64,000 bases of DNA from a virus. Positions within the stretch are counted from its first letter, which is position 1. Each line of letters begins with the position of its first letter. Below are positions 1 through 64,000 of this stretch, one piece after another. The position numbers and the translations under genes were made by a program. The notes beneath the pieces are model-generated. The model did no database searches, was not told where the DNA came from, and worked only from the letters and a program-made list of their open reading frames with translations. The stretch is taken from IMG/VR virus record IMGVR_UViG_3300033150_000870, positions 1 through 64,000 of that record. One strand, given 5' to 3'.

Positions 1-60
1 AACTTCATCAAAAACCCAACGAATTTCTATTATCATATCTTCAAAATCTTCTTTTTTCAT
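1..60 (-). CDS. partial hypothetical protein (5' end only)
   Basis: ATG at 60 reads leftward off the window, giving MKKEDFEDMIIEIRWVFDEV with no stop. A strong Shine-Dalgarno (AAGGAGGT, complement of about 68-75) precedes it. It follows the 241-aa gene on the same strand with about 12 bases between, so the two are probably co-transcribed. Too little is present to assign a function. Confidence 0.6.
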   Translation of the reverse strand, partial: MKKEDFEDMIIEIRWVFDEV

Positions 61-72
61 TTTTCTACCTCC

Positions 73-798
73 TTAAATTGAATTAATACATTCTAAGGCT
101 ATTTTTCGGAATAATCGATAGTTTTCAATTTTTTCAATGATCTTTTTCTTGTGTTCAATCAATTGTTTTTCGAGGAATTTCTTGTATCGGTAGATTATAA
201 CAGCTGGTAGAGGTTCTGTATCTAATTCTCGGACAATGCAATACTTTAGGCATGATTCTTTTAATGGCGATCTTTTGCACCCTTCCGTAGCTAAGAAATT
301 CAAGTAATTAACAATGGGATCTTGGCGTTTAACTAAGTGCATAGGTAAATTTCTCCAGCCAGCCTCTAAATCCGTATGGATGAGGCATTTATTGATGTCA
401 ATTTTGTTTCTCCTTAGCCATTGGAAGAAATTCTGAAACTCGGTAGTCAGTGTTTGTTCCTTATGATCTTTTATTTCCTGCTTATATACTAGTTTTACTG
501 CCGTTTTGATGTATCTTCTATTGTAATACTGCTCAAATCGGTAGGTAATTTGGCTTACTGCAAAATACTTAGGTTCTTGAGGATTTTTCTTGTCATGTTT
601 AATATCTACTAAGAAAATGTAGCCATATTGTTTATCAATTATTTCACATAGTTCTATGTATTTTTTGTAGTTTTCGTTTAGTATTTTTAGATTTGCATAG
701 GTTCCGTATTTTCTTGAACTTTTTGTTATATTGTATTTCTCTATATTTTTCTTATAATACTCATTTATTTTTTCTACAATTTTTTCAATTCTTACCAT
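73..798 (-). CDS. hypothetical protein, 241 aa, basic
   Basis: Unrecognised protein, rich in Lys, Tyr and Ile, with two Cys near residues 183 and 187 and a Lys-rich helical C-terminus. GGTGAT lies just before the ATG at 798, and a TATA box sits about 30 bases upstream. It is the first gene of a leftward transcript that continues past the window edge. Long and well signalled, so very likely real; function unknown. Confidence 0.7.
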   Translation of the reverse strand: MVRIEKIVEKINEYYKKNIEKYNITKSSRKYGTYANLKILNENYKKYIELCEIIDKQYGYIFLVDIKHDKKNPQEPKYFAVSQITYRFEQYYNRRYIKTAVKLVYKQEIKDHKEQTLTTEFQNFFQWLRRNKIDINKCLIHTDLEAGWRNLPMHLVKRQDPIVNYLNFLATEGCKRSPLKESCLKYCIVRELDTEPLPAVIIYRYKKFLEKQLIEHKKKIIEKIENYRLFRKIALECINSI

Positions 799-828
799 GC
801 TATCACCAATAATATTATTCTCACAAGC

Positions 829-838
829 CTTTATATAC
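829..838 (-). promoter_or_regulatory. TATA box for the leftward 241-aa gene
   Basis: On the minus strand this reads GTATATAAAG. The expected start, about 25 bases downstream, falls near 805, giving a leader of only a few bases before the ATG at 798. Confidence 0.6.
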
Positions 839-979
839 TTTTTCCTCTACCCAATTGTTCTAAATCTAACACAAAATAAGCATGCTTTTTCGCATTTAAA
901 CACACTTCAATTTAAGGGTCACCCTACTCCTCCCCCGCACAAGCGACCACATATAGGAGATATATAACCCACTAACATA

Positions 980-1252
980 ATGATAGTCAGAGTGAAATAT
1001 ATACGGGCATACCCGCCGAAGGTAAAGGCATCCCTCATACGAGTGCCGGGACAAGTGTTTTGCGCCAAAAAGATAGTTATCCAAGACTTCATCTCGCAGT
1101 TGGATGATGATGACGAGATATTAATAGCAAGAGACATAGAACACCTCAATAAATATTGTAATGGGGTCGAGTGGGGTTTTGTTTTGCGCCGAAAAAAGAT
1201 TTATAGGGACATAGCAGACTTTATCGACACTGCATTTTTTTGGGCTAGTTAA
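980..1252 (+). CDS. hypothetical protein, 90 aa
   Basis: Unrecognised 90-aa protein with a basic N-terminus, an acidic QLDDDDE stretch and an LRRKK motif. It overlaps two minus-strand frames. The plus strand is preferred because its two TGCGCC motifs sit in natural coding context and because it forms a block with the next small plus-strand gene. No membrane segment or known domain. Confidence 0.45.
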   Translation: MIVRVKYIRAYPPKVKASLIRVPGQVFCAKKIVIQDFISQLDDDDEILIARDIEHLNKYCNGVEWGFVLRRKKIYRDIADFIDTAFFWAS

Positions 1253-1270
1253 GTGTAGAAAAATATATAA

Positions 1271-1438
1271 ATGGGCGAATGGAAAGAGATATATAGAGTA
1301 CCCACCTACAACACGGGTCTAACCGGCGATATGGCGGTCACTGTCTCGGCGGAAGACATACTAGCCTCCCAAAAGTCCATGTATGAGGAAGGTTATCCAG
1401 AGGATGCCAATGAATCGCATGGAGGAGTAGGGGTCTGA
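1271..1438 (+). CDS. hypothetical small acidic protein, 55 aa
   Basis: ATG at 1271 to TGA at 1436-1438 encodes an acidic soluble peptide beginning MGEWKEIYRVPTYNTG and ending SHGGVGV. A TATA-like ATATATAA lies immediately before the ATG, too close to be its own promoter. Support is composition and an uninterrupted frame only; no homolog recognised. Confidence 0.35.
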   Translation: MGEWKEIYRVPTYNTGLTGDMAVTVSAEDILASQKSMYEEGYPEDANESHGGVGV

Positions 1439-1441
1439 GCT

Positions 1442-1471
1442 GGGTTAGGGTCGTGATTGTGAGGGTACGGG
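1442..1471 (+). other. G-rich tract, possible G-quadruplex, in a 160-base gap
   Basis: Four GGG runs (1442-1444, 1448-1450, 1463-1465, 1469-1471) include GGGTTAGGG. The loops are 3, 12 and 3 bases. It stands in the noncoding stretch between 1439 and 1598, which otherwise holds A/T-rich sequence and one TGCGCC motif. The fold is inferred only. Confidence 0.3.
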
Positions 1472-1598
1472 CAGTCATATGGGAAAAGAAGTATAATTAG
1501 TCTATACTATCTACTTTTGTGGCGATAAATAATAATCAGTGGGGAGTTTGAGTTTTTTGCGCCCAATAAAAAAGAATTATTAAAAAAATAAAAAAAAA

Positions 1599-1823
1599 TT
1601 AGGAAGGGATGTAGTAGTATTTTCGGGGTCTGCCGGGCAGTCGTTCTTTTTTGATCATAATTTGAATATTATATTGTGGGGTTAGAACCTTGATATGATC
1701 GTAGAGGGTGGTCATGGGGATATTAGTGATTTTATTGAGTTGAGTACGGGTGACCGGGCCGTGTTTCTTAATAGCCTCGATAATAATCTCATCAATCTCA
1801 TTCTTGTAAGACGACAACTCCAT
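1599..1823 (-). CDS. winged helix-turn-helix regulator
   Basis: The protein (about 74 aa from ATG 1823) has a compact HTH. It contains GPVTRTQLNKIT, then a recognition helix MTTLYDHIKVL, then a basic wing GRPRKYYYI, as in small archaeal wHTH regulators. Its ATG overlaps the stop of the upstream gene (TGATG), so translation is probably coupled; a TTG at 1847 is an alternative start. Likely a DNA-binding regulator of the local operon. Confidence 0.6.
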   Translation of the reverse strand: MELSSYKNEIDEIIIEAIKKHGPVTRTQLNKITNIPMTTLYDHIKVLTPQYNIQIMIKKERLPGRPRKYYYIPS

Positions 1824-2272
1824 CACCTCATCTTTCCATCGGCGCAAGAAAAAAATTGATCGACGATCTGCCCCATTAAAGATGAAAAAGAATTATTGCG
1901 CCGTTTTTGGGATGGGGAACTGACTTTCGACTCTAAAAAGAGGGGGGAGGAAAAAGGAGATAAGCAAAGAGGAGGTGATAGCATGAAAAAACCAATTTGT
2001 CGGTCAGCCCCCAAGATGTCTGGAGTAGTTACAATGAAATATGTAGTATTATAGGTATCAACTAGCTGTTCGACGGTCATATTTCCCCAATTGGCGACTA
2101 TCTGCCCATCATTTGTCGTCAGTCCAACTTGTCTTGGTAATAACCCGAATAAATCCTTTGATGCCTTCCCTATATATGCTGTCACCTTATCAGAAGATTC
2201 AGCAATAACCCGACTAATTTTATTTGAGTCTGTCGGGCTCACAAAAGTTATAGTTATTAATTCGTCTGCCAT
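1823..2272 (-). CDS. candidate beta-grasp (ubiquitin-like) protein with C-terminal tail
   Basis: Residues 1-92 alternate like a beta-grasp fold. They begin LITITFV, have a central helix, a turn with NDGQIV, then MTVEQLVDTY and a last strand TTYFIVTTP ending LGADR. The remaining 55 or so residues are Ser/Pro-rich and low in complexity. AAGGAGTGATT precedes the ATG. It lies two genes downstream of a UBC/E2-like gene on the same strand, which is the main reason to consider a ubiquitin-like modifier. There is no terminal Gly-Gly, so processing inside the tail would be needed. The fold is an inference; the coding call is firm. Confidence 0.45.
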   Translation of the reverse strand: MADELITITFVSPTDSNKISRVIAESSDKVTAYIGKASKDLFGLLPRQVGLTTNDGQIVANWGNMTVEQLVDTYNTTYFIVTTPDILGADRQIGFFMLSPPLCLSPFSSPLFLESKVSSPSQKRRNNSFSSLMGQIVDQFFSCADGKMR

Positions 2273-2850
2273 ACAATCACTCCTTCATCTTTTTTTAGAA
2301 ATGCATACTTTATAAATTTAACTAAACGAGCAATCCAATTCAAAAATACAAAAAAATTCCAAACAAAATCATTCGTGAAATGTCGTACCCTCGTGATGTG
2401 ATTCATAAATTGTACCATCGTTCTTATAAATTCCAATTTCAAATAGTTGAGATTATTGGCGCAAGAAATCCGATAGTATGGATTGCAGTTATGGATCATA
2501 TTGTTTTTAATGCAACCTTCTGGGTGTTCCCGAAAAACTCTGTAAATAAGGCATAACTCTGGAAATATATGTGTGATACAAAATGATTTTTTGCGCAGAT
2601 ATGCTAATAAAAATTTTTCAAATCGTGATCTTTTTAGTGTAATTTTGGGCACATCTACAACATATTGAATTTTTATTAAGTGATTCGAGTATTTTATGGC
2701 TTCGACTCCAATTGATGTTTTTTTGCGCATATATTTGTAGTATTGTTGTCTTGTTTCTTCAATGATTTTAAATTCCGAGTTTGATTTTTTGAGTTTATCA
2801 AGGTCATTTCTATAATCAACTACATACATTATGGGTATTTTTATTTTCAT
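2257..2850 (-). CDS. hypothetical protein, 197 aa, between E2-like and Ubl-like genes
   Basis: Unrecognised basic protein with several Cys/His in the middle (REHPEGC, IHNC, RISC) and a hydrophobic aromatic stretch near residues 160-185 that could be a membrane-associated helix. It overlaps the E2-like stop by 4 bases and the downstream candidate Ubl start by 16 bases, so the three genes form a coupled unit. A degenerate conjugation-related fold was considered but is not supported by clear motifs. Confidence 0.6.
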   Translation of the reverse strand: MKIKIPIMYVVDYRNDLDKLKKSNSEFKIIEETRQQYYKYMRKKTSIGVEAIKYSNHLIKIQYVVDVPKITLKRSRFEKFLLAYLRKKSFCITHIFPELCLIYRVFREHPEGCIKNNMIHNCNPYYRISCANNLNYLKLEFIRTMVQFMNHITRVRHFTNDFVWNFFVFLNWIARLVKFIKYAFLKKDEGVIVWQTN

Positions 2851-3557
2851 TGATGTTTCACCGCCACACTATAATATTCAGCACTTATGTATTTCACAAA
2901 TCTCTTTATATAATGAGCCACTCCAAGATATGGATGCCAATTTTCTTCCAAGTTGCCGAAACATGAATGTAGTACCACTTCTAAGAAATCCTCGTCATAT
3001 TTTGTTGCGCCAGCTACATTTTGATGGATACCACTTCCTAGTGTCGAAATTTTTGGTGGCACATTAGGATACCTTAGTGGGATAAGAAGCTCAATTTTGT
3101 ATATTTTGTCGGAGTCTAAGTCGGGTTTAAATTGTAATATTACATGTCTTGAATTATTAGTGTCGAATTTTACTGATACAATATGAGGCGATTTAAGTTT
3201 CTTTAGTAATTCCAATTCTTGTAGTAATCGTTCTCCCCATCGTTTGGAGTATGGTTGCGCCACAATATCAAGATGTCCAAGTCCGTCATTGTATTTTGTT
3301 TTTTCTATTATATCTTCTTTTATTCTTTTTTCTTTTGGTTTATATCCAAGATTATCAAGTAGTGTTTCCAACTTATTAACGACTGTAGGGGTATTATAAA
3401 AGACCCAGCAACCATAATTTTTGTCCCATCGTCTTCCGGTTAGTTTGTAGTCCCATTCTTTAACTTTAATTCTGAATTCTTCGTCATACTGATTTAATCT
3501 TACTTTTATTTTTCCATTGCTCGTAATTACAAATTCATACTCTTTTGGTTTGGACAT
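2847..3557 (-). CDS. UBC/E2-like protein with N-terminal extension
   Basis: E2 enzymes carry a ubiquitin-like protein as a thioester on a Cys. Residues 103-230 follow the UBC order: an N-terminal helix (SKRWGERLLQELELLKK), strands, then RYPNVPPKI (163-170, the YP..PP hallmark), HQN at 178-180, a Cys at 199 in HSCFG, and W207-x-P209 followed by a helix. Residues 1-75 form a separate domain with RRWDKNYGCWVF, resembling HARP-type modules. A TATA box at 3579-3588 gives an essentially leaderless start. The downstream gene pair may supply a partner Ubl. No E1 or protease was found on this arm. Confidence 0.7.
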   Translation of the reverse strand: MSKPKEYEFVITSNGKIKVRLNQYDEEFRIKVKEWDYKLTGRRWDKNYGCWVFYNTPTVVNKLETLLDNLGYKPKEKRIKEDIIEKTKYNDGLGHLDIVAQPYSKRWGERLLQELELLKKLKSPHIVSVKFDTNNSRHVILQFKPDLDSDKIYKIELLIPLRYPNVPPKISTLGSGIHQNVAGATKYDEDFLEVVLHSCFGNLEENWHPYLGVAHYIKRFVKYISAEYYSVAVKHQ

Positions 3558-3578
3558 AATAAATAATACTGCATTGTG

Positions 3579-3588
3579 ATTTATAAAT
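3579..3588 (-). promoter_or_regulatory. TATA box for the E2-like operon
   Basis: A perfect palindrome ATTTATAAAT ends 22 bases before the ATG at 3557. The same decamer serves as the divergent promoter at 26238-26247. Confidence 0.6.
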
Positions 3589-3619
3589 TTATCGAGAAAA
3601 AAAGTATAAAAAAATAGTG

Positions 3620-3922
3620 TTATAAGGGCTCGCGATTTACCACTTTTTTAGTTCGAGGATCAAGCCCATATTCTTGCATTTCATTAACATCTAAATTCTC
3701 ATGTATATATCCTTCTCTCATAAAGTTAGGATCGAAGTCATCATTATCCGGGTTTGTAAGATGCCGATATAATTCTCTTCTCATTGAATTCGTCATTGGA
3801 ACTTTATTCATCTTTTCTCTTACAGATTTTCTTATTACACAAGTGCCATCGTTTTTTATTCTAACAATCACATAACCTTGATCTCGATATGTATCTCTAT
3901 ACTCCTTCAGTGTCACTATCAT
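3620..3922 (-). CDS. hypothetical protein, 100 aa
   Basis: Unrecognised. The N-terminal half is compact and probably alpha/beta (GYVIVRIKNDGTCVIRKS); the C-terminal half is Asn/Asp-rich. Its start lies inside the end of the preceding 167-aa gene, with 26 bases of overlap, which is consistent with a tightly packed operon. Confidence 0.55.
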   Translation of the reverse strand: MIVTLKEYRDTYRDQGYVIVRIKNDGTCVIRKSVREKMNKVPMTNSMRRELYRHLTNPDNDDFDPNFMREGYIHENLDVNEMQEYGLDPRTKKVVNREPL

Positions 3923-4400
3923 CTCTCTTATCCTCTATCTCTTCATCTGTTGCATATTTATGTTCTTCATTCCATTTCTCCCAAACGGGGATTAACATAT
4001 TATCAATTATATCTTTTATTTTTTGCCAATCTTCCACCCTCGTGATATTAAATGACGATCTTAATTTCCACTGGCTTATCATAGCATCCTCCGGGTTATA
4101 TTTTCTATATTTCACAAGTCTAATGAATGCTTTTGGTACCTTCTGACGACTAGGCCTTACTAACAATAATGCAACCCACCAGTTTTTAGTCTTCCTTAAA
4201 TCTACACTTTCAATTACAGTATAAGTTGTTGGCGGAACTTCTAATTCCTTCAAGGTAACTTTTTGTATCTCTGGATTTACTGCCCTCAAATTACATGTCT
4301 CAAACATACTCTTCTCACATAAATTATAAGTGTAATCACTAGCGCGACAGACTATATAATCCGCCCACTTACATAACTTTGCAGTTTTCTTTTCACTCAT
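3897..4400 (-). CDS. hypothetical protein, 167 aa
   Basis: Unrecognised. It has four Cys in the first 40 residues, a central strand-rich region (NWWVALLLVRPSRQ) and a strongly acidic C-terminus. The ATG overlaps the stop of the PD-(D/E)XK gene (ATGA type), so it is translated from the same mRNA as the nucleases. Confidence 0.6.
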   Translation of the reverse strand: MSEKKTAKLCKWADYIVCRASDYTYNLCEKSMFETCNLRAVNPEIQKVTLKELEVPPTTYTVIESVDLRKTKNWWVALLLVRPSRQKVPKAFIRLVKYRKYNPEDAMISQWKLRSSFNITRVEDWQKIKDIIDNMLIPVWEKWNEEHKYATDEEIEDKRDDSDTEGV

Positions 4401-4783
4401 GCTTTTTTCACCACCTCAACTTGTCCATTTCTTAATACCCATAATAATCCCCAACTTGATAGCCCCTTTTTCCTCAAATGACTCTCCAATATCACCTTTC
4501 GAGGACTGATGAAATACTTTTTTGCGCCAAAGGGATAATGCCGATATTGTCGTAGCCTTCGTTTATCATTAAAATCCTCATATGAAACCTTTGCCTCTAT
4601 TATATACCATTTCGTCCCGAATGTGGATTTTTTTGCGCCAACAACATCCATTATCACTTTCACTTTTTTGGTGGGAGAAAGCCGTATCATCTTTGGAACT
4701 TCGTATTGAACCAACCAGCATCCTTTTCGGCGCAAAAATTCAATCGCCTTTTTTTCCAGTGTTTCGTGGGTGATATTATTCAT
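4397..4783 (-). CDS. PD-(D/E)XK nuclease-like protein, MmcB-type
   Basis: The protein is 128 aa. The core reads like a small restriction-endonuclease fold: a helix (LEKKAIEFLRRKG), a strand with VIMDVVGA (acid near residue 46), then WYIIEAKVSYEDF giving the E-x-K pair, and a long helix with RRLRQYRHYPFGAKKYFI. This matches the order in MmcB-like DNA-repair proteins. It sits between a zinc-ribbon gene and an unknown gene, downstream of the XPF-like nuclease, so a role in viral DNA processing is likely. Confidence 0.6.
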   Translation of the reverse strand: MNNITHETLEKKAIEFLRRKGCWLVQYEVPKMIRLSPTKKVKVIMDVVGAKKSTFGTKWYIIEAKVSYEDFNDKRRLRQYRHYPFGAKKYFISPRKVILESHLRKKGLSSWGLLWVLRNGQVEVVKKA

Positions 4784-5072
4784 TATATTTCGCCAATATT
4801 TCCTTAATCTTTGATTTTATATATAACTTTTCTTCATCTTTGTATCCATTCGGGATAGTTTCGAGGAAAGTCATAAGAGTAGGATGGATGGAATTTACAT
4901 CACCTTTTTTACATATTGGACATTTGCCTCTTGAGATATAGATAAGTTCGGTGCCGGGTAATCGTAATCGTCGTGGATGTTTTTCTTTCACACAATTGAA
5001 ACAGATAAAATACACGAATACATCAATATTTCTTTTTTCGAGATTAATCTTTTCTGATTCAGGTACTACCAT
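4776..5072 (-). CDS. zinc-ribbon protein, 98 aa
   Basis: Cys pairs FICFNC (C-x2-C) and GKCPICKKG (C-x2-C) are separated by about 26 residues, a zinc-ribbon or rubredoxin-like layout. A helical tail follows. It overlaps both neighbours by a few bases in the nuclease operon. The ligand pattern is seen; the role as a DNA- or protein-binding accessory is inferred. Confidence 0.55.
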   Translation of the reverse strand: MVVPESEKINLEKRNIDVFVYFICFNCVKEKHPRRLRLPGTELIYISRGKCPICKKGDVNSIHPTLMTFLETIPNGYKDEEKLYIKSKIKEILAKYNE

Positions 5073-5769
5073 CCCATAGCCCCCATACTATTTTTTTCCA
5101 ATTTTGATATATTTTATGATCATTAGTTCCAACTTCTCTTAATGAAAGGATAAAGTCTCCAATACTGGTATAATTTTTCTTGATTTCGGCGATTCGTTTA
5201 GGGCCCAGTTGCGGAAGCCCGGCTAAAAAGAAGTTTCTATGATCTTCCAAATTATCAGTCTGTGGTTTCTTTGCTCTGATCCGATCCGGGTATGGGTCTT
5301 TATATAATGACTGCGCAAGCAAATGGATGGCATACTTCGTTTGAGATATATCTTCTACTTGAAAGACTTTGATTCCCTTTCGGATATGTCGCAGAACAGA
5401 GCCCATAAAGAGATTGATTGTTGCGCCCTTGATCCATTGTTTTGCTTTTGAGAATCTTCCTTCTATGATGAGGATTGTGCATTCATTTCCGTATTCAGAT
5501 AGCATATTATTGAGTTGTTCTTGTAATCGTAGTTCCATAAGTGATTTTATATAATCTGAAATTTCCTTTCGTTCAATACAATAAACTTTATCCTCGTATT
5601 TTAACAAGAAATCTCCGAATTTTAGTGCTTCGATTGAAACTTTATATTGATATTCTGGAGGTTTGCCTTTATTTTTTAGTCTAGTTTCCACATTTTTTCC
5701 AAGAAAATAAGATTTAAAGTCCAACTTTTTCTTTTCTCTACTATCGATTTTTATTTCTATCTCCTTCAT
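5059..5769 (-). CDS. XPF/Mus81-family (ERCC4) nuclease with HhH region
   Basis: ERCC4 nucleases cleave branched DNA 3' flaps and forks. Seen here: IDSREKK at 8-14, GDFLL at 52-56, and the signature ERKEISD (E66-R67-K68-x3-D72), followed by a helix with QEQLNNM. Residues about 180-215 hold a helix-hairpin-helix (AGLPQLGPKRIAEI). At 236 aa it matches stand-alone archaeal XPF/Hef nuclease units without the helicase. It probably resolves replication or recombination intermediates. The gene overlaps the small RHH-like gene upstream by 4 bases. Confidence 0.8.
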   Translation of the reverse strand: MKEIEIKIDSREKKKLDFKSYFLGKNVETRLKNKGKPPEYQYKVSIEALKFGDFLLKYEDKVYCIERKEISDYIKSLMELRLQEQLNNMLSEYGNECTILIIEGRFSKAKQWIKGATINLFMGSVLRHIRKGIKVFQVEDISQTKYAIHLLAQSLYKDPYPDRIRAKKPQTDNLEDHRNFFLAGLPQLGPKRIAEIKKNYTSIGDFILSLREVGTNDHKIYQNWKKIVWGLWDGST

Positions 5770-5921
5770 TTTTTTCTCACTAAAAGTCCGTCTAAATATA
5801 ATCCCACTATCTTTTCAACAAATTTTCGTATTGATTCTTCTTCCGGATGATTTTTTAAATAAAGTTTGATTCTGTTGTATAATGCCAAATCAATTCTTAC
5901 TGGTTTTGTGGGGATTCTCAT
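5766..5921 (-). CDS. small ribbon-helix-helix-like protein, 51 aa
   Basis: ATG at 5921 to TGA at 5766-5768. The sequence runs MRIPTKPVRIDLALYNRIK and ends DGLLVRKK. A short strand (KPVRIDLA), one helix, then a second helix (ESIRKFVEKIVGLYL) fit an RHH DNA-binding fold. ATGA overlap couples it to the XPF-like gene. TTTAAATAAT about 25 bases upstream on the minus strand, at the end of the terminase gene, could be its TATA box. Possible autoregulator of the operon. Confidence 0.55.
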   Translation of the reverse strand: MRIPTKPVRIDLALYNRIKLYLKNHPEEESIRKFVEKIVGLYLDGLLVRKK

Positions 5922-5949
5922 ACGGCATTATATATGACTATAATATTAT

Positions 5950-7668
5950 TTAAAAATATCGTTTTCTTCGGAAATTTCGTTTGAATCCCAATGCTTCTGA
6001 GGTAAGTTGATAATTACTTTTTCGTTTCCTTCGGATTGCTTTATATACAATAATATCATCATATTCGGCGCCGGCACTGGTGGGTAATGCACAAAGACAT
6101 GCTAATGCGAGAGAATCCGGGAAATCGTCGTGATATAGTAGTTCATCGGGATTGCCGGGTTGATGGTGGTATTTTATTTTTTTATCCACAGTGACATCCT
6201 TTACCAATCCCTTGAGCTGAAGTATTAACGGCTCGAAGTTTGGTATTGTGATCAAGTTATGTTCAAACAGCCTTTCGAGATTTCCATACATCGCCATCTT
6301 ATCACTAATACTAAACCCAATGCCATCAACCGGGTAGCCTTCAAATTGCATTTCTTGTACATACTGTGTTCCTATACTATTCTTATCTACAAACCATCGT
6401 CTTATATTAAAAAGAGTATGCAAGCTTTTCATCATCCGTGATACTTCTTTTATGCTTCTCTTATTATCATACCAGATATATACTACCTTCACTTTTGGTT
6501 CTCGATACTCCACTATCGTTATGACACTGTAATCCCTTCCAACCCCAGCTGCAATATCTATCCCACCATAATATTCAATATCACTACTTTGGGCGCAAGA
6601 AATAAAATCATAATATTGCACGGCGGAATCAACTAAACTTGATGGAAATGCAGCTCCTTCAATCTCATCAAATAATGCTAAATATTCTCGTTCAAAATAA
6701 TTTTTACCTTTTTTCATTTCTTTTTTTAATCTTCTTATATCAACTTGTGGAAATCCTACCCATAATGTTAATTCTTCCCCAGATTCATGAATTTTCTGTT
6801 CTTCGGCTTCTAATCTTGATAATAATAATCTTCCTATATATCGTTTTTCTTCGTCTAATATTACTCTCCAACCTCGATATTTTCTTTGCGCCGAAATAAT
6901 TTCCCACTCTTCTTTTACTACAACTTTAATTTTTTGGAATGTATGAAGCCCAACTGCTGATGGATAGTGATGCGCTGAATAACCATCATCCGGATCTATT
7001 TCTTCATTCTTTTTTATTATCATATCTTTTGGATATATATCGAATGATCTCCATTTTGCTTCTGGGATAGTATGGGTAATAAATGCACTTGAAAAACATC
7101 GATAAAAATGATTTAACTTCCCAAAAGGGGTACCCAATAATATGCTTGATCCCGCAGTTGATAATAATGATGGCATTAACGCCTCAAAAACCTTATCCGG
7201 GATGAATGCAGCTTCTTCAAATATAACTTCTGATAATGGAAATCCTCTTGCAGTATCACCCGTTTGTCCTACCGGAAAAAATCCGAATTCACTACCATTT
7301 CTAAACTTAGTTCCACTTACTTTTGGTTTATCTACTATGGCATCATATAATATAGGATTTCTTTCTAAATAATTTATTGCATAATCATATAAATGCTTAG
7401 ATTGTCTTTCACTTGGCGCAAAAATCAATATCCCGAACTCTGGCATTGTTATAGCATTATAAACACATCGTTTTGAAATAATACTTGACTTACCACACTG
7501 TCTTCCCAATACTACTACAATATCTTCGTGGTTATCTTTAATGATAGGTTCTTGATACCAATGATCCATCTCGCCGAAAAAGAATAATCCGAACAGAGTT
7601 GGGTCTCCAAATATTCGGCGCCGATCTTTTTCAGAAATAGTAGAAATTGCATCGTGATCTATTATCAT
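5950..7668 (-). CDS. terL: terminase large subunit
   Basis: ATP-driven DNA packaging motor and headful or site-specific nuclease. Walker A is GRQCGKSS (55-62). Walker B is EVIFEEAA (147-154). The C-terminal RNase H-fold nuclease acids are D371 (GGIDIAAG), D428 (WFVDKNS) and D515/D518 (DDFPDSLA). At 572 aa it is near the usual size; residues about 205-320 form an insertion between the ATPase and nuclease domains. The start overlaps the stop of the candidate small subunit. It is transcribed away from the portal, which is on the opposite strand. Confidence 0.92.
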   Translation of the reverse strand: MIIDHDAISTISEKDRRRIFGDPTLFGLFFFGEMDHWYQEPIIKDNHEDIVVVLGRQCGKSSIISKRCVYNAITMPEFGILIFAPSERQSKHLYDYAINYLERNPILYDAIVDKPKVSGTKFRNGSEFGFFPVGQTGDTARGFPLSEVIFEEAAFIPDKVFEALMPSLLSTAGSSILLGTPFGKLNHFYRCFSSAFITHTIPEAKWRSFDIYPKDMIIKKNEEIDPDDGYSAHHYPSAVGLHTFQKIKVVVKEEWEIISAQRKYRGWRVILDEEKRYIGRLLLSRLEAEEQKIHESGEELTLWVGFPQVDIRRLKKEMKKGKNYFEREYLALFDEIEGAAFPSSLVDSAVQYYDFISCAQSSDIEYYGGIDIAAGVGRDYSVITIVEYREPKVKVVYIWYDNKRSIKEVSRMMKSLHTLFNIRRWFVDKNSIGTQYVQEMQFEGYPVDGIGFSISDKMAMYGNLERLFEHNLITIPNFEPLILQLKGLVKDVTVDKKIKYHHQPGNPDELLYHDDFPDSLALACLCALPTSAGAEYDDIIVYKAIRRKRKSNYQLTSEALGFKRNFRRKRYF

Positions 7669-8261
7669 TCTGATACCTCTTCCATTAATTTAAATATATC
7701 TTTTGGTTTTTCTTTTTGTTTTTTAGGCATTCCAAGCTTATCCATATATTTTATGATTTGTTCATGGATTCGTTTGTCATAAACTGTAATTTTTTCTTGT
7801 TCGGCAGTTCGCATTCCAAAAGCATTTTCAAATCTCCATGCACGATCTTTTCTTATTAACGATCTTATCAGCTCATCAGTTAGTATTTCTCGTGTGGGAT
7901 CAGTGTGTATATCATCATAGGCGGATTCAATTTGACTCCATAGATTATTATACATTTCTACTTCAATTGAACATATAGAATTTTCGGAAAAGAATTGGCA
8001 GTGTTCTTGTAAGTCGCAATTATCACATTTAAGAAATTTCATTTTGCGATTAATAATAGCTTTTTTTATTGTAGAATCAATTTTTCCGCCATGTTTTTCG
8101 CATCTACCAGAATCATCGACTGGTATTCTACGACATGGTTTTAATTCTGGGCCCACTGGGTATCCACAAATTTCATATCCAAGTTGGGATTCTATAACTT
8201 TAATAAGATCGAGATAAACATCATCCCACTCTGGTAAAGGATTAGATACCATAATCTTCAT
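7665..8261 (-). CDS. candidate terminase small subunit, Cys-rich
   Basis: The 198-aa protein has a zinc-like motif at residues 29-60 (ICGYPVGPELKPCRR and then GRCEKHGGK), a second Cys set (KCDNCDLQEHC), and helical C-terminal regions. Position directly before terL with a 4-base overlap is the usual place for the small terminase, which recognises pac/cos DNA. The CxxC...HGG layout also occurs in other phage DNA-binding proteins, so the assignment rests mainly on context. Confidence 0.5.
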   Translation of the reverse strand: MKIMVSNPLPEWDDVYLDLIKVIESQLGYEICGYPVGPELKPCRRIPVDDSGRCEKHGGKIDSTIKKAIINRKMKFLKCDNCDLQEHCQFFSENSICSIEVEMYNNLWSQIESAYDDIHTDPTREILTDELIRSLIRKDRAWRFENAFGMRTAEQEKITVYDKRIHEQIIKYMDKLGMPKKQKEKPKDIFKLMEEVSE

Positions 8262-8484
8262 CTCTTATATTTACTACTTTTTTTGGTGTATTTTCTTCGA
8301 GAAGTCGTAATTCGATTCTATCTTGAAATCTTATTGCTTCGAGTTCATTCACTTGTAAAAACGGATCATCATCTCCCAAAAATAAGGATGCTTTCAAAAA
8401 TGTTTGTCGAGTTCGTCTTCTTCCTTCTTTTTTTTGTAAAGTTATAATTGCAGTCGATAATATCATATCATTATTTCGAGCCAT
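8242..8484 (-). CDS. hypothetical protein, 80 aa
   Basis: Unrecognised. Basic first half (KKEGRRRTRQTFLKAS), acidic second half. It is first in the terminase transcript and overlaps the next gene by 20 bases. A possible DNA-binding packaging accessory by position only. Confidence 0.5.
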   Translation of the reverse strand: MARNNDMILSTAIITLQKKEGRRRTRQTFLKASLFLGDDDPFLQVNELEAIRFQDRIELRLLEENTPKKVVNIRDEDYGI

Positions 8485-8502
8485 AAATTTCTACACCATT
8501 AT

Positions 8503-8578
8503 TTATTATAATATTATCATTCATTTTGGGTTTTGAACATTCTCTAATAAAAGTCTGTATCAGTTTCCTTTTTAAATA
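8503..8578. promoter_or_regulatory. divergent promoter region, terminase versus head genes
   Basis: Leftward: an AT-rich TATA-like TATTATAATAAAT (complement of about 8500-8512), some 20-25 bases before the ATG at 8484. Rightward: TTTTTAAATACT at 8569-8580, about 25 bases before the portal ATG at 8601. Both transcripts would be nearly leaderless. Confidence 0.5.
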
Positions 8579-8600
8579 CTTTCCATAAATTTTGTTATTG

Positions 8601-10136
8601 ATGAACGAGGATTTCTACTATCCAATTGTTTTGCGCCGAAATAAATCGAGAAAGAGAGGACATTTCTTAGAGGATATTGAAAAAACCGACGGATTTAACT
8701 TGGCGGAATATATAGCCACAAACGAGGAATACATTAAAATTAAAATTGAAGAAAAATTATACGAACTGGATAAAAAGAATTATATTACAGAGATCGACAA
8801 TCAATTAAATAAAATAATAAAAGAAATAAAAAATAATGATGACCGAACCTTAAAATTTGAAGCAAAAAAATTAATCCACCTTCGAGAATCCTATTATGTT
8901 TTAAGATCGAGATATAATAACTTCAATGAAGGACACTACATTCGGGAGCACCCCGATAGATTTGATGTCTTCTCCGAAATTTACAAAAAACATCCCTTAG
9001 TTAATACCGGCATCTATGCAACTGTATTTTCGGTTCTTCAGCCCGGCTATAATATAGAAATTGATAGTAAAAAAGGTAAGCAAGTTATAGAAGATTTCAT
9101 AAATGACCCGGAAATACATTTTATCGAATTCCTCCAGAATGTCCTTATAGATTATCTCGTTTATGGTAATGCATATATTGAGATAGTAGAATATGAATCG
9201 GACATCATTGATCTTGTTTTAATCCCCCCTGAATGGATGTTCGTAGATTGTGATGCACACGGAAATATATATGCATACTACGAATTTTCACCCTACGGAC
9301 AAAACATCTATATGCCGGATGAAATAATACATTGGAAACGACTCGGAAGACGAGAACCCTACGGAGAATCCATCATAAAACCTCTTATTGATCCAGTGCG
9401 CAGAAATCTTGATGTTTGGGAAGATGCCATCACTTGTCTCCATCAATATGGGGCGCCGAGAATCTTATGGACAATCGGTAATAAGGATATGCCAAAATTT
9501 AGCAAGGATTATATCAAATCATTCAAAAACGAGGTAGTGACTGCGGGTATCGATTCAGATATTTTTGCGCCCTATGGTATAGATGGGAAGCCGATAGATA
9601 CAAGGAGTGCGATAATCGACTATAATGCATATTTGAACAAGATAGATTTGGATATAATAGCCGGTATAAAGGTTCCGCCAGTTACATTTGCGAGAGGAGA
9701 TATAAGAGGAGAGACTGCTACCGAGTCATTGGAAGACTTTGATAAGAGAAATGAAACTCTTCAGAAGTTATTGTCGATTAATGTATTGATCCCGATATTT
9801 ACGCGTTTATTGGAGCTAAAAGGTATTATGTATAAGAAAAGGTTGAACATCCATTGGAATAAATTTGAGAGGATAGAAAAATCAAAACGAGAACAGAATA
9901 TTGTTAAATTAAAAGAAGCTGGCATATTAACTCCGAATGAGGCGCGAAGGAAAATAGGAATTACAACGCCGATTATGTTTAAGAATCCGATAACAAAGGA
10001 TATTGATAAAGAGTATGGAGATTATGCTCAGCCAAGAGCTTCGGGAGCCGGAGGTTTAGGAGTAACTTCTCCTCCAGCCTTCAAAGGCAAACCGATAGCC
10101 TCTATATCACAACAAACTCAAAAAGGTGAGAAATAA
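8601..10136 (+). CDS. portal protein
   Basis: Dodecameric head-tail portal that docks the terminase. It has the phage portal pattern: an N-terminal helical region, then FIEFLQNVLIDYLVYGNAYIE-like core, IPPEWMFVD, DEIIHWKR, and YGESIIKPL followed by a helix, then a Gly/Pro-rich C-terminus. About 511 aa from ATG 8601; a TTG three codons earlier is possible, but the TATA spacing and absence of a Shine-Dalgarno favour a leaderless ATG. First gene of the rightward head operon. Confidence 0.88.
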   Translation: MNEDFYYPIVLRRNKSRKRGHFLEDIEKTDGFNLAEYIATNEEYIKIKIEEKLYELDKKNYITEIDNQLNKIIKEIKNNDDRTLKFEAKKLIHLRESYYVLRSRYNNFNEGHYIREHPDRFDVFSEIYKKHPLVNTGIYATVFSVLQPGYNIEIDSKKGKQVIEDFINDPEIHFIEFLQNVLIDYLVYGNAYIEIVEYESDIIDLVLIPPEWMFVDCDAHGNIYAYYEFSPYGQNIYMPDEIIHWKRLGRREPYGESIIKPLIDPVRRNLDVWEDAITCLHQYGAPRILWTIGNKDMPKFSKDYIKSFKNEVVTAGIDSDIFAPYGIDGKPIDTRSAIIDYNAYLNKIDLDIIAGIKVPPVTFARGDIRGETATESLEDFDKRNETLQKLLSINVLIPIFTRLLELKGIMYKKRLNIHWNKFERIEKSKREQNIVKLKEAGILTPNEARRKIGITTPIMFKNPITKDIDKEYGDYAQPRASGAGGLGVTSPPAFKGKPIASISQQTQKGEK

Positions 10137-10331
10137 ATGGCAAGACCGTTAAAAGGAAAAGAAAAAAGAGTTCATGATGACAAGCCAAATTTAGATAAGA
10201 GAATTTCCCGGCACAACACCGGCGGTGGAACAATGAAATACGGAAAGCATATCTCTTCACTAAATCGTGGTTCAAATGTTTCTCGTGATCCAAAATCAAT
10301 CCAACGAGACGGAAAATTACTACAAAAATGA
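10137..10331 (+). CDS. small basic protein, 64 aa
   Basis: Unrecognised, strongly basic and Gly/Asn/Ser-rich, probably disordered. It begins MARPLKGKEKRVHDD. The ATG follows the portal stop directly and AAAGGTGAG precedes it. Similar small basic proteins occur between head genes at 14.1-14.8 kb; a DNA- or scaffold-associated head protein is a guess. Confidence 0.55.
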   Translation: MARPLKGKEKRVHDDKPNLDKRISRHNTGGGTMKYGKHISSLNRGSNVSRDPKSIQRDGKLLQK

Positions 10332-10345
10332 GGTGATCCCCACCA

Positions 10346-11620
10346 ATGCCCGAAAAACTACAAAGATGCTATGAAAAAGTTTTGGCGCAGATGCTTGACA
10401 GAGGAATGGATAGAGAAAAAGCCGATCAAGCTGCGCGAGCAATTTGTGTCAAATCAACCGGCTTAAAATGGCAGAGACATACATCACTTACACAAGTTCC
10501 AATTCAAGAAGTCGGAATTTCAAAGGAAGAAGAAAATAGATATGTATATTTAGCTGGCATTGCATTGAGAGAAACAGTATCCCGGAATCATATCAATTAT
10601 AGGAAGGAAGTGCTGAAAAAAGGCTATCATACCCTTGAAGGTAAAAAAGTGTTTCCTAATCATAACTATGACCAAGTTCCCGTAGGAAAAGTCGTATATT
10701 CCGGGTATCGTGAATCCGAAGATGGAAAGGGAGAAATAGAATTTGTGATGGAAATTGATAGTAATATAGACCAAAAGATCGTAAATGCCATTGAATCGGG
10801 GTACATTAATTCAGTATCTATCGGCGCCGATGGTGGAGAGCTGATTTGTGATATATGTAATCGAAGGCTCGCAGAGTGTAAGCATATACCCGGCAAGAAA
10901 TATATAATTGAAGGAGAGGAAGTAATAGCAACTGCGTCCCCTACTAAACTCGAATTCAAGGAGTTATCCCTCGTGTATTTTATGCCGGGAATCGAGGGAG
11001 CAACCATATTTCAAGCTGATGAATATATACCTCAATTAAAAGAAATTATAGATAAAAAAATTGTAAAGGGTGATAAAATGTCCGAAAATATTGATATGTT
11101 GAAAGGAGAAATAGAAGCCTTAACTAAACAAAACCAAGATCTAAAGACCAAATATACGGAAGTATTAGAAAAGTTGAAACAGATGGAAGACATTGAAAAG
11201 AAACGACAAGAAGCAGAACGAAAAAAACTGATAAACGAAGTAATCAAACTTGAAACCGAATTGTATCCAGAGAAATATCCGGCAGATAACATCCCGGAAC
11301 GAGCAAAAGAGTATTACGAGAACGACAAATACACAACTGACTATCTCGAAGGAATGATATTACACTTAAAAAAAGAGATCGAATCTCGGAAGGAGCTGGA
11401 AATGCTAAAAGAAAAAGTATCGCCGAAATCCTATACAATACAACCACCTACTAACCAATCCCAATTATCAGAAGAAGAACGAAAAATCAAGGAAATACAA
11501 GAGATAAAACGACTTATCGAAAGAAAACTAAAGATAAATAAACCACTTGACCCGAAATTTAAAGAATATATGTATATGCATGGACTTTATATAAAGGTAG
11601 AAGGTGATAAAGTATGGTAA
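10346..11620 (+). CDS. prohead protease fused to coiled-coil scaffold
   Basis: Residues about 60-230 resemble HK97-type (S78-like) prohead proteases. HNYDQVPVGKV carries a candidate catalytic His and SVSIGADGG a candidate Ser. This region includes a Cys/His insertion (CDICNRRLAECKH). Residues about 240-400 form a Lys/Glu-rich coiled coil typical of a scaffolding or delta domain. An internal ATG after GGTGAT (residue about 244, MSENIDML) could yield scaffold alone. It lies between portal and decoration/capsid genes as expected. Confidence 0.78.
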   Translation: MPEKLQRCYEKVLAQMLDRGMDREKADQAARAICVKSTGLKWQRHTSLTQVPIQEVGISKEEENRYVYLAGIALRETVSRNHINYRKEVLKKGYHTLEGKKVFPNHNYDQVPVGKVVYSGYRESEDGKGEIEFVMEIDSNIDQKIVNAIESGYINSVSIGADGGELICDICNRRLAECKHIPGKKYIIEGEEVIATASPTKLEFKELSLVYFMPGIEGATIFQADEYIPQLKEIIDKKIVKGDKMSENIDMLKGEIEALTKQNQDLKTKYTEVLEKLKQMEDIEKKRQEAERKKLINEVIKLETELYPEKYPADNIPERAKEYYENDKYTTDYLEGMILHLKKEIESRKELEMLKEKVSPKSYTIQPPTNQSQLSEEERKIKEIQEIKRLIERKLKINKPLDPKFKEYMYMHGLYIKVEGDKVW

Positions 11621-12159
11621 GTGCAAACAATGAAATTTGGCAATGGGATACTGGGTATAGTCCCTACGGCGAGGGCGAGATAAATAATCAAGCAACATGG
11701 ACATTCATTGCTGGCAACACGATCCAAAAATATGATGTTGTATTCTTAGATGACAGTGGTGAATCATGGCAATATCCTAAATCAGATTCAATTCCTTTTG
11801 TTGGCGCATGTGGTGGTACTGCAACTGATCATAAGAAAGCACTTGGTATAGCTCTAAATGCAGCTGATTCTGGAGAAAATGTTTCAGTATTATGCTTTGG
11901 AGAACGAATAGCAATTCTAAAAACCAATAAAGCTATCAATGCTGGTAAATGGGTGCGCCCAAGCACCGGTCAAAACAATGAAAAACGAGGATGTGTCTAT
12001 GAATGTGGTACTGGAGATGTCCTAACAATCGGCTTAGCATTAAACTCAGTGTCTGCACCATCAACACCCGGAACAGGTACCGTATCCGATCCTTATAATT
12101 TCCGACCCGTAGCAGTATTATTGAATAGCTTTGGGTCTATAGATTCATTAAATACTTAA
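11614..12159 (+). CDS. capsid decoration protein (DUF2190-like)
   Basis: At 181 aa, beta-rich, it resembles small head-decoration proteins. Features are GNTIQKYDVVFLD, KALGIALNAADSGENVSVLCFGE and then INAGKWVRPS, which is the strand-turn pattern of that family. Gly/Ser/Thr-rich C-terminus. It overlaps the protease-scaffold stop by 7 bases and lies just before the major capsid gene. Confidence 0.65.
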   Translation: MVSANNEIWQWDTGYSPYGEGEINNQATWTFIAGNTIQKYDVVFLDDSGESWQYPKSDSIPFVGACGGTATDHKKALGIALNAADSGENVSVLCFGERIAILKTNKAINAGKWVRPSTGQNNEKRGCVYECGTGDVLTIGLALNSVSAPSTPGTGTVSDPYNFRPVAVLLNSFGSIDSLNT

Positions 12160-12169
12160 GGTGATGTGA

Positions 12170-13123
12170 ATGTCTGAAGTGTCAGTTAATATTTGGATTC
12201 CAGATGAAATGTATAAAATGGAATATAAGCCAGTCACTACAAACCTAAAAGAATACTACAATCCATACACCATAGAACTACCGGAACTCAGAGAAATTAT
12301 GTCAAGAGCTACTGATAACTATTCATACTTGGTACCCGAAGTCATTGCAGAAAGAATATATGAATCAGCGTTTCCAAAATTAGTAGCACGACAACTATTA
12401 GAGTTAGTAACATTCAAAGGAACTACATATACACTACAAAAGGGTGTCGAAGATAGCATACAAGCAACCGTAATATCAGAAGGCACTGCACCACCAATCT
12501 CCGAAGAAAGATTCACTGAAGAAACCGTCACTCCCGAAAAATTGGGAACCAGAATTGAAATAACCCAAGAAGCCATTGAAGATGCTCGAATTGATCTCCT
12601 ACCACGACAAATTAGGTTAGCTGGCGAAGCACTCGCAAAACTCGAAAATCAACGAATACTAAATGTTATTACCGCTAATGGAACTTCATATAGTGGTTCG
12701 GCGCCAATAACACTCGACCAAATTCTCGATATGATCACTACAATCGATGCACAAGGATGGGAAGCAGACACTATAGTAATGCACCCATACCAATACAGAG
12801 AACTTATGAAGACTGATGATTGGAAGGATGCAAACGATCACTATCAAGCAAATTCAAGTTATGTTGAACAGATGCTTCGCGGTCAAAAAGGAAGACTGTG
12901 GGGTATGCTTGATGTGTTAGTAACAACCACCATCTCCGCCGGAACAGTAATTGTCATTGATAGAAAAGTGGCGGGAATAATTGCGCAAAACCGAGCTATA
13001 ACCGCAAAAAGATACGAAGATACAATCAGAGATACTTCTGGTTATCTTGTGACAGAACGATTAAAAGCAAAAATAATTTGGTCAAATGCAATCGTCGTAG
13101 GTAGTGGCTTTTCAACCTCGTAA
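12170..13123 (+). CDS. major capsid protein (HK97 fold)
   Basis: At 317 aa it has the phage capsid-family pattern: an N-terminal arm, SYLVPEVIAERIYESAFP, ISEGTAPPISEERFTEETVTPEKL leading into LGTRIEITQEAIEDA, a long helix LAKLENQRIL, TIVMHPYQYREL, and a C-terminal domain with VIVIDRKVAGI. GGTGATGTG precedes the ATG. A T-rich terminator follows directly, consistent with a very highly expressed gene ending a transcript. Confidence 0.88.
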   Translation: MSEVSVNIWIPDEMYKMEYKPVTTNLKEYYNPYTIELPELREIMSRATDNYSYLVPEVIAERIYESAFPKLVARQLLELVTFKGTTYTLQKGVEDSIQATVISEGTAPPISEERFTEETVTPEKLGTRIEITQEAIEDARIDLLPRQIRLAGEALAKLENQRILNVITANGTSYSGSAPITLDQILDMITTIDAQGWEADTIVMHPYQYRELMKTDDWKDANDHYQANSSYVEQMLRGQKGRLWGMLDVLVTTTISAGTVIVIDRKVAGIIAQNRAITAKRYEDTIRDTSGYLVTERLKAKIIWSNAIVVGSGFSTS

Positions 13124-13162
13124 ATTTTTTAGTTTATTTTTTTTATTTTTTTCATTTATCCC
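13124..13162 (+). terminator. T-rich terminator after capsid gene
   Basis: Runs of T (TTTTTTAG, then eight T, then seven T) follow the capsid stop. Archaeal termination uses such T-rich tracts. Confidence 0.55.
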
Positions 13163-13178
13163 AGTAAAGGTGTAGGAT

Positions 13179-13619
13179 ATGGCTAATGATCCCACTGCTG
13201 AGGATATTATGCGAGTAAGATATAGATTGAATACAGTCGGAGATACATCCTCCATATTATCAGATGAGAAGATTTCAGTATTTTGGAAAGAAATAATAGC
13301 CGAGATTGAAGCAGAGTGTGGAATCGATTTTGATAATACCAATGAACTCCACTTGGCAACTGCAGCTGATGGTGTGGCAACTATGGTATTAACAGACCTC
13401 ATAGGAAGAGCATTTGAAGCTACCTCAATACAACTTGGCGACCTACGAGTCGATGAACAAGGGTTAAACTGGAATGTGGGAGTGTTTGAAGCTGCGCGAA
13501 ATACTTTATACCGCCGATATGAAGCCCGAAAAATGCTTCTAACAAGTGGAAACTACGCCGTGTCATTCCCCAAATATACAAAGAGTATAAGAACAAGTCT
13601 AAGTAAGATAGGTAAATAA
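13179..13619 (+). CDS. head-tail connector (gp6-like)
   Basis: The 146-aa mostly helical protein opens with a short helix (TAEDIMRVRYRLN). It then has LSDEKISVFWKEIIAEIEAE, a second helix bundle, and a YRRYEARKMLL segment, the size and pattern of HK97 gp6 / SPP1 gp15 connectors. Position after the capsid gene agrees. Specific family membership is inferred from size, pattern and order. Confidence 0.6.
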   Translation: MANDPTAEDIMRVRYRLNTVGDTSSILSDEKISVFWKEIIAEIEAECGIDFDNTNELHLATAADGVATMVLTDLIGRAFEATSIQLGDLRVDEQGLNWNVGVFEAARNTLYRRYEARKMLLTSGNYAVSFPKYTKSIRTSLSKIGK

Positions 13620-13620
13620 G

Positions 13621-14100
13621 ATGGTCGTCACTACTAAAAATTTGGCTGTTTTTCTGCGCCGAAAATTATTATATTTCCTCCAAAAAGTCGGTAAGATTTA
13701 TACTCTCAAGCATTTTACTGGGTATAAAGAGGATACTGCATATACGATTGATGATGATTATGGGTTAGTGAATAGGATGAATTATGGCTCGAATGATATT
13801 TATGAGTATGATACATATTATGTTTGGGGGTTTATAATATCAGATAATCAGCCACAGAGAGAACAGAGATGGATGAGAACAATAATAGGTGATGTGGAGT
13901 ATGCGCGAGAGATTGTGTATTTATATCCATATGAGACTGGTGGAACTGAACTTATTAGAGGACAGCACATAAACTCAGACGACCAAATATTTGATGATTA
14001 TAATAATGAATTTGTATTAGATACTTGTTATGCTTACAGAATTGAAAATGAAATTGTATATTATAAATGTGATATTAAACCAAAATTAGATAAAAAATAA
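13621..14100 (+). CDS. hypothetical head-tail joining protein, 159 aa
   Basis: Unrecognised. It is beta-rich and Tyr-rich with an N-terminal basic stretch (FLRRKLLYFLQK). It begins right after the connector stop. Head-closure (stopper) proteins usually occupy this slot; no motif proves it. Confidence 0.45.
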   Translation: MVVTTKNLAVFLRRKLLYFLQKVGKIYTLKHFTGYKEDTAYTIDDDYGLVNRMNYGSNDIYEYDTYYVWGFIISDNQPQREQRWMRTIIGDVEYAREIVYLYPYETGGTELIRGQHINSDDQIFDDYNNEFVLDTCYAYRIENEIVYYKCDIKPKLDKK

Positions 14101-14113
14101 ATAGGTGATTAAA

Positions 14114-14323
14114 ATAGCACGAAGAAAAAGAACTACAAGGAAAAAAAAGCCACCCTTAGGTACTGGTCAAAGATTCAATCAACTTAAAAGGCAACTCTCA
14201 AAAAAAGGAGTAAAAAACCCCGAAGCGCTAGCAGCTTGGATAGGTCGCAAAAAATACGGCAAAACACGATACCAAAAACTAGCAGCTAAGGGTCGGCGCC
14301 GAAAATCAAGAAAGAGGTCGTGA
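14114..14323 (+). CDS. small very basic protein with apparent AUA start
   Basis: About 69 aa, opening ARRKRTTRKKK after the start, then GTGQRFNQL and AAWIGRKKYGK, a pattern seen in small head-associated proteins of archaeal tailed viruses. AGGTGAT (14103-14109) lies four bases before ATA 14114, the same spacing this genome uses before ATG (for example 14668). The only in-frame GTG (14105) lies inside that Shine-Dalgarno, so AUA initiation is the better reading. Confidence 0.6.
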   Translation: MARRKRTTRKKKPPLGTGQRFNQLKRQLSKKGVKNPEALAAWIGRKKYGKTRYQKLAAKGRRRKSRKRS

Positions 14324-14326
14324 TAG

Positions 14327-14662
14327 ATGAAGGGATATGACCCAGTAGAAAAAGAGCATGTATATATATCGGGAATAAAGTTTTCAAATAATTATGGGTT
14401 ACTAAATGTAGCATCTGCTGGAGAATTTTCAACGATAATGGGAGATACTAATGAGCATACAATAAAAGATAGTGCGGGAGTATTACTACGAGTATGGATT
14501 CCGACTGCATTAAATGGTTCTGTATATATTACCCTTGATGGTTCATCTGGAAATTTATCAAGTGGCACTTCGGGAGTCATAGAATTAGGAATAATATTCC
14601 ATCAACATTTGAAAGTAAGATTAACAAATTCGGCGGATGCAGTAATAATTATATATAGGTGA
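14327..14662 (+). CDS. hypothetical beta-rich virion protein, 111 aa
   Basis: Unrecognised. Short alternating strands and Ser/Gly/Thr turns (NGSVYITLDGSSGNLSSGTS), no Cys, end VIIIYR. Composition and position among head genes suggest a capsid decoration or fibre-like domain. The start lies three bases after the upstream stop. Confidence 0.5.
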   Translation: MKGYDPVEKEHVYISGIKFSNNYGLLNVASAGEFSTIMGDTNEHTIKDSAGVLLRVWIPTALNGSVYITLDGSSGNLSSGTSGVIELGIIFHQHLKVRLTNSADAVIIIYR

Positions 14663-14667
14663 TGAAA

Positions 14668-14838
14668 ATGCCACATGATGATCTACAAAAAAAACATTTT
14701 GGAATACATACGAATGAACAGAGAAAAGATTTGAATAAGAATATGCCCGGAACTTCATTTAAAGGAAAAATAATGGGAAATAAAGGTGCATCGACAAAAC
14801 GCCATCCAACAACAAAAACTCGATCTCGACCTCTTTAA
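14668..14838 (+). CDS. small basic protein, 56 aa
   Basis: ATG 14668 after AGGTGATGAAA; TAA at 14836-14838. The sequence begins MPHDDLQKKHFGIHTN and ends with a Lys/Arg/Thr-rich tail (KTRSRPL). It is similar in character to the small proteins at 10137 and 14114. The clear ribosome site supports it; function unknown. Confidence 0.55.
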   Translation: MPHDDLQKKHFGIHTNEQRKDLNKNMPGTSFKGKIMGNKGASTKRHPTTKTRSRPL

Positions 14839-14889
14839 TTTTTTTATTTTAATGGTTATATGAATCGTAGTATAATGAAGTGAATATTT

Positions 14890-15162
14890 ATGACGGAAAT
14901 AGATAAAGAAATATTAGAATTAGAACAAAAGATTGCTGAACTACAAAAAAAGAAAGCAGAATTTAAAAAAGAGATCGAAGAAAAAGCCAAAAAACTATTA
15001 GAAAAGGAAAAACAAGAAGAAGCAGAAAAGAAAAAGAAACTTGAGGAATTGAAAGAACAACTTAAAAAAGAAGAGGAAGAATTCGAGAAAATGCGAGTAG
15101 AACAAATTGCACTTGAAAAATCAAATCCACATTGGTATCGCATACACGGTAAAAAATCCTAA
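14890..15162 (+). CDS. coiled-coil protein, 90 aa
   Basis: Almost entirely Glu/Lys/Leu heptad repeats (residues 2-75) with a short C-terminal NPHWYRIHGKK. A T-rich terminator-like tract before it (14838-14850) and another after its stop suggest an independent transcript. Possibly a scaffold or tail accessory; no family recognised. Confidence 0.55.
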   Translation: MTEIDKEILELEQKIAELQKKKAEFKKEIEEKAKKLLEKEKQEEAEKKKKLEELKEQLKKEEEEFEKMRVEQIALEKSNPHWYRIHGKKS

Positions 15163-15211
15163 TCTTTAATTTCAATCATATTTTTTTCTTTTTTCTATTT
15201 TTTCGATACAT

Positions 15212-15220
15212 TTTTATATT
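15212..15220 (+). promoter_or_regulatory. TATA box for the 15.2 kb coiled-coil gene
   Basis: TTTTATATT lies about 25 bases before ATG 15244, with no Shine-Dalgarno, so the mRNA is probably leaderless. Confidence 0.5.
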
Positions 15221-15243
15221 TGATACTGCTAATTATAGAGCAA

Positions 15244-15702
15244 ATGTCAGACATTCATAATATAGTGAAAAAGCTATTAATTTATGAACGAGAACTAACC
15301 AAATTTCGACGACTAAAAAAAATATTACCACGAGTAGTAAAGTCAAATAAAATCCTAAAAAATCGGGTTATTGAACAAGAAATGAAAATATTACGATTAG
15401 AAACAAAGATTGACACATTAAACGATATAATAAATAATTTGACAGAAGAATGTATGTTTCTCCGAAATGAAATCGGGAGCGACCTAATAACATCAGCAAT
15501 CGCCACAAGAAATCTTCGGCGCCGAATAAAAGCACTCCAACAAGAGAATAATGACTTGAAATTGGCGGTAAATCTTAATATGATAAGTGCGATTGAACAA
15601 CTTGATGTAAAGGATCGATATATAATACACCCGAACTTACAAATAAAAATAGAGATGGGGAAGGTAAGAAATTTTCTAAATAATATCCTTTCAAAGTGTT
15701 AA
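15244..15702 (+). CDS. coiled-coil protein, 152 aa
   Basis: ATG 15244 is preferred over TTG 15220 because of the TATA spacing. Residues about 10-120 are helical with heptad-like spacing, basic in the first half (RRLKKILPRVVKSNK), with LRRRIKALQQENNDLKLA as the second segment. The last 12 bases overlap the end of the convergent glycosyltransferase gene. Function unknown. Confidence 0.55.
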   Translation: MSDIHNIVKKLLIYERELTKFRRLKKILPRVVKSNKILKNRVIEQEMKILRLETKIDTLNDIINNLTEECMFLRNEIGSDLITSAIATRNLRRRIKALQQENNDLKLAVNLNMISAIEQLDVKDRYIIHPNLQIKIEMGKVRNFLNNILSKC

Positions 15703-16671
15703 TGTATCTAAGAATTGTAGGAATTTTTGTCTTGTATTTTTTGCATTAAATGGAGATTCTATGAGTTTGTTATAATTATCTTCCACCTCATTATGAAAAT
15801 CTCCAGTAACACCTTTATTTATCTTCTTTACTAAATTAATGACATCCTTATATTGTAATACCCATAAACCATTTATCTCAATATCCATCCATTTGGGTAC
15901 CACCGGTATTAATCTGGCGCAAACATATTCCAAGATTTTTACTTGTGAAAGATTTTTGCCCTTCCTAAGCGTCGAAACTCCAACTTTATATCGAGGTAAT
16001 ACCTTTCCTACATTTTTATATGTTAATTTTCCTGTCCAAGTCCAGCTGTTATCTATGTCTAATGCTCGGTATAATTTTAGTTCTTCATCTAATACCCCAC
16101 TACCAAATACATATCCTTTCGATTTCAAAAATTTGCATATGTGAATAAATAGAAACGGTCTTTCTACATGATTGAGAGTTCCGAGCCACACCACACCTTC
16201 TTTTTTTTCATAGTCAATCTTTTCAAATCGCGTGGGATCGACACAATGAGGAATCACTTCATCTACAAGATCAGATGGTAGGTATCGATGATTTTCTATT
16301 GTTGCAATTGCTGTTTTTTTCACATCATATACTATTCCTTTATTTGTATTCCAATAATACGGGAATGTATGATACCGAGTTATATAAGGAACATTCATCA
16401 TCTTGCACATAACTGACTCCCGATCACCCAAGCATAACACAAATTTATAGTTGTTAGTATCCCAATGATATTTTATTTGCGCCGGAGCATTATTCCGATC
16501 TAATTTTCTATATCGTATTCCCTTTTCCACCTCAATCCAATCATCATTTAAAGCACGGCCCAGTAAAAAGTCCAGATTATATATCGGCGCCAATAAATCT
16601 ACATTGGAAGTCCATCCGCCACTTGCTTCTGGGATCGTATCGATTGAAATTATTAATATTCTTTCTTTCAT
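15691..16671 (-). CDS. glycosyltransferase, GT-B fold (GT4-like)
   Basis: About 326 aa from ATG 16671. The N-terminal Rossmann part starts RILIISIDTIPEASGGW. The C-terminal half has the GT4 order: VDPTRFE, then GVVWLGTLNHVERP, a short middle, and QVKILEYVCARLIPVV in place of the usual E-x7-E donor loop. It would transfer a sugar from a nucleotide donor, possibly to virion or host surface glycans. Last gene of the long leftward accessory operon, overlapping by TAATG. Confidence 0.7.
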   Translation of the reverse strand: MKERILIISIDTIPEASGGWTSNVDLLAPIYNLDFLLGRALNDDWIEVEKGIRYRKLDRNNAPAQIKYHWDTNNYKFVLCLGDRESVMCKMMNVPYITRYHTFPYYWNTNKGIVYDVKKTAIATIENHRYLPSDLVDEVIPHCVDPTRFEKIDYEKKEGVVWLGTLNHVERPFLFIHICKFLKSKGYVFGSGVLDEELKLYRALDIDNSWTWTGKLTYKNVGKVLPRYKVGVSTLRKGKNLSQVKILEYVCARLIPVVPKWMDIEINGLWVLQYKDVINLVKKINKGVTGDFHNEVEDNYNKLIESPFNAKNTRQKFLQFLDTLTL

Positions 16672-17075
16672 TAAAACCACCAAGTACTATCACTAACATC
16701 GGGTATTACATAAAACGAATCACTATCGAGTAATGATATGTAGGTGCAACCACTCCAGAATACAATATCGTCGGGTGAGATGTCTGTTGAGGATGTATTT
16801 ATAATGAAACTAACTCCACTCTCCGGGCATAGTATTATCTCACAAACTTTTTCTTTATTTTCATATAGAGTATCATAGCAATTACAACATGGAATATTCA
16901 AATTCTTTCGATTGTTTAATATTGTTAATAATTCCTCTTTTGGTTTCTTTGAAAGTGATTCATATATAGATTCATACTCAAGCTTATTATCACAAATACA
17001 ACATTTACTATTCTGTTTCTCCATGAAATACAATGCTAAAAATTCTGCTATATCACCCGTAATATCTACTGACAT
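16671..17075 (-). CDS. Cys-rich protein, 134 aa, next to ThiS-like gene
   Basis: Two Cys groups, KCCICDNK near residue 25 and IPCCNCYD near residue 62, plus VCEIILC. Likely a structural zinc site. The N-terminus (IAEFLALYFMEKQ) resembles that of the 17265 gene (LCKFLESYFMGKC), suggesting a shared domain. It begins directly after the stop of the ubiquitin-like gene and ends with a TAATG overlap into the glycosyltransferase. Confidence 0.55.
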   Translation of the reverse strand: MSVDITGDIAEFLALYFMEKQNSKCCICDNKLEYESIYESLSKKPKEELLTILNNRKNLNIPCCNCYDTLYENKEKVCEIILCPESGVSFIINTSSTDISPDDIVFWSGCTYISLLDSDSFYVIPDVSDSTWWF

Positions 17076-17255
17076 CTAACCACCTCTTATCGGCGCAAGA
17101 ATTACTATCTTATCGTTCTCATCTATTACATCGTCTAAATCCAACTTTATATGGACATCTCCTTTTTTCCTTATAACTATGAAGTTTTCGGGGATATTGT
17201 TATTATTTAAGAAATCTTTTACAGTTTGTTTTTTTTCGATTACATACTCTTCCAT
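17076..17255 (-). CDS. ThiS/MoaD/SAMP-like ubiquitin-fold protein ending in Gly-Gly
   Basis: A 59-aa beta-grasp candidate. KKQTVKDFLNNNNIP forms the strand-helix, FIVIRKKGDVHIKLDLDDVI the middle strands, and DKIVILAPIRGG the terminal strand and exposed Gly-Gly. The VI..NDKIVI.APIRGG ending is the standard ThiS/SAMP finish used for adenylation by an E1-like enzyme. AGGTGATCAAA places the start at ATG 17255. No E1 lies in this operon; the E1 at 63.8 kb or the host SAMP-activating enzyme are possible partners. Confidence 0.75.
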   Translation of the reverse strand: MEEYVIEKKQTVKDFLNNNNIPENFIVIRKKGDVHIKLDLDDVIDENDKIVILAPIRGG

Positions 17256-17264
17256 TTTGATCAC

Positions 17265-17618
17265 CTACCATAATCTTTTTATTTTTTTTAAGTTTTTAAT
17301 AGCATTCTTTACATTAGAACCGTATTTTATAAACTCTTTTATTTCTTCTTTATCTTCTTTTTTTACCACATCAATCATATAGGGAATTAAATCTATAATA
17401 GTAGCAACATCGACTAACAACTGATAATTATTGATATTAAGACACGCCGGATATTTAAATGGATTACATTCGCCGAGCTCATAGTTCTCATCCGTTAGGC
17501 ATATCTTTTTTTCTTTCCGGTATAAAAGACATAACTTCTCGTAATAATATTTTTCATTCATAAGACACTTGCCCATAAAATACGATTCTAAAAACTTACA
17601 TAAATCTTCATACTTCAT
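17265..17618 (-). CDS. hypothetical Cys-containing protein, 117 aa
   Basis: Start taken as ATG 17618 after GAGGTGGTTATT. The N-terminus (MKYEDLCKFLESYFMGKC) resembles that of the 16671 gene. Several scattered Cys (CLLYRKEKKIC, GECNPFKYPAC) and a Lys-rich helical tail. Function unknown. Confidence 0.5.
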   Translation of the reverse strand: MKYEDLCKFLESYFMGKCLMNEKYYYEKLCLLYRKEKKICLTDENYELGECNPFKYPACLNINNYQLLVDVATIIDLIPYMIDVVKKEDKEEIKEFIKYGSNVKNAIKNLKKIKRLW

Positions 17619-17839
17619 AATAACCACCTCACTATATTTATAGATTCTATATCCTTTTTTGCATTTTCTATCAATTTTTGTGCAATTTTACAGTTCCTAA
17701 GGTAATATACTAATGTTAATAAATGTTCCATTTTTCGGGGTATTAACTGTATTTTTTCTGCAATCTTGATCGCAATGTCTAATGAGTCTTCGGCGCCAAA
17801 AAATGTGATGATATTGACGGCTAAATTGAATAAATCCAT
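17615..17839 (-). CDS. hypothetical helical protein, 74 aa
   Basis: ATG 17839 follows AGAGGTGTCATA, which is preferred over the longer reading from 17899. Predicted all-helical (MDLFNLAVNIITFFG, then IAIKIAEKIQLIPRK). It overlaps the next gene by 4 bases. No family recognised. Confidence 0.5.
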   Translation of the reverse strand: MDLFNLAVNIITFFGAEDSLDIAIKIAEKIQLIPRKMEHLLTLVYYLRNCKIAQKLIENAKKDIESINIVRWLL

Positions 17840-17868
17840 TATGACACCTCTTTTAATAATTCTCTTGT

Positions 17869-18081
17869 TTATAAGAATACAATATAGGATGCAGTCCATA
17901 TCTTTTTATTGTTTTTAATCTCGGTATAAATATGCCATCTTTCCAGCTTTATAAAAAATTTCTTATGGTCTTCAATATCAAAACTCATCAATATGCATTT
18001 ATCAGAAGGAGGCTTCTCATTCGACATCCTCAAAACGATATAATCATAGTAGGTCTCATCAACATACAACCATAACTTCAT
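17869..18081 (-). CDS. hypothetical protein, 70 aa
   Basis: Unrecognised alpha/beta-looking protein (MKLWLYVDETYYDYIVLRMS). The ATG overlaps the stop of the 126-aa zinc protein (ATGA type). Operon packing is the main support. Confidence 0.5.
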   Translation of the reverse strand: MKLWLYVDETYYDYIVLRMSNEKPPSDKCILMSFDIEDHKKFFIKLERWHIYTEIKNNKKIWTASYIVFL

Positions 18082-18458
18082 TTTTTATCACGCAATAAAT
18101 CTATATAATGGTGTATCGCCGTATAGCAATCCTCACATATATTAACATAACGATCTATAGATTCAAATTTGTCGGATATAATTCTAAATGTTATAACACC
18201 ATCCTTTTTGCATATATCACAATGTCCTTTTACTATTTGAATACTAGCGGTTGATGATTCAATTATGATTTTATGTCTAATAAACTGTTCATACCCTTTA
18301 CACTCTAAATTTTTATGTAGAACTTTATTTTCTGTTGAAATAATTCCATACTTTGTACAATATACACTAAATGGACTAGCTCTATGAACACAATTATAAC
18401 ATAATGGATAGGCTTTCTCTATTTTTACGACTCTCATTTTTTCTTCGGGTAATTCCAT
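18078..18458 (-). CDS. Cys-rich putative zinc protein, 126 aa
   Basis: Three Cys pairs: LCYNC near residue 20, HCDICKKDG near residue 79 and ICEDC near residue 110. The last two give a C-x2-C ... C-x2-C zinc-ribbon. GAGGTGGTTTA precedes the ATG, inside the end of the previous small gene. Probable nucleic-acid or protein-binding module. Confidence 0.55.
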   Translation of the reverse strand: MELPEEKMRVVKIEKAYPLCYNCVHRASPFSVYCTKYGIISTENKVLHKNLECKGYEQFIRHKIIIESSTASIQIVKGHCDICKKDGVITFRIISDKFESIDRYVNICEDCYTAIHHYIDLLRDKK

Positions 18459-18589
18459 TAAACCACCTCACTATAATTTATACAGTTATTAATATCAGAT
18501 TTAGACGGGTTCGGATGATAACATTTACAATCATTTTTCCATGCAAACCATCTACAACTATTACATAATGTTTTATCTTTTAAGCACAC
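18458..18589 (-). CDS. Cys-rich microprotein, 43 aa
   Basis: GTG at 18589, stop TAA at 18458-18460. The sequence contains CLKDKTLCNSC, then KNDCKCYHP and NNC, six Cys in 43 residues. It overlaps the end of the 39-aa upstream gene and the start of the downstream one, in the style of this operon. The start codon is uncertain. Confidence 0.4.
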   Translation of the reverse strand: MCLKDKTLCNSCRWFAWKNDCKCYHPNPSKSDINNCINYSEVV

Positions 18590-18699
18590 TTTCTTTTCGT
18601 GGATTTCTCTTTGTTTTCTAAATATTTTAATTCATCTCCATACCTAAATTTATATATTAACTCATCTATATGGCTTCTATCCGATAACTTATCTTTCAT
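18580..18699 (-). CDS. hypothetical microprotein, 39 aa
   Basis: ATG 18699 to TAA 18580-18582. It begins MKDKLSDRSHIDELIYKFRYG and ends KSTKRKCA. The ATG overlaps the stop of the zinc-finger gene upstream, and GAGAAGTGATG supplies a weak ribosome site. Charged, probably helical. Function unknown. Confidence 0.4.
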   Translation of the reverse strand: MKDKLSDRSHIDELIYKFRYGDELKYLENKEKSTKRKCA

Positions 18700-18887
18700 C
18701 ACTTCTCACATAAGCAAGATTCTTCATCATTGTATGGGTCGTATGCCCACTCACAAGTACTTCTTTCTGGACATTTGGCGCAAACAGACACCTTCTTATG
18801 ACACTCCCAGCATCTTCCGTCTAATATTTCTGCCTCTGTTTTTTCCATTAATATTCCACAATCTTTACATCTCACATAGGAATCCAA
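18699..18887 (-). CDS. zinc-finger microprotein, 62 aa
   Basis: Cys pattern RCKDCG, GRCWECHKK, VCAKC, then TCEW and CLC: enough ligands for two zinc sites. The start overlaps the membrane-protein stop. One of at least six small Cys-rich proteins in this operon. Confidence 0.55.
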   Translation of the reverse strand: MDSYVRCKDCGILMEKTEAEILDGRCWECHKKVSVCAKCPERSTCEWAYDPYNDEESCLCEK

Positions 18888-19078
18888 TCTTCATCACCTC
18901 GTAGTATGTGGTATATAACTAAAATTGTAAAGAATATTAATGCGAATAATACTGATATACTGAAAGCCTTTAGGAGTAATGGGAAATTAGAAATGATGAA
19001 TCCATATATACTTATCATACTAAACGATATTATAAAAGTACATAGCACTACTACCAAAACATTAATCTTATCCATCAT
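18872..19078 (-). CDS. two-pass membrane protein, 68 aa
   Basis: Two hydrophobic helices, residues about 6-30 and 38-60 (VLFALIFFTILVIYHIL), with a short charged tail RGDEDW. Located in the host membrane if expressed. Function unknown. Confidence 0.55.
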   Translation of the reverse strand: MMDKINVLVVVLCTFIISFSMISIYGFIISNFPLLLKAFSISVLFALIFFTILVIYHILRGDEDWIPM

Positions 19079-19460
19079 TCAACACCTCCTTTTTTAATAT
19101 CTTTCGGAGATCAGATAATCTTCTGGCTAAGAATTGAATGTATTTAAATGTGACATATAATCGCCCTTCGACTGGTGGATAAATTAATAACGCCTTCTTT
19201 TGTAATAAATCATCTGCATTCTTCATATCTATAATACTCGATAACATTTCATAACTAAGTCTTGCAATCTCCCGTAAGTGATGATACACCGAAAAAAATA
19301 TGTTGTGATCCAAAATGCTTTCTCGTATTCTTTCTAATTTCTCATCTTTATTATAATATAAATAGGAATCAATGTTTCGTAACGGAGACTCTTCAGATAC
19401 AAAATATTTACTATAATCTCCACAAACGGTATCAAAGAAATTCTTTATATCAATCTTCAT
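19068..19460 (-). CDS. hypothetical helical protein, 130 aa
   Basis: Unrecognised. Mostly helical with one turn region (LIYPPVEGRLYVTF) and a basic C-terminus (RRLSDLRKILKKE). Overlaps both neighbours by 4-11 bases. Confidence 0.5.
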   Translation of the reverse strand: MKIDIKNFFDTVCGDYSKYFVSEESPLRNIDSYLYYNKDEKLERIRESILDHNIFFSVYHHLREIARLSYEMLSSIIDMKNADDLLQKKALLIYPPVEGRLYVTFKYIQFLARRLSDLRKILKKEVLNDG

Positions 19461-19621
19461 AGTTCATTCACCATCTTTTCTATGTCTTCTATTATTATAC
19501 CAATTGTCTGAATTACGAAATGATATTTCTTGAGATTTTCTTCCATCGTTTGTACCATCATATCCATTAACTTCAAATTACTACATATATGTTTTATTTG
19601 TTTTATTATATCTTCTTTCAT
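19457..19621 (-). CDS. hypothetical small helical protein, 54 aa
   Basis: ATG 19621 after GATGGTGGTAAT. Single long amphipathic helices (KEDIIKQIKHICSNLK). The gene overlaps the next start by 4 bases; a longer start at 19639 is less well placed. Confidence 0.45.
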   Translation of the reverse strand: MKEDIIKQIKHICSNLKLMDMMVQTMEENLKKYHFVIQTIGIIIEDIEKMVNEL

Positions 19622-19622
19622 A

Positions 19623-20477
19623 TTACCACCATCTTTCATAATTATTTGTAGATATAAAATTTTCTTCTATTATTTTTGGATGCACCCTACACATTTCTAT
19701 TTCTTCATCAACTAATATTTTTGATATATTAAACCATTTATAATTTCTTAAAATCCACTCCACTTTTTTTTCTTTTGTCGGTAGAGATATAAATTCCCAT
19801 TTTTTTGGATTTGCATAATCTCTCTCACATGAACCTAATAGTTTATTAATTTCCTTTTCTTTAAATTTCACGGTATATGTCAAATGCCCATAATGATAAC
19901 ATCTGATTTGTGGAAGATAGATATGTTTTGCGCCCCATAAAGTTATTCGTTTATCATCGCCGATATTATCCAAAGTCTGTGGTATTGTATAGTGATATAT
20001 CAGTTCTGGTCTATATCTTATGCACTTAAGCATCCCATCATAATTTTTCTTGAAAAAGTTAAAACTGTAATAAAAATTGTAAAACGGATAGTTAATATAT
20101 CGAATATCATCATCCGCCTTCTCCATTACCCGGCGCAAAACACCTATGTCCGCATCTGTATAAAACTCATCTGAATCCACGATTAATAGCCAATCTACAT
20201 CTATTTTGTTTTTTTTAATAAATTCCAAGTATGCATTTCGTTGTTCGGCTTCATTGTTCCACTGATCTATCTCTTCAATAATATATAAGTCGGGCTTGGT
20301 ATCTCGTTCCCAAAGATAATCTAAGTATTCATATGTTTTATCCTTCGGTATGGATTTGAATTCTTTTTGTGCGCCATAGACAATTATTAGAGTATCCACT
20401 TGATTTTCCAATGACTTGATACAATATGGTAGGAATGGCATTCCATTATATACAATCATACATGCGACTAAATTCAT
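19623..20477 (-). CDS. glycosyltransferase, GT2-like (GT-A fold)
   Basis: The 284-aa protein begins NLVACMIVYNGMPFLPYCI, the usual GT2 opening, followed by a Glu-rich middle and VDWLLIVDSDEFY, whose D-S-D is the metal/nucleotide-sugar site. The C-terminal half is His/Tyr-rich without membrane helices. It would transfer one sugar; the acceptor is unknown. A second GT2-like gene lies at 22056. Confidence 0.7.
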   Translation of the reverse strand: MNLVACMIVYNGMPFLPYCIKSLENQVDTLIIVYGAQKEFKSIPKDKTYEYLDYLWERDTKPDLYIIEEIDQWNNEAEQRNAYLEFIKKNKIDVDWLLIVDSDEFYTDADIGVLRRVMEKADDDIRYINYPFYNFYYSFNFFKKNYDGMLKCIRYRPELIYHYTIPQTLDNIGDDKRITLWGAKHIYLPQIRCYHYGHLTYTVKFKEKEINKLLGSCERDYANPKKWEFISLPTKEKKVEWILRNYKWFNISKILVDEEIEMCRVHPKIIEENFISTNNYERWW

Positions 20478-20583
20478 TTTTATCTACCTTTTTCCAACAT
20501 ATAACACCCGACTTATTAAATCTACCATCACAGCCAAATATTTTCAGTATTTCTTCTCTACTATACCTCTTCTTTTTTCTCAT
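20446..20583 (-). CDS. hypothetical small basic protein, 45 aa
   Basis: ATG 20583 to TAA 20446-20448. It begins MRKKKRYSREEILKIFGCDG and overlaps the glycosyltransferase start by 32 bases. The ATG overlaps the stop of the RHH gene, and AAAAGGAA gives a weak ribosome site. Moderately supported. Confidence 0.35.
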   Translation of the reverse strand: MRKKKRYSREEILKIFGCDGRFNKSGVICWKKVDKNEFSRMYDCI

Positions 20584-20788
20584 TTCCTTTTATCTCCTTA
20601 TCAACCACATAATATCGTTCCTTCATATCCGATGGTATATACACCTTTTTCAGTCCTACTTTTATTAGATACTCCAACATCCGCGAATAACTAAACTTAT
20701 ATTCCTTTGCAAGTTGTTTTATGTATTTCTTTACCGAAGGATGTAAATATACAGTTGATTTTCCTTTTGTGTATCTAGGGTTGCCCAT
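20561..20788 (-). CDS. ribbon-helix-helix-like DNA-binding protein, 75 aa
   Basis: KSTVYLHPSVKKYIKQLAKE (strand-helix) followed by SYSRMLEYLIKVGLKK (second helix) is an RHH/CopG pattern. Charged tail. It probably binds an operator in this accessory operon; target unknown. Confidence 0.6.
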   Translation of the reverse strand: MGNPRYTKGKSTVYLHPSVKKYIKQLAKEYKFSYSRMLEYLIKVGLKKVYIPSDMKERYYVVDKEIKGNEKKEEV

Positions 20789-21260
20789 TTCTTTTCATCA
20801 CCTCTTTATATCCATAGCATCTTCTATAATTTTTAGCCGTATATTCGGCGCAACCAAATCCCGTCAATGAACACCAAAACGGTTTTTTATAAAAGGGGCA
20901 TATATCATCATTTTTTTCTTCTTCTTTTGGGGTGTTGTGGTTTTTGCGCCAAACTTTATAAATATTATTCATATCGATTGGAAAACTTAGGCGGTATTTG
21001 TTATTTATTTTATATGCATATCGTATAGTGGGGTATTTACCATATTTGGCATGATATAGAACTATAAAAAACATAAATAAAGTTGGGGATTTGAAATTAA
21101 TGAACTCCGGCTCGATATTTGTATTACTCTTTACTCTATCGATAAATTCTAATAAGTCATTAATATAGTCTATGATATTTTCCGGGTCGCCCATATAGAC
21201 ATATCGTGTTTTTATATTCACAATCTCGTAATCATCTTCCACTTCAAAACTCTCATTCAT
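20775..21260 (-). CDS. hypothetical protein with C-terminal Cys cluster, 161 aa
   Basis: ATG 21260 (MNESFEVEDDYEIV) overlaps the clamp stop, so it is preferred over longer in-frame starts inside the clamp gene. The C-terminus carries ICPFYKKPFWCSLTGFGC and RRCYGY: four Cys, which could bind zinc or an Fe-S cluster. Co-translation with the sliding clamp suggests a replication link, but nothing proves it. Confidence 0.5.
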   Translation of the reverse strand: MNESFEVEDDYEIVNIKTRYVYMGDPENIIDYINDLLEFIDRVKSNTNIEPEFINFKSPTLFMFFIVLYHAKYGKYPTIRYAYKINNKYRLSFPIDMNNIYKVWRKNHNTPKEEEKNDDICPFYKKPFWCSLTGFGCAEYTAKNYRRCYGYKEVMKRNGQP

Positions 21261-22050
21261 CGCCAAGTTGATCAGTATCTTCTTCATTATCTTCATCCTC
21301 TTCATAGTCATCTTCTTCATAAACATTTCTCGGCGCAAGAAAATACTCGATCACCAAATCATCCAAGTCGTAGTTATACTCTGCGGTTATCTGGATGGGG
21401 GTATCTGCGCCAAATTTAATATATATCTCATTTGCATCCGATAGTTCCTTCATAATTTTTAGTATTGATGTTAGTTCGTAGGTGGATGATACGGGTTTTT
21501 CAAAATTATTTACCACTAAATCTTCAGTATCAATTACAACATCACTCCTATCATTATATCCATAGAAGCTTAGAAAATTTTCATTGGCAGTTAATTGTAT
21601 TTCGATCATATCTACGCCCTTTAGTTCTTTCAATATATCCAAAAATTCTTTTTTATTAATTTGTACTTCTACGAGATTTTCTATTGTCTTTTGTTGGATG
21701 TAAGTTTGGCATTTTGGTTCTACAAACATCGGAATATTATATTTTCGTTTTTTCCATTCAATATTTAATTTATGATCGAGGGTTTCCAATTTTATGACTT
21801 CAGATTTCGGGGTTTTGTTTATAATTTGTTTGAATACCGGTACATCTACTATTACACTCTCAGTTTCTTCGATTTCATATGATATAAATAATTCCTTTTT
21901 TAATAGAAATCGTGTCAGAATAGAGTAGTCGGGAGAAATCACACTAACAAACAACCCATCGTCATTAAAAGTCATCTCGGAAACCCCAGAGAATAACGAA
22001 AAACAATTTATTACTTTATTTAAAATATACGATTCAATCTCACACCTCAT
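21253..22050 (-). CDS. pcn: sliding clamp, PCNA family
   Basis: Ring-shaped processivity factor for DNA polymerase. The two-domain beta-alpha-beta pattern is clear: SGVSEMTFNDDGLFVSVISPDYS near residue 25 (the PCNA entry), a central connecting region, EIQLTANENFLSFYGY in the second half, and a C-terminal IQITAEYNYDLDDLVIEYFLAPR. Start ATG 22050 is chosen because GGAGGT lies 8 bases upstream; about 265 aa. The acidic tail (EEDDYEEDEDNEEDTD) is unusual. The virus thus has its own clamp for its PolB; no clamp loader was recognised. Confidence 0.85.
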   Translation of the reverse strand: MRCEIESYILNKVINCFSLFSGVSEMTFNDDGLFVSVISPDYSILTRFLLKKELFISYEIEETESVIVDVPVFKQIINKTPKSEVIKLETLDHKLNIEWKKRKYNIPMFVEPKCQTYIQQKTIENLVEVQINKKEFLDILKELKGVDMIEIQLTANENFLSFYGYNDRSDVVIDTEDLVVNNFEKPVSSTYELTSILKIMKELSDANEIYIKFGADTPIQITAEYNYDLDDLVIEYFLAPRNVYEEDDYEEDEDNEEDTDQLGDE

Positions 22051-22055
22051 ATTTT

Positions 22056-22727
22056 TTAACACCTCCAAGTTCCATTTTTTATTAAAACATTTTTTATATT
22101 ATATGGCATTTTTACAGTATCTATATGTGATGGGAAACTCCAAATATATGTCTCATTTCGTATCTCTGCGTATCTCCTATGTATCTCTTCTTGTATATCT
22201 AATGGCTTCAAAAATGAAAAATGATGTATCATAACTGGATATAGAGTCCATATCTTTGAATTTAACTTTTCATGAACTTTACCTTCCCATCTATACATAT
22301 ATTTATTATAAAATCTTGCTTGTACATCATATATTACTGCCGTTGTATTGTAATCATAAATATAATTCAATCGTTTAAATGCTCCCGGCTCATCTGTATA
22401 AATCATTGGGGGTGATAATAAAATCTCATCCATATCCAAATGCAACACATATTCTGTCGGCGCCAAAGAATCCAATTCATTCCTCACATATGCAAAATTT
22501 TCAATCGGCTCTGCTTTACTCTTTATTATTCGATATTTTGTTTTTTGTATATTCTTTTTTATTAACTCGCCAACATTCATGAAACTTCCGTAGAATAATA
22601 TAATTTCTGCGCCTAATCTATCCATTGAACATAGCACTGCCTCTGTAAATTCAAATATTCTATCATCACATAATACACAAATACTAAAATTTAATTTATT
22701 TTCTTCTTTAGAATAAGACAATCCCAT
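22056..22727 (-). CDS. glycosyltransferase-like protein, GT2-type
   Basis: The 223-aa protein has TEYVLHLDMDEILLSPP, with D-M-D-E as the GT-A metal site, and upstream IENFAYVRNEL, a common GT2 motif. The N-terminus (FSICVLCDDRIFEFTEAVL) is the nucleotide-binding strand-helix. C-terminal His-rich region. It overlaps the upstream gene by 37 bases. Confidence 0.65.
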   Translation of the reverse strand: MGLSYSKEENKLNFSICVLCDDRIFEFTEAVLCSMDRLGAEIILFYGSFMNVGELIKKNIQKTKYRIIKSKAEPIENFAYVRNELDSLAPTEYVLHLDMDEILLSPPMIYTDEPGAFKRLNYIYDYNTTAVIYDVQARFYNKYMYRWEGKVHEKLNSKIWTLYPVMIHHFSFLKPLDIQEEIHRRYAEIRNETYIWSFPSHIDTVKMPYNIKNVLIKNGTWRC

Positions 22728-23092
22728 GCAATCACCCTATATTTTTCTATATATTCATTTATCTTTTCTTTTAATTGTGGAATATCATATCTCCTTTTAC
22801 CTAACAGCAATATAGCAATTTTAAACGGAAACTCGAAACTGCACTCCACACATTTCCTCTTTCTGCCACAAGCCTCGCATATCGGCGCAAAAAAATGCCT
22901 ATAGCCCATCAATTCCAATCTTTTTTTGCACTCCTCGATATTAAGCTCCAATATATTAGCTCTCATTTTTGAAGTTCCCTTTATCACATATCTCTTATCT
23001 AATATATTCTCTTGTAGTAGTAGGTACAGTTTCGTATTATATTTAGTCGGATGACGATTCACCTCATTTTTTATCATCTCCATTATATTCAT
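22691..23092 (-). CDS. hypothetical protein with Cys cluster, about 133 aa
   Basis: The central segment PICEACGRKRKCVEC gives four Cys in a zinc-knuckle-like spacing. Helical flanks. The start is uncertain: ATG 23092 lies 13 bases after GGAGGTGAT; an in-frame GTG sits inside the Shine-Dalgarno itself. Confidence 0.5.
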   Translation of the reverse strand: MNIMEMIKNEVNRHPTKYNTKLYLLLQENILDKRYVIKGTSKMRANILELNIEECKKRLELMGYRHFFAPICEACGRKRKCVECSFEFPFKIAILLLGKRRYDIPQLKEKINEYIEKYRVIAWDCLILKKKIN

Positions 23093-23115
23093 TCGCCCTA
23101 CTACAATCACCTCCT

Positions 23116-23469
23116 TTAATCAATATGTGCTAACTGCTCTTCTCTCGAAATTAATCTTATTTGTGATGATGTGTTCTCCAAAAAATTCCTTATCACTCGA
23201 ATATATTCTCTAAATTTTTTATTTACTGTCCAGTTTCTATATAGATGCCCCACTATCAACTGCGAATCTGTCAAAATTTCTATCGGCGCAAAAATCTTAT
23301 TCTCGATCACATAAGTTATTGCAAGAATTACTGCTAAATACTCACAATCATTGTTCGTGTATTCGGCGCAAGAATATTGTCTCACAACTCGTCTGTCTTT
23401 TTGTGGGTCATAAATCGCCGAATATTTTCTTTTCTTCGATACTCCACCATCACAATATATTTTATACAT
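23116..23469 (-). CDS. rnhA: ribonuclease H, type I
   Basis: Cleaves RNA in RNA-DNA hybrids, for example primers. Catalytic acids: D7 in IYCDGG, E43 in NDCEYLAVILA and D68 in LTDSQLIVGHL. The final HID (115-117) fits the fourth position. At 117 aa it is short, as in compact archaeal and phage RNase HI. A TATA-like TTTAAAAAG about 25 bases upstream suggests a leaderless mRNA. Confidence 0.8.
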   Translation of the reverse strand: MYKIYCDGGVSKKRKYSAIYDPQKDRRVVRQYSCAEYTNNDCEYLAVILAITYVIENKIFAPIEILTDSQLIVGHLYRNWTVNKKFREYIRVIRNFLENTSSQIRLISREEQLAHID

Positions 23470-23501
23470 ATGCCTTTATATTACGGCACACTTTTTAAAT
23501 A

Positions 23502-23729
23502 TTACTGTGATTCTATTTTTGATATTTCATTTAGGAGTACTTGTAATGAGTTGATTTTATATGATAGGAAGCTTTTTAGAATATCTAATTTATTATTACT
23601 ATCTTCTCTACTAATTTCTATGTATATCTTTTTTAGTGCGTCTTCTAATAACATTACTACGAAGTCAATATCAGCTATATTTTTGCGCAGTACAAATAAT
23701 ATGTTATCTATTATATCATTATAAAACAT
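23502..23729 (-). CDS. hypothetical helical protein, 75 aa
   Basis: ATG 23729 after AGTGATAAGA. All-helical, Leu/Ile-rich (IIDNILFVLRKNIADIDF). A TATA-like ATTATAAGG lies about 35-40 bases upstream. First gene reading left from the divergent control region at 23.74-24.0 kb. Confidence 0.5.
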   Translation of the reverse strand: MFYNDIIDNILFVLRKNIADIDFVVMLLEDALKKIYIEISREDSNNKLDILKSFLSYKINSLQVLLNEISKIESQ

Positions 23730-23848
23730 TCTTATCACTAATCCACAGCTATTTTGTGCGCCTTATAATATCTTCTTTTATTTCTTCATATTTTAATATT
23801 ATCTAAAGTATAGTTATAATAGTAGATAGATAAGATAAGAAAGCTATT

Positions 23849-23872
23849 AGATAAGCTATAAGATAAGCTATA
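23849..23872 (+). repeat. tandem 12-bp repeat in divergent control region
   Basis: AGATAAGCTATA occurs twice back to back, with degenerate copies on both sides (AGATAAGAAAGCTATT before, AGAATATA after). It lies within the 265-base noncoding stretch 23739-24003, which also holds TATA boxes toward both flanking genes (about 23765-23774 leftward, 23975-23984 rightward). Likely operator repeats or iterons for a dimeric regulator. Confidence 0.55.
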
Positions 23873-24003
23873 AGAATATACTAGAGTAATAAATCAGAAA
23901 ATAAATAAGATAACTTCTTAAGCTAATACAATGTATAGAAAGGTTTATAAGTATGTATTTTTGTAACTTAATTAATTATATAAAAAAAATGTGAGGTGAT
24001 TAG

Positions 24004-24396
24004 ATGAATATAGAAGAAGATATTAAGAACTTAAAGGAATTTATTTATGGCGAAGAGAAAGATAATGGAAAGATATATACTCTTAATGAATTAGAGCCGG
24101 ATAATAAATTAGTACATAGAAAATTAGCATTGGTAGTATTATCAGAGAAAATTAAAGAAATTGTAGTATCACAAAAGTATATTAAACGATATGTTATGTG
24201 TTCAAGTGGTGGAATATTATGTCAGTTATCAGCATGGGATGGTTCTCTGTATAAGGAAAAGATAAAACAAGGTGATTTAATAATAATAGATAGATTTCGA
24301 TATAAAAAGGTAAATGATTTAAATGTAGTTCTTATTAATGAAAAATGTAATATTGAAGTAAAGGAGAATGTGATGTCAAGATGTCGAGAAATTTAA
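24004..24396 (+). CDS. OB-fold protein, RPA-like
   Basis: At 130 aa, residues about 55-120 read as an OB fold. YIKRYVMCSSGGILCQLSAWDG is followed by IKQGDLIIIDRFRYKK and DLNVVLINEKCNIEV, the GD-turn strand order of archaeal RPA. Probably ssDNA-binding. GAGGTGATTAG precedes the ATG, with a TATA box 20-30 bases upstream. First of a short rightward operon with the Csx20-like gene. Confidence 0.5.
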   Translation: MNIEEDIKNLKEFIYGEEKDNGKIYTLNELEPDNKLVHRKLALVVLSEKIKEIVVSQKYIKRYVMCSSGGILCQLSAWDGSLYKEKIKQGDLIIIDRFRYKKVNDLNVVLINEKCNIEVKENVMSRCREI

Positions 24397-24530
24397 AGAA
24401 AAGATTTGAAGATGTATTCACGGAAGAAGAATGGAAAAAGCTTGAAAAAACGATAGAAGAACTCAAAAAAAAGTTTTTATATGAGATATATTTAGATGAT
24501 GATATGTATGATTTTGTTATAAATGAGTGA
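24381..24530 (+). CDS. hypothetical helical protein, 49 aa
   Basis: ATG 24381 to TGA 24528-24530. It begins MSRNLKKRFEDVFTEEEW and ends YDFVINE; one Lys/Glu-rich helix and an acidic tail. It overlaps the OB-fold gene by 16 bases, and AAGGAGAATGTGATG serves as ribosome site. Confidence 0.5.
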   Translation: MSRNLKKRFEDVFTEEEWKKLEKTIEELKKKFLYEIYLDDDMYDFVINE

Positions 24531-24535
24531 CGAAA

Positions 24536-24934
24536 ATGGAAAAGATATATAACCTTACAAATCATATCCCCACAGAAGAACAAAAACAAGATGGAATCGT
24601 GGAGCTCCCACCAACCATAAAAGCAGAAATACGAGAATTAATCAACTTTGAAGAACTGCCATCCAAAGAAGAATTACAAGAAAGGGCGCAGAAAATCACC
24701 AGAATCCTTTTGGCGCATAATATCAAAAAAGTTTTAATCGGCGGTGCAGTCTTTTTTATGCCAATATTAGTCTGGGAATTGAATGCTAACGGGATAACAC
24801 CATATGCATCATTTTCAAAACGGGATGTTGAAGAATATAAAGAAAATGATACTGTAATAAAAAAAGTGAAATTTAAACATATAGGGTTGATCGAGTTAAA
24901 ATATCCGATAAAATGGTCATATTCGTGGATATAA
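24536..24934 (+). CDS. Csx20-like protein, candidate ring nuclease / anti-type III CRISPR
   Basis: Csx20 proteins are reported to degrade cyclic oligoadenylate second messengers of type III CRISPR. This 132-aa protein follows that layout. It has an opening YNLTNHIPTEEQ, a mid-region ELPSKEELQERAQKIT, the P-loop-like strand VLIGGAVFFMPILVWEL, NANGITPYASFSKRDVEE, and VKKVKFKHIGL near the end. The order N-H...T-x-E-Q, then IGG, then S-K-R and F-K-H is what suggests the family. A GTG at 24527 is an alternative start. Not DUF1874 (AcrIII-1). In a virus its expected role is shutting off host cA signalling. Confidence 0.5.
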   Translation: MEKIYNLTNHIPTEEQKQDGIVELPPTIKAEIRELINFEELPSKEELQERAQKITRILLAHNIKKVLIGGAVFFMPILVWELNANGITPYASFSKRDVEEYKENDTVIKKVKFKHIGLIELKYPIKWSYSWI

Positions 24935-24993
24935 TCAATTATACTTTTTTATTTTAATCATCAAAATTTTCATATTTTATCGGCAGATTTTTA
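24935..24993. terminator. convergent T/A-rich terminator
   Basis: Two convergent genes end here. The gap holds T-runs on both strands (for example ACTTTTTTATTTTAATC and TTTTTACTATTTTTTG), fitting bidirectional archaeal termination. Confidence 0.45.
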
Positions 24994-25443
24994 CTATTTT
25001 TTGAATGTATATAGTATTATAGTAGGTATTGTATTTAATAATGATATATAGTCATTCCATATTTTTGTTAGTCCTTTTATAAAATTTTGATATTTAGGAG
25101 TGATTTGGTTTTGATGACAATATATTATTAAATCGGGGCGAATATTAGAAAGTTTTAATTCTTCGATTTTACGGAGCAGACGGAAACACTGTACGCCCTC
25201 AATAACAAAGTTTTTTTGCGCCAAAGATTTCAGTTCGTTGATGAGAAGATAGACTTGGTCTTTATAGGGGTATGATTTATATTTATCGGAATGGATGATT
25301 GTATATTTATCGGAGTTGAATTGATTACTGAGAGTGGTTTTGCCGGTTTTTGGAAAGCCTATGACCACAATTTTATTATATTTCTCTGCAAATTTTAGTA
25401 GTTCATTGGAATCTGTAAATTGTTTTTTGCACGGGATATACAT
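24994..25443 (-). CDS. P-loop NTPase/kinase-like protein, 149 aa
   Basis: VVIGFPKTGKTTLSNQF is a Walker A motif near residues 26-42, followed by YTIIHSDKYKSYP and FVIEGVQCFRLL, the pattern of small phosphotransferases with a D in the second strand. It could phosphorylate a nucleotide, polynucleotide or sugar; the substrate cannot be read. Transcribed with the methyltransferase next to it. Confidence 0.6.
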   Translation of the reverse strand: MYIPCKKQFTDSNELLKFAEKYNKIVVIGFPKTGKTTLSNQFNSDKYTIIHSDKYKSYPYKDQVYLLINELKSLAQKNFVIEGVQCFRLLRKIEELKLSNIRPDLIIYCHQNQITPKYQNFIKGLTKIWNDYISLLNTIPTIILYTFKK

Positions 25444-25446
25444 AAT

Positions 25447-25983
25447 TTAACCCTCATATCGATCAATAATTTTTATTTTCTTTAACTTCTTTTTTGGTTT
25501 TAACACAATCAGACCACATTTTGATAATACATCATCTATTGGATCGTAAAATTCAAATACCGGATAATATCTTGGGCGGGAATGAAAATCGTGAATAAAA
25601 ACTATACTATTAGGCTTCAAATATTTTAGCACTTCAACGGCGCAAAACAATCTTGCTCGACCATCAATGAAGACCTTATCATATTTATAGCCGAGTTTGT
25701 GAATAATTTCTACATAGTCTTTGAATTGTGATCGTGAAGTTGCAAATTTGTAGTATGGTTCATTATTTGGGACAAAGTGGAGTTCAAGGTTATTAATTTT
25801 TGCGCCGAGAAATTTTATGTGGTCATACCATTTTTTGTCGTGTTCAATGGAGATGTATTTTTTTACAAAGGATGAAAACAGTAGAGTAGAACCCCCAGCT
25901 CCCCATTCGAGCATAATGTCATCGGGGTTAAGATATGAGATGATTTTTTCGATTTCAGGTTCTTCGAGCCATGCACTAATCAT
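25447..25983 (-). CDS. class I SAM-dependent methyltransferase-like
   Basis: MLEWGAGGSTLLFSSF is motif I (SAM-binding), followed by YISIEHDKKWYDHI, whose acid binds the ribose, then YDKVFIDGRARL (motif IV region) and SIVFIHDFHSRPRY. The pattern resembles Methyltransf_24-type enzymes found with glycan genes. Start ATG 25983 follows GAGATGATAAAA; about 178 aa. Next to a P-loop protein and near a glycosyltransferase, so surface glycan modification is plausible. Confidence 0.6.
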   Translation of the reverse strand: MISAWLEEPEIEKIISYLNPDDIMLEWGAGGSTLLFSSFVKKYISIEHDKKWYDHIKFLGAKINNLELHFVPNNEPYYKFATSRSQFKDYVEIIHKLGYKYDKVFIDGRARLFCAVEVLKYLKPNSIVFIHDFHSRPRYYPVFEFYDPIDDVLSKCGLIVLKPKKKLKKIKIIDRYEG

Positions 25984-25988
25984 TTTTA

Positions 25989-26213
25989 TCATCTCAGTTT
26001 TTTATATTTATTCCAGAATCTGTATTTAGCATTCACATCTGATTTAAAGAATAATTTTTCGATAGTTTCGTCATTCCATACAAATGGTTCTTTGTCTTTA
26101 TTACATTCATCGATTTCCGTATGTAATTTCTGGATAAATTTTATTGAATATACATTTTTTGTTAATACTGCGACTATTTTATTACATTTTGTGCATTCAT
26201 AGGTAAATGGCAT
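25989..26213 (-). CDS. small zinc-finger-like protein, 74 aa
   Basis: ATG 26213 (MPFTYECTKCNK) is chosen because the shared TATA box lies 25 bases upstream and no ribosome site is present, implying a leaderless mRNA. ECTKC is a C-x2-C, with one more Cys (DECNKD) downstream. Function unknown. Confidence 0.5.
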   Translation of the reverse strand: MPFTYECTKCNKIVAVLTKNVYSIKFIQKLHTEIDECNKDKEPFVWNDETIEKLFFKSDVNAKYRFWNKYKKLR

Positions 26214-26237
26214 ATTACCATAATAGGAAATAGAGAT

Positions 26238-26247
26238 ATTTATAAAT
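26238..26247. promoter_or_regulatory. palindromic bidirectional TATA box
   Basis: ATTTATAAAT is its own reverse complement. Its edges are 24-25 bases from ATG 26271 (rightward) and ATG 26213 (leftward). Both genes lack a Shine-Dalgarno. Confidence 0.6.
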
Positions 26248-26270
26248 AGTGGTTTGTGAAACTTTAATAT

Positions 26271-27644
26271 ATGGAACGAAAAAAACGAGTTGCAACAGCT
26301 ACACATGCTCCGAATATTCCATCGGGGTTTGGTAGAGTTAATCGAGAAATTGCAAATTCACTTGGAATAAAATATGAAGTATTATGCATAGGTTGGCAGT
26401 TTCAAGGATTACCTTATCAGCCAAAATTTCCGTTTGCACAAGAACCAGAAAGATATGTAATATGCCCGTCTGCTCCAGGCGGTAATTATAATGAGTTTGG
26501 ACAACAGACATTTCCTTCTTTTGTTTCGACATTCAAGCCCGATATGATGATTACATTAGCTGATTGGTTTGTGTTTTCAAGGGGAGCTCATGGATATAAT
26601 AAGAATTGGTTGCCATTTTTTTTCGCGAAACAAGCTCAGCAGATAGCACAAAAACATATTGAATTGGTATGGTATTTTCCGGTGGATTCGGCGCCGATAT
26701 GTTCTGCACATGTGGATTTGTTGCGCCATATTCCACACCCGGTAGTGATGAGTAAGTTTGGATTGATGGAGTGTATGAGGCACGGGTTTATTCCGATGTA
26801 TATTCCGCATGGTGTTGATCCAAAGATATTTCATAGGGTTAGTGATGAGGAAAGATTAAATATAAGAAGAAATTTATTAAGAAGATTGAATAGTCATATT
26901 GATCCGGAGGAGGCATTTATCGTATTTTGGGGTGGAAGGAATCAGATTCGTAAGTTTCCACATTATTTAATTGAGATTTTCAGTAAGTTTGCGGAAGATA
27001 AGGATGATGTGTATCTGCTTTTACATACGACTCCAGTACCATATCAGATAGGAATGTCATTGGGGTTGCATATTGATAGATATAATCTGAATGATAAGGT
27101 GGGATTCACTCATGCTGGTATTGTCTATATGCCGACTGATCAGTTCTTGAATGAAATTTATAATGTGGCAGATGTGTATATTGATACGGCGGGTGGAGAA
27201 GGATTTGGGCTATTTAGAGTAGAACCACATTGGCTACCAGCTATAATGCCATATTGGACTACTGCTCCAGAGTTTTATGATAAACAACCAGTTGTTGATG
27301 CAAAAATGGTATTATCAGATCGTAGGAACGACGGAGATACCGGGTTAGTGAAGACATCTTTTGGATTTCTTGTGCCATTGATAGACTTTTGGACTAATGG
27401 AACGGGTAGTGATTTTGGGATTGTTGATCGGGAGTATTTTGTTGAGGCATTAAATTGGATATATTATCATAGGAATGAAGCCAAACGGATGGGAGAACGG
27501 AGAAGTAAATTTTTGTTAAAAGAATATAATTGGGAATGGATACGAAATACATGGGTTGGATATATTGATTCGATATTTGATGGTTATGAAGGAGAGTATA
27601 TAATTGAGAGTAACCCGAAGATTTACGCCCCGAACTGCAATTAA
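26271..27644 (+). CDS. glycosyltransferase, GT4-like
   Basis: A 457-aa GT-B enzyme. The N-terminus RVATATHAPNIPSGFGRVNRE is the acceptor-side Gly-rich loop. The C-terminal half has YIPHGVDPKIFH, VFWGGRNQIRKFPHYLIE, a strand-helix series, and EGFGLFRVE with the two Glu of the donor site. The mRNA appears leaderless from the palindromic TATA box. It stands at the head of the tail operon and overlaps the next gene by 41 bases; it may glycosylate virion proteins. Confidence 0.75.
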   Translation: MERKKRVATATHAPNIPSGFGRVNREIANSLGIKYEVLCIGWQFQGLPYQPKFPFAQEPERYVICPSAPGGNYNEFGQQTFPSFVSTFKPDMMITLADWFVFSRGAHGYNKNWLPFFFAKQAQQIAQKHIELVWYFPVDSAPICSAHVDLLRHIPHPVVMSKFGLMECMRHGFIPMYIPHGVDPKIFHRVSDEERLNIRRNLLRRLNSHIDPEEAFIVFWGGRNQIRKFPHYLIEIFSKFAEDKDDVYLLLHTTPVPYQIGMSLGLHIDRYNLNDKVGFTHAGIVYMPTDQFLNEIYNVADVYIDTAGGEGFGLFRVEPHWLPAIMPYWTTAPEFYDKQPVVDAKMVLSDRRNDGDTGLVKTSFGFLVPLIDFWTNGTGSDFGIVDREYFVEALNWIYYHRNEAKRMGERRSKFLLKEYNWEWIRNTWVGYIDSIFDGYEGEYIIESNPKIYAPNCN

Positions 27645-28134
27645 ACAAATTAAAAAAAAGGTGGAAGACGCGGTAAGTGTAGAGATGGAAAGATTACGAA
27701 AAGATGTACAAGTATATATACGATATTATAATTATATAGGAGAAGGTGTAAAGATTCGCAATAAAATCTATCATTATATAAAATCGGAGATGGGATTGGG
27801 AGGTTGGTTAGCAGAAGGATGGGATACGGGACTTATATTCAGTGGAAAATTATATAATAGTATAAAAAGTATTGTAAGGAGTGATCAGCAAACAATAAAA
27901 GGTCGAGTTTATACAAATGTACCATATGCAAAAATACATGAATTCGGTGGAGAAGAAGAATATCATAGAGACAAACTTTTAGATCGATTCCTCAATATGT
28001 ATAAAAAAAGATATAACTATGACATTATGTTTGGCGGATATTATCCGAAGCGTTCATTTTTTGCGCCGGCATATAGGAATTGGAAGGAAAATTTGTTAAG
28101 AAGATTAGCGATAAAGATTAGGAGTATGATGTGA
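27604..28134 (+). CDS. tail completion / neck protein (HK97 gp10-like)
   Basis: At 176 aa, TTG start. The pattern VYTNVPYAKIHEFGG, then PKRSFFAPAYRNWKENLLRRL, is the hallmark of gp10/gpG-like tail-completion proteins (YA..hE.G...R.F..pA). The N-terminal half is helical. Its order before terminator and sheath genes agrees. Confidence 0.7.
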   Translation: MRVTRRFTPRTAIKQIKKKVEDAVSVEMERLRKDVQVYIRYYNYIGEGVKIRNKIYHYIKSEMGLGGWLAEGWDTGLIFSGKLYNSIKSIVRSDQQTIKGRVYTNVPYAKIHEFGGEEEYHRDKLLDRFLNMYKKRYNYDIMFGGYYPKRSFFAPAYRNWKENLLRRLAIKIRSMM

Positions 28135-28788
28135 TTGATAACCCATATTCAAAGTTATATGAAACATATTATTCGATTATTGAAGAACAATGCGCCACCA
28201 AATTTGATAGATAGAAATGCAATTGCGGGCTATTGGGCGGGGGCATATCAAAAGGATTCAGAAGGAAGATTAGTTTTAAGAAATAGAATAATACTACCCG
28301 CAATCGCAGTAACAGAAATGGCGTCTATAGAAAGAAGGTTTGCACTTGGTGGTTGGTTGGGTCGAGATACCCCGTATAAAGGGCAAGTGTATGAAGCATG
28401 GATACATATCGACCACTGGGCATATGATACATTACAAAGAGACCAACTATTATCATGGAGTAGAGATGTGATTTGGAATAATATGGATTGGTTGCGCAAA
28501 AGAGGGATAATAAACATTACAAGGATAGCTAATTATGCTCGTGGGTTTGATCAAGCCGATAGGATACTACAGTCGCATTCTCATCAACAGACGATGATAG
28601 TAAGAATGATAGATGAATACAGATTGCGATATACTCGTGTGCTTGAATATCCATCAGAAGGAATAATTGGTAAAGTCAAGGTAAGTTTAAATAATAATTC
28701 ACTTGGTAATTTTAATATAGGTGGCACTAATGATCCATTCCCGTATTATTTTGATGATGAATTTTTTGATATGGTGGATGAATTTTGA
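28135..28788 (+). CDS. hypothetical virion protein, 217 aa (tail-terminator position)
   Basis: Unrecognised. TTG start directly after the preceding stop. Helical N-terminus (HIIRLLKNNAPPNL), Trp-rich middle (WGR-type segments WIHIDHWAYD), basic helix, then a beta-rich C-terminus. Position between neck and sheath genes suggests a tail terminator or connector. Confidence 0.45.
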   Translation: MITHIQSYMKHIIRLLKNNAPPNLIDRNAIAGYWAGAYQKDSEGRLVLRNRIILPAIAVTEMASIERRFALGGWLGRDTPYKGQVYEAWIHIDHWAYDTLQRDQLLSWSRDVIWNNMDWLRKRGIINITRIANYARGFDQADRILQSHSHQQTMIVRMIDEYRLRYTRVLEYPSEGIIGKVKVSLNNNSLGNFNIGGTNDPFPYYFDDEFFDMVDEF

Positions 28789-29282
28789 CAGCTCCGACAA
28801 GTAATTTAGATTGGTTTAAATGGAATATACCGCGTGGTACTGAATTTAGAACTGGAACTACTCTTGATGCATCATCAAATTCATGGAGTATTTCTGCGCC
28901 GACAAATGCAATGTTATTTATTAACGAGTTTGAGTTTGTAGTGGAGACTGGTTCGACATGGAGTACGGTTTCTATTACATTTCCGGCTGGTAATGGCGAT
29001 GTGATTGGAGACAAGTCGATGAGTGGAAGTGGTACTGGGGAATCTACTCTTGCGCAGATAGCTGATCAGATTGTGAAGTATAATGCGGGTGATGGTAAGT
29101 ATTATTTATATGGCAGTGGTATTGTTTTTTATGGTTATAAATTCGATTTGGGAGTTCCTATAAAGTTGAGATGGAGTAAGTCCGATTCATTTTCAGTTCA
29201 ATTTACTGGGCTCTCAAAACGAATTGATGTAAAAGTTAAAGGTTGGACTATAAACGAATCAAATGCGGGTTTTAGTGATTAA
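28785..29282 (+). CDS. hypothetical beta-rich virion protein, 165 aa
   Basis: TTG start overlapping the upstream stop. Many short strands and Ser/Thr/Gly turns (TLDASSNSWSISAPT, TVSITFPAGNGD), no Cys; resembles a capsid or tail decoration domain. Located just before the sheath gene. Confidence 0.5.
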   Translation: MTAPTSNLDWFKWNIPRGTEFRTGTTLDASSNSWSISAPTNAMLFINEFEFVVETGSTWSTVSITFPAGNGDVIGDKSMSGSGTGESTLAQIADQIVKYNAGDGKYYLYGSGIVFYGYKFDLGVPIKLRWSKSDSFSVQFTGLSKRIDVKVKGWTINESNAGFSD

Positions 29283-29284
29283 AA

Positions 29285-31102
29285 ATGAAGGAACCAGGCG
29301 TAAATATAATAGTAAAGTCAGAAGGAGTAATACGAGTACCTCCATTTTCTTTAAATCGGGGTATGATAATTGGTACGGCAAACAAAGGGGTTGTGGCGGT
29401 TTCCAATGGTGTTACAAAGATTTCACAAAACGATATTAATGCATATGCCGATTATTCATCATTAGAAAGAGATTTTGGGACTTATGATGCACTAACCGGA
29501 AACGAATTGACATTAATGCGGGGAGCAGATTTATTTTTTGGCGCCGGTGGAAACTATTTATATGCGATAAGGATTACTGATGGTAATGAATCAAGTGGTA
29601 GTGCGATGGTACGATATAAGGATGGTAGCAACTATCTTAATTGTATGAAGGTATGGGCGAAGGAGCCGGGCAGTTATTCACAAGATATTTCAATAAAAAT
29701 AGAGTCATCAGCAAATTCGCCGATTGAGATTACAGAGAGATTTACAATTGGAGAGTATGGACAGACGGGGTATGCATTATCTTTTGCGCCGACGAGTGGC
29801 AATTCATTGCTTGGTTATGAGGTGACGGGTGATAGTTATACAACATGCTATTATTATGTAAAGAAAAATGAGTTAGGAGAGCCGGATCCGAATGGAGACA
29901 TAGACCCGGCAAGCAAGACCCAATTGATGGTTCATTACTTGGCAAGCGGGGATAGTTGGAGTGGTGGAGCGGATACTGATATAGCGATATGGTATGATGT
30001 GTCTCCCGATAATACAAGTAATTTTAGGTTAATGCCGGGCTCAAGTTTGACGGGAGATACATATGTGATAGAGATGACTTATTATTATGATGCAATTGAT
30101 ATGACAGTGAAATGGAACAAGATAACCGAGCATTACAAGGATTTGAACTATCTGGGACATATTGCATCTACGATTAATAGCAAATCAGAATTGATTTATA
30201 TAACGAATCCAACTGGTGGTTCTACATTTCCATATGATTCGGGAACTTCGACAATGCCAATGCCATTCGGATGGACAAACTTATCGGCGGGTAATGACGG
30301 CAAGAATGTGGATTTCAATGATTATAGGAAGGCATTTGAGTTAGTACGAGAGATGGATTGGGATTATTTGATGTTGCCGGGATGCACTGATTCAAGGATA
30401 CAATCACGGGCTGTAAGTGAAATGACAACTGCCGAGAATAAAAACTATGAACATAAAGTTATCTTGGGACATGACACGGGAGAAAGCGCCGGAAAGGTAT
30501 TAGCAAGAACTGATTTGATACGGGATGATAGGGCAATATTTGTCACGCCGGGTATTGTGATGTCAAATCGATATACTGGTAATTTTGAGACGGGGTCAGC
30601 AACTTATACTGCTTGTGTCATTGCGGGTAATATTGCATCAAGAAGTGTTAGCACCAGTATTTTAGGTAAAAGCCTACAAGGAATAGAGGGTATTGAAAAG
30701 GAATGGAATAGCGCCGAAAGAGAACGGTTCTTGGATAATGGGATTATGAGTATAATGAAGCAAAACGGTTATAAGGTCAATCGTGCAATTACAACTTCGG
30801 AGACTTCAGATTTTCTGCGCATCACCACACGGAATATAGTGGATTATGCAAGGAAGGGTATAAGGTATATAGGGCGACAGTTTATCGGAGAAAATAATAA
30901 TGAGGGTATAAGGGGAGCTATGAAGGCAGCTATTGATGCATTTTTGAAATCGATGGAACGAGCTGGTCATCTACGACAATTCAAACCTTGTAGTGTGTCG
31001 GCAACTGATGACGAAATCATTACAGGAGAGGTTTCCGTAGAAGTAGAATTATTGCCTCAATATGAAATTGAATATATTAATGTAGTAGTTAGGTTAGGGT
31101 GA
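29285..31102 (+). CDS. contractile tail sheath protein
   Basis: Forms the contractile outer tube of a myovirus-type tail. The N-terminus EPGVNIIVKSEGVIRVPPF is the sheath opening (P-G-V-x-I), with GGNYLYAIRI near residue 90. The C-terminal domain has TTRNIVDYARKGIRYIGRQF, a helix with AIDAFLKSMERAG, and the closing strands VSVEVELLPQYEIEYINV. At 605 aa it is slightly long; residues about 115-300 are a variable beta-rich insertion. Defines the virus as contractile-tailed. Confidence 0.88.
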   Translation: MKEPGVNIIVKSEGVIRVPPFSLNRGMIIGTANKGVVAVSNGVTKISQNDINAYADYSSLERDFGTYDALTGNELTLMRGADLFFGAGGNYLYAIRITDGNESSGSAMVRYKDGSNYLNCMKVWAKEPGSYSQDISIKIESSANSPIEITERFTIGEYGQTGYALSFAPTSGNSLLGYEVTGDSYTTCYYYVKKNELGEPDPNGDIDPASKTQLMVHYLASGDSWSGGADTDIAIWYDVSPDNTSNFRLMPGSSLTGDTYVIEMTYYYDAIDMTVKWNKITEHYKDLNYLGHIASTINSKSELIYITNPTGGSTFPYDSGTSTMPMPFGWTNLSAGNDGKNVDFNDYRKAFELVREMDWDYLMLPGCTDSRIQSRAVSEMTTAENKNYEHKVILGHDTGESAGKVLARTDLIRDDRAIFVTPGIVMSNRYTGNFETGSATYTACVIAGNIASRSVSTSILGKSLQGIEGIEKEWNSAERERFLDNGIMSIMKQNGYKVNRAITTSETSDFLRITTRNIVDYARKGIRYIGRQFIGENNNEGIRGAMKAAIDAFLKSMERAGHLRQFKPCSVSATDDEIITGEVSVEVELLPQYEIEYINVVVRLG

Positions 31103-31107
31103 TTTGA

Positions 31108-31638
31108 ATGAGTAGCAATCCGACTGCGGTTGAAGACTATTTTATAGGGCTGGATGCAACCATCTATGTTAATGGCTTGAGAGTGGGATATATCCGTCAA
31201 GTAGCATTCACCATCACACAAGAAATTAAACGATATAATCCACTGGGGCGCACACAACCCATTTTTCGGCAATCAATGAGATATGGAAGATTCCGATTAG
31301 AAGGAGCATATTGGGATAATAAATTATTAGCATTGGCAATGGGAACACCATATATCGACGAGGATGATGCAAAGGATTGGCGTGAAAAAGCAAAAGACGG
31401 GTCTCTATCTGCAAATAGTGAGGAGGCAGAAGTGTTTTTCCGATATAAGAATGCAACTATCCAAGTTTCAATAACAGCTGGTGGGCATATCACAGATTCA
31501 GATGCAGAAAAACGAACTTTGATAATAAGCGATCTTATTCCCGATCAATACCAAATAAATCTGACTGCCGATGGAATAGTGTTGGAGAATGTGTCTGGCT
31601 ATGCAATGTCGTGGAATTTCATAAATAATGGTGTGTGA
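31108..31638 (+). CDS. tail tube protein
   Basis: At 176 aa, beta-rich, directly after the sheath gene. DYFIGLDATIYVNGLRVGYIRQVAFTI and YNPLGRTQPIFRQ are typical opening strands of myoviral tubes; the C-terminus returns with YQINLTADGIVLENVSGYAMSWNF. Polymerises as the inner tube through which DNA passes. Confidence 0.75.
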   Translation: MSSNPTAVEDYFIGLDATIYVNGLRVGYIRQVAFTITQEIKRYNPLGRTQPIFRQSMRYGRFRLEGAYWDNKLLALAMGTPYIDEDDAKDWREKAKDGSLSANSEEAEVFFRYKNATIQVSITAGGHITDSDAEKRTLIISDLIPDQYQINLTADGIVLENVSGYAMSWNFINNGV

Positions 31639-31641
31639 TAA

Positions 31642-31983
31642 ATGGAAATTTTAAGACCTGATTATACGATTGAAAGAAAAATAAATGGAAAAAAGTATAA
31701 AGCCAGACCTATTCTATTGAAGGATGATTTTGAGGTTACTGAGTTAGTAGAACGCGAAGAACAAGTAGCTGGTCGAAAATTCTCGGATGAACTTCGGCGC
31801 CGAAAAGAGAACATATATTTCATAATCCAGACGGTGATGGTGGAGAAAAAGAGAGAGGATGGTTCGATATACTGGGATAGGATTACTTTGGATTATCTCA
31901 ATAGTATAACATGGGTGGAGATACAACAAATCATAAAACTGATGAATGAGGTAAATTCCCTACCGGAAGTAAAAAAAAAGTAG
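31642..31983 (+). CDS. tail assembly chaperone, zero-frame product
   Basis: At 113 aa, between the tube and tape-measure positions. The first part (DYTIERKINGKKYKARPI) is a short beta unit; the rest is helical. The gene ends GTA AAA AAA AAG TAG, carrying the slippery heptamer A_AAA_AAG at 31974-31980. As in lambda gpG/gpGT, most ribosomes should stop here and a fraction shift -1. Confidence 0.7.
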   Translation: MEILRPDYTIERKINGKKYKARPILLKDDFEVTELVEREEQVAGRKFSDELRRRKENIYFIIQTVMVEKKREDGSIYWDRITLDYLNSITWVEIQQIIKLMNEVNSLPEVKKK

Positions 31984-32141
31984 TTAAAATCATAAATTCG
32001 GCGGATTCAAGGTTCTTATGGCGGGTTATGAAGGAATTCCATATTCTCGATTTTTCTATTTTATGGCGATTGACTCCAGCACAAAAAGTATGGCTAATTG
32101 AAAATTTAAAGAGAGAAGATGAGGAATGGAAGAAGACATAG
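31980..32141 (+). CDS. -1 frameshift extension of tail assembly chaperone
   Basis: After a -1 slip on A_AAA_AAG, reading continues from 31980 for 53 codons to TAG 32139-32141. It begins VVKIINSADSRFLWRV and contains LTPAQKVWLIENL, a plausible helical T domain. The fusion would be about 166 aa. The frame has no start codon of its own at its beginning, and it fills an otherwise empty gap, which argues for programmed frameshifting. Confidence 0.7.
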   Translation, partial: VVKIINSADSRFLWRVMKEFHILDFSILWRLTPAQKVWLIENLKREDEEWKKT

Positions 32142-32821
32142 GAAGTTTGCGGGTAGATTTGGAAGTAAATACAGAGGAACTTGACGAGGCAATAGAACGA
32201 ATAACCGATTTAGAAGCACCATTACAAACTGTGGGAAGATTTGTTGAGAATATGGCGGTATTATTAGTCGGGCATTTGAGGGAAGTAGCAAGTGGCTTAA
32301 CTGATAGCTTAGTGGATGCTGTGTTAGAGGCGCAAGAAATAGTAGAAAGAATAACATTCAAACCAAAAGTAGAACCCCAAGTTGGAGTGCCGGTTCAAGT
32401 TCCAATTTCGGCGCCGGCTGTTGCGGAGAGAAGGGAAGAAGTACCGGAGGAGGAAAGAATAGAAGAGCCGGTTATACGACAAGTTGGTACAAGATATTAT
32501 ATGAGGGGTAGAAGGGGTGCTATTAGTAGAGAAGAAGCAGAAAGAATTTTGGCAGAACAAAGAGCTCCAGCTGAAGAAGAGAGAGTTCCAGAAAGAAGAG
32601 AAGTAGCAGTTCAAAAACCAAGAGTAAAAGAATTTTCGATAAAAGGATTTACGGCGGAAACTGAAATAAAAGTAGTTCTTGGAGATATGATGTTTTATGT
32701 TGATGTATCGGGAGTTGCTAAGATAGAACGAATAATAAAAGATATGATAGAACAAAATAAATATAGAATCGTGGATATTATGATAGAGGCAATGGAAAGA
32801 AAAGGATTGAGTATTTCATAG
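32126..32821 (+). CDS. short tape-measure-position protein, 231 aa
   Basis: The gene follows the chaperone, where the tape measure normally lies, and overlaps its extension by 16 bases. N-terminal helices (VDLEVNTEELDEAIERITDLE) resemble tape-measure starts. The middle is Pro/Glu/Val-rich and disordered, and the C-terminus is helical. No long coiled-coil or transmembrane tape measure exists in the window. Either the tail is very short or length is set otherwise. Confidence 0.5.
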   Translation: MEEDIGSLRVDLEVNTEELDEAIERITDLEAPLQTVGRFVENMAVLLVGHLREVASGLTDSLVDAVLEAQEIVERITFKPKVEPQVGVPVQVPISAPAVAERREEVPEEERIEEPVIRQVGTRYYMRGRRGAISREEAERILAEQRAPAEEERVPERREVAVQKPRVKEFSIKGFTAETEIKVVLGDMMFYVDVSGVAKIERIIKDMIEQNKYRIVDIMIEAMERKGLSIS

Positions 32822-32830
32822 GTGAGGATA

Positions 32831-33364
32831 ATGGTTAATTGGGCAAGTATATTAAGTAATATCACAGAAGTCGGAGCAATAACAGCTACTCTCATCAAGA
32901 CAGTCCCGCAGTTTAGAGGACTTGATATGAGTTTTATTAAATCGACTGTGATACTCGGCGGGTTTATATTTATTCCACCCCCCACAAGAGTTGCAGACGA
33001 GATATATCATAAAGTTGCAGAGATACCCATATTAGGAATGAAAGGTAATCGGTTGCAATATTTTGGTTATAGGGCGCCGAGAATATATATTGAAGGAGAA
33101 TGGATTTATGCGGAAGAAACGGGAACTCGACATACAACGAATCCGAATGTGGTGGATATTGTTGCGCCGGAGGATATGAAATATATATTGAGGAAGATAA
33201 TCAAGGCGTATAATGGTAAGAGTATGCCGTTTATTTCAATGGTGAATCCACAGTTTCGGATGGTGATGGTGGAGAGTGAGTTATATGAACCAATAGAGGG
33301 AAGACCGAATGATATAAGATATAGACTTACACTAATTCAACAGCTAACTTATGGAGGGCCGTGA
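32831..33364 (+). CDS. baseplate protein, 177 aa
   Basis: ATG 32831 after AGGTGAGGATA. The fold looks alpha/beta: SFIKSTVILGGFIFIPPPTR, GYRAPRIYIEGEWI, and a final strand set MVMVESELYEPIEGRPNDIRY resembling the start of LysM-linked baseplate connectors. Order between tape-measure and hub genes supports a baseplate or tail-tip role. Confidence 0.5.
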   Translation: MVNWASILSNITEVGAITATLIKTVPQFRGLDMSFIKSTVILGGFIFIPPPTRVADEIYHKVAEIPILGMKGNRLQYFGYRAPRIYIEGEWIYAEETGTRHTTNPNVVDIVAPEDMKYILRKIIKAYNGKSMPFISMVNPQFRMVMVESELYEPIEGRPNDIRYRLTLIQQLTYGGP

Positions 33365-34603
33365 ATGATCTCGAAGATTTTTTTTGATGCAAAATTTACA
33401 GTGGTTGTGGTGATTGGCAGTGGTGAGAATGAATTCGAGTTAGATCGTGATGTGCTTAGTGGTGTGATTGTGAATGAAACTCTTTTGCGCCCTTCATCAG
33501 TGGCTTATGTTAAGGTGTCAGATCCGGATATGAATTATTATAACAAGATGAATGTGGGGAAGGATATTTTTATAAGTATAAAGGATTGGAGTAATGGGAG
33601 ATTATTTTTATTTAATGGTTTTATAATCGGGACACACTGGCATATAGAAGAGGAGACGGGAGCATACACAGAAATAATATGTAGGACATGGCAGTATTAC
33701 TTGGAGCAGAATGATGATTGGTATCCGGCAGGGCCCAGAACAACGAGAAGTAGAAGAATTTCATTAAAAAGATATACAGTTGCGAGGTTTTTTAGATTTT
33801 TGTTTGAGAAGTATGGGGTTGTTATAAAGTATAATGAAGTGGATGAACATGTGTTGAATATACCTATAAAAAAATTTGGAATCCGATATAAAGATAATAT
33901 GTTTGTTGCGCTAGCTAAGATTGCATTTTGGAGCGGTTATTATATTATACAGCATCCATTTGATAGTAAGACATTGGTATTTTGTGATTTAGTTACGGAT
34001 TTTACCCAAAAAAAAGATATTTCAGTGTCGTATGGGAAAAATATAGTAAGTGAGACATTACGAGGAGTTTCGTATTTCAATCGGTATAGAGAGATGGTTC
34101 TACAAGGGTTAGTAAGAAGGGATTCTGACACCAGTAATAGTTCTACATATACAGAGAGATACCGTGATATGTTTGTGTTTGGAGATTTTATGCCCGTTAA
34201 TAGTGATACCGAACTGATTGGAGAAGAAATAAAGTACATTTCCGAATTATTTAATGATGAGTGGTTTATGAGAAGATTTGCATCCGCATATTATCCCTAT
34301 ATTTTTAGAAGACCCGTTGTTGCAGAATTTAGTATTAATGGGATTGCATTTTCTGTTTATGAGATTAATGACTATTATATTAACGCCTTAATTCCGCTTT
34401 CTCTTGATATACCGGTTTATACTCGTGTGTCTGTTAGCCGGTCTGAAAGCCTATATTTATATGCAGTAAAAGTATATCCTTATGAGATAACACATCAAAT
34501 TGATAATAATGGCTATGTAATGACCGTAAAAGTGTGCGAATTTATTAATTGGTTTGGTATTGGATATTTAAATGAGTTCAAAGAAAAAATTAAAAGAAGA
34601 TAA
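33365..34603 (+). CDS. baseplate hub protein (P2 gpD / T4 gp27-like)
   Basis: The 412-aa protein begins with a beta barrel (FTVVVVIGSGENEFELDRDV, then RPSSVAYVKVSDPDMNYY), typical of hub proteins that treat the spike as a centre. It has WQYYLEQNDDWY, a helical insert (ARFFRFLFEKYGVVIKY), and a second barrel. Located immediately before the gpV-like spike gene, as in P2-type baseplates. Confidence 0.6.
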   Translation: MISKIFFDAKFTVVVVIGSGENEFELDRDVLSGVIVNETLLRPSSVAYVKVSDPDMNYYNKMNVGKDIFISIKDWSNGRLFLFNGFIIGTHWHIEEETGAYTEIICRTWQYYLEQNDDWYPAGPRTTRSRRISLKRYTVARFFRFLFEKYGVVIKYNEVDEHVLNIPIKKFGIRYKDNMFVALAKIAFWSGYYIIQHPFDSKTLVFCDLVTDFTQKKDISVSYGKNIVSETLRGVSYFNRYREMVLQGLVRRDSDTSNSSTYTERYRDMFVFGDFMPVNSDTELIGEEIKYISELFNDEWFMRRFASAYYPYIFRRPVVAEFSINGIAFSVYEINDYYINALIPLSLDIPVYTRVSVSRSESLYLYAVKVYPYEITHQIDNNGYVMTVKVCEFINWFGIGYLNEFKEKIKRR

Positions 34604-34605
34604 AA

Positions 34606-35115
34606 ATGTCGGAAATTTACTATGGTGTTGTGAAAAAGATTAGATTGAAGACCACTGAAAATAAAAAGGCATATAGCTGTGATGTGGAATTACTACCCGA
34701 CGGCGAGGAACTCGAAGACATTGATATTATGGCGCCGATGAGTAAATTTCACGCCTACCCCCGCGTCGGAGATCGGGTAGTAATCGCAGAGGTTTATGAT
34801 TATTATTATGTGGTTCTTGGTGTAGTATATCGGCTTGATGATAGTAATCTTCCTTCTAACAGAAAATCAGATTCGAGTATTATTATTGGCGACAATTTTA
34901 TAGAAATCAATGAGGATACTACAATCAATATTACTTTGGCGCAAGGAAAATCATTGACGATTAATGTGTCGGGTGGTGGTCAGATTAAATTAGGTGGTAG
35001 TTCGGCATTGGCATTAGCAAGTCATACTCATATTGTAAGTGGTGTCACTTTAGGAGATGATAGTGTTACTACTGGAGTTTCATCTGCTAATACAACTAAT
35101 TTGAAGGGTGGTTAA
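34606..35115 (+). CDS. baseplate spike protein (gpV/gp45-like)
   Basis: At 169 aa, an OB-fold N-terminus (YGVVKKIRLKTTENKKAYSCD; PRVGDRVVIAEVYDYYYVVLG) is followed by a repetitive beta region, with GQIKLGGSSALALASHTHIVSG near the end, which fits a trimeric needle tip with a metal-binding H-x-H. Pierces the host envelope. Confidence 0.7.
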   Translation: MSEIYYGVVKKIRLKTTENKKAYSCDVELLPDGEELEDIDIMAPMSKFHAYPRVGDRVVIAEVYDYYYVVLGVVYRLDDSNLPSNRKSDSSIIIGDNFIEINEDTTINITLAQGKSLTINVSGGGQIKLGGSSALALASHTHIVSGVTLGDDSVTTGVSSANTTNLKGG

Positions 35116-35781
35116 ATGAGTGATGAGAGTATTTATGGGGTGGATATTAAATTGGTTCGGCGCCGGGATGGGCTTTGGGATGTGGAAGAAGGAGTGAATG
35201 GAGATTTTACACAAGTTTCAGGGAAAGATACAGCAGTTCAACTTATAATGACCGCATTAACAATTGCATACGGAGAATTAAAACTACACCCGGATTTTGG
35301 TTGTCATATTCATAGTTTAGTAGGAGAACCGCCAACTCCCATCTTACAAGCATATCTTCGGGTTTTTACCTATGAATCTCTGATGAAACTGAGTATTGTT
35401 GAAGATGTGTATAATGTGGATTGTTATCTTGATGAGAATGATAGCAGTATAATAAATATAAATATGAATGTAAAACTGATTTCTAAGGTTAAAAAGGCGG
35501 TTGCAGAAGCACATACATTTCTTGGCGCCGAAAAAGGTTATCAGCTCAACAACCCGAACATAATCACGGTGGAAGAGATACGGGGCTATGTGGATGGTAA
35601 TATAGTGTCATTTACGAAGGATGTTGATTATAATTTGAATGGTGATACGATTGTGTTTATAGGTAGAACTCCGACAGCAAGGACTACATTCTTAGTAGAT
35701 TATTATTATTTTGAAGAAGACAAGGATTATGAACCACAAAGTATAATTTTAACATATCCATTTAAATTGAGTAGTGAGTGA
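35116..35781 (+). CDS. baseplate wedge protein (gpW/gp25-like)
   Basis: At 221 aa. Residues about 20-115 match the gp25/gpW fold: GDFTQVSGKDTAVQLIMTALTI, then YGELKLHPDFGCHIHSLVGE with the conserved G-x2 turn, and a following helix. The extra C-terminal domain (VDYNLNGDTIVFIGRTPTA) repeats a motif also seen in the next protein. Confidence 0.75.
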   Translation: MSDESIYGVDIKLVRRRDGLWDVEEGVNGDFTQVSGKDTAVQLIMTALTIAYGELKLHPDFGCHIHSLVGEPPTPILQAYLRVFTYESLMKLSIVEDVYNVDCYLDENDSSIININMNVKLISKVKKAVAEAHTFLGAEKGYQLNNPNIITVEEIRGYVDGNIVSFTKDVDYNLNGDTIVFIGRTPTARTTFLVDYYYFEEDKDYEPQSIILTYPFKLSSE

Positions 35782-35782
35782 A

Positions 35783-37498
35783 ATGAGTGAATGGGTCAAA
35801 GTAAAGTATCCGTTTCCGATTGATAAGACACGAGAAGATATAGTAAATTTAATCAAGGAACAGTTATTATATGGAAAAATACGAGTAATAGATGAAGAAC
35901 ATACATTTACATCTGGGGTTTATAGTTATCAGCTTGATCATTTCCCTTATGAAGTGTCGAGTGATAGCATCGAGGTTTCTGGTACTCTTAATAGTAATCG
36001 TCATGTGTTTGTATTTGGAAGGGACTATAACATTGTAGGACAAAATATTGTTTTTGATTCTAATTACGATTATCCCGATAATAATACTAAATTTTATGTG
36101 TCATATTACTATCTTGGAACAAAATCCGGGCTAACTTCAGAAGAGCCATCCAGCACTACTATGATTATGATTGAATCAGTAGCAAATGCCTTATATGATC
36201 TATACGAGGAAATTAAAAATAGCTATTATATGACGATGATTTCGACTGCTACCGGCTCGTCATTAGATTCTCTTGCCACATTAGTAGGATGCATAAGATC
36301 ACCCGGCGCAAAAGCAGTCGGCACGGAACGATTCTATTTTTCAACCACCCCAGTCACTATCGATACGGGTACTATTGTTGCAACCCAAAGTAGTGCTACT
36401 CAAGAACAATTACTATTTGAAACCACATCCGGCGGGACATACACTACGGGTAGCTATGTTGATATACAGATACGGGCAAAAGAATATGGAAGTAAATATA
36501 ATGTCGGGTTAAATACTGTAACGGTATTGCTTTCTCCAATTACAAATGTATCATCAGTCACTAATATCACCCGACTACGAGACGGCGAGGATGAGGAGTC
36601 TGATGAGGATTTTCGGCGCCGAATACCATTGGCAGTTGAGAGCAAGGGCAAATCGACATTAAATGCATTGAAGTATGATATAGAGCAGATTAGTGGGGTA
36701 AGGTCAGTAAAGATAATGGATAGGTATCGTGGTAATGGTACGGTTGATATTTTTATTACTCCTAAAACATTCCCAGTTTCGACCAATCTCAGCACGATAA
36801 TATCAAATGCGATTGATTCGGGGAAGGCGTTAGGTATTGATGTGGGGTATGTGATTCCCTATGTAAAAAATGTGTGGATCACCGGGAGTGGTATAAGAAA
36901 ATATGATAGTGATGCGGTTAATGTATTTAATACGGCTTCTGGCGAGATTTGGGATTATTTTTATAATTTAGAAGTGGGACAGAGAACTCGCAGAAACCAG
37001 TTATTTGGAAGGATGCTTGATGATAATAATTTGATTGATATTACTAATTTTTACATTCGAGAATATGATGCTGATCTAATAGTACAGCAAGATGTGATAA
37101 TGAAGATCGGATACCGCGTAAATGACACTGGAGTACAAGCAGTTCGTGATGATATAGATATGTTTGACTGCGCCGAAATTATACAATGCACAGGAGATTA
37201 CTCGACGGGCTGGTATGTGGAGCTTGGAAGAGATACCTACGATTCCGGGTTATCCATCATTGCTTTTGATGTTTATGATGTATTTGAAGTGGAACAAGAT
37301 GGAACTAAATTTACTGAAGGCGTTGATTGGGAATTCACGGGACTTGACGAGGGCGATGAAACTATAAATGGAAAACATTTCAAACAATTACACTGGCTTA
37401 CCGGCGCAACAAATTATCCCGTGAATGGAAGTTATTATTCCGTGAAATATGTATATGATGCAATAAAATTTGATGTAAGTTCGACGGGTGAGTATTAA
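35783..37498 (+). CDS. baseplate wedge protein (gpJ/gp6-like)
   Basis: About 571 aa from ATG 35783. The N-terminal beta domain has EVSGTLNSNRHVFVFGRDYNI, shared with the gpW-like protein. The conserved J core follows: GSSLDSLATLVGCIRSPGAKA, TGTIVATQSSAT, and DGEDEESDEDFRRRIPLAVES, the strongest signature. The C-terminus again carries the YEVEQDG-like beta module. Forms wedges around the hub with gpW and gpI homologs. Confidence 0.82.
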   Translation: MSEWVKVKYPFPIDKTREDIVNLIKEQLLYGKIRVIDEEHTFTSGVYSYQLDHFPYEVSSDSIEVSGTLNSNRHVFVFGRDYNIVGQNIVFDSNYDYPDNNTKFYVSYYYLGTKSGLTSEEPSSTTMIMIESVANALYDLYEEIKNSYYMTMISTATGSSLDSLATLVGCIRSPGAKAVGTERFYFSTTPVTIDTGTIVATQSSATQEQLLFETTSGGTYTTGSYVDIQIRAKEYGSKYNVGLNTVTVLLSPITNVSSVTNITRLRDGEDEESDEDFRRRIPLAVESKGKSTLNALKYDIEQISGVRSVKIMDRYRGNGTVDIFITPKTFPVSTNLSTIISNAIDSGKALGIDVGYVIPYVKNVWITGSGIRKYDSDAVNVFNTASGEIWDYFYNLEVGQRTRRNQLFGRMLDDNNLIDITNFYIREYDADLIVQQDVIMKIGYRVNDTGVQAVRDDIDMFDCAEIIQCTGDYSTGWYVELGRDTYDSGLSIIAFDVYDVFEVEQDGTKFTEGVDWEFTGLDEGDETINGKHFKQLHWLTGATNYPVNGSYYSVKYVYDAIKFDVSSTGEY

Positions 37499-40400
37499 TG
37501 AATGAATCAACTGGAACTGCAATGATATTGGATTATTTGCCGAAGTCATTTGCAAGGGATGGTGCATTATCAACTTATTTATCAGCATTTGGGGAGGAAC
37601 TGACGAGAATAAATCGGGTGTTGGATGTTTATTTTTTGCGCCAGATAAGTTTGACGGGGGATATGTGGGGTGATTTTATTGATAGGATAGGAGAGGGTTA
37701 TTTTAATACATATAGATACACGGATGATGATAATTTTTATAAGAGAAGACTGAGGGCGATGTATTTAGTGGGTCATGGTGGTACGAAGAATGCGATAACG
37801 GGGATGACCTATACAGAGTATAATACGGGTAGTTTTTATGAGTTATGGCGGGATCAGATGGTATGTGGGTATGGTGGTGGTACGGGTTGTGGTGCTTTAG
37901 TGGGGTGTTATGATGAGACGGGAGAGAATAGTGAATTTTGGTTTGTGAGGGATACGGGTGAAAGTTGGGGTACATCGGAGTATAGGGCGAGGCTGGTGTT
38001 TGAGAGGTTTAAGGCGTGTGGTGTGGAGTATGATATAAGGAATCCGGTGCCGGCTGGTAGAGAGGAATGGACAGTTGGGAGTGATGGGTGGTATGTGGAT
38101 ACGGGTAATGGTTATGAGGTGCCAAATGCGGGGAATACTGGGTATAGTTATGGCTATTATGTATTGCAGAATGATGGTATATACAATGCCGAGTATAATT
38201 TTGAGGGTGAAGAGGAATTTGATGGTAATTATAGGGCGGAATATAGTTTCACGAATGATCCAAACGGCTCAATTCCGGGTGATTGGTATAAAGGTGGGGA
38301 TGGTTCAGTGCAAGTTATTGCTGAGAAAGACGGGCATAAAAAAGTGGTTGAATTCTATGATAATGCTAATCGTTGGACATGGATATTTAATAATATTATA
38401 GATCAAGAGTGTGGGACAATTGAATTTTGGTATTATGAGCCGGATGATGATGGGTATTTTGAGTTTCGACTAAGAAGGGAAGGTCGGAATATTGGTTGGT
38501 TATCAAGGAGATGGAATAATTTACTATGGGCTTATAATGACGGTACAAGTGAGCATCATACAACCATATGTAGCGCAATATTTGGTGAGTGGGTGCATGT
38601 AAGAATAGATTTTGAATGTAGTACGGGGGGATATAAGGGCTTGGCAGAAGATCGAGTCGCAATATATATTAACGGCGAATTAATGGGTTCTGATTACATA
38701 TTAAATGATTACGGAAATAATCCGCCAGATGTTTGGGAGATTGGATTTACATATTTGTGTGGTACTGAAGGGTATAAGTATTTTGATGCGGTGGATTTTT
38801 CATGGGCGGATGGGTATTATGTTTGGCGCAATGCCTATAAATTTATTCCAGATGGTTTTGATAATAATGGTGGGCTATATAAGAATAGTCAGAAGCCGTT
38901 AGCAACTTTAAATTTATATAGACAATTCGAGGGGCATTCTAATGTTTTAAATTTTCATTATGAGGATGATGGTGACCCCAATGTGCCATGTATAGATATA
39001 CCATTTGGTACTCATAGATCGGGGGCTATGGAATTCTGGGTTTATGTAAAAGACACACATCGTCAATTTGAAGTGCAAATTTTATGGGGCGGAACATATA
39101 TTTTTAAGATTTATTTTCATGCTACTGAGACTCAATATAAATGGGTAGATTATAATAATGTAACACACACATATAACGATGATCCAATACCCGTTAATGA
39201 GTGGCATCGGTTTATGATAAAATGGGATCAAGACGCTCAAACTGGTGGTTTTTATAAGGATGGGGTTTTACGAAAAAGTGTAGATAGTATATTTAGTAAT
39301 AATATTAATCGTGCAATGTTTAGAACTCAGATTTATAGTAATGTTTATGATGTTTTTATTGATGCAATCGACTTCTCTTGGGAAACCGGTTACACTGAAA
39401 ACAGAAATAAATATCCTAAATATACCCCCTCATTCTGCACCTTCTATAATTCCATCCACTTCACGGGGTTCTCCTATGATAGCACCGGCGAGATGATGAT
39501 CTATAAAACCCTACCAACCGGACTCTACCTTGCAGATACCGGCGCAAACATTCTCCATTTCCATATAAAAGGTAATTATCCCCTCGTATTGGAAAAAGTA
39601 GCACTTTATAGTTGTGTCATTCCATATACCATAGTCGTGACGGGAGAAAAAAATGCTAACTATGAAGAATATGAATTTGGAACGGGAGATTATCTATCAC
39701 TTCCCGCCGATGATACCGGAAATTTAATGGGAGTTTATAGTTTTACGAATGTAGGAGAGGGAATTAACCCTCCAGCTGGATGGGAAATGATTTCAGAGCC
39801 TGCTGATTCTGATTGGGAGATAATAAATAATTTCGATAATCACTTGAAGGTTTGGAAACAAAAAAATAGCACCTCAGATTATACCTCTGCAAAGACACAA
39901 TTTTCGGCGCCGAGAACAAACGGAACAATTGAGTTTTTTGTGCAAGTATCTGACACTACAAATGCATATTGGTATTTCGATTTATTATATGATTACTCTA
40001 CTAATAATATGTGTGGGGGAATAGATTTTAGGCAAGGTGATATTCATTGGAGATATAAAAAAGGTTCGACATGGTATAATATAACTCTACAGTCTTTTAA
40101 TGCGAATGAATGGTATCATGTGAGAATTGATTTTGAGTGTGGTACGGGACAATATGAAGGATTAGCAGAAGACCAAGTTTATATCACGATTAATCAAACA
40201 AATGTCTATAATCAAGTGATGTATAAAGCTGGTACCACACAAGGCCCGGATTTCGTCGAGGGTGTTAGAGTTATGGAAGGATTTCTGGGTTCGTACTTTA
40301 CCGGCTATGTGGATGCAATTGATTTTTCGTGGGAAGATGTAGATGGACTTGAATATTTTGATGGGCGCAACAGATACTATCGTCGATACAAATATTTGGT

Positions 40401-40647
40401 AAGTAAAGCACCCTATATCACAAAAAATGTGAATCAACAACTTGACACGGGAGAATGGAGTTGGGTGGTGTTGGATTTTTCGGCGCCGGATGAGATTATG
40501 GAGGGTACGGTTTCGTTTGAGAATGATCATATATCGGGTATTGGGTTTATATTAACGGGTGGGTATGGCGAGGCGATTGAGGTGGATGTTGCTAAGATGA
40601 GTTTTGAATATAAATACACAGTCACGGGAGATGATCTTATAATATGA
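37498..40647 (+). CDS. gpI-like baseplate protein fused to three lectin-like modules
   Basis: At 1049 aa. Residues 1-200 match the phage tail gpI entry (MILDYLPKSFARDG, a helix, MWGDFIDRIGEGYF, and FYKRRLRAMYLVGHGGTKNAI). Three LamG/concanavalin-like beta-sandwich modules follow, at about 220-440, 450-645 and 715-985. Each carries an EFW/EFF strand, a W-H-x-R/F strand and the closing motif DAIDFSW or DAVDFSW plus an R-N-x-Y/K segment. Such modules bind glycans or host surface proteins, so this is the likely host-recognition protein. Trp/Tyr-rich; the third copy is closest to the first. Confidence 0.7.
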   Translation: MNESTGTAMILDYLPKSFARDGALSTYLSAFGEELTRINRVLDVYFLRQISLTGDMWGDFIDRIGEGYFNTYRYTDDDNFYKRRLRAMYLVGHGGTKNAITGMTYTEYNTGSFYELWRDQMVCGYGGGTGCGALVGCYDETGENSEFWFVRDTGESWGTSEYRARLVFERFKACGVEYDIRNPVPAGREEWTVGSDGWYVDTGNGYEVPNAGNTGYSYGYYVLQNDGIYNAEYNFEGEEEFDGNYRAEYSFTNDPNGSIPGDWYKGGDGSVQVIAEKDGHKKVVEFYDNANRWTWIFNNIIDQECGTIEFWYYEPDDDGYFEFRLRREGRNIGWLSRRWNNLLWAYNDGTSEHHTTICSAIFGEWVHVRIDFECSTGGYKGLAEDRVAIYINGELMGSDYILNDYGNNPPDVWEIGFTYLCGTEGYKYFDAVDFSWADGYYVWRNAYKFIPDGFDNNGGLYKNSQKPLATLNLYRQFEGHSNVLNFHYEDDGDPNVPCIDIPFGTHRSGAMEFWVYVKDTHRQFEVQILWGGTYIFKIYFHATETQYKWVDYNNVTHTYNDDPIPVNEWHRFMIKWDQDAQTGGFYKDGVLRKSVDSIFSNNINRAMFRTQIYSNVYDVFIDAIDFSWETGYTENRNKYPKYTPSFCTFYNSIHFTGFSYDSTGEMMIYKTLPTGLYLADTGANILHFHIKGNYPLVLEKVALYSCVIPYTIVVTGEKNANYEEYEFGTGDYLSLPADDTGNLMGVYSFTNVGEGINPPAGWEMISEPADSDWEIINNFDNHLKVWKQKNSTSDYTSAKTQFSAPRTNGTIEFFVQVSDTTNAYWYFDLLYDYSTNNMCGGIDFRQGDIHWRYKKGSTWYNITLQSFNANEWYHVRIDFECGTGQYEGLAEDQVYITINQTNVYNQVMYKAGTTQGPDFVEGVRVMEGFLGSYFTGYVDAIDFSWEDVDGLEYFDGRNRYYRRYKYLVSKAPYITKNVNQQLDTGEWSWVVLDFSAPDEIMEGTVSFENDHISGIGFILTGGYGEAIEVDVAKMSFEYKYTVTGDDLII

Positions 40648-40919
40648 GCTGGCGCAAAAATATTGACGATTTTTACAAGGCGATTGAAGTATCGGAGGAT
40701 GTTATTAAAAAATTAGTGAAATATATATGTGATCCGAATGATGACGATGGAGTGATGGCGGTTTGTTGTTTTTGCGCCGTAAGTAGGAGGGATGGTTGTA
40801 CGGGCGAGTGTTTGGATACGAATGTGCCATGTGGAAAGTTTAAATTAGATAGTGGTATGTACGAAAATATTAAAAAGATAAGAAATGGAAAGATAAAGGT
40901 GATGAGAAATGAGTTATAA
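40644..40919 (+). CDS. Cys-rich protein, 91 aa, in the tail-fibre region
   Basis: AVCCFCAVSRRDGCTGECLDTNVPC gives six or more Cys in 25 residues, a zinc- or disulfide-rich knot, between helical flanks. ATGA overlap with the gpI-like gene and 11-base overlap with the fibre gene. Possibly a fibre chaperone or connector; not recognised. Confidence 0.5.
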   Translation: MSWRKNIDDFYKAIEVSEDVIKKLVKYICDPNDDDGVMAVCCFCAVSRRDGCTGECLDTNVPCGKFKLDSGMYENIKKIRNGKIKVMRNEL

Positions 40920-41964
40920 GGAATCGAAGAGTATAGTGCCGAGTGATAAGGCGAGAAGTGTCTGGCGGATATGGAGCGATGGTAGTGTATTTTCACAGCA
41001 GAATATGAACACCATAGTGAAGGATGTTGTTGTTGGCACGGGTGAAGGGTTTATTGCGGGGTTTGATAGTGGTGGGCTGAGTTTATGGGCGAGTAGTACG
41101 CCGGATAGGTATGTGCATTATAATAGTGGCGTGTATTATGTTAGGAGTATGGATACCGATCCGAAGGCGGGAGTTTATAGGATATATGTAGAGGATAGTG
41201 GTAGTTTTGGTTTGACGGAATTTCCAGCTGGGGACACGGGATGGAGCTTTATTTATTTGGATTACTTGGGTAGGATCGGGGAATATACTGGCGCAACTTG
41301 GACATACGATCAAGGGAAGTTGCTGATTGGTAAGGTGATAAGAGATGGGAATAACACGATAGAGAATAGTGATATAGTGGATATGAGAAAAATACAACCG
41401 GGAATAAATGAATTTTATAAAGATAAAGATGGTAAATTTAATATAAATGGAGATGTTGAGTGGAGTGGTAGTGCTACTGGAAAATTACCGGATCATGATC
41501 ATAGTGGAGATACGGGTGATGGTGGATTAATTAAACATAAATCTTTTACAATGGTATTTCATACTTATTTACCGGCTGGATTTGGTGATGGAAAAGTAGT
41601 AAGATTTGGTGAAGATTTAATAAATAATAAATGGCAATATGCTTTAGGAGATGGTAATTATAGGATGTTAAGAGGGCAATTAGTTGTGTCTCAACTCACT
41701 AAAGATGGAGATTCAACACATCAAATTGAAGCATCTATACTTATAACTTCATCAGAAATTATTAAATATACTGTAAATCTTAATGCTACTTATGAATGGA
41801 ATTCGTCAATAACTCCTTCTTCTGGTAGTGTTCCATCTTCTACTATAGATAAGAATATTGCTCCCATAATCAATATAAAATATAATGATACTGATGGTAG
41901 TGATTCTTTAATAAATGATTGTTGGGTGACATTTTATGTAGTTATAGAAGCAGTAAGTGATTAA
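40909..41964 (+). CDS. tail fibre protein
   Basis: At 351 aa, beta-rich with many Gly/Ser/Asp turns. The N-terminus (ARSVWRIWSDGSVFSQQNMNTI) resembles fibre attachment domains, the middle carries LPDHDHSGDTGDGGLIKH (a collar often preceding a fibre tip), and the C-terminal 130 residues form a compact beta domain. Position at the end of the tail operon supports the call. Confidence 0.6.
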   Translation: MSYKESKSIVPSDKARSVWRIWSDGSVFSQQNMNTIVKDVVVGTGEGFIAGFDSGGLSLWASSTPDRYVHYNSGVYYVRSMDTDPKAGVYRIYVEDSGSFGLTEFPAGDTGWSFIYLDYLGRIGEYTGATWTYDQGKLLIGKVIRDGNNTIENSDIVDMRKIQPGINEFYKDKDGKFNINGDVEWSGSATGKLPDHDHSGDTGDGGLIKHKSFTMVFHTYLPAGFGDGKVVRFGEDLINNKWQYALGDGNYRMLRGQLVVSQLTKDGDSTHQIEASILITSSEIIKYTVNLNATYEWNSSITPSSGSVPSSTIDKNIAPIINIKYNDTDGSDSLINDCWVTFYVVIEAVSD

Positions 41965-41966
41965 AT

Positions 41967-42251
41967 ATGAAAAAAATGAATGTAATAATATCGATGATAA
42001 TACTATTTTGTTGGGGATTAATAAATGAGTATCTTCATTATACTTACTGGGACTTGAGTTTTTGGATCGAAACCCATTGGAATCCACCTCCAGATTTAAT
42101 TTGTAGTTTGATGTTATTTGAAATTTCGATATACCTTATAGGAGTTATTATAATTTTAGCGGTTATATTCCTATGCTTTTCCGATGAGATTGAGGAAGGC
42201 ATCAAATATCTCTATACTAAAATCACTAAAAAGGATGTGAAAAAAGAATGA
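41967..42251 (+). CDS. two-pass membrane protein, 94 aa
   Basis: Hydrophobic helices at about 5-22 and 47-70 (IYLIGVIIILAVIFLCFS) with a charged C-terminus. Start three bases after the fibre stop. With the next two genes it forms a membrane block where lysis genes usually lie in tailed viruses; holin-like role inferred. Confidence 0.5.
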   Translation: MKKMNVIISMIILFCWGLINEYLHYTYWDLSFWIETHWNPPPDLICSLMLFEISIYLIGVIIILAVIFLCFSDEIEEGIKYLYTKITKKDVKKE

Positions 42252-42751
42252 TTGATCTCGAAACACTCTGGTACTATCTCGAACCGTTTGCTATTATGGT
42301 CGTGTTTGGGTTCTTTGCAATGCTACTCGGCGTGATCAAGAATCTTTGGCATCTCGGAAAACTACCAGAAGACCAAAACGGATGGCACTATATCCTTCAA
42401 AAAGCCTCTAAATACTTCCAACTCGGCTTCACCCAATGCTTCGTCACATGGTGCGGGCTCGGTCTGTGGGGCGCAATAGAATTTGTGTCGGCAGAGGTTC
42501 TGGTTCCAATCGCATTTCTTTTGTGCGCCGAAATATTGCCGGCAGAGTTATGGGAGAGGTTATGGCAGTTTTTGAAGCCGTTATGGGAATATTTTAGTGA
42601 GGAGAAACGGGCAGAAAGACGCGAGAAGAAGAAAGAAAGATTGCTAAAACGATTAGAAGCACTAAAAAAGTTGAAAGAAGAAGAGCGGTTGGCAAAAGAG
42701 AAGGAAATGAATGACATCGAGAATGAAATAAAGAAGATAAGTGAGCAGTAA
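42248..42751 (+). CDS. membrane protein with basic coiled-coil tail, 167 aa
   Basis: Hydrophobic helices at about 13-33, 58-78 and 80-98 (VLVPIAFLLCAEILPAEL), then a strongly charged coiled coil (EEKRAERREKKKERLLKR). Candidate holin or membrane anchor. Overlaps both neighbours by 1-4 bases. Confidence 0.5.
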   Translation: MIDLETLWYYLEPFAIMVVFGFFAMLLGVIKNLWHLGKLPEDQNGWHYILQKASKYFQLGFTQCFVTWCGLGLWGAIEFVSAEVLVPIAFLLCAEILPAELWERLWQFLKPLWEYFSEEKRAERREKKKERLLKRLEALKKLKEEERLAKEKEMNDIENEIKKISEQ

Positions 42752-43266
42752 TGCAAGTGGATTTCCAGCTGATAAATTACATTGTGAATTGGATAAGTGT
42801 AGCTATTAGTGCGACTACTGTTATTTCAATAGTGTGGAAGTATTATGCGGGGTTCAAACGGATATTTAGAATTATATGGAAAATCATTATCTTTTGGAAT
42901 CGAGAACACCCAAACCGACCATTAAATATTTTTGAGACTGAAGATGAGCCTCTCTACGGGAAGTTAATTGCGCAAGGAATGAGATTGATATTTCAGGCGG
43001 ATTTTGGGAATAAGAAACTTATATATGAGATGAAGAAGGCGACTGATAAACTGAAATTAGAAATTGACGATACTAAGTTCTATGATAAGAGGTATGTACA
43101 GCAAGTAATAAACTATGAACGAAAGCGAATGCTCCAAGAACTTAAGTTAAAAAAGTTGGTCAAAAAGCGTTTGAAAGAACTAAAGGAACTAAGAACTGAA
43201 GTTGCATCTCTGGATGACGAAATCCGCAAAATTGAATATAAAATTAAAAAAATCACATCGCCGTAA
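42751..43266 (+). CDS. membrane-anchored coiled-coil protein, 171 aa
   Basis: One N-terminal membrane helix (about 8-30), a basic stretch, then Lys/Glu-rich helices to the end. TAATG overlap with the previous gene. Its stop is followed by the TATA box of the structured RNA. Function unknown; part of the membrane block. Confidence 0.45.
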   Translation: MQVDFQLINYIVNWISVAISATTVISIVWKYYAGFKRIFRIIWKIIIFWNREHPNRPLNIFETEDEPLYGKLIAQGMRLIFQADFGNKKLIYEMKKATDKLKLEIDDTKFYDKRYVQQVINYERKRMLQELKLKKLVKKRLKELKELRTEVASLDDEIRKIEYKIKKITSP

Positions 43267-43268
43267 TA

Positions 43269-43276
43269 TTTATAAA
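43269..43276 (+). promoter_or_regulatory. TATA box for the Y-like RNA
   Basis: TTTATAAA is centred about 26 bases before the first paired base of the folded RNA (43299), the standard archaeal TATA-to-start distance. There is no start codon or Shine-Dalgarno in the transcript. Confidence 0.65.
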
Positions 43277-43298
43277 GGATGCTTTACTTTTTTTATTC

Positions 43299-43377
43299 GT
43301 GTTGAGGTGCGTATGGAGTTACTTCGATCAGACTAGTTGATAGACTGACACCGAACTTCATACGGATGACCTCACAC
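43299..43377 (+). ncRNA. structured RNA, candidate Y RNA for the Ro-like protein
   Basis: About 79 nt that fold as one long hairpin. The lower stem is 43299-43308 with 43369-43377 (9 bp, bulged U at 43303). There is an asymmetric internal loop (43309 against 43365-43368). The upper stem is 43310-43320 with 43354-43364 (11 bp, one G-U). The apical hairpin is 43328-43335 with 43341-43348 (one A-A mismatch, loop GUUGA), flanked by unpaired 43321-43327 and 43349-43353. Y RNAs are small Ro60-bound RNAs of about this size, with paired ends, a bulged lower stem and a loop domain. It lies immediately upstream of a Ro/TROVE gene, as bacterial Y RNAs often do. Pairing is directly seen; the Y identity is inferred. 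Confidence 0.7.
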
Positions 43378-43412
43378 TTTATATTTAATATGTCCTTAAA
43401 AGAGGTGATGCT

Positions 43413-45067
43413 TTGGTAAGAAAAACAAAAAATCTTATTAAAAAATGGGGTAATGAATACGAAAAATCTACACATTATAACTACGCGGGAGCACCATCAT
43501 TTTCACAACCCCTTGAATTAATGGTTCTCCAAAACTTGATGTGTAATGTCATCGAACCAACCTACTATGTACCCCAAGCCACACTCCTAAATCAAACCCT
43601 TGACCACTACTCCAAAATCACTGCGCAAAAACCAGAAACCCGATCCCAATACATTTCCCAAATTTTCCCCTCTTAACTACTGCTTTTTTTCCCCCTACTA
43701 ACGGGCTGGATTTGTTTGCGCAGATGATTGTTTATGCACGGGAAAAGGGTTATATGCGACTACAACCAATCATTGGAACGGTATTTCTTTCCACCCTCGA
43801 TGATTACAGTTTATTCAAAAGAGTATTTATGAGAGTTATGAAGACCCCCAACGATGTTATCGACTTCATTAATATCTGTAGAAACGGGAATATACGAAAA
43901 GGATTGGGGCGCAAGATAAAAAGAGTTATCAACGAGTGGCTTTATAAAAATATTAACGAGTATTGGGCACTTAAATACAAAAATCAACTCCGAATCATTA
44001 TAAGACTATGTCATCCCAATTTCAGTAAAATCTCAATATACTCCACATTGATTACGGATTGGATTATGGACTTTCAATATCCACAAAAACTCGATTATCT
44101 TGATGTTGCAACTGATATGCTTGAATCTCACTGTCCGCAAATATCCGCATACATCGATATGATCTCAGCTACTTCGGCGCAACAAATTCTGAATGCAATC
44201 AAAGAAGGAAGACTACCATACGAAATAGTCACGGGAGCAATAAAACCTGAAGCTGACGGTTGGAAGGAGTTAATGAAGCAGATGCCATATTTTGCTCTTT
44301 TGCGCCATTTAGTTACCTTTTATCGGAATGGATTATTTGATGATAAGGAAGTAGTAGATTACATTTATAAAAGATTAATAGACAAGAAAGCCGTAAAAAC
44401 TGCAATGATATTACCATTCAGATTTCTTGAGCCGATGAAACGAATAATAGATCGAAAAATACAGAAAGGATTAGAAAAAGCATTTGATAATTCATTTGAT
44501 AACTTAGAGCCAATAGAAGGAGAAATCGTGATTGCAACTGATATGAGTGGTTCAATGGATAGTCCAATCAGTAGAAAGTCAAGTATAAAATTCTGTGATA
44601 TTGCGGGGATATTAACTGCGGGTATATATTGGAAGAATAAAGATCATTGTCGGGTTTTACCATTTAACAGTCATGTATTAGAATTTAGTCCAAGATCATT
44701 CAAAAGAGCAATTGACATAGCACAATGGTTCCACTACCCGGAGAATGGCACAAATTTATCTGCGCCGATAGAGTTTATGGAGATTAACAAGATTAAGGCG
44801 GATGTATTCATAGGAATCACGGACAATGAAGAATGGATGGGTACTGGTGTGATGAATGCATTGAAAAGCTATAGGATGAACATAAACCCGAATATGCATG
44901 CTTTTTTGATCCGAATTGATCCCTATGTCGAGGATGTGGCATTAAATCTTGATGACCCGTTGAATCATATTATTAGCGGTTGGAGTGACAATATCTTAGG
45001 ATTCATCAATATAATATTAAAAGGAGAAGACTTAATTTCTAAGATACAAGAATATTTCCCCCTCTAA
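43413..45067 (+). CDS. Ro60/TROVE-vWA RNA-binding protein, joined by a -1 frameshift
   Basis: Ro60 proteins bind Y RNAs and misfolded RNA in a helical ring (TROVE) closed by a vWA domain. A first frame (TTG 43413 after GAGGTGAT; ends TAA 43674-43676) encodes the start of TROVE, including NYAGAP and ELMVLQNLM...YYV. A second frame, open from before 43661, continues without loss (PPTNGLDLFAQMIVYAREKG, matching the Ro segment APKNDPALFALALA). It then gives NIRKGLGRKIKRVINEWL, MPYFALLRHLVTF and a vWA domain with the MIDAS motif DMSGSM, a Thr in NGTNLSAP and an Asp in GITDNEEW. The junction is the heptamer T_TTC_CCC at 43664-43670, in phase. Joined length is about 551 aa, close to known Ro proteins (about 530-540). 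A sequencing error or true disruption cannot be excluded. Confidence 0.8.
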
Positions 45068-45110
45068 TTTTTTTCAAATTTACTATTTTTATCGGCATCA
45101 GAAATATTTT

Positions 45111-45118
45111 TTTATATC
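45111..45118 (+). promoter_or_regulatory. TATA box for the 45.1 kb membrane gene
   Basis: TTTATATC within a T-rich stretch, about 24 bases before ATG 45137. The T-runs just after the Ro stop (45066-45075) may also end the Ro transcript. Confidence 0.5.
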
Positions 45119-45136
45119 TATTTTTTGTATAATATT

Positions 45137-45562
45137 ATGGTGACAAATATGGATGAAGACATTGATTTAGAAACCCTTGAGAAAGAAGTAAGACTTTTAG
45201 AACGCCAAAAAAAAGAGCTGGAGCAGGCAGTAAAAGAAAAGTCTTCGGCGCCGATAATAGAGTTCGAGAACAAGATCATAGATCGGGGCATTTCAACATT
45301 AAAAAAGATTGCATCGGGGATGACGGTTGTTGGTATATATGCGATGATAATAGCTGGTGGTGCATTGGCAATAGATACTGCATTGGAATATTTTTTGCCA
45401 CAGACCGCCGATCCGAGTTATCACTGGTGGGATGTTATAATGTCATTTCCGTTTTTTACACAGATATTTTTGTGGATGTTATTGGCGGGAGTTTCATTCG
45501 TAGTGATAGCGTTTTTGATGTGGTCTGCTAATAAAATCTATAGGAAGTTGCTGGGGAAATGA
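45137..45562 (+). CDS. two-pass membrane protein with N-terminal coiled coil, 141 aa
   Basis: Start ATG 45137 is chosen from the TATA spacing. Residues about 8-45 are an acidic/basic coiled coil (TLEKEVRLLERQKKELEQA). Membrane helices at about 62-88 and 105-132. Function unknown. Confidence 0.55.
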   Translation: MVTNMDEDIDLETLEKEVRLLERQKKELEQAVKEKSSAPIIEFENKIIDRGISTLKKIASGMTVVGIYAMIIAGGALAIDTALEYFLPQTADPSYHWWDVIMSFPFFTQIFLWMLLAGVSFVVIAFLMWSANKIYRKLLGK

Positions 45563-45762
45563 GGCAAATAGATTCAAAAAAAAGATATACCTTGTATGAT
45601 GATCAAAATGCATTAATAGAGTTCATCTCGATAAAATTAAATAAAAAGCCAATCGAACTAGTAAGAGAGATCGTAGATCAATATTTGAAAGCTCATTCTC
45701 GATATTTTGTCAAGGGATTTTGGAAGCGTCGAGAACAGAGAAATGCATATAATACCGCATAA
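45559..45762 (+). CDS. ribbon-helix-helix-like protein, 67 aa
   Basis: KKRYTLYDDQNALIEFISIKL and then KPIELVREIVDQYLKAH read as strand-helix-helix. Basic C-terminus (FWKRREQRN). ATGA overlap with the membrane gene. Similar in style to the small proteins at 5766 and 20561. Possible repressor for the replication operon that follows. Confidence 0.5.
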   Translation: MRQIDSKKRYTLYDDQNALIEFISIKLNKKPIELVREIVDQYLKAHSRYFVKGFWKRREQRNAYNTA

Positions 45763-45801
45763 ATTTTTTTGATATTAAACTCAATTTTTTTTCATAATAT
45801 A

Positions 45802-45811
45802 ATTTAAATAT
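45802..45811 (+). promoter_or_regulatory. TATA box for the SWIM-RadA gene
   Basis: ATTTAAATAT about 22 bases before ATG 45833, with no Shine-Dalgarno before that ATG. Confidence 0.55.
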
Positions 45812-45832
45812 GGTGATAGCTAATTTTAAAAT

Positions 45833-47068
45833 ATGAATTTAGAGTTTGTCAGATTTTATAAGACATTCGCATATGGGAAAATAAAAGACTATATAGTAAG
45901 AATTGATAATACAGATCATTATTGTACTTGTCCGGGATGGAGAGGTTGGCATCTCCGCAAACCCGGATTCGAGTGCAAACATATTCGTTTTTTTAAAAAT
46001 TTTCTTAATAATATCAATTACAAATTTATGGAAGGTGATGTGAAAATGAGACTACCTTTTGCTATTCCTTGTTTAGACGAATTAACCGACGGTGGTCTCC
46101 CACTTGAAGATATGACTCTCATTACCGGTAATAAACAAGTAGGAAAAACAATATTAGCGGTTCAAACCCTTCATAACTTTATTGCGCAAACAAAACAAAA
46201 CGGGCTCTACATTGTCACCGAAGGCGGGTTTATGCAGAATTTTTGGGCGCCGTGGAATGCTCGGTTTTGTGAGAAATTCAAGTTGGGGGATGTTCCGGTT
46301 GCACAGTTAATTATCAAACAGCAGATACGGAAGGAGCATATAGTTCAAGAGAGAGGAAAGAAGAAAGAAAATGAGAATGCTCTTGATGTTCCTAAATTGA
46401 AAGGATTTGATTTGACGATAAAGATGGATCCGGAATTATTAAAAAATGGGAGACTGACAAAGCCGGCGATTATTACTGCTTTCGTGCCAAACTTGTATTT
46501 GAACTTGGCGTTAGTGGGAAGACCCGGTATTATAGAAACTAATGAGAAGGGTCACCAAAAGTGGCATCCATTTCCAAACCAAGCTCCATTCCCAGAATTA
46601 ACTCCATTGGGAAGAATTATTGATAAATACAAGATAAAAATGCTTATAATTGATAGTATAACTTCGCCGATTAAATCAAGAATTAATTATGTATCTGGGA
46701 ACGAGATGTGTCGGGCTAATATAGAGGCACAATGGTTAGGATCACTATCGGAATTATGCCAGACATATAATACGACATTAATTGCGATTGCTCATATGGT
46801 TTCAAAGGGTTCTACCTATACAAGTATAAAAGAGGAGGTACCGTGGGGTGGTGATATTGTAGGGTATCATTTCAAGTATATATTACATCTTCGGCGGATG
46901 CCACAAAAAGTCAGTGGAGTTGCAGTAAAAGACTATCAAAACAAACGCCAAGTATATTTGCGCCGATGGGGAGATAAGGGTGATATGCAGTTGAATTCTG
47001 ATGGTATGCCGGAATACCGGGTTATAGAAATTACTGATATGGGATATATTGATCCAAAAAAGAGGTGA
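45833..47068 (+). CDS. RadA/RecA-like ATPase with N-terminal SWIM zinc finger
   Basis: Recombinase-type ATPases pair homologous strands. Residues 1-65 hold a SWIM finger: C31-x-C33-x14-C48-x-H50. From residue 72 a RecA core follows: FAIPCLDELTDGGLP (the RadA/RadB opening), Walker A GNKQVGKT (99-106), Walker B LIID (271-274), SGNEMCRANIEAQWLGSL, and a C-terminal region like RadB. At 411 aa it lacks the usual HhH domain, replaced by the SWIM finger. GGTGATGTGAAA before ATG 46046 (residue 72) offers an internal start that would release the ATPase alone. Confidence 0.75.
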   Translation: MNLEFVRFYKTFAYGKIKDYIVRIDNTDHYCTCPGWRGWHLRKPGFECKHIRFFKNFLNNINYKFMEGDVKMRLPFAIPCLDELTDGGLPLEDMTLITGNKQVGKTILAVQTLHNFIAQTKQNGLYIVTEGGFMQNFWAPWNARFCEKFKLGDVPVAQLIIKQQIRKEHIVQERGKKKENENALDVPKLKGFDLTIKMDPELLKNGRLTKPAIITAFVPNLYLNLALVGRPGIIETNEKGHQKWHPFPNQAPFPELTPLGRIIDKYKIKMLIIDSITSPIKSRINYVSGNEMCRANIEAQWLGSLSELCQTYNTTLIAIAHMVSKGSTYTSIKEEVPWGGDIVGYHFKYILHLRRMPQKVSGVAVKDYQNKRQVYLRRWGDKGDMQLNSDGMPEYRVIEITDMGYIDPKKR

Positions 47069-47073
47069 TAGCA

Positions 47074-47349
47074 TTGTATTGTAATCATATTTTTTTTACA
47101 GAGTCAGAATGTAGAAATGGTATATGTTTATGTGATGATTGTCGTAGTGAAGCAGGGTTTTTGTTGAGGAAGATATTTCATTCGATCAATTTATTTTTCG
47201 GCGCCATAAGAATGCTTCGGAGGTATATAGAGGAATGGGGCGATGAAACGCCGGAATGGTCAATAATATTTTATATGAAGTTGGCGTTGATACAGTTCAA
47301 GGTGATCCCCCGATTTGTTAAGAAATTAGAGGAGATGTGTTGGGAATGA
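47074..47349 (+). CDS. small Cys-rich protein, 91 aa
   Basis: TTG 47074 lies 5 bases after GAGGTGAT. The opening YCNHIFFTESECRNGICLCDDC gives five Cys, a zinc-finger-like cluster, followed by a helical, Trp-containing remainder. Overlaps the next gene by 4 bases. Confidence 0.5.
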   Translation: MYCNHIFFTESECRNGICLCDDCRSEAGFLLRKIFHSINLFFGAIRMLRRYIEEWGDETPEWSIIFYMKLALIQFKVIPRFVKKLEEMCWE

Positions 47350-47657
47350 AGTGTGTGCATTGCGGGAAAGAGATAAAATGTCCGTTATGTGGAAGCCCGG
47401 ATGTGTCATTTTTATATGGCCCGGAGTATATAGTGGTATATTGTCAAGGTGAATGTAAGGATAAGGTGGATTACGGGTTTTTATTTACAAGGGATCACGA
47501 GTATGTGGGAAAGATTGGATGGACTGAGCCGGATAGGATGTTCCCGAATGGAGACCCGGCATTTGAGAGTTTCAAGCCCGGCTATAAAGTTAAGCGTTCA
47601 TCATTTAAATTCCAAAAAAAACAAAAAACTCTTGATTGTTGGATGGAAGATATTTAA
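47346..47657 (+). CDS. zinc-ribbon protein, 103 aa
   Basis: ATG 47346 after GAGGAGATGTG. KCVHCGKEIKCPLCG (two C-x2-C pairs) then YCQGECKD form a zinc ribbon at the N-terminus; the rest is basic with KVKRSSFKFQKKQK. Likely a nucleic-acid-binding accessory of the replication operon. Confidence 0.55.
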   Translation: MKCVHCGKEIKCPLCGSPDVSFLYGPEYIVVYCQGECKDKVDYGFLFTRDHEYVGKIGWTEPDRMFPNGDPAFESFKPGYKVKRSSFKFQKKQKTLDCWMEDI

Positions 47658-47671
47658 GGTCATCTATTGAC

Positions 47672-47681
47672 ATATTTATAA
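47672..47681 (+). promoter_or_regulatory. TATA box for the RPA-like gene
   Basis: ATATTTATAA about 21-31 bases before ATG 47703, which also has GAGGTGG (47692-47698) as ribosome site. Confidence 0.5.
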
Positions 47682-47702
47682 TTGAATATATGAGGTGGTT
47701 TA

Positions 47703-49364
47703 ATGCAAGGTTTAAATGACGAGGATTTAGAAGCAATCCAAGAAAAAATAAAAACTGAAAAAGGATGGGCAGATGCCCAGTTTGAATCCGAGTTTAATAA
47801 ATATAAGAAAATATTGTTAGACCGGCTTGGTATGAATGAAGAGGATGTACCCTACGAGGCATTACTGATACAGTTTGCAACTCAACTTGATGTTCCACTT
47901 GACGAGTTCCGATATATCCCGGAAGTTGAAACCACGCCAATAGCAGAAATCAATCTCGAAACTTTTAAATCGACAGAAGAAGACCCCTTCGGAAATAAGG
48001 TCAATGCAATACGAGGAATGATCACATGGATACAAAAACGATACTATAACTCGAAAGAAGTTTCAGTGGATGATGTCGGAAATCAAATTGAAAACACTGT
48101 AAGAAGACCATACTACATCTACTATGTGAAAGACAAAACCGGCGAGATTCGTGGTAGCATCTTCACAAGGGGAGAAACCGCAGAAGACATTGAATCCATT
48201 ATGGATGAAATAAATGTCGGAGACTATGTCCAAATAATCAATGTCCCCGTACGCGAAAAATATGAATATAATCGTGAAACCAAAACTCGTATCTCTACCG
48301 GCAAACCAGAACTAGGATGGTGGAAAACGAGCGCAATCGACAAACTCACCGAAAAAGAGATTGATGACTCGCTACCCACCTTTGAAGAAGTATTCACCGC
48401 CGACACCTTTGATGATCTCCTACTCGGTGGATATAAAATAGCAACTATCACCATCCTCGAACCCCCGCAGATCGTAACATCCCGAAATGGTCGCAAGATG
48501 ATGATATGTATGGCAATGGTCGGGGTCGGAAGCACCAATAAAGTCCAACAAGTACGAATACTATCTGAATGCGCCGAAAAACTCCCCGACGACATAAAAC
48601 TATATTCATTTAGAGCCCTCATCCGATACAATGAACTCGACCAAATGATCTATGTTGATAAATTCATATCCCAAGTAATGAAGATCGACTCCTATCTCGA
48701 CAGCAAACAATCTTCGGCGCCAACAACAACACCCAAACCCCGCACCCGCAAACGAAAAGTAACTGAATCAGTAGTGAGAAATATTATCGAAAAATTGGAA
48801 TGTGATGAATTCACTCTTGATGATGTCTATGATAACTTGGATGAAAAATATGAAGACATAGATGAAGACAAATTGAATGAACTAATACTAAAAATCTCTA
48901 ATGTTAAAGAAATTGATAGTGGTGTATATGAAGTCATAAAAAATACTGTAAATGAATCCCAAATCCGTGAAAGCATCTTTGCAAGTATCTCATCCGTGAA
49001 TGATGTCGGGGGACTAACCTCTCTAATAGCATTCCAACTATCCATCAATAATGAAGATGTAAAAAATGTCATTGATAAAATGGTCGAAGAAGGAATACTC
49101 GAATTTTATGAAAACGGCAACCGCGTAAGAACTTCTTCGGCGCAAAAAACTTCAACCCCATCACTCCCGATAATGCGGAATACAAAGAAAAACCGTGAAG
49201 AAATATTAGAGTTTTTACGAGAAAAATATTCAGATGAAGATATACATATAGAAGATGTTAATGAAGCATTACAAGCTGATGTATCAAACATATTTAACTT
49301 CTTGACAAGAAAAGGAGAAATATACAAGAAAAAAGAAGGGGTCTATAAATTACCATCTAAATAA
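47703..49364 (+). CDS. large OB-fold ssDNA-binding protein (RPA-like) with C-terminal winged helices
   Basis: At 553 aa. Residues about 60-330 look like tandem OB folds: VNAIRGMITWIQKRYYN, YYIYYVKDKTGEIRGSIF, INVGDYVQIINVPV in the first; YKIATITILEPPQIV, RKMMICMAMVGVG, FRALIRYNELDQMIYVDKF in the second. A Pro/Thr-rich basic linker follows (TTTPKPRTRKRK), then three winged-helix-like units (one ends GVYEVI, the last GVYKLPSK). It probably coats ssDNA and recruits partners. Confidence 0.6.
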   Translation: MQGLNDEDLEAIQEKIKTEKGWADAQFESEFNKYKKILLDRLGMNEEDVPYEALLIQFATQLDVPLDEFRYIPEVETTPIAEINLETFKSTEEDPFGNKVNAIRGMITWIQKRYYNSKEVSVDDVGNQIENTVRRPYYIYYVKDKTGEIRGSIFTRGETAEDIESIMDEINVGDYVQIINVPVREKYEYNRETKTRISTGKPELGWWKTSAIDKLTEKEIDDSLPTFEEVFTADTFDDLLLGGYKIATITILEPPQIVTSRNGRKMMICMAMVGVGSTNKVQQVRILSECAEKLPDDIKLYSFRALIRYNELDQMIYVDKFISQVMKIDSYLDSKQSSAPTTTPKPRTRKRKVTESVVRNIIEKLECDEFTLDDVYDNLDEKYEDIDEDKLNELILKISNVKEIDSGVYEVIKNTVNESQIRESIFASISSVNDVGGLTSLIAFQLSINNEDVKNVIDKMVEEGILEFYENGNRVRTSSAQKTSTPSLPIMRNTKKNREEILEFLREKYSDEDIHIEDVNEALQADVSNIFNFLTRKGEIYKKKEGVYKLPSK

Positions 49365-49384
49365 TAAAGTGGTGGTGTGGGTTC

Positions 49385-50458
49385 ATGTTGGAATATTTTT
49401 TGCGCCATAAAACTAATATTTTGGAATTTACAAAGGATCGGCAGGTACAGTTAGCATATGGAATAGAAGACGGAAGAGTATTAATGACAAAACGATTTTT
49501 TTTAACTGAAGATAATTTCGAGAGGAAGATGGGTATCCATAAGGGGTATAACAAATATCCAATGTGTATTCATGCGAGTGTGCATCGATATTTTTTTGCG
49601 CCCCGGAGGGCAGAGGGGGTGTATGCATTAGACTATGTGATAGACATTGATGGGTCAGATTTCAAGAGTAATACTACCTATTTATTGGAAGTTTGTGAGA
49701 TATTAAAGGAGCACGGGATTGAGAATTTTTATATAGTGGAGACGAATGGCACACATGAAGGGTATCAAATAAAGATAGATCAAGAGGCGTTTATGGATAC
49801 TCGTGAATTCACACCACAAAAATGGAATAAACTACGGAAGTTCTACACATATTCTACTTTTTTATTATCAGAATTGCTAAAGATTAACTGCTTGGAGCTG
49901 AAAATTGGTGATGAAATGTTTCGATGTGGTTGGGGCTTCAATGAAAAGAACGGGAATAAACTCTATATTATAAAGAACGAGGTACCTGACCCCTACGAGG
50001 GAGAAGAATATATGGAATGGGTGTTTAAGATGATGGAGCTGGAGTATTTCAAGACAGAGTTTCGGCGCAAAAAATGGAAAGAACCAGTCGCAATAAGGGG
50101 AAGTAAAAGAAAATATTACACCACGCCGAGATATTCGAGTATAAATAAAAGTGATCTTCCGCCATGTATCCAAATTGGGCTATATGAGAATGTGAAGCCG
50201 GGGAATCGAGAGAAATCAGTGTTTGCATTATGGAGATATTTATCGAATGCGGGTTATACAAAGGAGGCGATAAGAGATTATATGATGGAATGGTATCGAA
50301 TATTAAAAGAAAGAGGAATCGCTGATAATGAAATGTTATACAAGATAAAGGAGAAACTCCAACGCCCATTGGGATATAACAAACCGTTATCATGTAATTA
50401 TATGAAGCAAATTGGAATATGTGTTTATAACTGTGGTAGGAGGAATCCATATGAATGA
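49385..50458 (+). CDS. archaeo-eukaryotic primase (PriS-like)
   Basis: Makes primers for the polymerase. Residues 84-90 YVIDIDG give the catalytic D87-x-D89. Residues 115-131 FYIVETNGTHEGYQIKI correspond to the nucleotide-binding turn (sGxGxH in PriS, here G-T-H). The basic block RRKKWKEPVAIRGSKRK sits in the middle, and a C-terminal CNYMKQIGICVYNC looks like a zinc/Fe-S cluster site. At 357 aa it is PriS-sized. Adjacent to an HTH protein and upstream of PolB. Confidence 0.65.
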   Translation: MLEYFLRHKTNILEFTKDRQVQLAYGIEDGRVLMTKRFFLTEDNFERKMGIHKGYNKYPMCIHASVHRYFFAPRRAEGVYALDYVIDIDGSDFKSNTTYLLEVCEILKEHGIENFYIVETNGTHEGYQIKIDQEAFMDTREFTPQKWNKLRKFYTYSTFLLSELLKINCLELKIGDEMFRCGWGFNEKNGNKLYIIKNEVPDPYEGEEYMEWVFKMMELEYFKTEFRRKKWKEPVAIRGSKRKYYTTPRYSSINKSDLPPCIQIGLYENVKPGNREKSVFALWRYLSNAGYTKEAIRDYMMEWYRILKERGIADNEMLYKIKEKLQRPLGYNKPLSCNYMKQIGICVYNCGRRNPYE

Positions 50459-51632
50459 ATATTCTCTTATAAATATAATTAAAGTTAAAAAGTTATTTGA
50501 AGATGGGTATCCAAAAAAGCTAATTGCAAAAGAACTCGGATTGTCATTATATAAAGTTAATAAGATAGTGAATCTGTTAGGACTTAAGAAAGATTTTTGC
50601 GCAAGAAAGATATTCAAGGCAGATCGTGAGTATATACGAGAGCATTTTGGGAAGAAACCGACGACTGTAATTGCGAAGCATATAAACTGTAGTTCGGCAA
50701 CGGTTCGTAAGATTGCAAAGGAAATGAATATCCCGCCAAATAGAAAAAGATTAGATTATGAAGAAATAAAAAATGAGATACGAGAGATATTAAAAAAGCA
50801 TAAGATATGCACGATTTATGAGATTGCGGAACATTCAAAATTTTCACTTTCATCAATTCGGAAGACAATAACTACTATAGATGATGTTATAATATTTCGT
50901 ATTCTTTCAACAAGATCATCAGCTAAATATAGTTATTTAATAGATAAATCTGGGGTGCGAGGAAAAATATTATATGCAATTAATGTGGATGATGTCATTG
51001 ATTATCTACTATCAAAAATAAGGAAACCGTATAGAGAACTAACAATCCCGGAGCTTCGACACCTATTCTATATAGTTAAAAAAGTATTTAATTGTAATAA
51101 AGAATATATAGAGAAATTCTATGCAAAGTATCGAGGAAAAGATGAACATATAATCCAAGAAATTATTCCCACTAATGAATATGAAGAAATAATATCGATA
51201 ATTGAAAATGCGGGTGTTGATGTGAATTATAAAGGCAGAAGAAATTGTGAAAAGATAAGAAATCTTATTAATGAACATGGGGTTGTCACCCATCAAATGA
51301 TTATTACTATGTGTGGTATCCTTAACCCTCATATATATCTCAGATTCATCGGCGCAAAAAGATTTGCATTCAAAAACTATTCCCATCTCAATGTCAAACT
51401 CTATAAATTCTTTAATGAAAATATTGTGAGATCGAAGTATTACTATTATTTTGATGACGAGAAGGCAGTAGAATTTTTAATACGAAACTCCAATAAGCCA
51501 ATCACCGAACTATCCGAATATAAATACAATATTTTAAACAATATGTTCGATTCGATAGATATAGATCCGGAAATTAAAAGATTATATTTCGATGTGGAGA
51601 TGTGGAAAAAATATGGAAGAATTCAGAAATAA
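50451..51632 (+). CDS. multi-HTH protein, 393 aa
   Basis: ATG 50451 after GTAGGAGGAATCCAT. Three HTH units in the first 150 residues: PKKLIAKELGLSLYKVNKIV, KPTTVIAKHINCSSATVRKI, and CTIYEIAEHSKFSLSSIRKT. The C-terminal 200 residues are helical and unrecognised. Overlaps the primase by 8 bases, so it might act as a primase large-subunit substitute or origin-binding protein; inferred from context only. Confidence 0.55.
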   Translation: MNEYSLINIIKVKKLFEDGYPKKLIAKELGLSLYKVNKIVNLLGLKKDFCARKIFKADREYIREHFGKKPTTVIAKHINCSSATVRKIAKEMNIPPNRKRLDYEEIKNEIREILKKHKICTIYEIAEHSKFSLSSIRKTITTIDDVIIFRILSTRSSAKYSYLIDKSGVRGKILYAINVDDVIDYLLSKIRKPYRELTIPELRHLFYIVKKVFNCNKEYIEKFYAKYRGKDEHIIQEIIPTNEYEEIISIIENAGVDVNYKGRRNCEKIRNLINEHGVVTHQMIITMCGILNPHIYLRFIGAKRFAFKNYSHLNVKLYKFFNENIVRSKYYYYFDDEKAVEFLIRNSNKPITELSEYKYNILNNMFDSIDIDPEIKRLYFDVEMWKKYGRIQK

Positions 51633-52776
51633 AATAATATGCGGGGACGCAAGAGATGTTTTGCGCCAGATACCAGCCAATTCGATTGATATGTGTATTA
51701 CGAGTCCGCCGTATTGGGCGTTGCGACAGTATGATGTGGAGGATGTAGTATGGAACGACGGGTGGCAAGGACAGCTTGGGTTAGAGCCCGACTTCAGAGA
51801 TTACATAAGACACTTGAAGGAAATATTCTCATTAGTAAAAAGAGTGATAAAGAAAGAGGGAAGCATCTGGGTTAATATCGGGGATACCTACTACACAAAA
51901 TCGGGTGGTAAATTCTTGAACGACCAGATCAGCAATAATGAAAGAACAAAAGAAGCCGGGTTAGATAAAGCCAATGAACTGCGCCAAAAAGGATTACTAC
52001 CCCCAAAATGTCTGGTCGGCATCCCGGAACGGTTCGCAATAATGATGACGGATGAACTTGGACTTATTCGGCGCAACACAATCATATGGCACAAACTCAA
52101 TCCAATTCCTTCGAGTGCCTCTGATAGATTTACTATCGATTTTGAATATCTTTATTTTTTCGTGAAGTCGCGTAAATATTATTTCGAGCAACAATTTGAG
52201 CCGGCATTACGAAAGATTCCAGCTGGTAAAGTAGTGGGCGGAAAAAAATATATTGGTATTTCGACATCGGGAACAGTATTTGATGATAGTAGAAAAACTC
52301 GAAATAAAAGATGTGTATGGTCATTATCAGTTCAACCATATTCAGAAGCTCATTTTGCTACATTTTCTCCCAATCTATTAGAAGTTCCGATTAAAGCATG
52401 TTGTCCGCAGTGGATATGTAAGAAATGTGGAATTCCTCGAATGCCTATCTTCAAAAAAATCAAACTAAAAGAAACGAATATTAAATATGGGGGTGTAAAA
52501 CATGTTATATCAGAATGGAACAACAACCCAACTTATTCTGGGAAAAAATATGTGATTTATGATCATAAAGTTGGCTATACAAATTGTGGTTGCAATGCGG
52601 GGTTTGACAATGGGATTGTATTAGACCCGTTTATCGGCGCCGGAACTACTGCGGTGGTAGCTCGAAAGTTGGGTCGTAATTTTATAGGGATTGAATTGAG
52701 TAGGAAGTATATAGAGATAGCAAAGAGACGACTAAGAAGAGAGATTGGAACTGAAATGATAAGTAAATATATATGA
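51613..52776 (+). CDS. DNA methyltransferase, beta-class (N4-cytosine or N6-adenine)
   Basis: Motif IV TSPPY at 30-34 (CITSPPYWALRQY) comes first; the SAM motif DPFIGAGTTAVVARKLG with GIELS is near the end, the order of the beta class. TSPPYW with LRQY is most like m4C enzymes. An internal CPQWICKKC is a possible zinc site. About 387 aa from ATG 51613. No restriction enzyme lies next to it, so it is probably an orphan protecting viral DNA. The target site cannot be read; overrepresented GCGC-core sites are one candidate. Confidence 0.8.
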   Translation: MEEFRNKIICGDARDVLRQIPANSIDMCITSPPYWALRQYDVEDVVWNDGWQGQLGLEPDFRDYIRHLKEIFSLVKRVIKKEGSIWVNIGDTYYTKSGGKFLNDQISNNERTKEAGLDKANELRQKGLLPPKCLVGIPERFAIMMTDELGLIRRNTIIWHKLNPIPSSASDRFTIDFEYLYFFVKSRKYYFEQQFEPALRKIPAGKVVGGKKYIGISTSGTVFDDSRKTRNKRCVWSLSVQPYSEAHFATFSPNLLEVPIKACCPQWICKKCGIPRMPIFKKIKLKETNIKYGGVKHVISEWNNNPTYSGKKYVIYDHKVGYTNCGCNAGFDNGIVLDPFIGAGTTAVVARKLGRNFIGIELSRKYIEIAKRRLRREIGTEMISKYI

Positions 52777-52784
52777 GGGATAAT

Positions 52785-53564
52785 ATGAAGTTATTTGATG
52801 ATTTTTTTCGGAGCATAAATTTCGATTATAAGATCGTGGATGAATATAAGACAATCTATGTGTTGGTTTCAGGGGGCTATGATTCTACATTGTTGCTGGA
52901 ATATTTTTCGGCGCATTATAGAGACAGAGTAGTGGCGGTGAATTGCTATAACCCGTATGAGAATAGTAGGACATTGAAAGAGATAAGAAAGAGATATAGA
53001 TATATAGAGATCAAGCCGGCTAAGGGATTGGATTACAAGCAGATATTAGAGGATGCATTTTTGATGTTAAATAGACAAGCAATCGAGAGACATAAAGGGG
53101 TGTATGACAAAAAGGGTTTTAATTGCTGTTATAATATCAAGCACAAGGCATTTCTTTCCGATCCGTTATTCAAACAGAGTGGTTGTGTGGTGATAAGTGG
53201 TATAAAGGCGGGAGATGGAAAGCATAGATATTATTTTTTGAAGAAGATTAGGGATCAAGATACTTTTTTCCATCGGCATGCCGGCGGACAACTGTATTGC
53301 TATCCATTCCGAGACTATCGACATAAAGAATTACCACCCGAAATTAAACTGAAGTTAAAAGAAAAATATCCTACTATTTCCCACTCTGGTTGTGTAGTCT
53401 GTCCCGTTATTGTGTTATTTAACTTGGAAAAGGAATCATCACGATATTACCGATCATTAAATTATTTAAAAAGATTGATTGATGAAGGAAAATTTAAACC
53501 TAATAAATATCTATTAAAGTATAATCCAAAAATTGCTAATACATACTTGACAGAGGTGTTGTGA
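52785..53564 (+). CDS. PP-loop ATPase of the PAPS-reductase/DndC type
   Basis: VLVSGGYDSTLLLEYF is the PP-loop (SGGxDS) that adenylates a substrate; SGCVVCPV near residue 210 supplies a C-x2-C. These enzymes serve sulfur transfer, tRNA thiolation, 7-deazaguanine or DNA phosphorothioation; the substrate is not shown. ATG 52785 after GAGGGATAAT is preferred; ATG 52773 would overlap the methyltransferase stop. Adjacency to the methyltransferase suggests a nucleic-acid modification role. Confidence 0.6.
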   Translation: MKLFDDFFRSINFDYKIVDEYKTIYVLVSGGYDSTLLLEYFSAHYRDRVVAVNCYNPYENSRTLKEIRKRYRYIEIKPAKGLDYKQILEDAFLMLNRQAIERHKGVYDKKGFNCCYNIKHKAFLSDPLFKQSGCVVISGIKAGDGKHRYYFLKKIRDQDTFFHRHAGGQLYCYPFRDYRHKELPPEIKLKLKEKYPTISHSGCVVCPVIVLFNLEKESSRYYRSLNYLKRLIDEGKFKPNKYLLKYNPKIANTYLTEVL

Positions 53565-53746
53565 TGAGACCGATTACCAAAAAAGCAATCTCCGTGATCT
53601 CCGGGTATTTTATAAGCCTTCCATTCTTCTTTTTCAATATCAACCCCTTCGTGAATTCCGTTATACTCTGTATCTTCTTCATCCTATACTACTACCTCGT
53701 CGATAAACTATTTGAAAAATACGAGTCCCGGAGGCGCAAAAAATAA
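53564..53746 (+). CDS. small membrane protein, 60 aa
   Basis: Two hydrophobic segments (about 10-27 and 29-47: VNSVILCIFFILYYYLV) and a basic C-terminus ESRRRKK. The end contains the Shine-Dalgarno GGAGG (53730-53734) for DNA polymerase. Function unknown. Confidence 0.5.
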   Translation: MRPITKKAISVISGYFISLPFFFFNINPFVNSVILCIFFILYYYLVDKLFEKYESRRRKK

Positions 53747-56199
53747 TACTCCTCAACATCGTCTATGACGGCAATCGCGGGTTTTTTTCAGCAGAGCAGT
53801 TTTGCGCCAAAATAAAATTCTATGATCCTACCACTGAGAAAATCATACTAAAGGAGATGCCGGATGAACACTACCCATATCTACTTGCAACCCGTTATGT
53901 CCATACCAACCACCCGGAACTCATTGAGATTCAAAAGATAAAGAAATATAATCCACTTCTTGAACGCGAGGTTGAAATGTATAAATATATAACACGAACA
54001 CCACTCGGCATTCCTTCCCTTAGACGGATTATTGGTGAAGAATACTGTTATGAAGACCATATAAAATATGTACAGAATGTTATCTTCGACTTCCAACTTA
54101 TACCGGGACTTGATTATGATCTTAATCTCTCTCTTTCGGCGCAAGACATCCCCCAGAAGTCCATTATAAAGCAATCAATCGAAAATAATCTCGGAAAAGA
54201 AGAAAAGAAATGGTTGGACTTGTATTTGGAGTGTCTTCTTGCGCCGATACCGGACATAAAGAGAGTGGCAGTAGATATAGAGGTGCATAGCAGTGATAAT
54301 AGGATGCCGAATGTAAGGAGCGCGGAAGAGCCGGTAATTTCATTTGCATACTACGATGGGGTTCGTAAAGGTGTTATTAGTATTTGCGATCTATGTAATA
54401 AGAATGACTGTCCAAAAACGGCGCAAAAAAGAAAAGAATGCATCAACAACGGGGAAACTATTGAATTGGAACGGATGCTGATTGGGACTTTTCTTAATAT
54501 TATAAATAGTTATCCAATGGTAGTGACTTTTAATGGCGATGAGTTTGACCTTAAATATATATTATACAGAGCAAAAAAATTAAGGGTAAGAAATGCCGAC
54601 AAAATACTCTATCTTGATAAGTCTGGATTTATGCATATTAAATATGGGGTGCATCTGGATTTATATCAATTTTGCCGACAAAAACCCGTTCAAGTGTATG
54701 CATTCAAAAAGAAATATAATAACTATGGACTTGATAATATTGCAATTGCACTAATCGGAAAGGGGAAACTTGAAACTGATTTTGTGACAGAACTTGATAA
54801 TGAAAAATTAAAAGAATATAACCTTATGGATGCGGAGATAACCTATGAACTCACAAGTTTTGATGACAATCTTATGTTAAAATTAATTATTCTTGTGATG
54901 CGGGTTTGCAAATGTGATTTCTTTTATGCCACACGATCATCCGGTATCACTTGGCTCGGAAATATGCTTGATTGGATACATCGCCAACAAAACTGGCTCA
55001 TCCCCAAACGCGAAGACCTTGAAAGAAAATCCAAAGAATCTAATATCAGTAAATCAATTATTGACGGGAAAAAATATCGCGGGGCGGTGGTGCTCGATAA
55101 CAAGGAGGGAGTGTATTTCGGCGCCAAAACCTACGACTTTGCAAGCTCATATCCATCTGCGATTTATCAATGGAACTTATCATATGAAACTGTAAATTGT
55201 AGTCATCGTGAATGTCGAGATAATAAGGTGCCGGATACCACTCATTGGGTTTGTGTGAAAAAGAGAGGAATGCTCGCAACACACATTGGTTTAATATTGC
55301 TATTGAGAACTAAATACTTTAAGCCACATAAAAAAGATATAACCGGCGGGATTGCTATCGAACAGATACTTAAAGTCATTATGAATATGAGCTATGGAGT
55401 ATTTGGAAATGAAGCATGTAATTATCATTATCTCCCACTTAGTGACTGCACTACTGCTATTGGAAGGTTTAATATTCTCTCTGCAAAAGAGTTTGTTGAA
55501 CGAAAATTCGGGAAAACACCCATACATGGAGATAGTGATTCTATTACCTACTATAACCCCAGTGAAGAACTTGAACGCGAACTATTTGATTTTGCACTAA
55601 AAGAACTAAAAGTTGAAATGGGCGTGGATTATGATTGGCGATATGTAATATTTTCTCGGCGCAAAAAAATGTACATCGGCGTCGAACATAATGGTAATGT
55701 GGTGATAAAAGGACTTCAAGGTAAGAAAAAGAATACCCCCCCAATATTCAAGAGTGCATTCAAATTTATTACTGAGATATTAAGAGAAGTATATACCCCC
55801 GAAGACCTTGAAAATACCAAATTAATTATCATAAAAACATTGAGGGGGGTTCGTGAGAAACTTCGGCGCCGGAAGGTGAAGCCGGAGGAAGTGGTGTTTG
55901 ATGTTACTATTAGTAAGGAGACATGGAAATATACAAAAGTGATACCACAACATATTCGAGCTGCAAAATTATACGAGCAGTTAGAGGGGGTGATGCTTGC
56001 GCCGGGTGATAGTGTTCAGTATATAAAGTGTAGGGATGGGTTGGTACAGCCGGTTAAGTATGCGGATGTGACGAAATTGGATGTAGCGGTTTATATCAAG
56101 CAATTAGAATCGACGATGAACCCTATATTAGAGCCATTGGGAATCGATTTTGATAGTGAAATAAATGGCAGAAAAAGGTTAGATCAGTATTTTTCGTGA
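53743..56199 (+). CDS. polB: family B DNA polymerase with apparent AUA start
   Basis: Replicative polymerase with 3'-5' exonuclease. Exo I AVDIEVHS, Exo II TFNGDEFDLKY, Exo III YNLMDAEITYEL; Pol A FASSYPSAIYQ, Pol B IMNMSYGVFGNE, Pol C HGDSDSITYY; then FSRRKKMYIGV and the thumb. The first ATG in frame (53857) would cut off the first beta strand. The frame is open back to 53716, and 53749-53856 encode LLNIVYDGNRGFF and IKFYDPTTEKI, typical PolB N-terminal strands. GGAGG at 53730-53734 lies 8 bases before ATA 53743. No NTG codon intervenes, so AUA (53743 or 53746) is the likely start; about 818 aa. The gene overlaps the preceding one by 4 bases. Confidence 0.9.
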   Translation: MILLNIVYDGNRGFFSAEQFCAKIKFYDPTTEKIILKEMPDEHYPYLLATRYVHTNHPELIEIQKIKKYNPLLEREVEMYKYITRTPLGIPSLRRIIGEEYCYEDHIKYVQNVIFDFQLIPGLDYDLNLSLSAQDIPQKSIIKQSIENNLGKEEKKWLDLYLECLLAPIPDIKRVAVDIEVHSSDNRMPNVRSAEEPVISFAYYDGVRKGVISICDLCNKNDCPKTAQKRKECINNGETIELERMLIGTFLNIINSYPMVVTFNGDEFDLKYILYRAKKLRVRNADKILYLDKSGFMHIKYGVHLDLYQFCRQKPVQVYAFKKKYNNYGLDNIAIALIGKGKLETDFVTELDNEKLKEYNLMDAEITYELTSFDDNLMLKLIILVMRVCKCDFFYATRSSGITWLGNMLDWIHRQQNWLIPKREDLERKSKESNISKSIIDGKKYRGAVVLDNKEGVYFGAKTYDFASSYPSAIYQWNLSYETVNCSHRECRDNKVPDTTHWVCVKKRGMLATHIGLILLLRTKYFKPHKKDITGGIAIEQILKVIMNMSYGVFGNEACNYHYLPLSDCTTAIGRFNILSAKEFVERKFGKTPIHGDSDSITYYNPSEELERELFDFALKELKVEMGVDYDWRYVIFSRRKKMYIGVEHNGNVVIKGLQGKKKNTPPIFKSAFKFITEILREVYTPEDLENTKLIIIKTLRGVREKLRRRKVKPEEVVFDVTISKETWKYTKVIPQHIRAAKLYEQLEGVMLAPGDSVQYIKCRDGLVQPVKYADVTKLDVAVYIKQLESTMNPILEPLGIDFDSEINGRKRLDQYFS

Positions 56200-56202
56200 A
56201 AA

Positions 56203-56212
56203 CATTTAAATG
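56203..56212 (+). promoter_or_regulatory. TATA-like box before the Cas4-like gene
   Basis: CATTTAAATG about 33-42 bases before ATG 56245; expected start near 56232, giving a short leader containing TATTGTGATGATTT. Confidence 0.4.
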
Positions 56213-56244
56213 TAAGTTTGCTGTATATGGTATTGTGATGATTT

Positions 56245-56964
56245 ATGCTTGTAGGTGTTATTTGTCCCGACGGAAAGACGAAGGTATCATTTCTTGAATG
56301 CTTGAGATGTAAAAACGATAGATGGTGTGGAACACGAGAATTTAGATTTCTATACTTATTTTCAAGACAAAAATTGTTAATGGATAGGTTTCGGGTGTCA
56401 TCATTATGTTATTTAGACCCGGCGCGAGAGGTGTTCTATCGTAAGTTTGACTACTATATTCCTATTAATCTCGTGCATATATTTACAATTGGACACGCCA
56501 TCCATAAAGAATACCAGAGAGCGTTTCCGCCAGAAGACTGCGAGGTGCGATTGGAGGTAAAATTCAATTCCTATAGCATCAAGGGGAGTGCTGACATTTT
56601 CCACAACAATATCCTCTATGACATCAAAACAGTGTCCCACGACGGTACCGGCACAAAGTGGTACTATAAAAATCAACTCTCCATCTATGCCACTATGCTT
56701 GAAGACTATTACCATAACCCCGTTAAACAAGCATTCATCTGGCAAATCAATAAATCCACCGGCGCAAACAAACTCTACGAGGTCGAAATTGATAAGGAAG
56801 TCTTTGAAAGAGCAAAAGAAGTTGCAGAAACGGCGCACAAATGTTTGCAAGATAACTCTTCATGTGAGCTGTTTATGAATGTCGGAGATCATTGTCGAGA
56901 TTGTTTCGTGAAGGACTATTGTAATGCATACAAACGGAATAAGATTAAAATGCTGACGACATAA
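56245..56964 (+). CDS. Cas4/RecB-like PD-(D/E)XK nuclease
   Basis: At 239 aa. Core: GHAIHKEYQ (motif with H84), SADIF (D117), YDIKT (D126-I-K128), YKNQLSIYATML (Q-x3-Y), the RecB/Cas4 order. C-terminal DHCRDCFVKDYC supplies three Cys and the N-terminus more (ECLRCKNDRWC, SSLCY), consistent with the Cas4 Fe-S cluster. It degrades or trims single-stranded ends in replication or recombination. No CRISPR genes are nearby. Terminates in a T-rich tract. Confidence 0.75.
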   Translation: MLVGVICPDGKTKVSFLECLRCKNDRWCGTREFRFLYLFSRQKLLMDRFRVSSLCYLDPAREVFYRKFDYYIPINLVHIFTIGHAIHKEYQRAFPPEDCEVRLEVKFNSYSIKGSADIFHNNILYDIKTVSHDGTGTKWYYKNQLSIYATMLEDYYHNPVKQAFIWQINKSTGANKLYEVEIDKEVFERAKEVAETAHKCLQDNSSCELFMNVGDHCRDCFVKDYCNAYKRNKIKMLTT

Positions 56965-57014
56965 TTTTTTTCTTTCTTTTTTTGCGCCAAATAATTTGGA
57001 ATATGAGATGGTGG

Positions 57015-57290
57015 AAAGGCTTTTAAAAAGCGCTGAAAATCACAAATTAAAACTTAAAACCGGGAATTTTTTTATGGATATATAAATTTGGGGTTTTGTC
57101 GTATTTTTTTGATTAGAGAATGATAGTTGGCGGGGGAGTTGAATTTTGTTGATTGTCGGGAAGTATTCAAAACCTTATCTTATTGATTTACAGGTTTAGT
57201 GCGAGGGTCGAAAATATAAAAGTGGAAATATTTAAATATGAAGATGTCGAAATAAAATGTGTATATATACAAACAAAATGAGGTGATGCC
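57015..57290 (+). promoter_or_regulatory. control region A, homologous to region B at 61.65 kb
   Basis: Noncoding. Shared elements in order with region B: AAGGCTTTTAAAAAGCGCT with an inverted repeat GCTTTT-A-AAAAGC, then AAAATCAC; two copies of AAAACTT; TCGTATT; a G-rich block (GGCGGGGGAG ... GTCGGGAAG); TTTACAG; GGAAATATTTAAA followed by ATGAAGATG. TATA-like ATATATAC and AGGTGAT come last. Likely the shared promoter/operator, or an origin, of the block of small genes. Confidence 0.6.
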
Positions 57291-57368
57291 ATGCTCTTGG
57301 TTTTGAAAAAAATAAAAACGGATATATATGTATTAGTAAAAATGAATGGAGGTAATAATTTTGAATGA
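57291..57368 (+). CDS. possible leader peptide, 25 aa
   Basis: ATG 57291 after GAGGTGATGCC, stop TGA 57366-57368. It begins MLLVLKKIKTDIYVLVK. It overlaps the start of the next gene by 8 bases, so it could couple translation. A strong ribosome site is the only real support. Confidence 0.35.
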   Translation: MLLVLKKIKTDIYVLVKMNGGNNFE

Positions 57369-57690
57369 ATATAAAGATAAAATAATAGATATGGAAACCA
57401 CATTTAAGAAAGCAGATAAACTTGCTAACGAACTTGCAAATGTATGTGATGGAAAACAAAGGCGTGTAATATTGATTGCTTGTAGGTTGCTATTAGTAAA
57501 AGTAATCCTCAATATGTTACATGAACTTGATGACGAAAATGATAAAAAAGAAATATTATTAACAGAGATTGGCGCAAGTATAAATGTGCTTACGAATACT
57601 ATTATTGAAAACGGGATAAAAATAAACGATGAAGAGATAATAAAAGAAGTGAGGGATGCAATACGGTTCGCAAGAAATACACCACGATAA
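57361..57690 (+). CDS. small helical protein P1, 109 aa
   Basis: TTG 57361 lies 6-12 bases after GGAGGT, preferred over ATG 57346. All-helical, with ETTFKKADKLANELANV and a long hydrophobic helix (ILIACRLLLVKVILNML). Weakly similar in layout to P2-P4 at 59.0-60.0 kb. First full gene behind control region A. Function unknown. Confidence 0.55.
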   Translation: MNEYKDKIIDMETTFKKADKLANELANVCDGKQRRVILIACRLLLVKVILNMLHELDDENDKKEILLTEIGASINVLTNTIIENGIKINDEEIIKEVRDAIRFARNTPR

Positions 57691-57884
57691 TATTACCAAA
57701 AAAGAAATATAATGAAATCAAAAAGATAATTACTAACTTCTATCCCACAGATAATAATACACAAAAAGTAATCTCTAATCTCAGTATGCATAAAATACTA
57801 TTCTATACTCTCAAGTTTGCACATCAAAATAAATTTACCTTTAAAACATTCTTAATTAATGAGGTGATGAATAATGGCTCGTAA
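57663..57884 (+). CDS. hidden gene Q1, paralog of Q2 at 60009, noncanonical start
   Basis: A frame open from 57633 to TAA 57882-57884 with no ATG/GTG/TTG near its beginning. From about 57669 it reads RKKYTTIILPKKKYNEIKK, and later LFYTLKFAHQNKFTFKTF. It matches Q2 (RKKRKSTITLPKEALKEI; CAIAVLFAHHNSFSFKKF) over the whole length. The start is unclear: ACG 57663 follows GAGGG at 57651-57655; ATA 57687 is another option. Overlaps the end of P1 and the start of the next gene. Confidence 0.5.
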   Translation, partial: TVRKKYTTIILPKKKYNEIKKIITNFYPTDNNTQKVISNLSMHKILFYTLKFAHQNKFTFKTFLINEVMNNGS

Positions 57885-58398
57885 GCCTTCGACAAATACT
57901 CAATTAGCAAGAAAGGAAAATGCAATACAAAACATCCTTGCAAAAATAACAAATAAAGAACCGCTCACCCCAGAAGAATCTCAGTTGATCGCAGGAGCAT
58001 ATGTGTTCTATAATGTCAATTTGAATAAGATTTCTGCGCAGGTAAAAAAGGTGAAGGATGCGATCAAATATTCAATGGAGAATAATAATATTACCCAGCT
58101 TGCGACGAATGATCCATTAATATTCCTTGAGCTGACAAGACCCACTGTTTCAGTGCCCGACACGAAATTACTTGTTGAAGTATTATCTCCCGAACAGCTT
58201 GCAGAAGTGATAAAAACAATAGATAGGAATGCTCTCAAAAAATATGTCGATCCGAATACCTATGAGAAAATTATGAAAAAAGAACCCGCATCATTCACAA
58301 AGCTTGAAATTAAAATTCGTGAAAATGAAAAAGTAAAATCATTGACATCAAAACAATACGACAAAATTACTGCTAAGAAGATGTTAATGCTGGAGTGA
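57874..58398 (+). CDS. hypothetical protein, 174 aa
   Basis: ATG 57874 after GAGGTGATGAATA. Helical, with KEPLTPEESQLIAGAYVFY, LSPEQLAEVIKTIDRN and VDPNTYEKIMKKEPASF. No known domain recognised. Part of the small-gene block. Confidence 0.6.
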   Translation: MARKPSTNTQLARKENAIQNILAKITNKEPLTPEESQLIAGAYVFYNVNLNKISAQVKKVKDAIKYSMENNNITQLATNDPLIFLELTRPTVSVPDTKLLVEVLSPEQLAEVIKTIDRNALKKYVDPNTYEKIMKKEPASFTKLEIKIRENEKVKSLTSKQYDKITAKKMLMLE

Positions 58399-58402
58399 TA
58401 CT

Positions 58403-58534
58403 ATGTTATATGTTAATTGTCCAAAATGCAAAAATACCAAAATTGTCGAGAATGAAACTGATATTATAGTATGTGATATATGCGGACATCAATTCATATT
58501 AAGTGAGTGTTATGAAAATAATAGAGGTGATTAA
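58403..58534 (+). CDS. zinc-ribbon microprotein, 43 aa
   Basis: ATG 58403 to TAA 58532-58534. NCPKCKN (C6, C9) and VCDICGHQF (C24, C27) give a complete C-x2-C ... C-x2-C ribbon. It starts 4 bases after the upstream stop; its end carries the AGGTGAT of the next gene. Confidence 0.6.
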   Translation: MLYVNCPKCKNTKIVENETDIIVCDICGHQFILSECYENNRGD

Positions 58535-58699
58535 ATGACTAAAATAAAGAAAATAATTGTTGAATATGAAGATGGCGCAAAAATCAAATACGCCACTCTC
58601 CACGATCTCATTACAGATTTTTTTGGAGAGATTTGCGAGGATATTTGTGAAGATTGTGACTTAAAGTTTGCGGAGGCAATGTCAATTGAACGAATTTGA
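58535..58699 (+). CDS. hypothetical small protein, 54 aa
   Basis: ATG 58535 directly after the preceding stop, with AGGTGAT three bases upstream; TGA 58697-58699. It begins MTKIKKIIVEYEDGAKIKY, a beta-hairpin-like opening, then an acidic Cys stretch (EICEDICEDCD). Function unknown. Confidence 0.55.
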   Translation: MTKIKKIIVEYEDGAKIKYATLHDLITDFFGEICEDICEDCDLKFAEAMSIERI

Positions 58700-59036
58700 A
58701 ATACCAAAAATTAAAATGTCTCGTGAAGAACTTAAACAAATATTACTAAAATACTTCATTGATGGCGTGGAAATAACTTCAACAGACCCTAGATTATGCT
58801 TGAAGGCAAGGGTACGAGGCTATCAATTTCGATTATGTTTCGGGTGTGTGCCGTTCTTTCGTAATAACTGTTTAAATCCACATATTACAATGGATCGATT
58901 ACTTGCTATCTATAACTTTTTCACTCTAATCAGATATATCACAAACCCCGATATTGCATTGAAACCTAACGGCCCAGATAGAATCAAAATGCAAGCACGA
59001 ATATTCAAACGAAGCTACAAGGCGATGTTAATTTGA
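58686..59036 (+). CDS. hypothetical protein with Cys pairs, 116 aa
   Basis: TTG 58686 about 10 bases after GGAGG (58671-58675) is chosen over upstream in-frame starts. A middle segment RLCFGCVPFFRNNC provides a C-x2-C and a further Cys. Basic helical C-terminus. It overlaps the next gene by 4 bases. Function unknown. Confidence 0.5.
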   Translation: MNEFEIPKIKMSREELKQILLKYFIDGVEITSTDPRLCLKARVRGYQFRLCFGCVPFFRNNCLNPHITMDRLLAIYNFFTLIRYITNPDIALKPNGPDRIKMQARIFKRSYKAMLI

Positions 59037-59353
59037 ATGACGATAAAATTAAAGAAACCTTAAAAAATGACCTTGAAATTGCAAAAGACATTCTCACTAA
59101 GATACAGCCCTACATTGAAAATATGACTCCCCACCAAATATTATCTCTTGCGCAGTATCTCAATGTTATCGGACTGAGTCAAGTAAGCAACCATATTAAT
59201 TTAAAAGACAAAAATGAAAAAAGAAACTTCATTAATATTGCTTTCAAACTTGTTATTGATCCCTTACAGTTCATCTTCTTTAAAAATAATATAAAATGTG
59301 ATATAAATTTGAAAATACAAAATGAAAATAAAAATGAAAATTATATAATATAA
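59033..59353 (+). CDS. small helical protein P2, 106 aa
   Basis: TTG start overlapping the previous stop. EIAKDILTKIQPYIENMTPHQ, then LVIDPLQFIFFKNNIKCDI: the same order as P3 (SLLLAPLEEAFMEF) and P4 (HILLTPLQTILADL). Asn/Lys-rich tail. One of a tandem family of unknown function. Confidence 0.55.
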   Translation: MNDDKIKETLKNDLEIAKDILTKIQPYIENMTPHQILSLAQYLNVIGLSQVSNHINLKDKNEKRNFINIAFKLVIDPLQFIFFKNNIKCDINLKIQNENKNENYII

Positions 59354-59367
59354 GGTGGTGATAATTT

Positions 59368-59682
59368 ATGGAAGAAATATTTGAACAAATAGGAATAACT
59401 ATTGAAGAAGTACAACGAGTATTTGCAGATGCCGATAAAATAATAGAACAACTGAAAAAAATGCTACAAGGTAAGCCACTCATAACATCATTACTCGTCG
59501 GAAATTTCTTGTTATCACTAACAGTAAAAAGATTGGCGCAAAAATTTGGACTTGAAACCCACGAAAAAATAAAATCATTTGCCGATATGACGGGGAGCTT
59601 ATTACTTGCGCCCCTTGAGGAGGCATTTATGGAATTTAATAAAGAATATGATGTTGATGTAGTAGTTAAAAAAAGGAAGTGA
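59368..59682 (+). CDS. small helical protein P3, 104 aa
   Basis: ATG 59368 after AGGTGGTGATAATTT. IEEVQRVFADADKIIEQLKK, a hydrophobic helix LLVGNFLLSLTVKRLAQK, then GSLLLAPLEEAFMEF and a closing strand VDVVVKKRK. Closely parallels P4. Confidence 0.6.
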   Translation: MEEIFEQIGITIEEVQRVFADADKIIEQLKKMLQGKPLITSLLVGNFLLSLTVKRLAQKFGLETHEKIKSFADMTGSLLLAPLEEAFMEFNKEYDVDVVVKKRK

Positions 59683-59686
59683 TATA

Positions 59687-60061
59687 ATGGATGAATATAA
59701 TATAGATTTAACAGAGCTACTTAAAGAGTTAGGTGCATCTTCAAAACAAATTAAAAAAATACTTTCTGATGTCGATGAAATACTAAAAAAGATTGATCCT
59801 ATTGTTGATAAAAAAAATATTTTAACCGTAATTTTCGTGAATGCCTATCTCTCCTTAGGAATCATCGAGAATATGATGGAAAAACTAAAACCAAGTACTC
59901 CAAAAGAAATAAACTATTTCATAGCGCTAATGACACATATACTATTAACTCCCCTCCAAACTATACTAGCTGATTTAGGATTCAATTCACATATAATAGT
60001 GGAAGACAATGATTTCAAGAAAAATGAGAAAAAAACGAAAAAGCACAATTACATTACCTAA
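59687..60061 (+). CDS. small helical protein P4, 124 aa
   Basis: ATG 59687 four bases after P3. SKQIKKILSDVDEILKKID, VIFVNAYLSLGIIENMME, HILLTPLQTILADLGF and SHIIVED align segment by segment with P3. A Lys-rich tail overlaps the Q2 gene in another frame. Tandem duplication followed by divergence. Confidence 0.6.
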   Translation: MDEYNIDLTELLKELGASSKQIKKILSDVDEILKKIDPIVDKKNILTVIFVNAYLSLGIIENMMEKLKPSTPKEINYFIALMTHILLTPLQTILADLGFNSHIIVEDNDFKKNEKKTKKHNYIT

Positions 60062-60236
60062 AGAGGCATTAAAAGAAATTCACAACCTTCGATCAACTAT
60101 CTTCAAAGACGAAAAAGAACTCCAAGCAATTATAAACGCTATGCCTATATGGAAATTTTGTGCAATCGCAGTTCTTTTTGCGCACCACAACTCTTTTTCT
60201 TTTAAGAAGTTTTTCGAGGAAGTGATGAATAAATGA
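60009..60236 (+). CDS. small protein Q2, 75 aa, paralog of Q1
   Basis: ATG 60009, or 60024 (MRKKRKST). Basic start, one strand (STITLPKEA), then helices with CAIAVLFAHHNSFSFKKFFEE. Matches Q1 throughout. Overlaps P4 by 53 bases and the next gene by 4. Confidence 0.55.
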   Translation: MISRKMRKKRKSTITLPKEALKEIHNLRSTIFKDEKELQAIINAMPIWKFCAIAVLFAHHNSFSFKKFFEEVMNK

Positions 60237-61093
60237 ATGGGTATTGTATATTTCATCGTTCTCGTAAGTATAAGACTGATACATGCGATATTTACACACC
60301 ACACTCAATATATACCAGTAATACGGGAACTTGCGAGTCTTGTGAATACTTCGTTAAACCCAGTAATATTATCTATGCAGTTGATAGCCCACCAAAAGAC
60401 ACACTCATATATGATGAAGCGATGGTTTCTCGTTTCCTCTCCACAGTATTACCCCCTCTCGAAAAATCGGAACTTATTGTCATCCAGCTCATAGCACGCC
60501 GAAAATATTCATCTCTTGTCGAGAAAAGCAATATTGTTTGCGCCAAAGATTATATTCACCACAAATCCGATCCTATCACGAAGATTAAGAGAATGGCGCG
60601 ATGCAATGAACTATATATTGCCTATGATAGTGGTCAGTATCTTCCTATGTCAGCATTCGGGCTGTATATCAACTTGAATCCAAAGGATGGGCTACGAGGA
60701 TATTTCACATTCTCCGCAGATGCCAATAAAAGAATAACTCAATATATTAATACCGAAAATCCCGAACATAGACCCAGCTTTTCTAACATTTTCAGTCTTC
60801 TATTCTCCGCAGTCACCCGCAGTAACTCCCGCAAACTCTATACCCTCGTCGATATTGACAAAAAAGATGAAGAACTGCTAATCAAAATCGTGGAGCTTAT
60901 CGGCGCCGAACATATTATATGGGTGACCGAAACACACGGCGGGTTTCATATGATTGTGAAGAAAAACAAGGAATCATCAGCACGAGTCTATCAGATAAAG
61001 AACGATGTGATCCATATACATTCCGAGCCACTCACAGTCATACCAGGTACGGTGCAAGGCGGGTTTATGGCTCGCGAGGTGGTGTTTGTGTGA
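60233..61093 (+). CDS. second archaeo-eukaryotic-primase-like protein, 286 aa
   Basis: Residues 203-210 YTLVDIDK give D207-x-D209; 232-242 TETHGGFHMIV fit the AEP nucleotide-binding G-G-F-H; 271-278 PGTVQGGF fits the closing motif seen in phage primase-polymerases. The N-terminus carries four Cys (GYCIFH, DTCD, TGTCESCEYF), possibly zinc. It may be a small primase-polymerase or an inactive relative. Located in the small-gene block rather than with PolB. Confidence 0.5.
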   Translation: MNGYCIFHRSRKYKTDTCDIYTPHSIYTSNTGTCESCEYFVKPSNIIYAVDSPPKDTLIYDEAMVSRFLSTVLPPLEKSELIVIQLIARRKYSSLVEKSNIVCAKDYIHHKSDPITKIKRMARCNELYIAYDSGQYLPMSAFGLYINLNPKDGLRGYFTFSADANKRITQYINTENPEHRPSFSNIFSLLFSAVTRSNSRKLYTLVDIDKKDEELLIKIVELIGAEHIIWVTETHGGFHMIVKKNKESSARVYQIKNDVIHIHSEPLTVIPGTVQGGFMAREVVFV

Positions 61094-61629
61094 ATAAAAT
61101 TAAAGAATTAAAGGAATTACATATAAAGATAAATAAAATATTAGAAGAAATGGAAAAAATAACGGTGGAAAAGGGAATTAGATTTCTAAACGAATTAGAT
61201 GAATCAGAAAAAAAGAGAGTAGATGAACTAACAAAAGAACTAGAAATATTAATTAAAAGAATGGAACAAGAAAAAAAGAAAATTGAACAGAAAAAAGAAT
61301 ATCTCAATTTTAAATATCATTGGCTAATGGTGTTATCTGGCGTCATACCTCTATTAATAATTGCTTGTATATTTGAACCGTTTTCTTATTCAAACTATTT
61401 AATGGTAATCGCTACAGTTGTAATAGTCATAGTTATAATAGTTTGGCTATTTATGATGTGTATTATTGAGGGAGAATTACAAATGAAACTTGATTATCTT
61501 GAAAAAACGAAAACATTAACAACATCTACTTATAATTATATTTTAATGGCATTTAAAAATGGAATCGCTATAAGAAGATGCGAAACGATAGATATGGCTA
61601 TTATTATGATGGTGTTAAAAAATTCGTAA
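61090..61629 (+). CDS. coiled-coil membrane protein, 179 aa
   Basis: GTG 61090 follows GAGGTGGTGTTT and overlaps the previous stop; the longer frame upstream would overlap the primase-like gene by 170 bases. Residues 2-70 are a charged coiled coil; two membrane helices at about 80-98 and 103-125 (VIATVVIVIVIIVWLFMM); a helical tail. Function unknown; ends at control region B. Confidence 0.5.
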   Translation: MNKIKELKELHIKINKILEEMEKITVEKGIRFLNELDESEKKRVDELTKELEILIKRMEQEKKKIEQKKEYLNFKYHWLMVLSGVIPLLIIACIFEPFSYSNYLMVIATVVIVIVIIVWLFMMCIIEGELQMKLDYLEKTKTLTTSTYNYILMAFKNGIAIRRCETIDMAIIMMVLKNS

Positions 61630-61645
61630 TTTGAAGTTGTAAAAA

Positions 61646-61920
61646 GGCTTTTAAGAAGCGCTAAAAATCACGGTTTTGGATTGAAACTTAAAACTTAAAA
61701 CTTATTTTTTTATTATTATATTTTTCGTATTAGTCGTATCAAGAATACTTGGGGGAGGAAATAGGTTTTTGGTGGGTTGTGGGGATGCTATTTTTTTACA
61801 GATTAATTAAACGGAAAATATTTAAAAAGGATGAAGACATTGACTACATATATAAAGAAAAAGTTTGGCATATAACTTGTAAAGTAGTGTATATTATAAA
61901 TAATTAAAAAGGAGTGTGAT
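61646..61920 (+). promoter_or_regulatory. control region B, upstream of the ubiquitin-like cassette
   Basis: Noncoding. It holds AAGGCTTTTAAGAAGCGCT, AAAAATCAC, three AAAACTT-type repeats (61684-61704), T-runs, TCGTATC, a G-rich block (GGGGGAGG through GTGGGGATG), TTTACAG, GGAAAATATTTAAAAAGG, ATGAAGACATTGAC. These are in the same order as region A. TATA boxes ATATATAAAG (near 61850) and ATTATAAATA (near 61893) precede AAGGAGTGTGAT (61909-61920). The repeat architecture suggests common control of both blocks. Confidence 0.6.
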
Positions 61921-61926
61921 AGCCCA

Positions 61927-62190
61927 ATGGGTGTTGATGAATTTAATGAAAATGTTGATGAAGTTAAAAAAATTAAAATTAAGGTCTTTTTATCGGGTGT
62001 TGGTGACCGAGAAATAGAATTAAATGAAGGTGCTACGGCTGATGATCTTATTGATATACTATCTAATGAAGGCTATTGGAAGCCTGGATATTACCTTATG
62101 CGAAATGGTAGGTTAGTTTTTGGTTCTGATACATTAACTAATGGATGTGCTTACTTAGTTTCATGGAAGGTTCATGGTGGTACTCTCTAA
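61927..62190 (+). CDS. ubiquitin-like protein with C-terminal GG-TL
   Basis: At 87 aa, residues 15-85 have the beta-grasp order: IKIKVFLSGVGDREIEL (hairpin), ATADDLIDILSNEG (helix), YYLMRNGRLVF (strands), SDTLTNGCAYLVSWKVHGG (last strand). Gly84-Gly85 are followed by Thr-Leu, so two residues must be removed before activation. The JAMM protease two genes on is the obvious candidate. Acidic N-terminal extension of about 13 residues. Followed by E2/RING, JAMM and E1 genes; a conjugated or carrier Ubl is inferred. Confidence 0.8.
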   Translation: MGVDEFNENVDEVKKIKIKVFLSGVGDREIELNEGATADDLIDILSNEGYWKPGYYLMRNGRLVFGSDTLTNGCAYLVSWKVHGGTL

Positions 62191-62237
62191 TCTCTAATTT
62201 TCCTTATTTTTTTTGTACTTCTTATTTTTTGTAAGGT
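62191..62237 (+). terminator. T-rich tract between Ubl and E2/RING genes
   Basis: Eight T and then six T follow the Ubl stop, before AAGGTGACAAATT and the next ATG. It could terminate part of the transcripts, making Ubl more abundant than the enzymes. No new TATA box is seen here. Confidence 0.4.
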
Positions 62238-62245
62238 GACAAATT

Positions 62246-62980
62246 ATGATTGATATACGATATATTATTAAAGAGTTAGAGAAAATAGAGAATATTCACG
62301 ATATTGTAATCTATGATTCTCAGAATTTCGGGTTTTACTATGATTATGAGATTAAGTACAACGATTTAATACAAACTGGTACTGTGTTCATTGATGTTCT
62401 ATGTTGCGCAAATAATGAATATGAATTTATTGAGCATTACCATGAAAAAATATTTAAATATTACATAGATTCTGAGCGAAACGAATACTATCATCCTCAC
62501 ATTAGTGTATCAAGCAGTTTTCTATGCTTGGGAGAATATTCAGAAATTATTGAAAAAACGATAATGAATATCGAGAAAATAGAAGATATGTATCTATTCA
62601 CAATAAACATAATTTTAAATGTGCTAAATAGCTATAATGCATACGACAAATACTACGACATTTTTACACCAATAAATGATGAAGATGATTACGACGAAGA
62701 CGACGACGGATACATTGGAACATGTAGCGAGTGTGGAACGGAAATATACGAAGGATACAATTACTACCATTGTCACGAATGCAATGAAATATTGTGTGAA
62801 GACTGCTACTACTTCTGTGAAACATGTGAAGAAGTGTATTGCAGTTATCACTTGAAGCCATGTCAAATATGTAGTCAAATGGTGCATTGTGAGATTCTAT
62901 GTTGGATGTGCTATTCTTTTATGCGTAAATTTCTAAGGATACTCTATAGGTTCGTTAATTTTGAAGGAGATGATGAATAA
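62246..62980 (+). CDS. E2-like (UBC) domain fused to RING/ZZ-like zinc domain
   Basis: At 244 aa. Residues 1-140 read as an E2 fold: a first helix (IRYIIKELEKIE), strands (FYYDYEIKYND, TGTVFIDVLCC), then YYHPHISVSSSFLCLG. In that segment H83-P-H-I precedes C94 in F-L-C-L-G, the E2 catalytic pattern, followed by two helices. An acidic linker (145-155) leads to a Cys/His-rich domain (160-222). It has C160-x2-C163, C176-x2-C179, C184-x2-C187, C191-x2-C194, C199-x2-H202, C206-x2-C209, C215 and C219-x2-C222, resembling ZZ/RING treble clefs. Such a fusion would join conjugation and ligase functions. Motifs are seen; activity is inferred. Confidence 0.7.
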   Translation: MIDIRYIIKELEKIENIHDIVIYDSQNFGFYYDYEIKYNDLIQTGTVFIDVLCCANNEYEFIEHYHEKIFKYYIDSERNEYYHPHISVSSSFLCLGEYSEIIEKTIMNIEKIEDMYLFTINIILNVLNSYNAYDKYYDIFTPINDEDDYDEDDDGYIGTCSECGTEIYEGYNYYHCHECNEILCEDCYYFCETCEEVYCSYHLKPCQICSQMVHCEILCWMCYSFMRKFLRILYRFVNFEGDDE

Positions 62981-63787
62981 ATGACCAAAATTATATTAGT
63001 AATTCCCAAAAAGGCGTTTAATTTTCTTTATGACTTACTTTATGCAGTAGATACCGAGTTCGTACTGTTGTTTTCAGCATATAGGCGTTCAAAAAGCAAA
63101 CAAAAGATCATTATCGAGATTGAAGACATCTATTATTTGAAACAAACAAATACACGAACAAGCACTGAAATAGATGAGCGAGAAATGGCAACATTCATAG
63201 AGAATCACAAGGAATTATTCACAAATTACGACAAAATAATGTATAATGAGAAAATAATCGGTTGGATTCATTCACACAATACAATGGGAGCATTTTTTTC
63301 ATCAATCGATAAAGCTATGAATAATCTAATAGCTGGATTTGCGGGATTCTCGGTAGGACTAGTAATTTCACGAACTAAAGATCAAAAACTCGAATATTAC
63401 ATTGAATATACTGAAGATGGCATAAAACAGACTGACTACGAATTAATACAAAACAATATGTATAGACCTAACACTAATTACCTAAAATATATAAAAGAAA
63501 AAGAAAAAATCATAAAAGAACTGAACGAATTAAGCGATATTGATGATTTTGAGTATCCATATCCGTATAACTATGAAAAAACAAAAACAAACAAACTGGA
63601 TGTAGAAACAATAAAAACGATATTATATTCTTATGACGAACAAGAAGTATTAGAAGCAATACATAAATATCTCAACGAAACATACCCAACACCAGACAAT
63701 TATATGAAATTACAAGAAATTATAGATGATCTGTGGGATTTACTCAATGAATTTAGCGAGTTATCAAACTTTTACGGGTGGTATTAA
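62981..63787 (+). CDS. JAMM/MPN metalloprotease (deubiquitinase-like)
   Basis: At 268 aa. Residues 95-110 contain the complete JAMM signature H97-x-H99-x7-S107-x2-D110 (GWIHSHNTMGAFFSSIDKA), with a candidate catalytic Glu at 26 (DTEFVLLF). JAMM enzymes trim Ubl precursors or remove Ubl from targets. The C-terminal 100 residues are helical and acidic and may bind the partner. ATG follows the E2/RING stop directly with GGAGATGATG as ribosome site. It probably matures the GGTL-ending Ubl. Confidence 0.85.
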   Translation: MTKIILVIPKKAFNFLYDLLYAVDTEFVLLFSAYRRSKSKQKIIIEIEDIYYLKQTNTRTSTEIDEREMATFIENHKELFTNYDKIMYNEKIIGWIHSHNTMGAFFSSIDKAMNNLIAGFAGFSVGLVISRTKDQKLEYYIEYTEDGIKQTDYELIQNNMYRPNTNYLKYIKEKEKIIKELNELSDIDDFEYPYPYNYEKTKTNKLDVETIKTILYSYDEQEVLEAIHKYLNETYPTPDNYMKLQEIIDDLWDLLNEFSELSNFYGWY

Positions 63788-63790
63788 ATT

Positions 63791-64000
63791 ATGCCTCGAT
63801 ATGAAGGATTCTTTAAATATTCTACGGAAAGACAGCGAATTGCATTAATCGGATGTGGGAGTCTTGGCTCATATACAGCGTTATTTCTATCAAAATGTGA
63901 ATTTCCATTATATCTCATTGATGGTGACATTGTAAAGTTCGGTAATTTCAATGTTCAATATTACGACATTCGCGACCGATACGAACTCAAAATAACACGG
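63791..64000 (+). CDS. E1/ThiF-like activating enzyme, N-terminal part
   Basis: Cut by the window end; 70 aa visible. IALIGCGSLGSYTALFLSKC is the ATP-binding G-x-G-x2-G; LYLIDGDIVKFGNFNVQYYD follows the ThiF/MoeB/E1 order with D44, D46, N52/N54 and Q56. The usual Arg before Gln is Val here. It would adenylate the C-terminal Gly of the Ubl. Adenylation and catalytic-Cys regions lie beyond the edge. Confidence 0.8.
   Translation, partial: MPRYEGFFKYSTERQRIALIGCGSLGSYTALFLSKCEFPLYLIDGDIVKFGNFNVQYYDIRDRYELKITR

Follow-up and report, generated by a model that had tools for sequence, protein, structure and literature searches.

Conjugation of ubiquitin-like proteins (Ubls) is known in prokaryotes from archaeal housekeeping and from anti-phage defence. 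The Bil, type II CBASS (Cap2-Cap3) and Bub systems all combine an E1, an E2, a JAB protein and a Ubl-like modifier in prokaryotic operons, and the Ubl-E2-JAB-E1 kind of operon was described in 2006 (PMC1779556). In the openly searchable literature, we found no account of such a four-gene set borne by a virus, and a review of jumbo phages leaves JAB, Ubl and ThiF unmentioned. The four-gene cassette considered here, carried by a virus that probably infects archaea, is most likely a virus-centred branch of this known kind, to judge from the sequence comparisons that follow.

The DNA analysed (the window) is a stretch of 64,000 nucleotides, positions 1 to 64,000 of IMG/VR record IMGVR_UViG_3300033150_000870, which has 68,328 bases. 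The first 114 bp of the record are repeated as its last 114 bp, so the genome is circular, with a length of 68,214 bp. A terminase large subunit and an HK97-type capsid protein indicate a tailed virus. An archaeal host seems probable because the genome encodes an RPA C-terminal domain (1.4e-5), a weak match to PCNA, a B-family polymerase, a RadA/KaiC-like ATPase and an ERCC4 nuclease; the RPA domain was found solely in archaea among the control genomes and is absent from 12 cassette-bearing relatives. No tRNA or Rfam match was found in the virus sequence.

The cassette consists of four genes on the plus strand: Ubl1 (61927..62190, 87 aa), a predicted beta-grasp modifier; an E2-like protein (62246..62980, 244 aa); a JAMM/MPN+ protease (62981..63787, 268 aa); and an E1/ThiF adenylating enzyme (63791..64519, 242 aa), whose gene is cut by the end of the window at 64000. 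The ORF coordinates bear out the place and strand given for the four genes in a preliminary description of this DNA, and when the contig is extended past 64000 the E1 frame ends at 64519 with a complete adenylation domain. The replication genes of the virus lie upstream of the cassette on the same strand.

Operon type 6d of Iyer 2006 (Ubl, JAB, E1, E2 and a helical protein; PRTRC-like), found on mobile elements among others, has the same set of parts. The E2s of that type lack the classical histidine and have a histidine after the cysteine (PMC1779556), whereas both histidines of the window protein precede its cysteine; among the PRTRC models, PRTRC_A matched the JAMM protein at 0.088, far under the cut-off, and PRTRC_B and PRTRC_ThiF matched nothing in the window. 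The ubiquitin operon of Caldiarchaeum subterraneum is archaeal and likewise combines a JAMM-trimmed pro-Ubl, an E1, an E2 and a zinc domain, but it has a separate RING protein, a large E1, a canonical E2 and a JAMM gene on the opposite strand (PMC5654768). Caldiarchaeum-type systems pair a eukaryote-like E1, with zinc and catalytic-Cys domains, with a separate small RING protein, whereas the window E1 is only 242 aa long without CxxC motifs and the zinc domain is fused to the E2-like protein. From type II CBASS the cassette differs in its unfused E1 and E2-like proteins, in the absence of a CD-NTase among its genes and in the distant scores of its E1. With Bil (BilABCD), compared by functions alone, it has the list of four functions in common, and it differs from SAMP and ThiS-MoaD systems, which have no dedicated E2, in having an E2-like gene.

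The JAMM motif reported in the preliminary description is indeed complete (H97-S-H99-x7-S107-xx-D110). The protein matches Pfam JAB at 3.2e-8, over the cut-off, and a profile of viral JAMM proteins built without the window recovers it at 7e-22 (motif IHSHNxMxxFFSxxD). H97, S98, H99, M102, S107 and D110 are invariant in 16 relatives, and no other ORF of the genome contains the pattern H[ST]Hx7SxxD. The catalytic glutamate would be E26 or the aligned D24, a point on which alignments disagree. Compared with structures, the JAMM profile finds CSN5, archaeal Rpn11 and AMSH (1e-4 to 0.009). A tblastn search of phages with the window JAMM protein returned nothing; the JAMM protein of phage crAss001 aligns with it pairwise at 5e-8.

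The nucleotide site first recognised in the E1 has been confirmed as well, by a match to Pfam ThiF just under the cut-off (4.7e-6) and by recovery with a window-free profile (1.2e-19). Its recognisable residues are the GxGxxG motif, D44, D46, N52, K67, D119 and C180, and it has neither a separate E2-recruiting domain (UFD) nor CxxC zinc motifs. The arginine of the NxxR(Q) motif is replaced by valine (N-F-N-V-Q), and this arginine is absent across the whole cysteine-bearing group of viral E1s. C180 and K183 are invariant with the E1s of crAss001 and of Flavobacterium phage FpV4, and the crAss001 enzyme matches the window E1 pairwise at 3e-13. ThiF is the best-scoring named family; the E1 profile finds structures of UBA5, the NEDD8 E1, ThiF and Cap2 (best 6e-18), and the PADLOC E1-E2 model matches at 3e-7, a distant likeness to defence E1s. 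A plasmid search with the E1 found solely distant ThiF proteins. In the E1 tree the window falls in a viral clade (support 92/86), nearest to loci L079 and L092 (83/79) and apart from E. coli MoeB, ThiF and two cellular loci. This placement inside the viral clade is tentative, as the branch of the window E1 is very long (3.5 changes per site).

The 244-aa protein had been described as an E2-like domain joined to a zinc ligase-like domain, a reading of which the E2-like half stands. Its N-terminal UBC-like domain carries H83-P-H85 followed by C94-L-G96, and a window-free profile made from the cores of 30 relatives recovers the protein at 2.6e-8, with a runner-up score of 0.3 among 554 ORFs. H83, H85, C94 and G96 are invariant in the group nearest to the window, where a conserved segment resembling F-L-N-x-W-N follows, and H-x-H then C-x-G is common to the E2-like proteins of nearly all loci. 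The invariance of C94 supports its proposal as the E2-like cysteine. The earlier text had made a UBC fold one of two points on which its reading should be judged. In the AlphaFold2 model (pLDDT 66) a helix precedes three strands, after which come the motif loop and two more helices, an arrangement that fits UBC, as does the spacing of the cysteine some 10 residues after the histidine motif. The family profile finds UBE2W in the PDB at E ~0.5, with H-P-H...C aligned to the catalytic HPH...C of the human enzyme, and no Foldseek match is significant (N-terminus E >0.1). On balance a UBC fold is favoured, though not decisively. The weak Foldseek matches outside the zinc part include Cdc34, the Tsg101 UEV domain and UFC1. 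We therefore assign the protein as E2-like with fair confidence; since alignment with the crAss-type E2 profile failed in hhalign, the E2 link runs through other phage groups. The C-terminal zinc domain (about residues 155-221) is FYVE/RING-like, its likeness to FYVE being at least as great as that to RING: FYVE domains lead its Foldseek matches, and against Pfam the 244-aa protein gave nothing except a weak C1 zinc domain match (0.039), RING models matching none of it. The RING of the earlier label is accordingly widened here to FYVE/RING-like.

The GG proposed as the C-terminus of Ubl1 is present and is followed by two further residues, the protein ending K81-V-H-G84-G85-T-L (..KVHGGTL). Ubl1 matched neither the phage Ubl profiles nor, with hhalign, the crAss-type Ubl profile. 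It was folded alone, since the C-terminal part of its alignments with phage Ubls was considered incorrect. The AlphaFold2 model (mean pLDDT 61) has the topology b-b-a-b-b-b, its nearest Foldseek neighbours are ISG15, ubiquitin and the BAT3 Ubl (no match being significant), and the sequence matches Pfam ThiS at 0.041 and the MoaD structure at 0.086. Together with the position of the gene, which is that of the Ubl gene in relatives, this modestly favours a beta-grasp modifier, as had been suggested. The Ubls of relatives end in a conserved SG and a short variable tail, as expected if JAMM proteins trim them.

Relatives in other viruses are numerous, and they are the nearest ones found. Single-sequence scans of viral contigs with the E1, the UBC protein, TerL and MCP brought up none of them; the virus is divergent, and relatives were therefore reached through the JAMM alignment. 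A scan with a joint JAMM alignment gave 154 viral contigs with relatives, 80 of which were taken further, and an E1 scan added 16 loci. Some 95 phage genomes and viral contigs have a JAMM gene of the cassette type, nearly always next to an E1 gene; gene calling shows an E1 directly after it, at most 100 bp away, in 86 of 96 loci. All four genes stand in the order Ubl-E2-JAMM-E1 at 61 of the 98 loci (many others are truncated by the end of the contig), an arrangement that is not a product of chance; these counts are of loci rather than independent events, since many contigs are close kin. By contrast with the viral loci, a single pattern search of 84,980 species genomes yielded two cellular loci with a cassette-type JAMM (L090 and L091), in which JAMM-E1 has differently built neighbours and the E1 falls outside the viral clade. 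At the sensitivity of that pattern, then, the family looks virus-centred.

Three builds of the cassette can be distinguished among these loci. The crAss/Fipvunavirus type came to light through tblastn with the E1, which pointed to crAss001. There (L004:1283-5690) gp79 has, by eye, a Ubl-like N-terminus, the unnamed gp78 has the E2-like motif, gp77 matches JAB (4.9e-4) and gp76 matches ThiF (8e-16), so that gp79-gp78-gp77-gp76 stand in the order of the window, and the same set is present in FpV4, cr111, DAC17 and cr85. Cassettes of crAss001 and the Fipvunavirus FpV4 share with the window the four parts, their order and strand, homologous JAMM and E1 proteins, an E1 that has lost the Arg of NxxR and kept the C and K of C-x-x-K, and an E2-like H-x-H...C-x-G. 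They differ in their E2-like proteins, which have about 400 aa, lack the zinc domain and have no profile match to the window's 244-aa protein, and in their Ubls, where a C-terminal domain is fused after ..SGA while Ubl1 ends in GGTL. In Flavobacterium phage Fpv1 (L008:4923-7215) an ORF of 249 aa on the opposite strand interrupts the JAMM gene; that of FpV4 is a single frame. In a second, large group the Ubl has 69 aa and the E2-like protein about 470-690 aa. The third is a small group (L018 and L063) whose E2-like protein, like that of the window, has HPHV...C-x-G fused to zinc fingers, here several of the CxxC type; unlike the window, these loci have the order E2-E1-JAMM, an E1 without the cysteine (as also in L062) and no adjacent Ubl that we could find.

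The preliminary description had called a complete set in an archaeal tailed virus unusual. This holds for archaeal viruses. The set itself, with unchanged gene order, is found in crAss-like phages, Flavobacterium phages and dozens of other viral contigs: bacterial viruses, laboratory-grown gut phages among them, carry it widely and for the most part without annotation. In crAss001 and FpV4 its genes are annotated merely as hypothetical, metalloprotease and ThiF. The neighbours of phage cassettes encode a DnaB-like helicase-primase, an AAA_24 ATPase, a Toprim primase and a uracil-DNA glycosylase, and the crAss001 annotation lists a UDG, a primase and an exonuclease.

A control module precedes the cassette on the plus strand (61651..61757; TTAAGAAGCGCTAAAA ... 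AAACTTAAAACTTAAAAC ... TCGTAT ... ACTTGGGGGAGG). It had been taken for the cassette's own control region, a view that we abandon, as it is one of at least four copies along the same side of the genome, lying before several transcription units at about 57021 (57021-57060), 61651, 64962 (L003:4962-5067) and 66397 (L003:6397-6501). The repeats are 62-72% identical across 78 nt, and GGCTTTTAAGAAGCGCTAAAA is the same at 61646 and 66397. Because the module recurs, the cassette is probably expressed together with the adjoining units.

One of these units, past the window (L003:5210-6177, that is 65210-66177 of the record), has the same module upstream and encodes Ubl2 (65210-65386), a ThiS/SAMP2-like protein of 58 aa that ends in AGGA and matches ThiS at 9.5e-9, over the cut-off; the next gene encodes a protein of 262 aa that has CxxC motifs and matches no known family. 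A second UBC-like protein (2850..3557, minus strand, 236 aa) lies beyond the join of the circle, some 7 kb away from the cassette. Its UBC domain (about residues 104-215) has H-Q-N and a candidate cysteine 8 residues before the tryptophan of HSCFGNLEENW, and matches Pfam UQ_con (1.6e-4) and RWD (5e-4), both under the cut-off, and Ubc7 structures (8e-4). It may work in the same pathway as the cassette, and with Ubl2 it may form a parallel branch. On the same strand, 2850-3557 is followed by genes for a 197-aa protein containing Cys and His (2257-2850) and for a 149-aa protein (1823-2272, ..TPDILGA), neither of which has an informative family match; the latter might be a further beta-grasp protein.

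Taken together, the motifs and homology of the predicted parts and the conservation of their order support the suggestion that the cassette could activate, conjugate and remove a modifier. We consider it likely that the virus encodes, in these four genes, a self-contained cycle of ubiquitin-like conjugation, which probably acts early in infection. In such a cycle the JAMM protease would cut the two-residue TL tail off Ubl1 to expose Gly84-Gly85, as has been found experimentally for JAMM trimming of archaeal pro-ubiquitin in Caldiarchaeum (PMC5654768). The E1 would then adenylate the exposed glycine and form a thioester on Cys180, from which the E2-like protein would take over the modifier at its Cys94. 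The FYVE/RING-like zinc domain fused to it could give target or E3-like recognition, the modifier would be attached to a lysine or an N-terminus, and the JAMM protease would also undo the bond. Judged by position, the cassette is likely to act early, and its targets are more likely to be proteins of replication or of the host than virions: phage cassettes are grouped with replication genes, and that of the archaeal virus is on the replication side of its genome. A broader reading, which we hold tentatively, is that a dedicated Ubl conjugation system specific to viruses (UBE2W-like HPH E2s and Arg-less E1s) is common to archaeal and bacterial tailed viruses, which would use it early in infection as a core regulator of replication or of the takeover of the host; the archaeal virus would have expanded it with two Ubls and two E2-type proteins.

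The JAMM protein is the best conserved part of the cassette, as it might be if its work were counter-defence, stripping host Ubls (a SAMP or Bil-like tag) off viral proteins while the other three proteins, the Ubl, E2 and E1, act as decoys or compete for the machinery of the host. Bacterial conjugation is known to tag phage proteins (PMC10097602), and archaeal Borg elements carry many JAMM deSAMPylases that have been proposed to counter host tagging (PMC12660748). A deconjugase alone would be enough for this purpose, yet all four genes are kept in order in those 61 loci and the cysteines of the E1 and E2-like proteins are invariant in the main groups, which makes this explanation unlikely, if one to be kept in mind. 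We regard as quite unlikely that the cassette is a weapon or serves superinfection control, tagging host defence proteins or those of rival viruses as a virus-borne counterpart of Bil or CBASS conjugation: related systems do work in anti-phage defence (PMC10097602) and the E1 distantly resembles defence E1s (the PADLOC match given above), but the phage cassette lies among core replication genes and is kept within whole phage groups, which suggests a core function rather than an accessory weapon.

Both the ThiF score of the E1, the best among named families, and the ThiS-like Ubl2 would suit a sulfur carrier, Ubl1 and the E1 acting like ThiS/ThiF or MoaD/MoeB to supply thiocarboxylate sulfur, for instance for nucleotide modification. 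This is improbable given that a JAMM protein and an E2-like protein whose cysteine is invariant are constant partners, and that no rhodanese or sulfurtransferase is recognised beside the cassette. Recent capture of a Caldiarchaeum- or Asgard-type ubiquitin system from the archaeal host would account for the same four functions, for the pro-Ubl, JAMM and zinc domain and for the likely archaeal host, but seems very improbable. The E1 is short and lacks CxxC zinc motifs and a UFD, the E2 motif is HPH rather than HPN, and the two cellular JAMM loci are few among the species genomes covered at the pattern's sensitivity. Recent capture was rejected on the E1 tree, where the window lies in the viral clade, albeit with caution over its very long branch.

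If the conjugation cycle that we favour operates, a complete and order-conserved set in tailed viruses would mean that viruses run a protein-modifier cycle of their own, in a cassette that spans an archaeal virus and cultured phages of the gut and of fish pathogens. Its role is testable now, because crAss001 and FpV4 grow in laboratory hosts, and it may bear on the evolutionary birthplace of Ubl-E2-E1-JAMM modules.

Two further features of the genome were observed. A gene at 43712-45067 (plus strand) encodes a Ro60-like protein with TROVE and Ro60 vWA domains (2e-12 and 1e-12), here in an archaeal tailed virus. The 9-mer GGCGCAAAA (consensus TTTTnGGCGCAAAAA) has 38 copies in the window, where dinucleotide shuffles lead one to expect 0.24, and 44 genome-wide, with none in the loci of five relatives. 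It occurs on both strands, within and between genes (for example at 1058, 4520, 25214, 53733 and 59535), and is possibly a binding, packaging or segregation signal.
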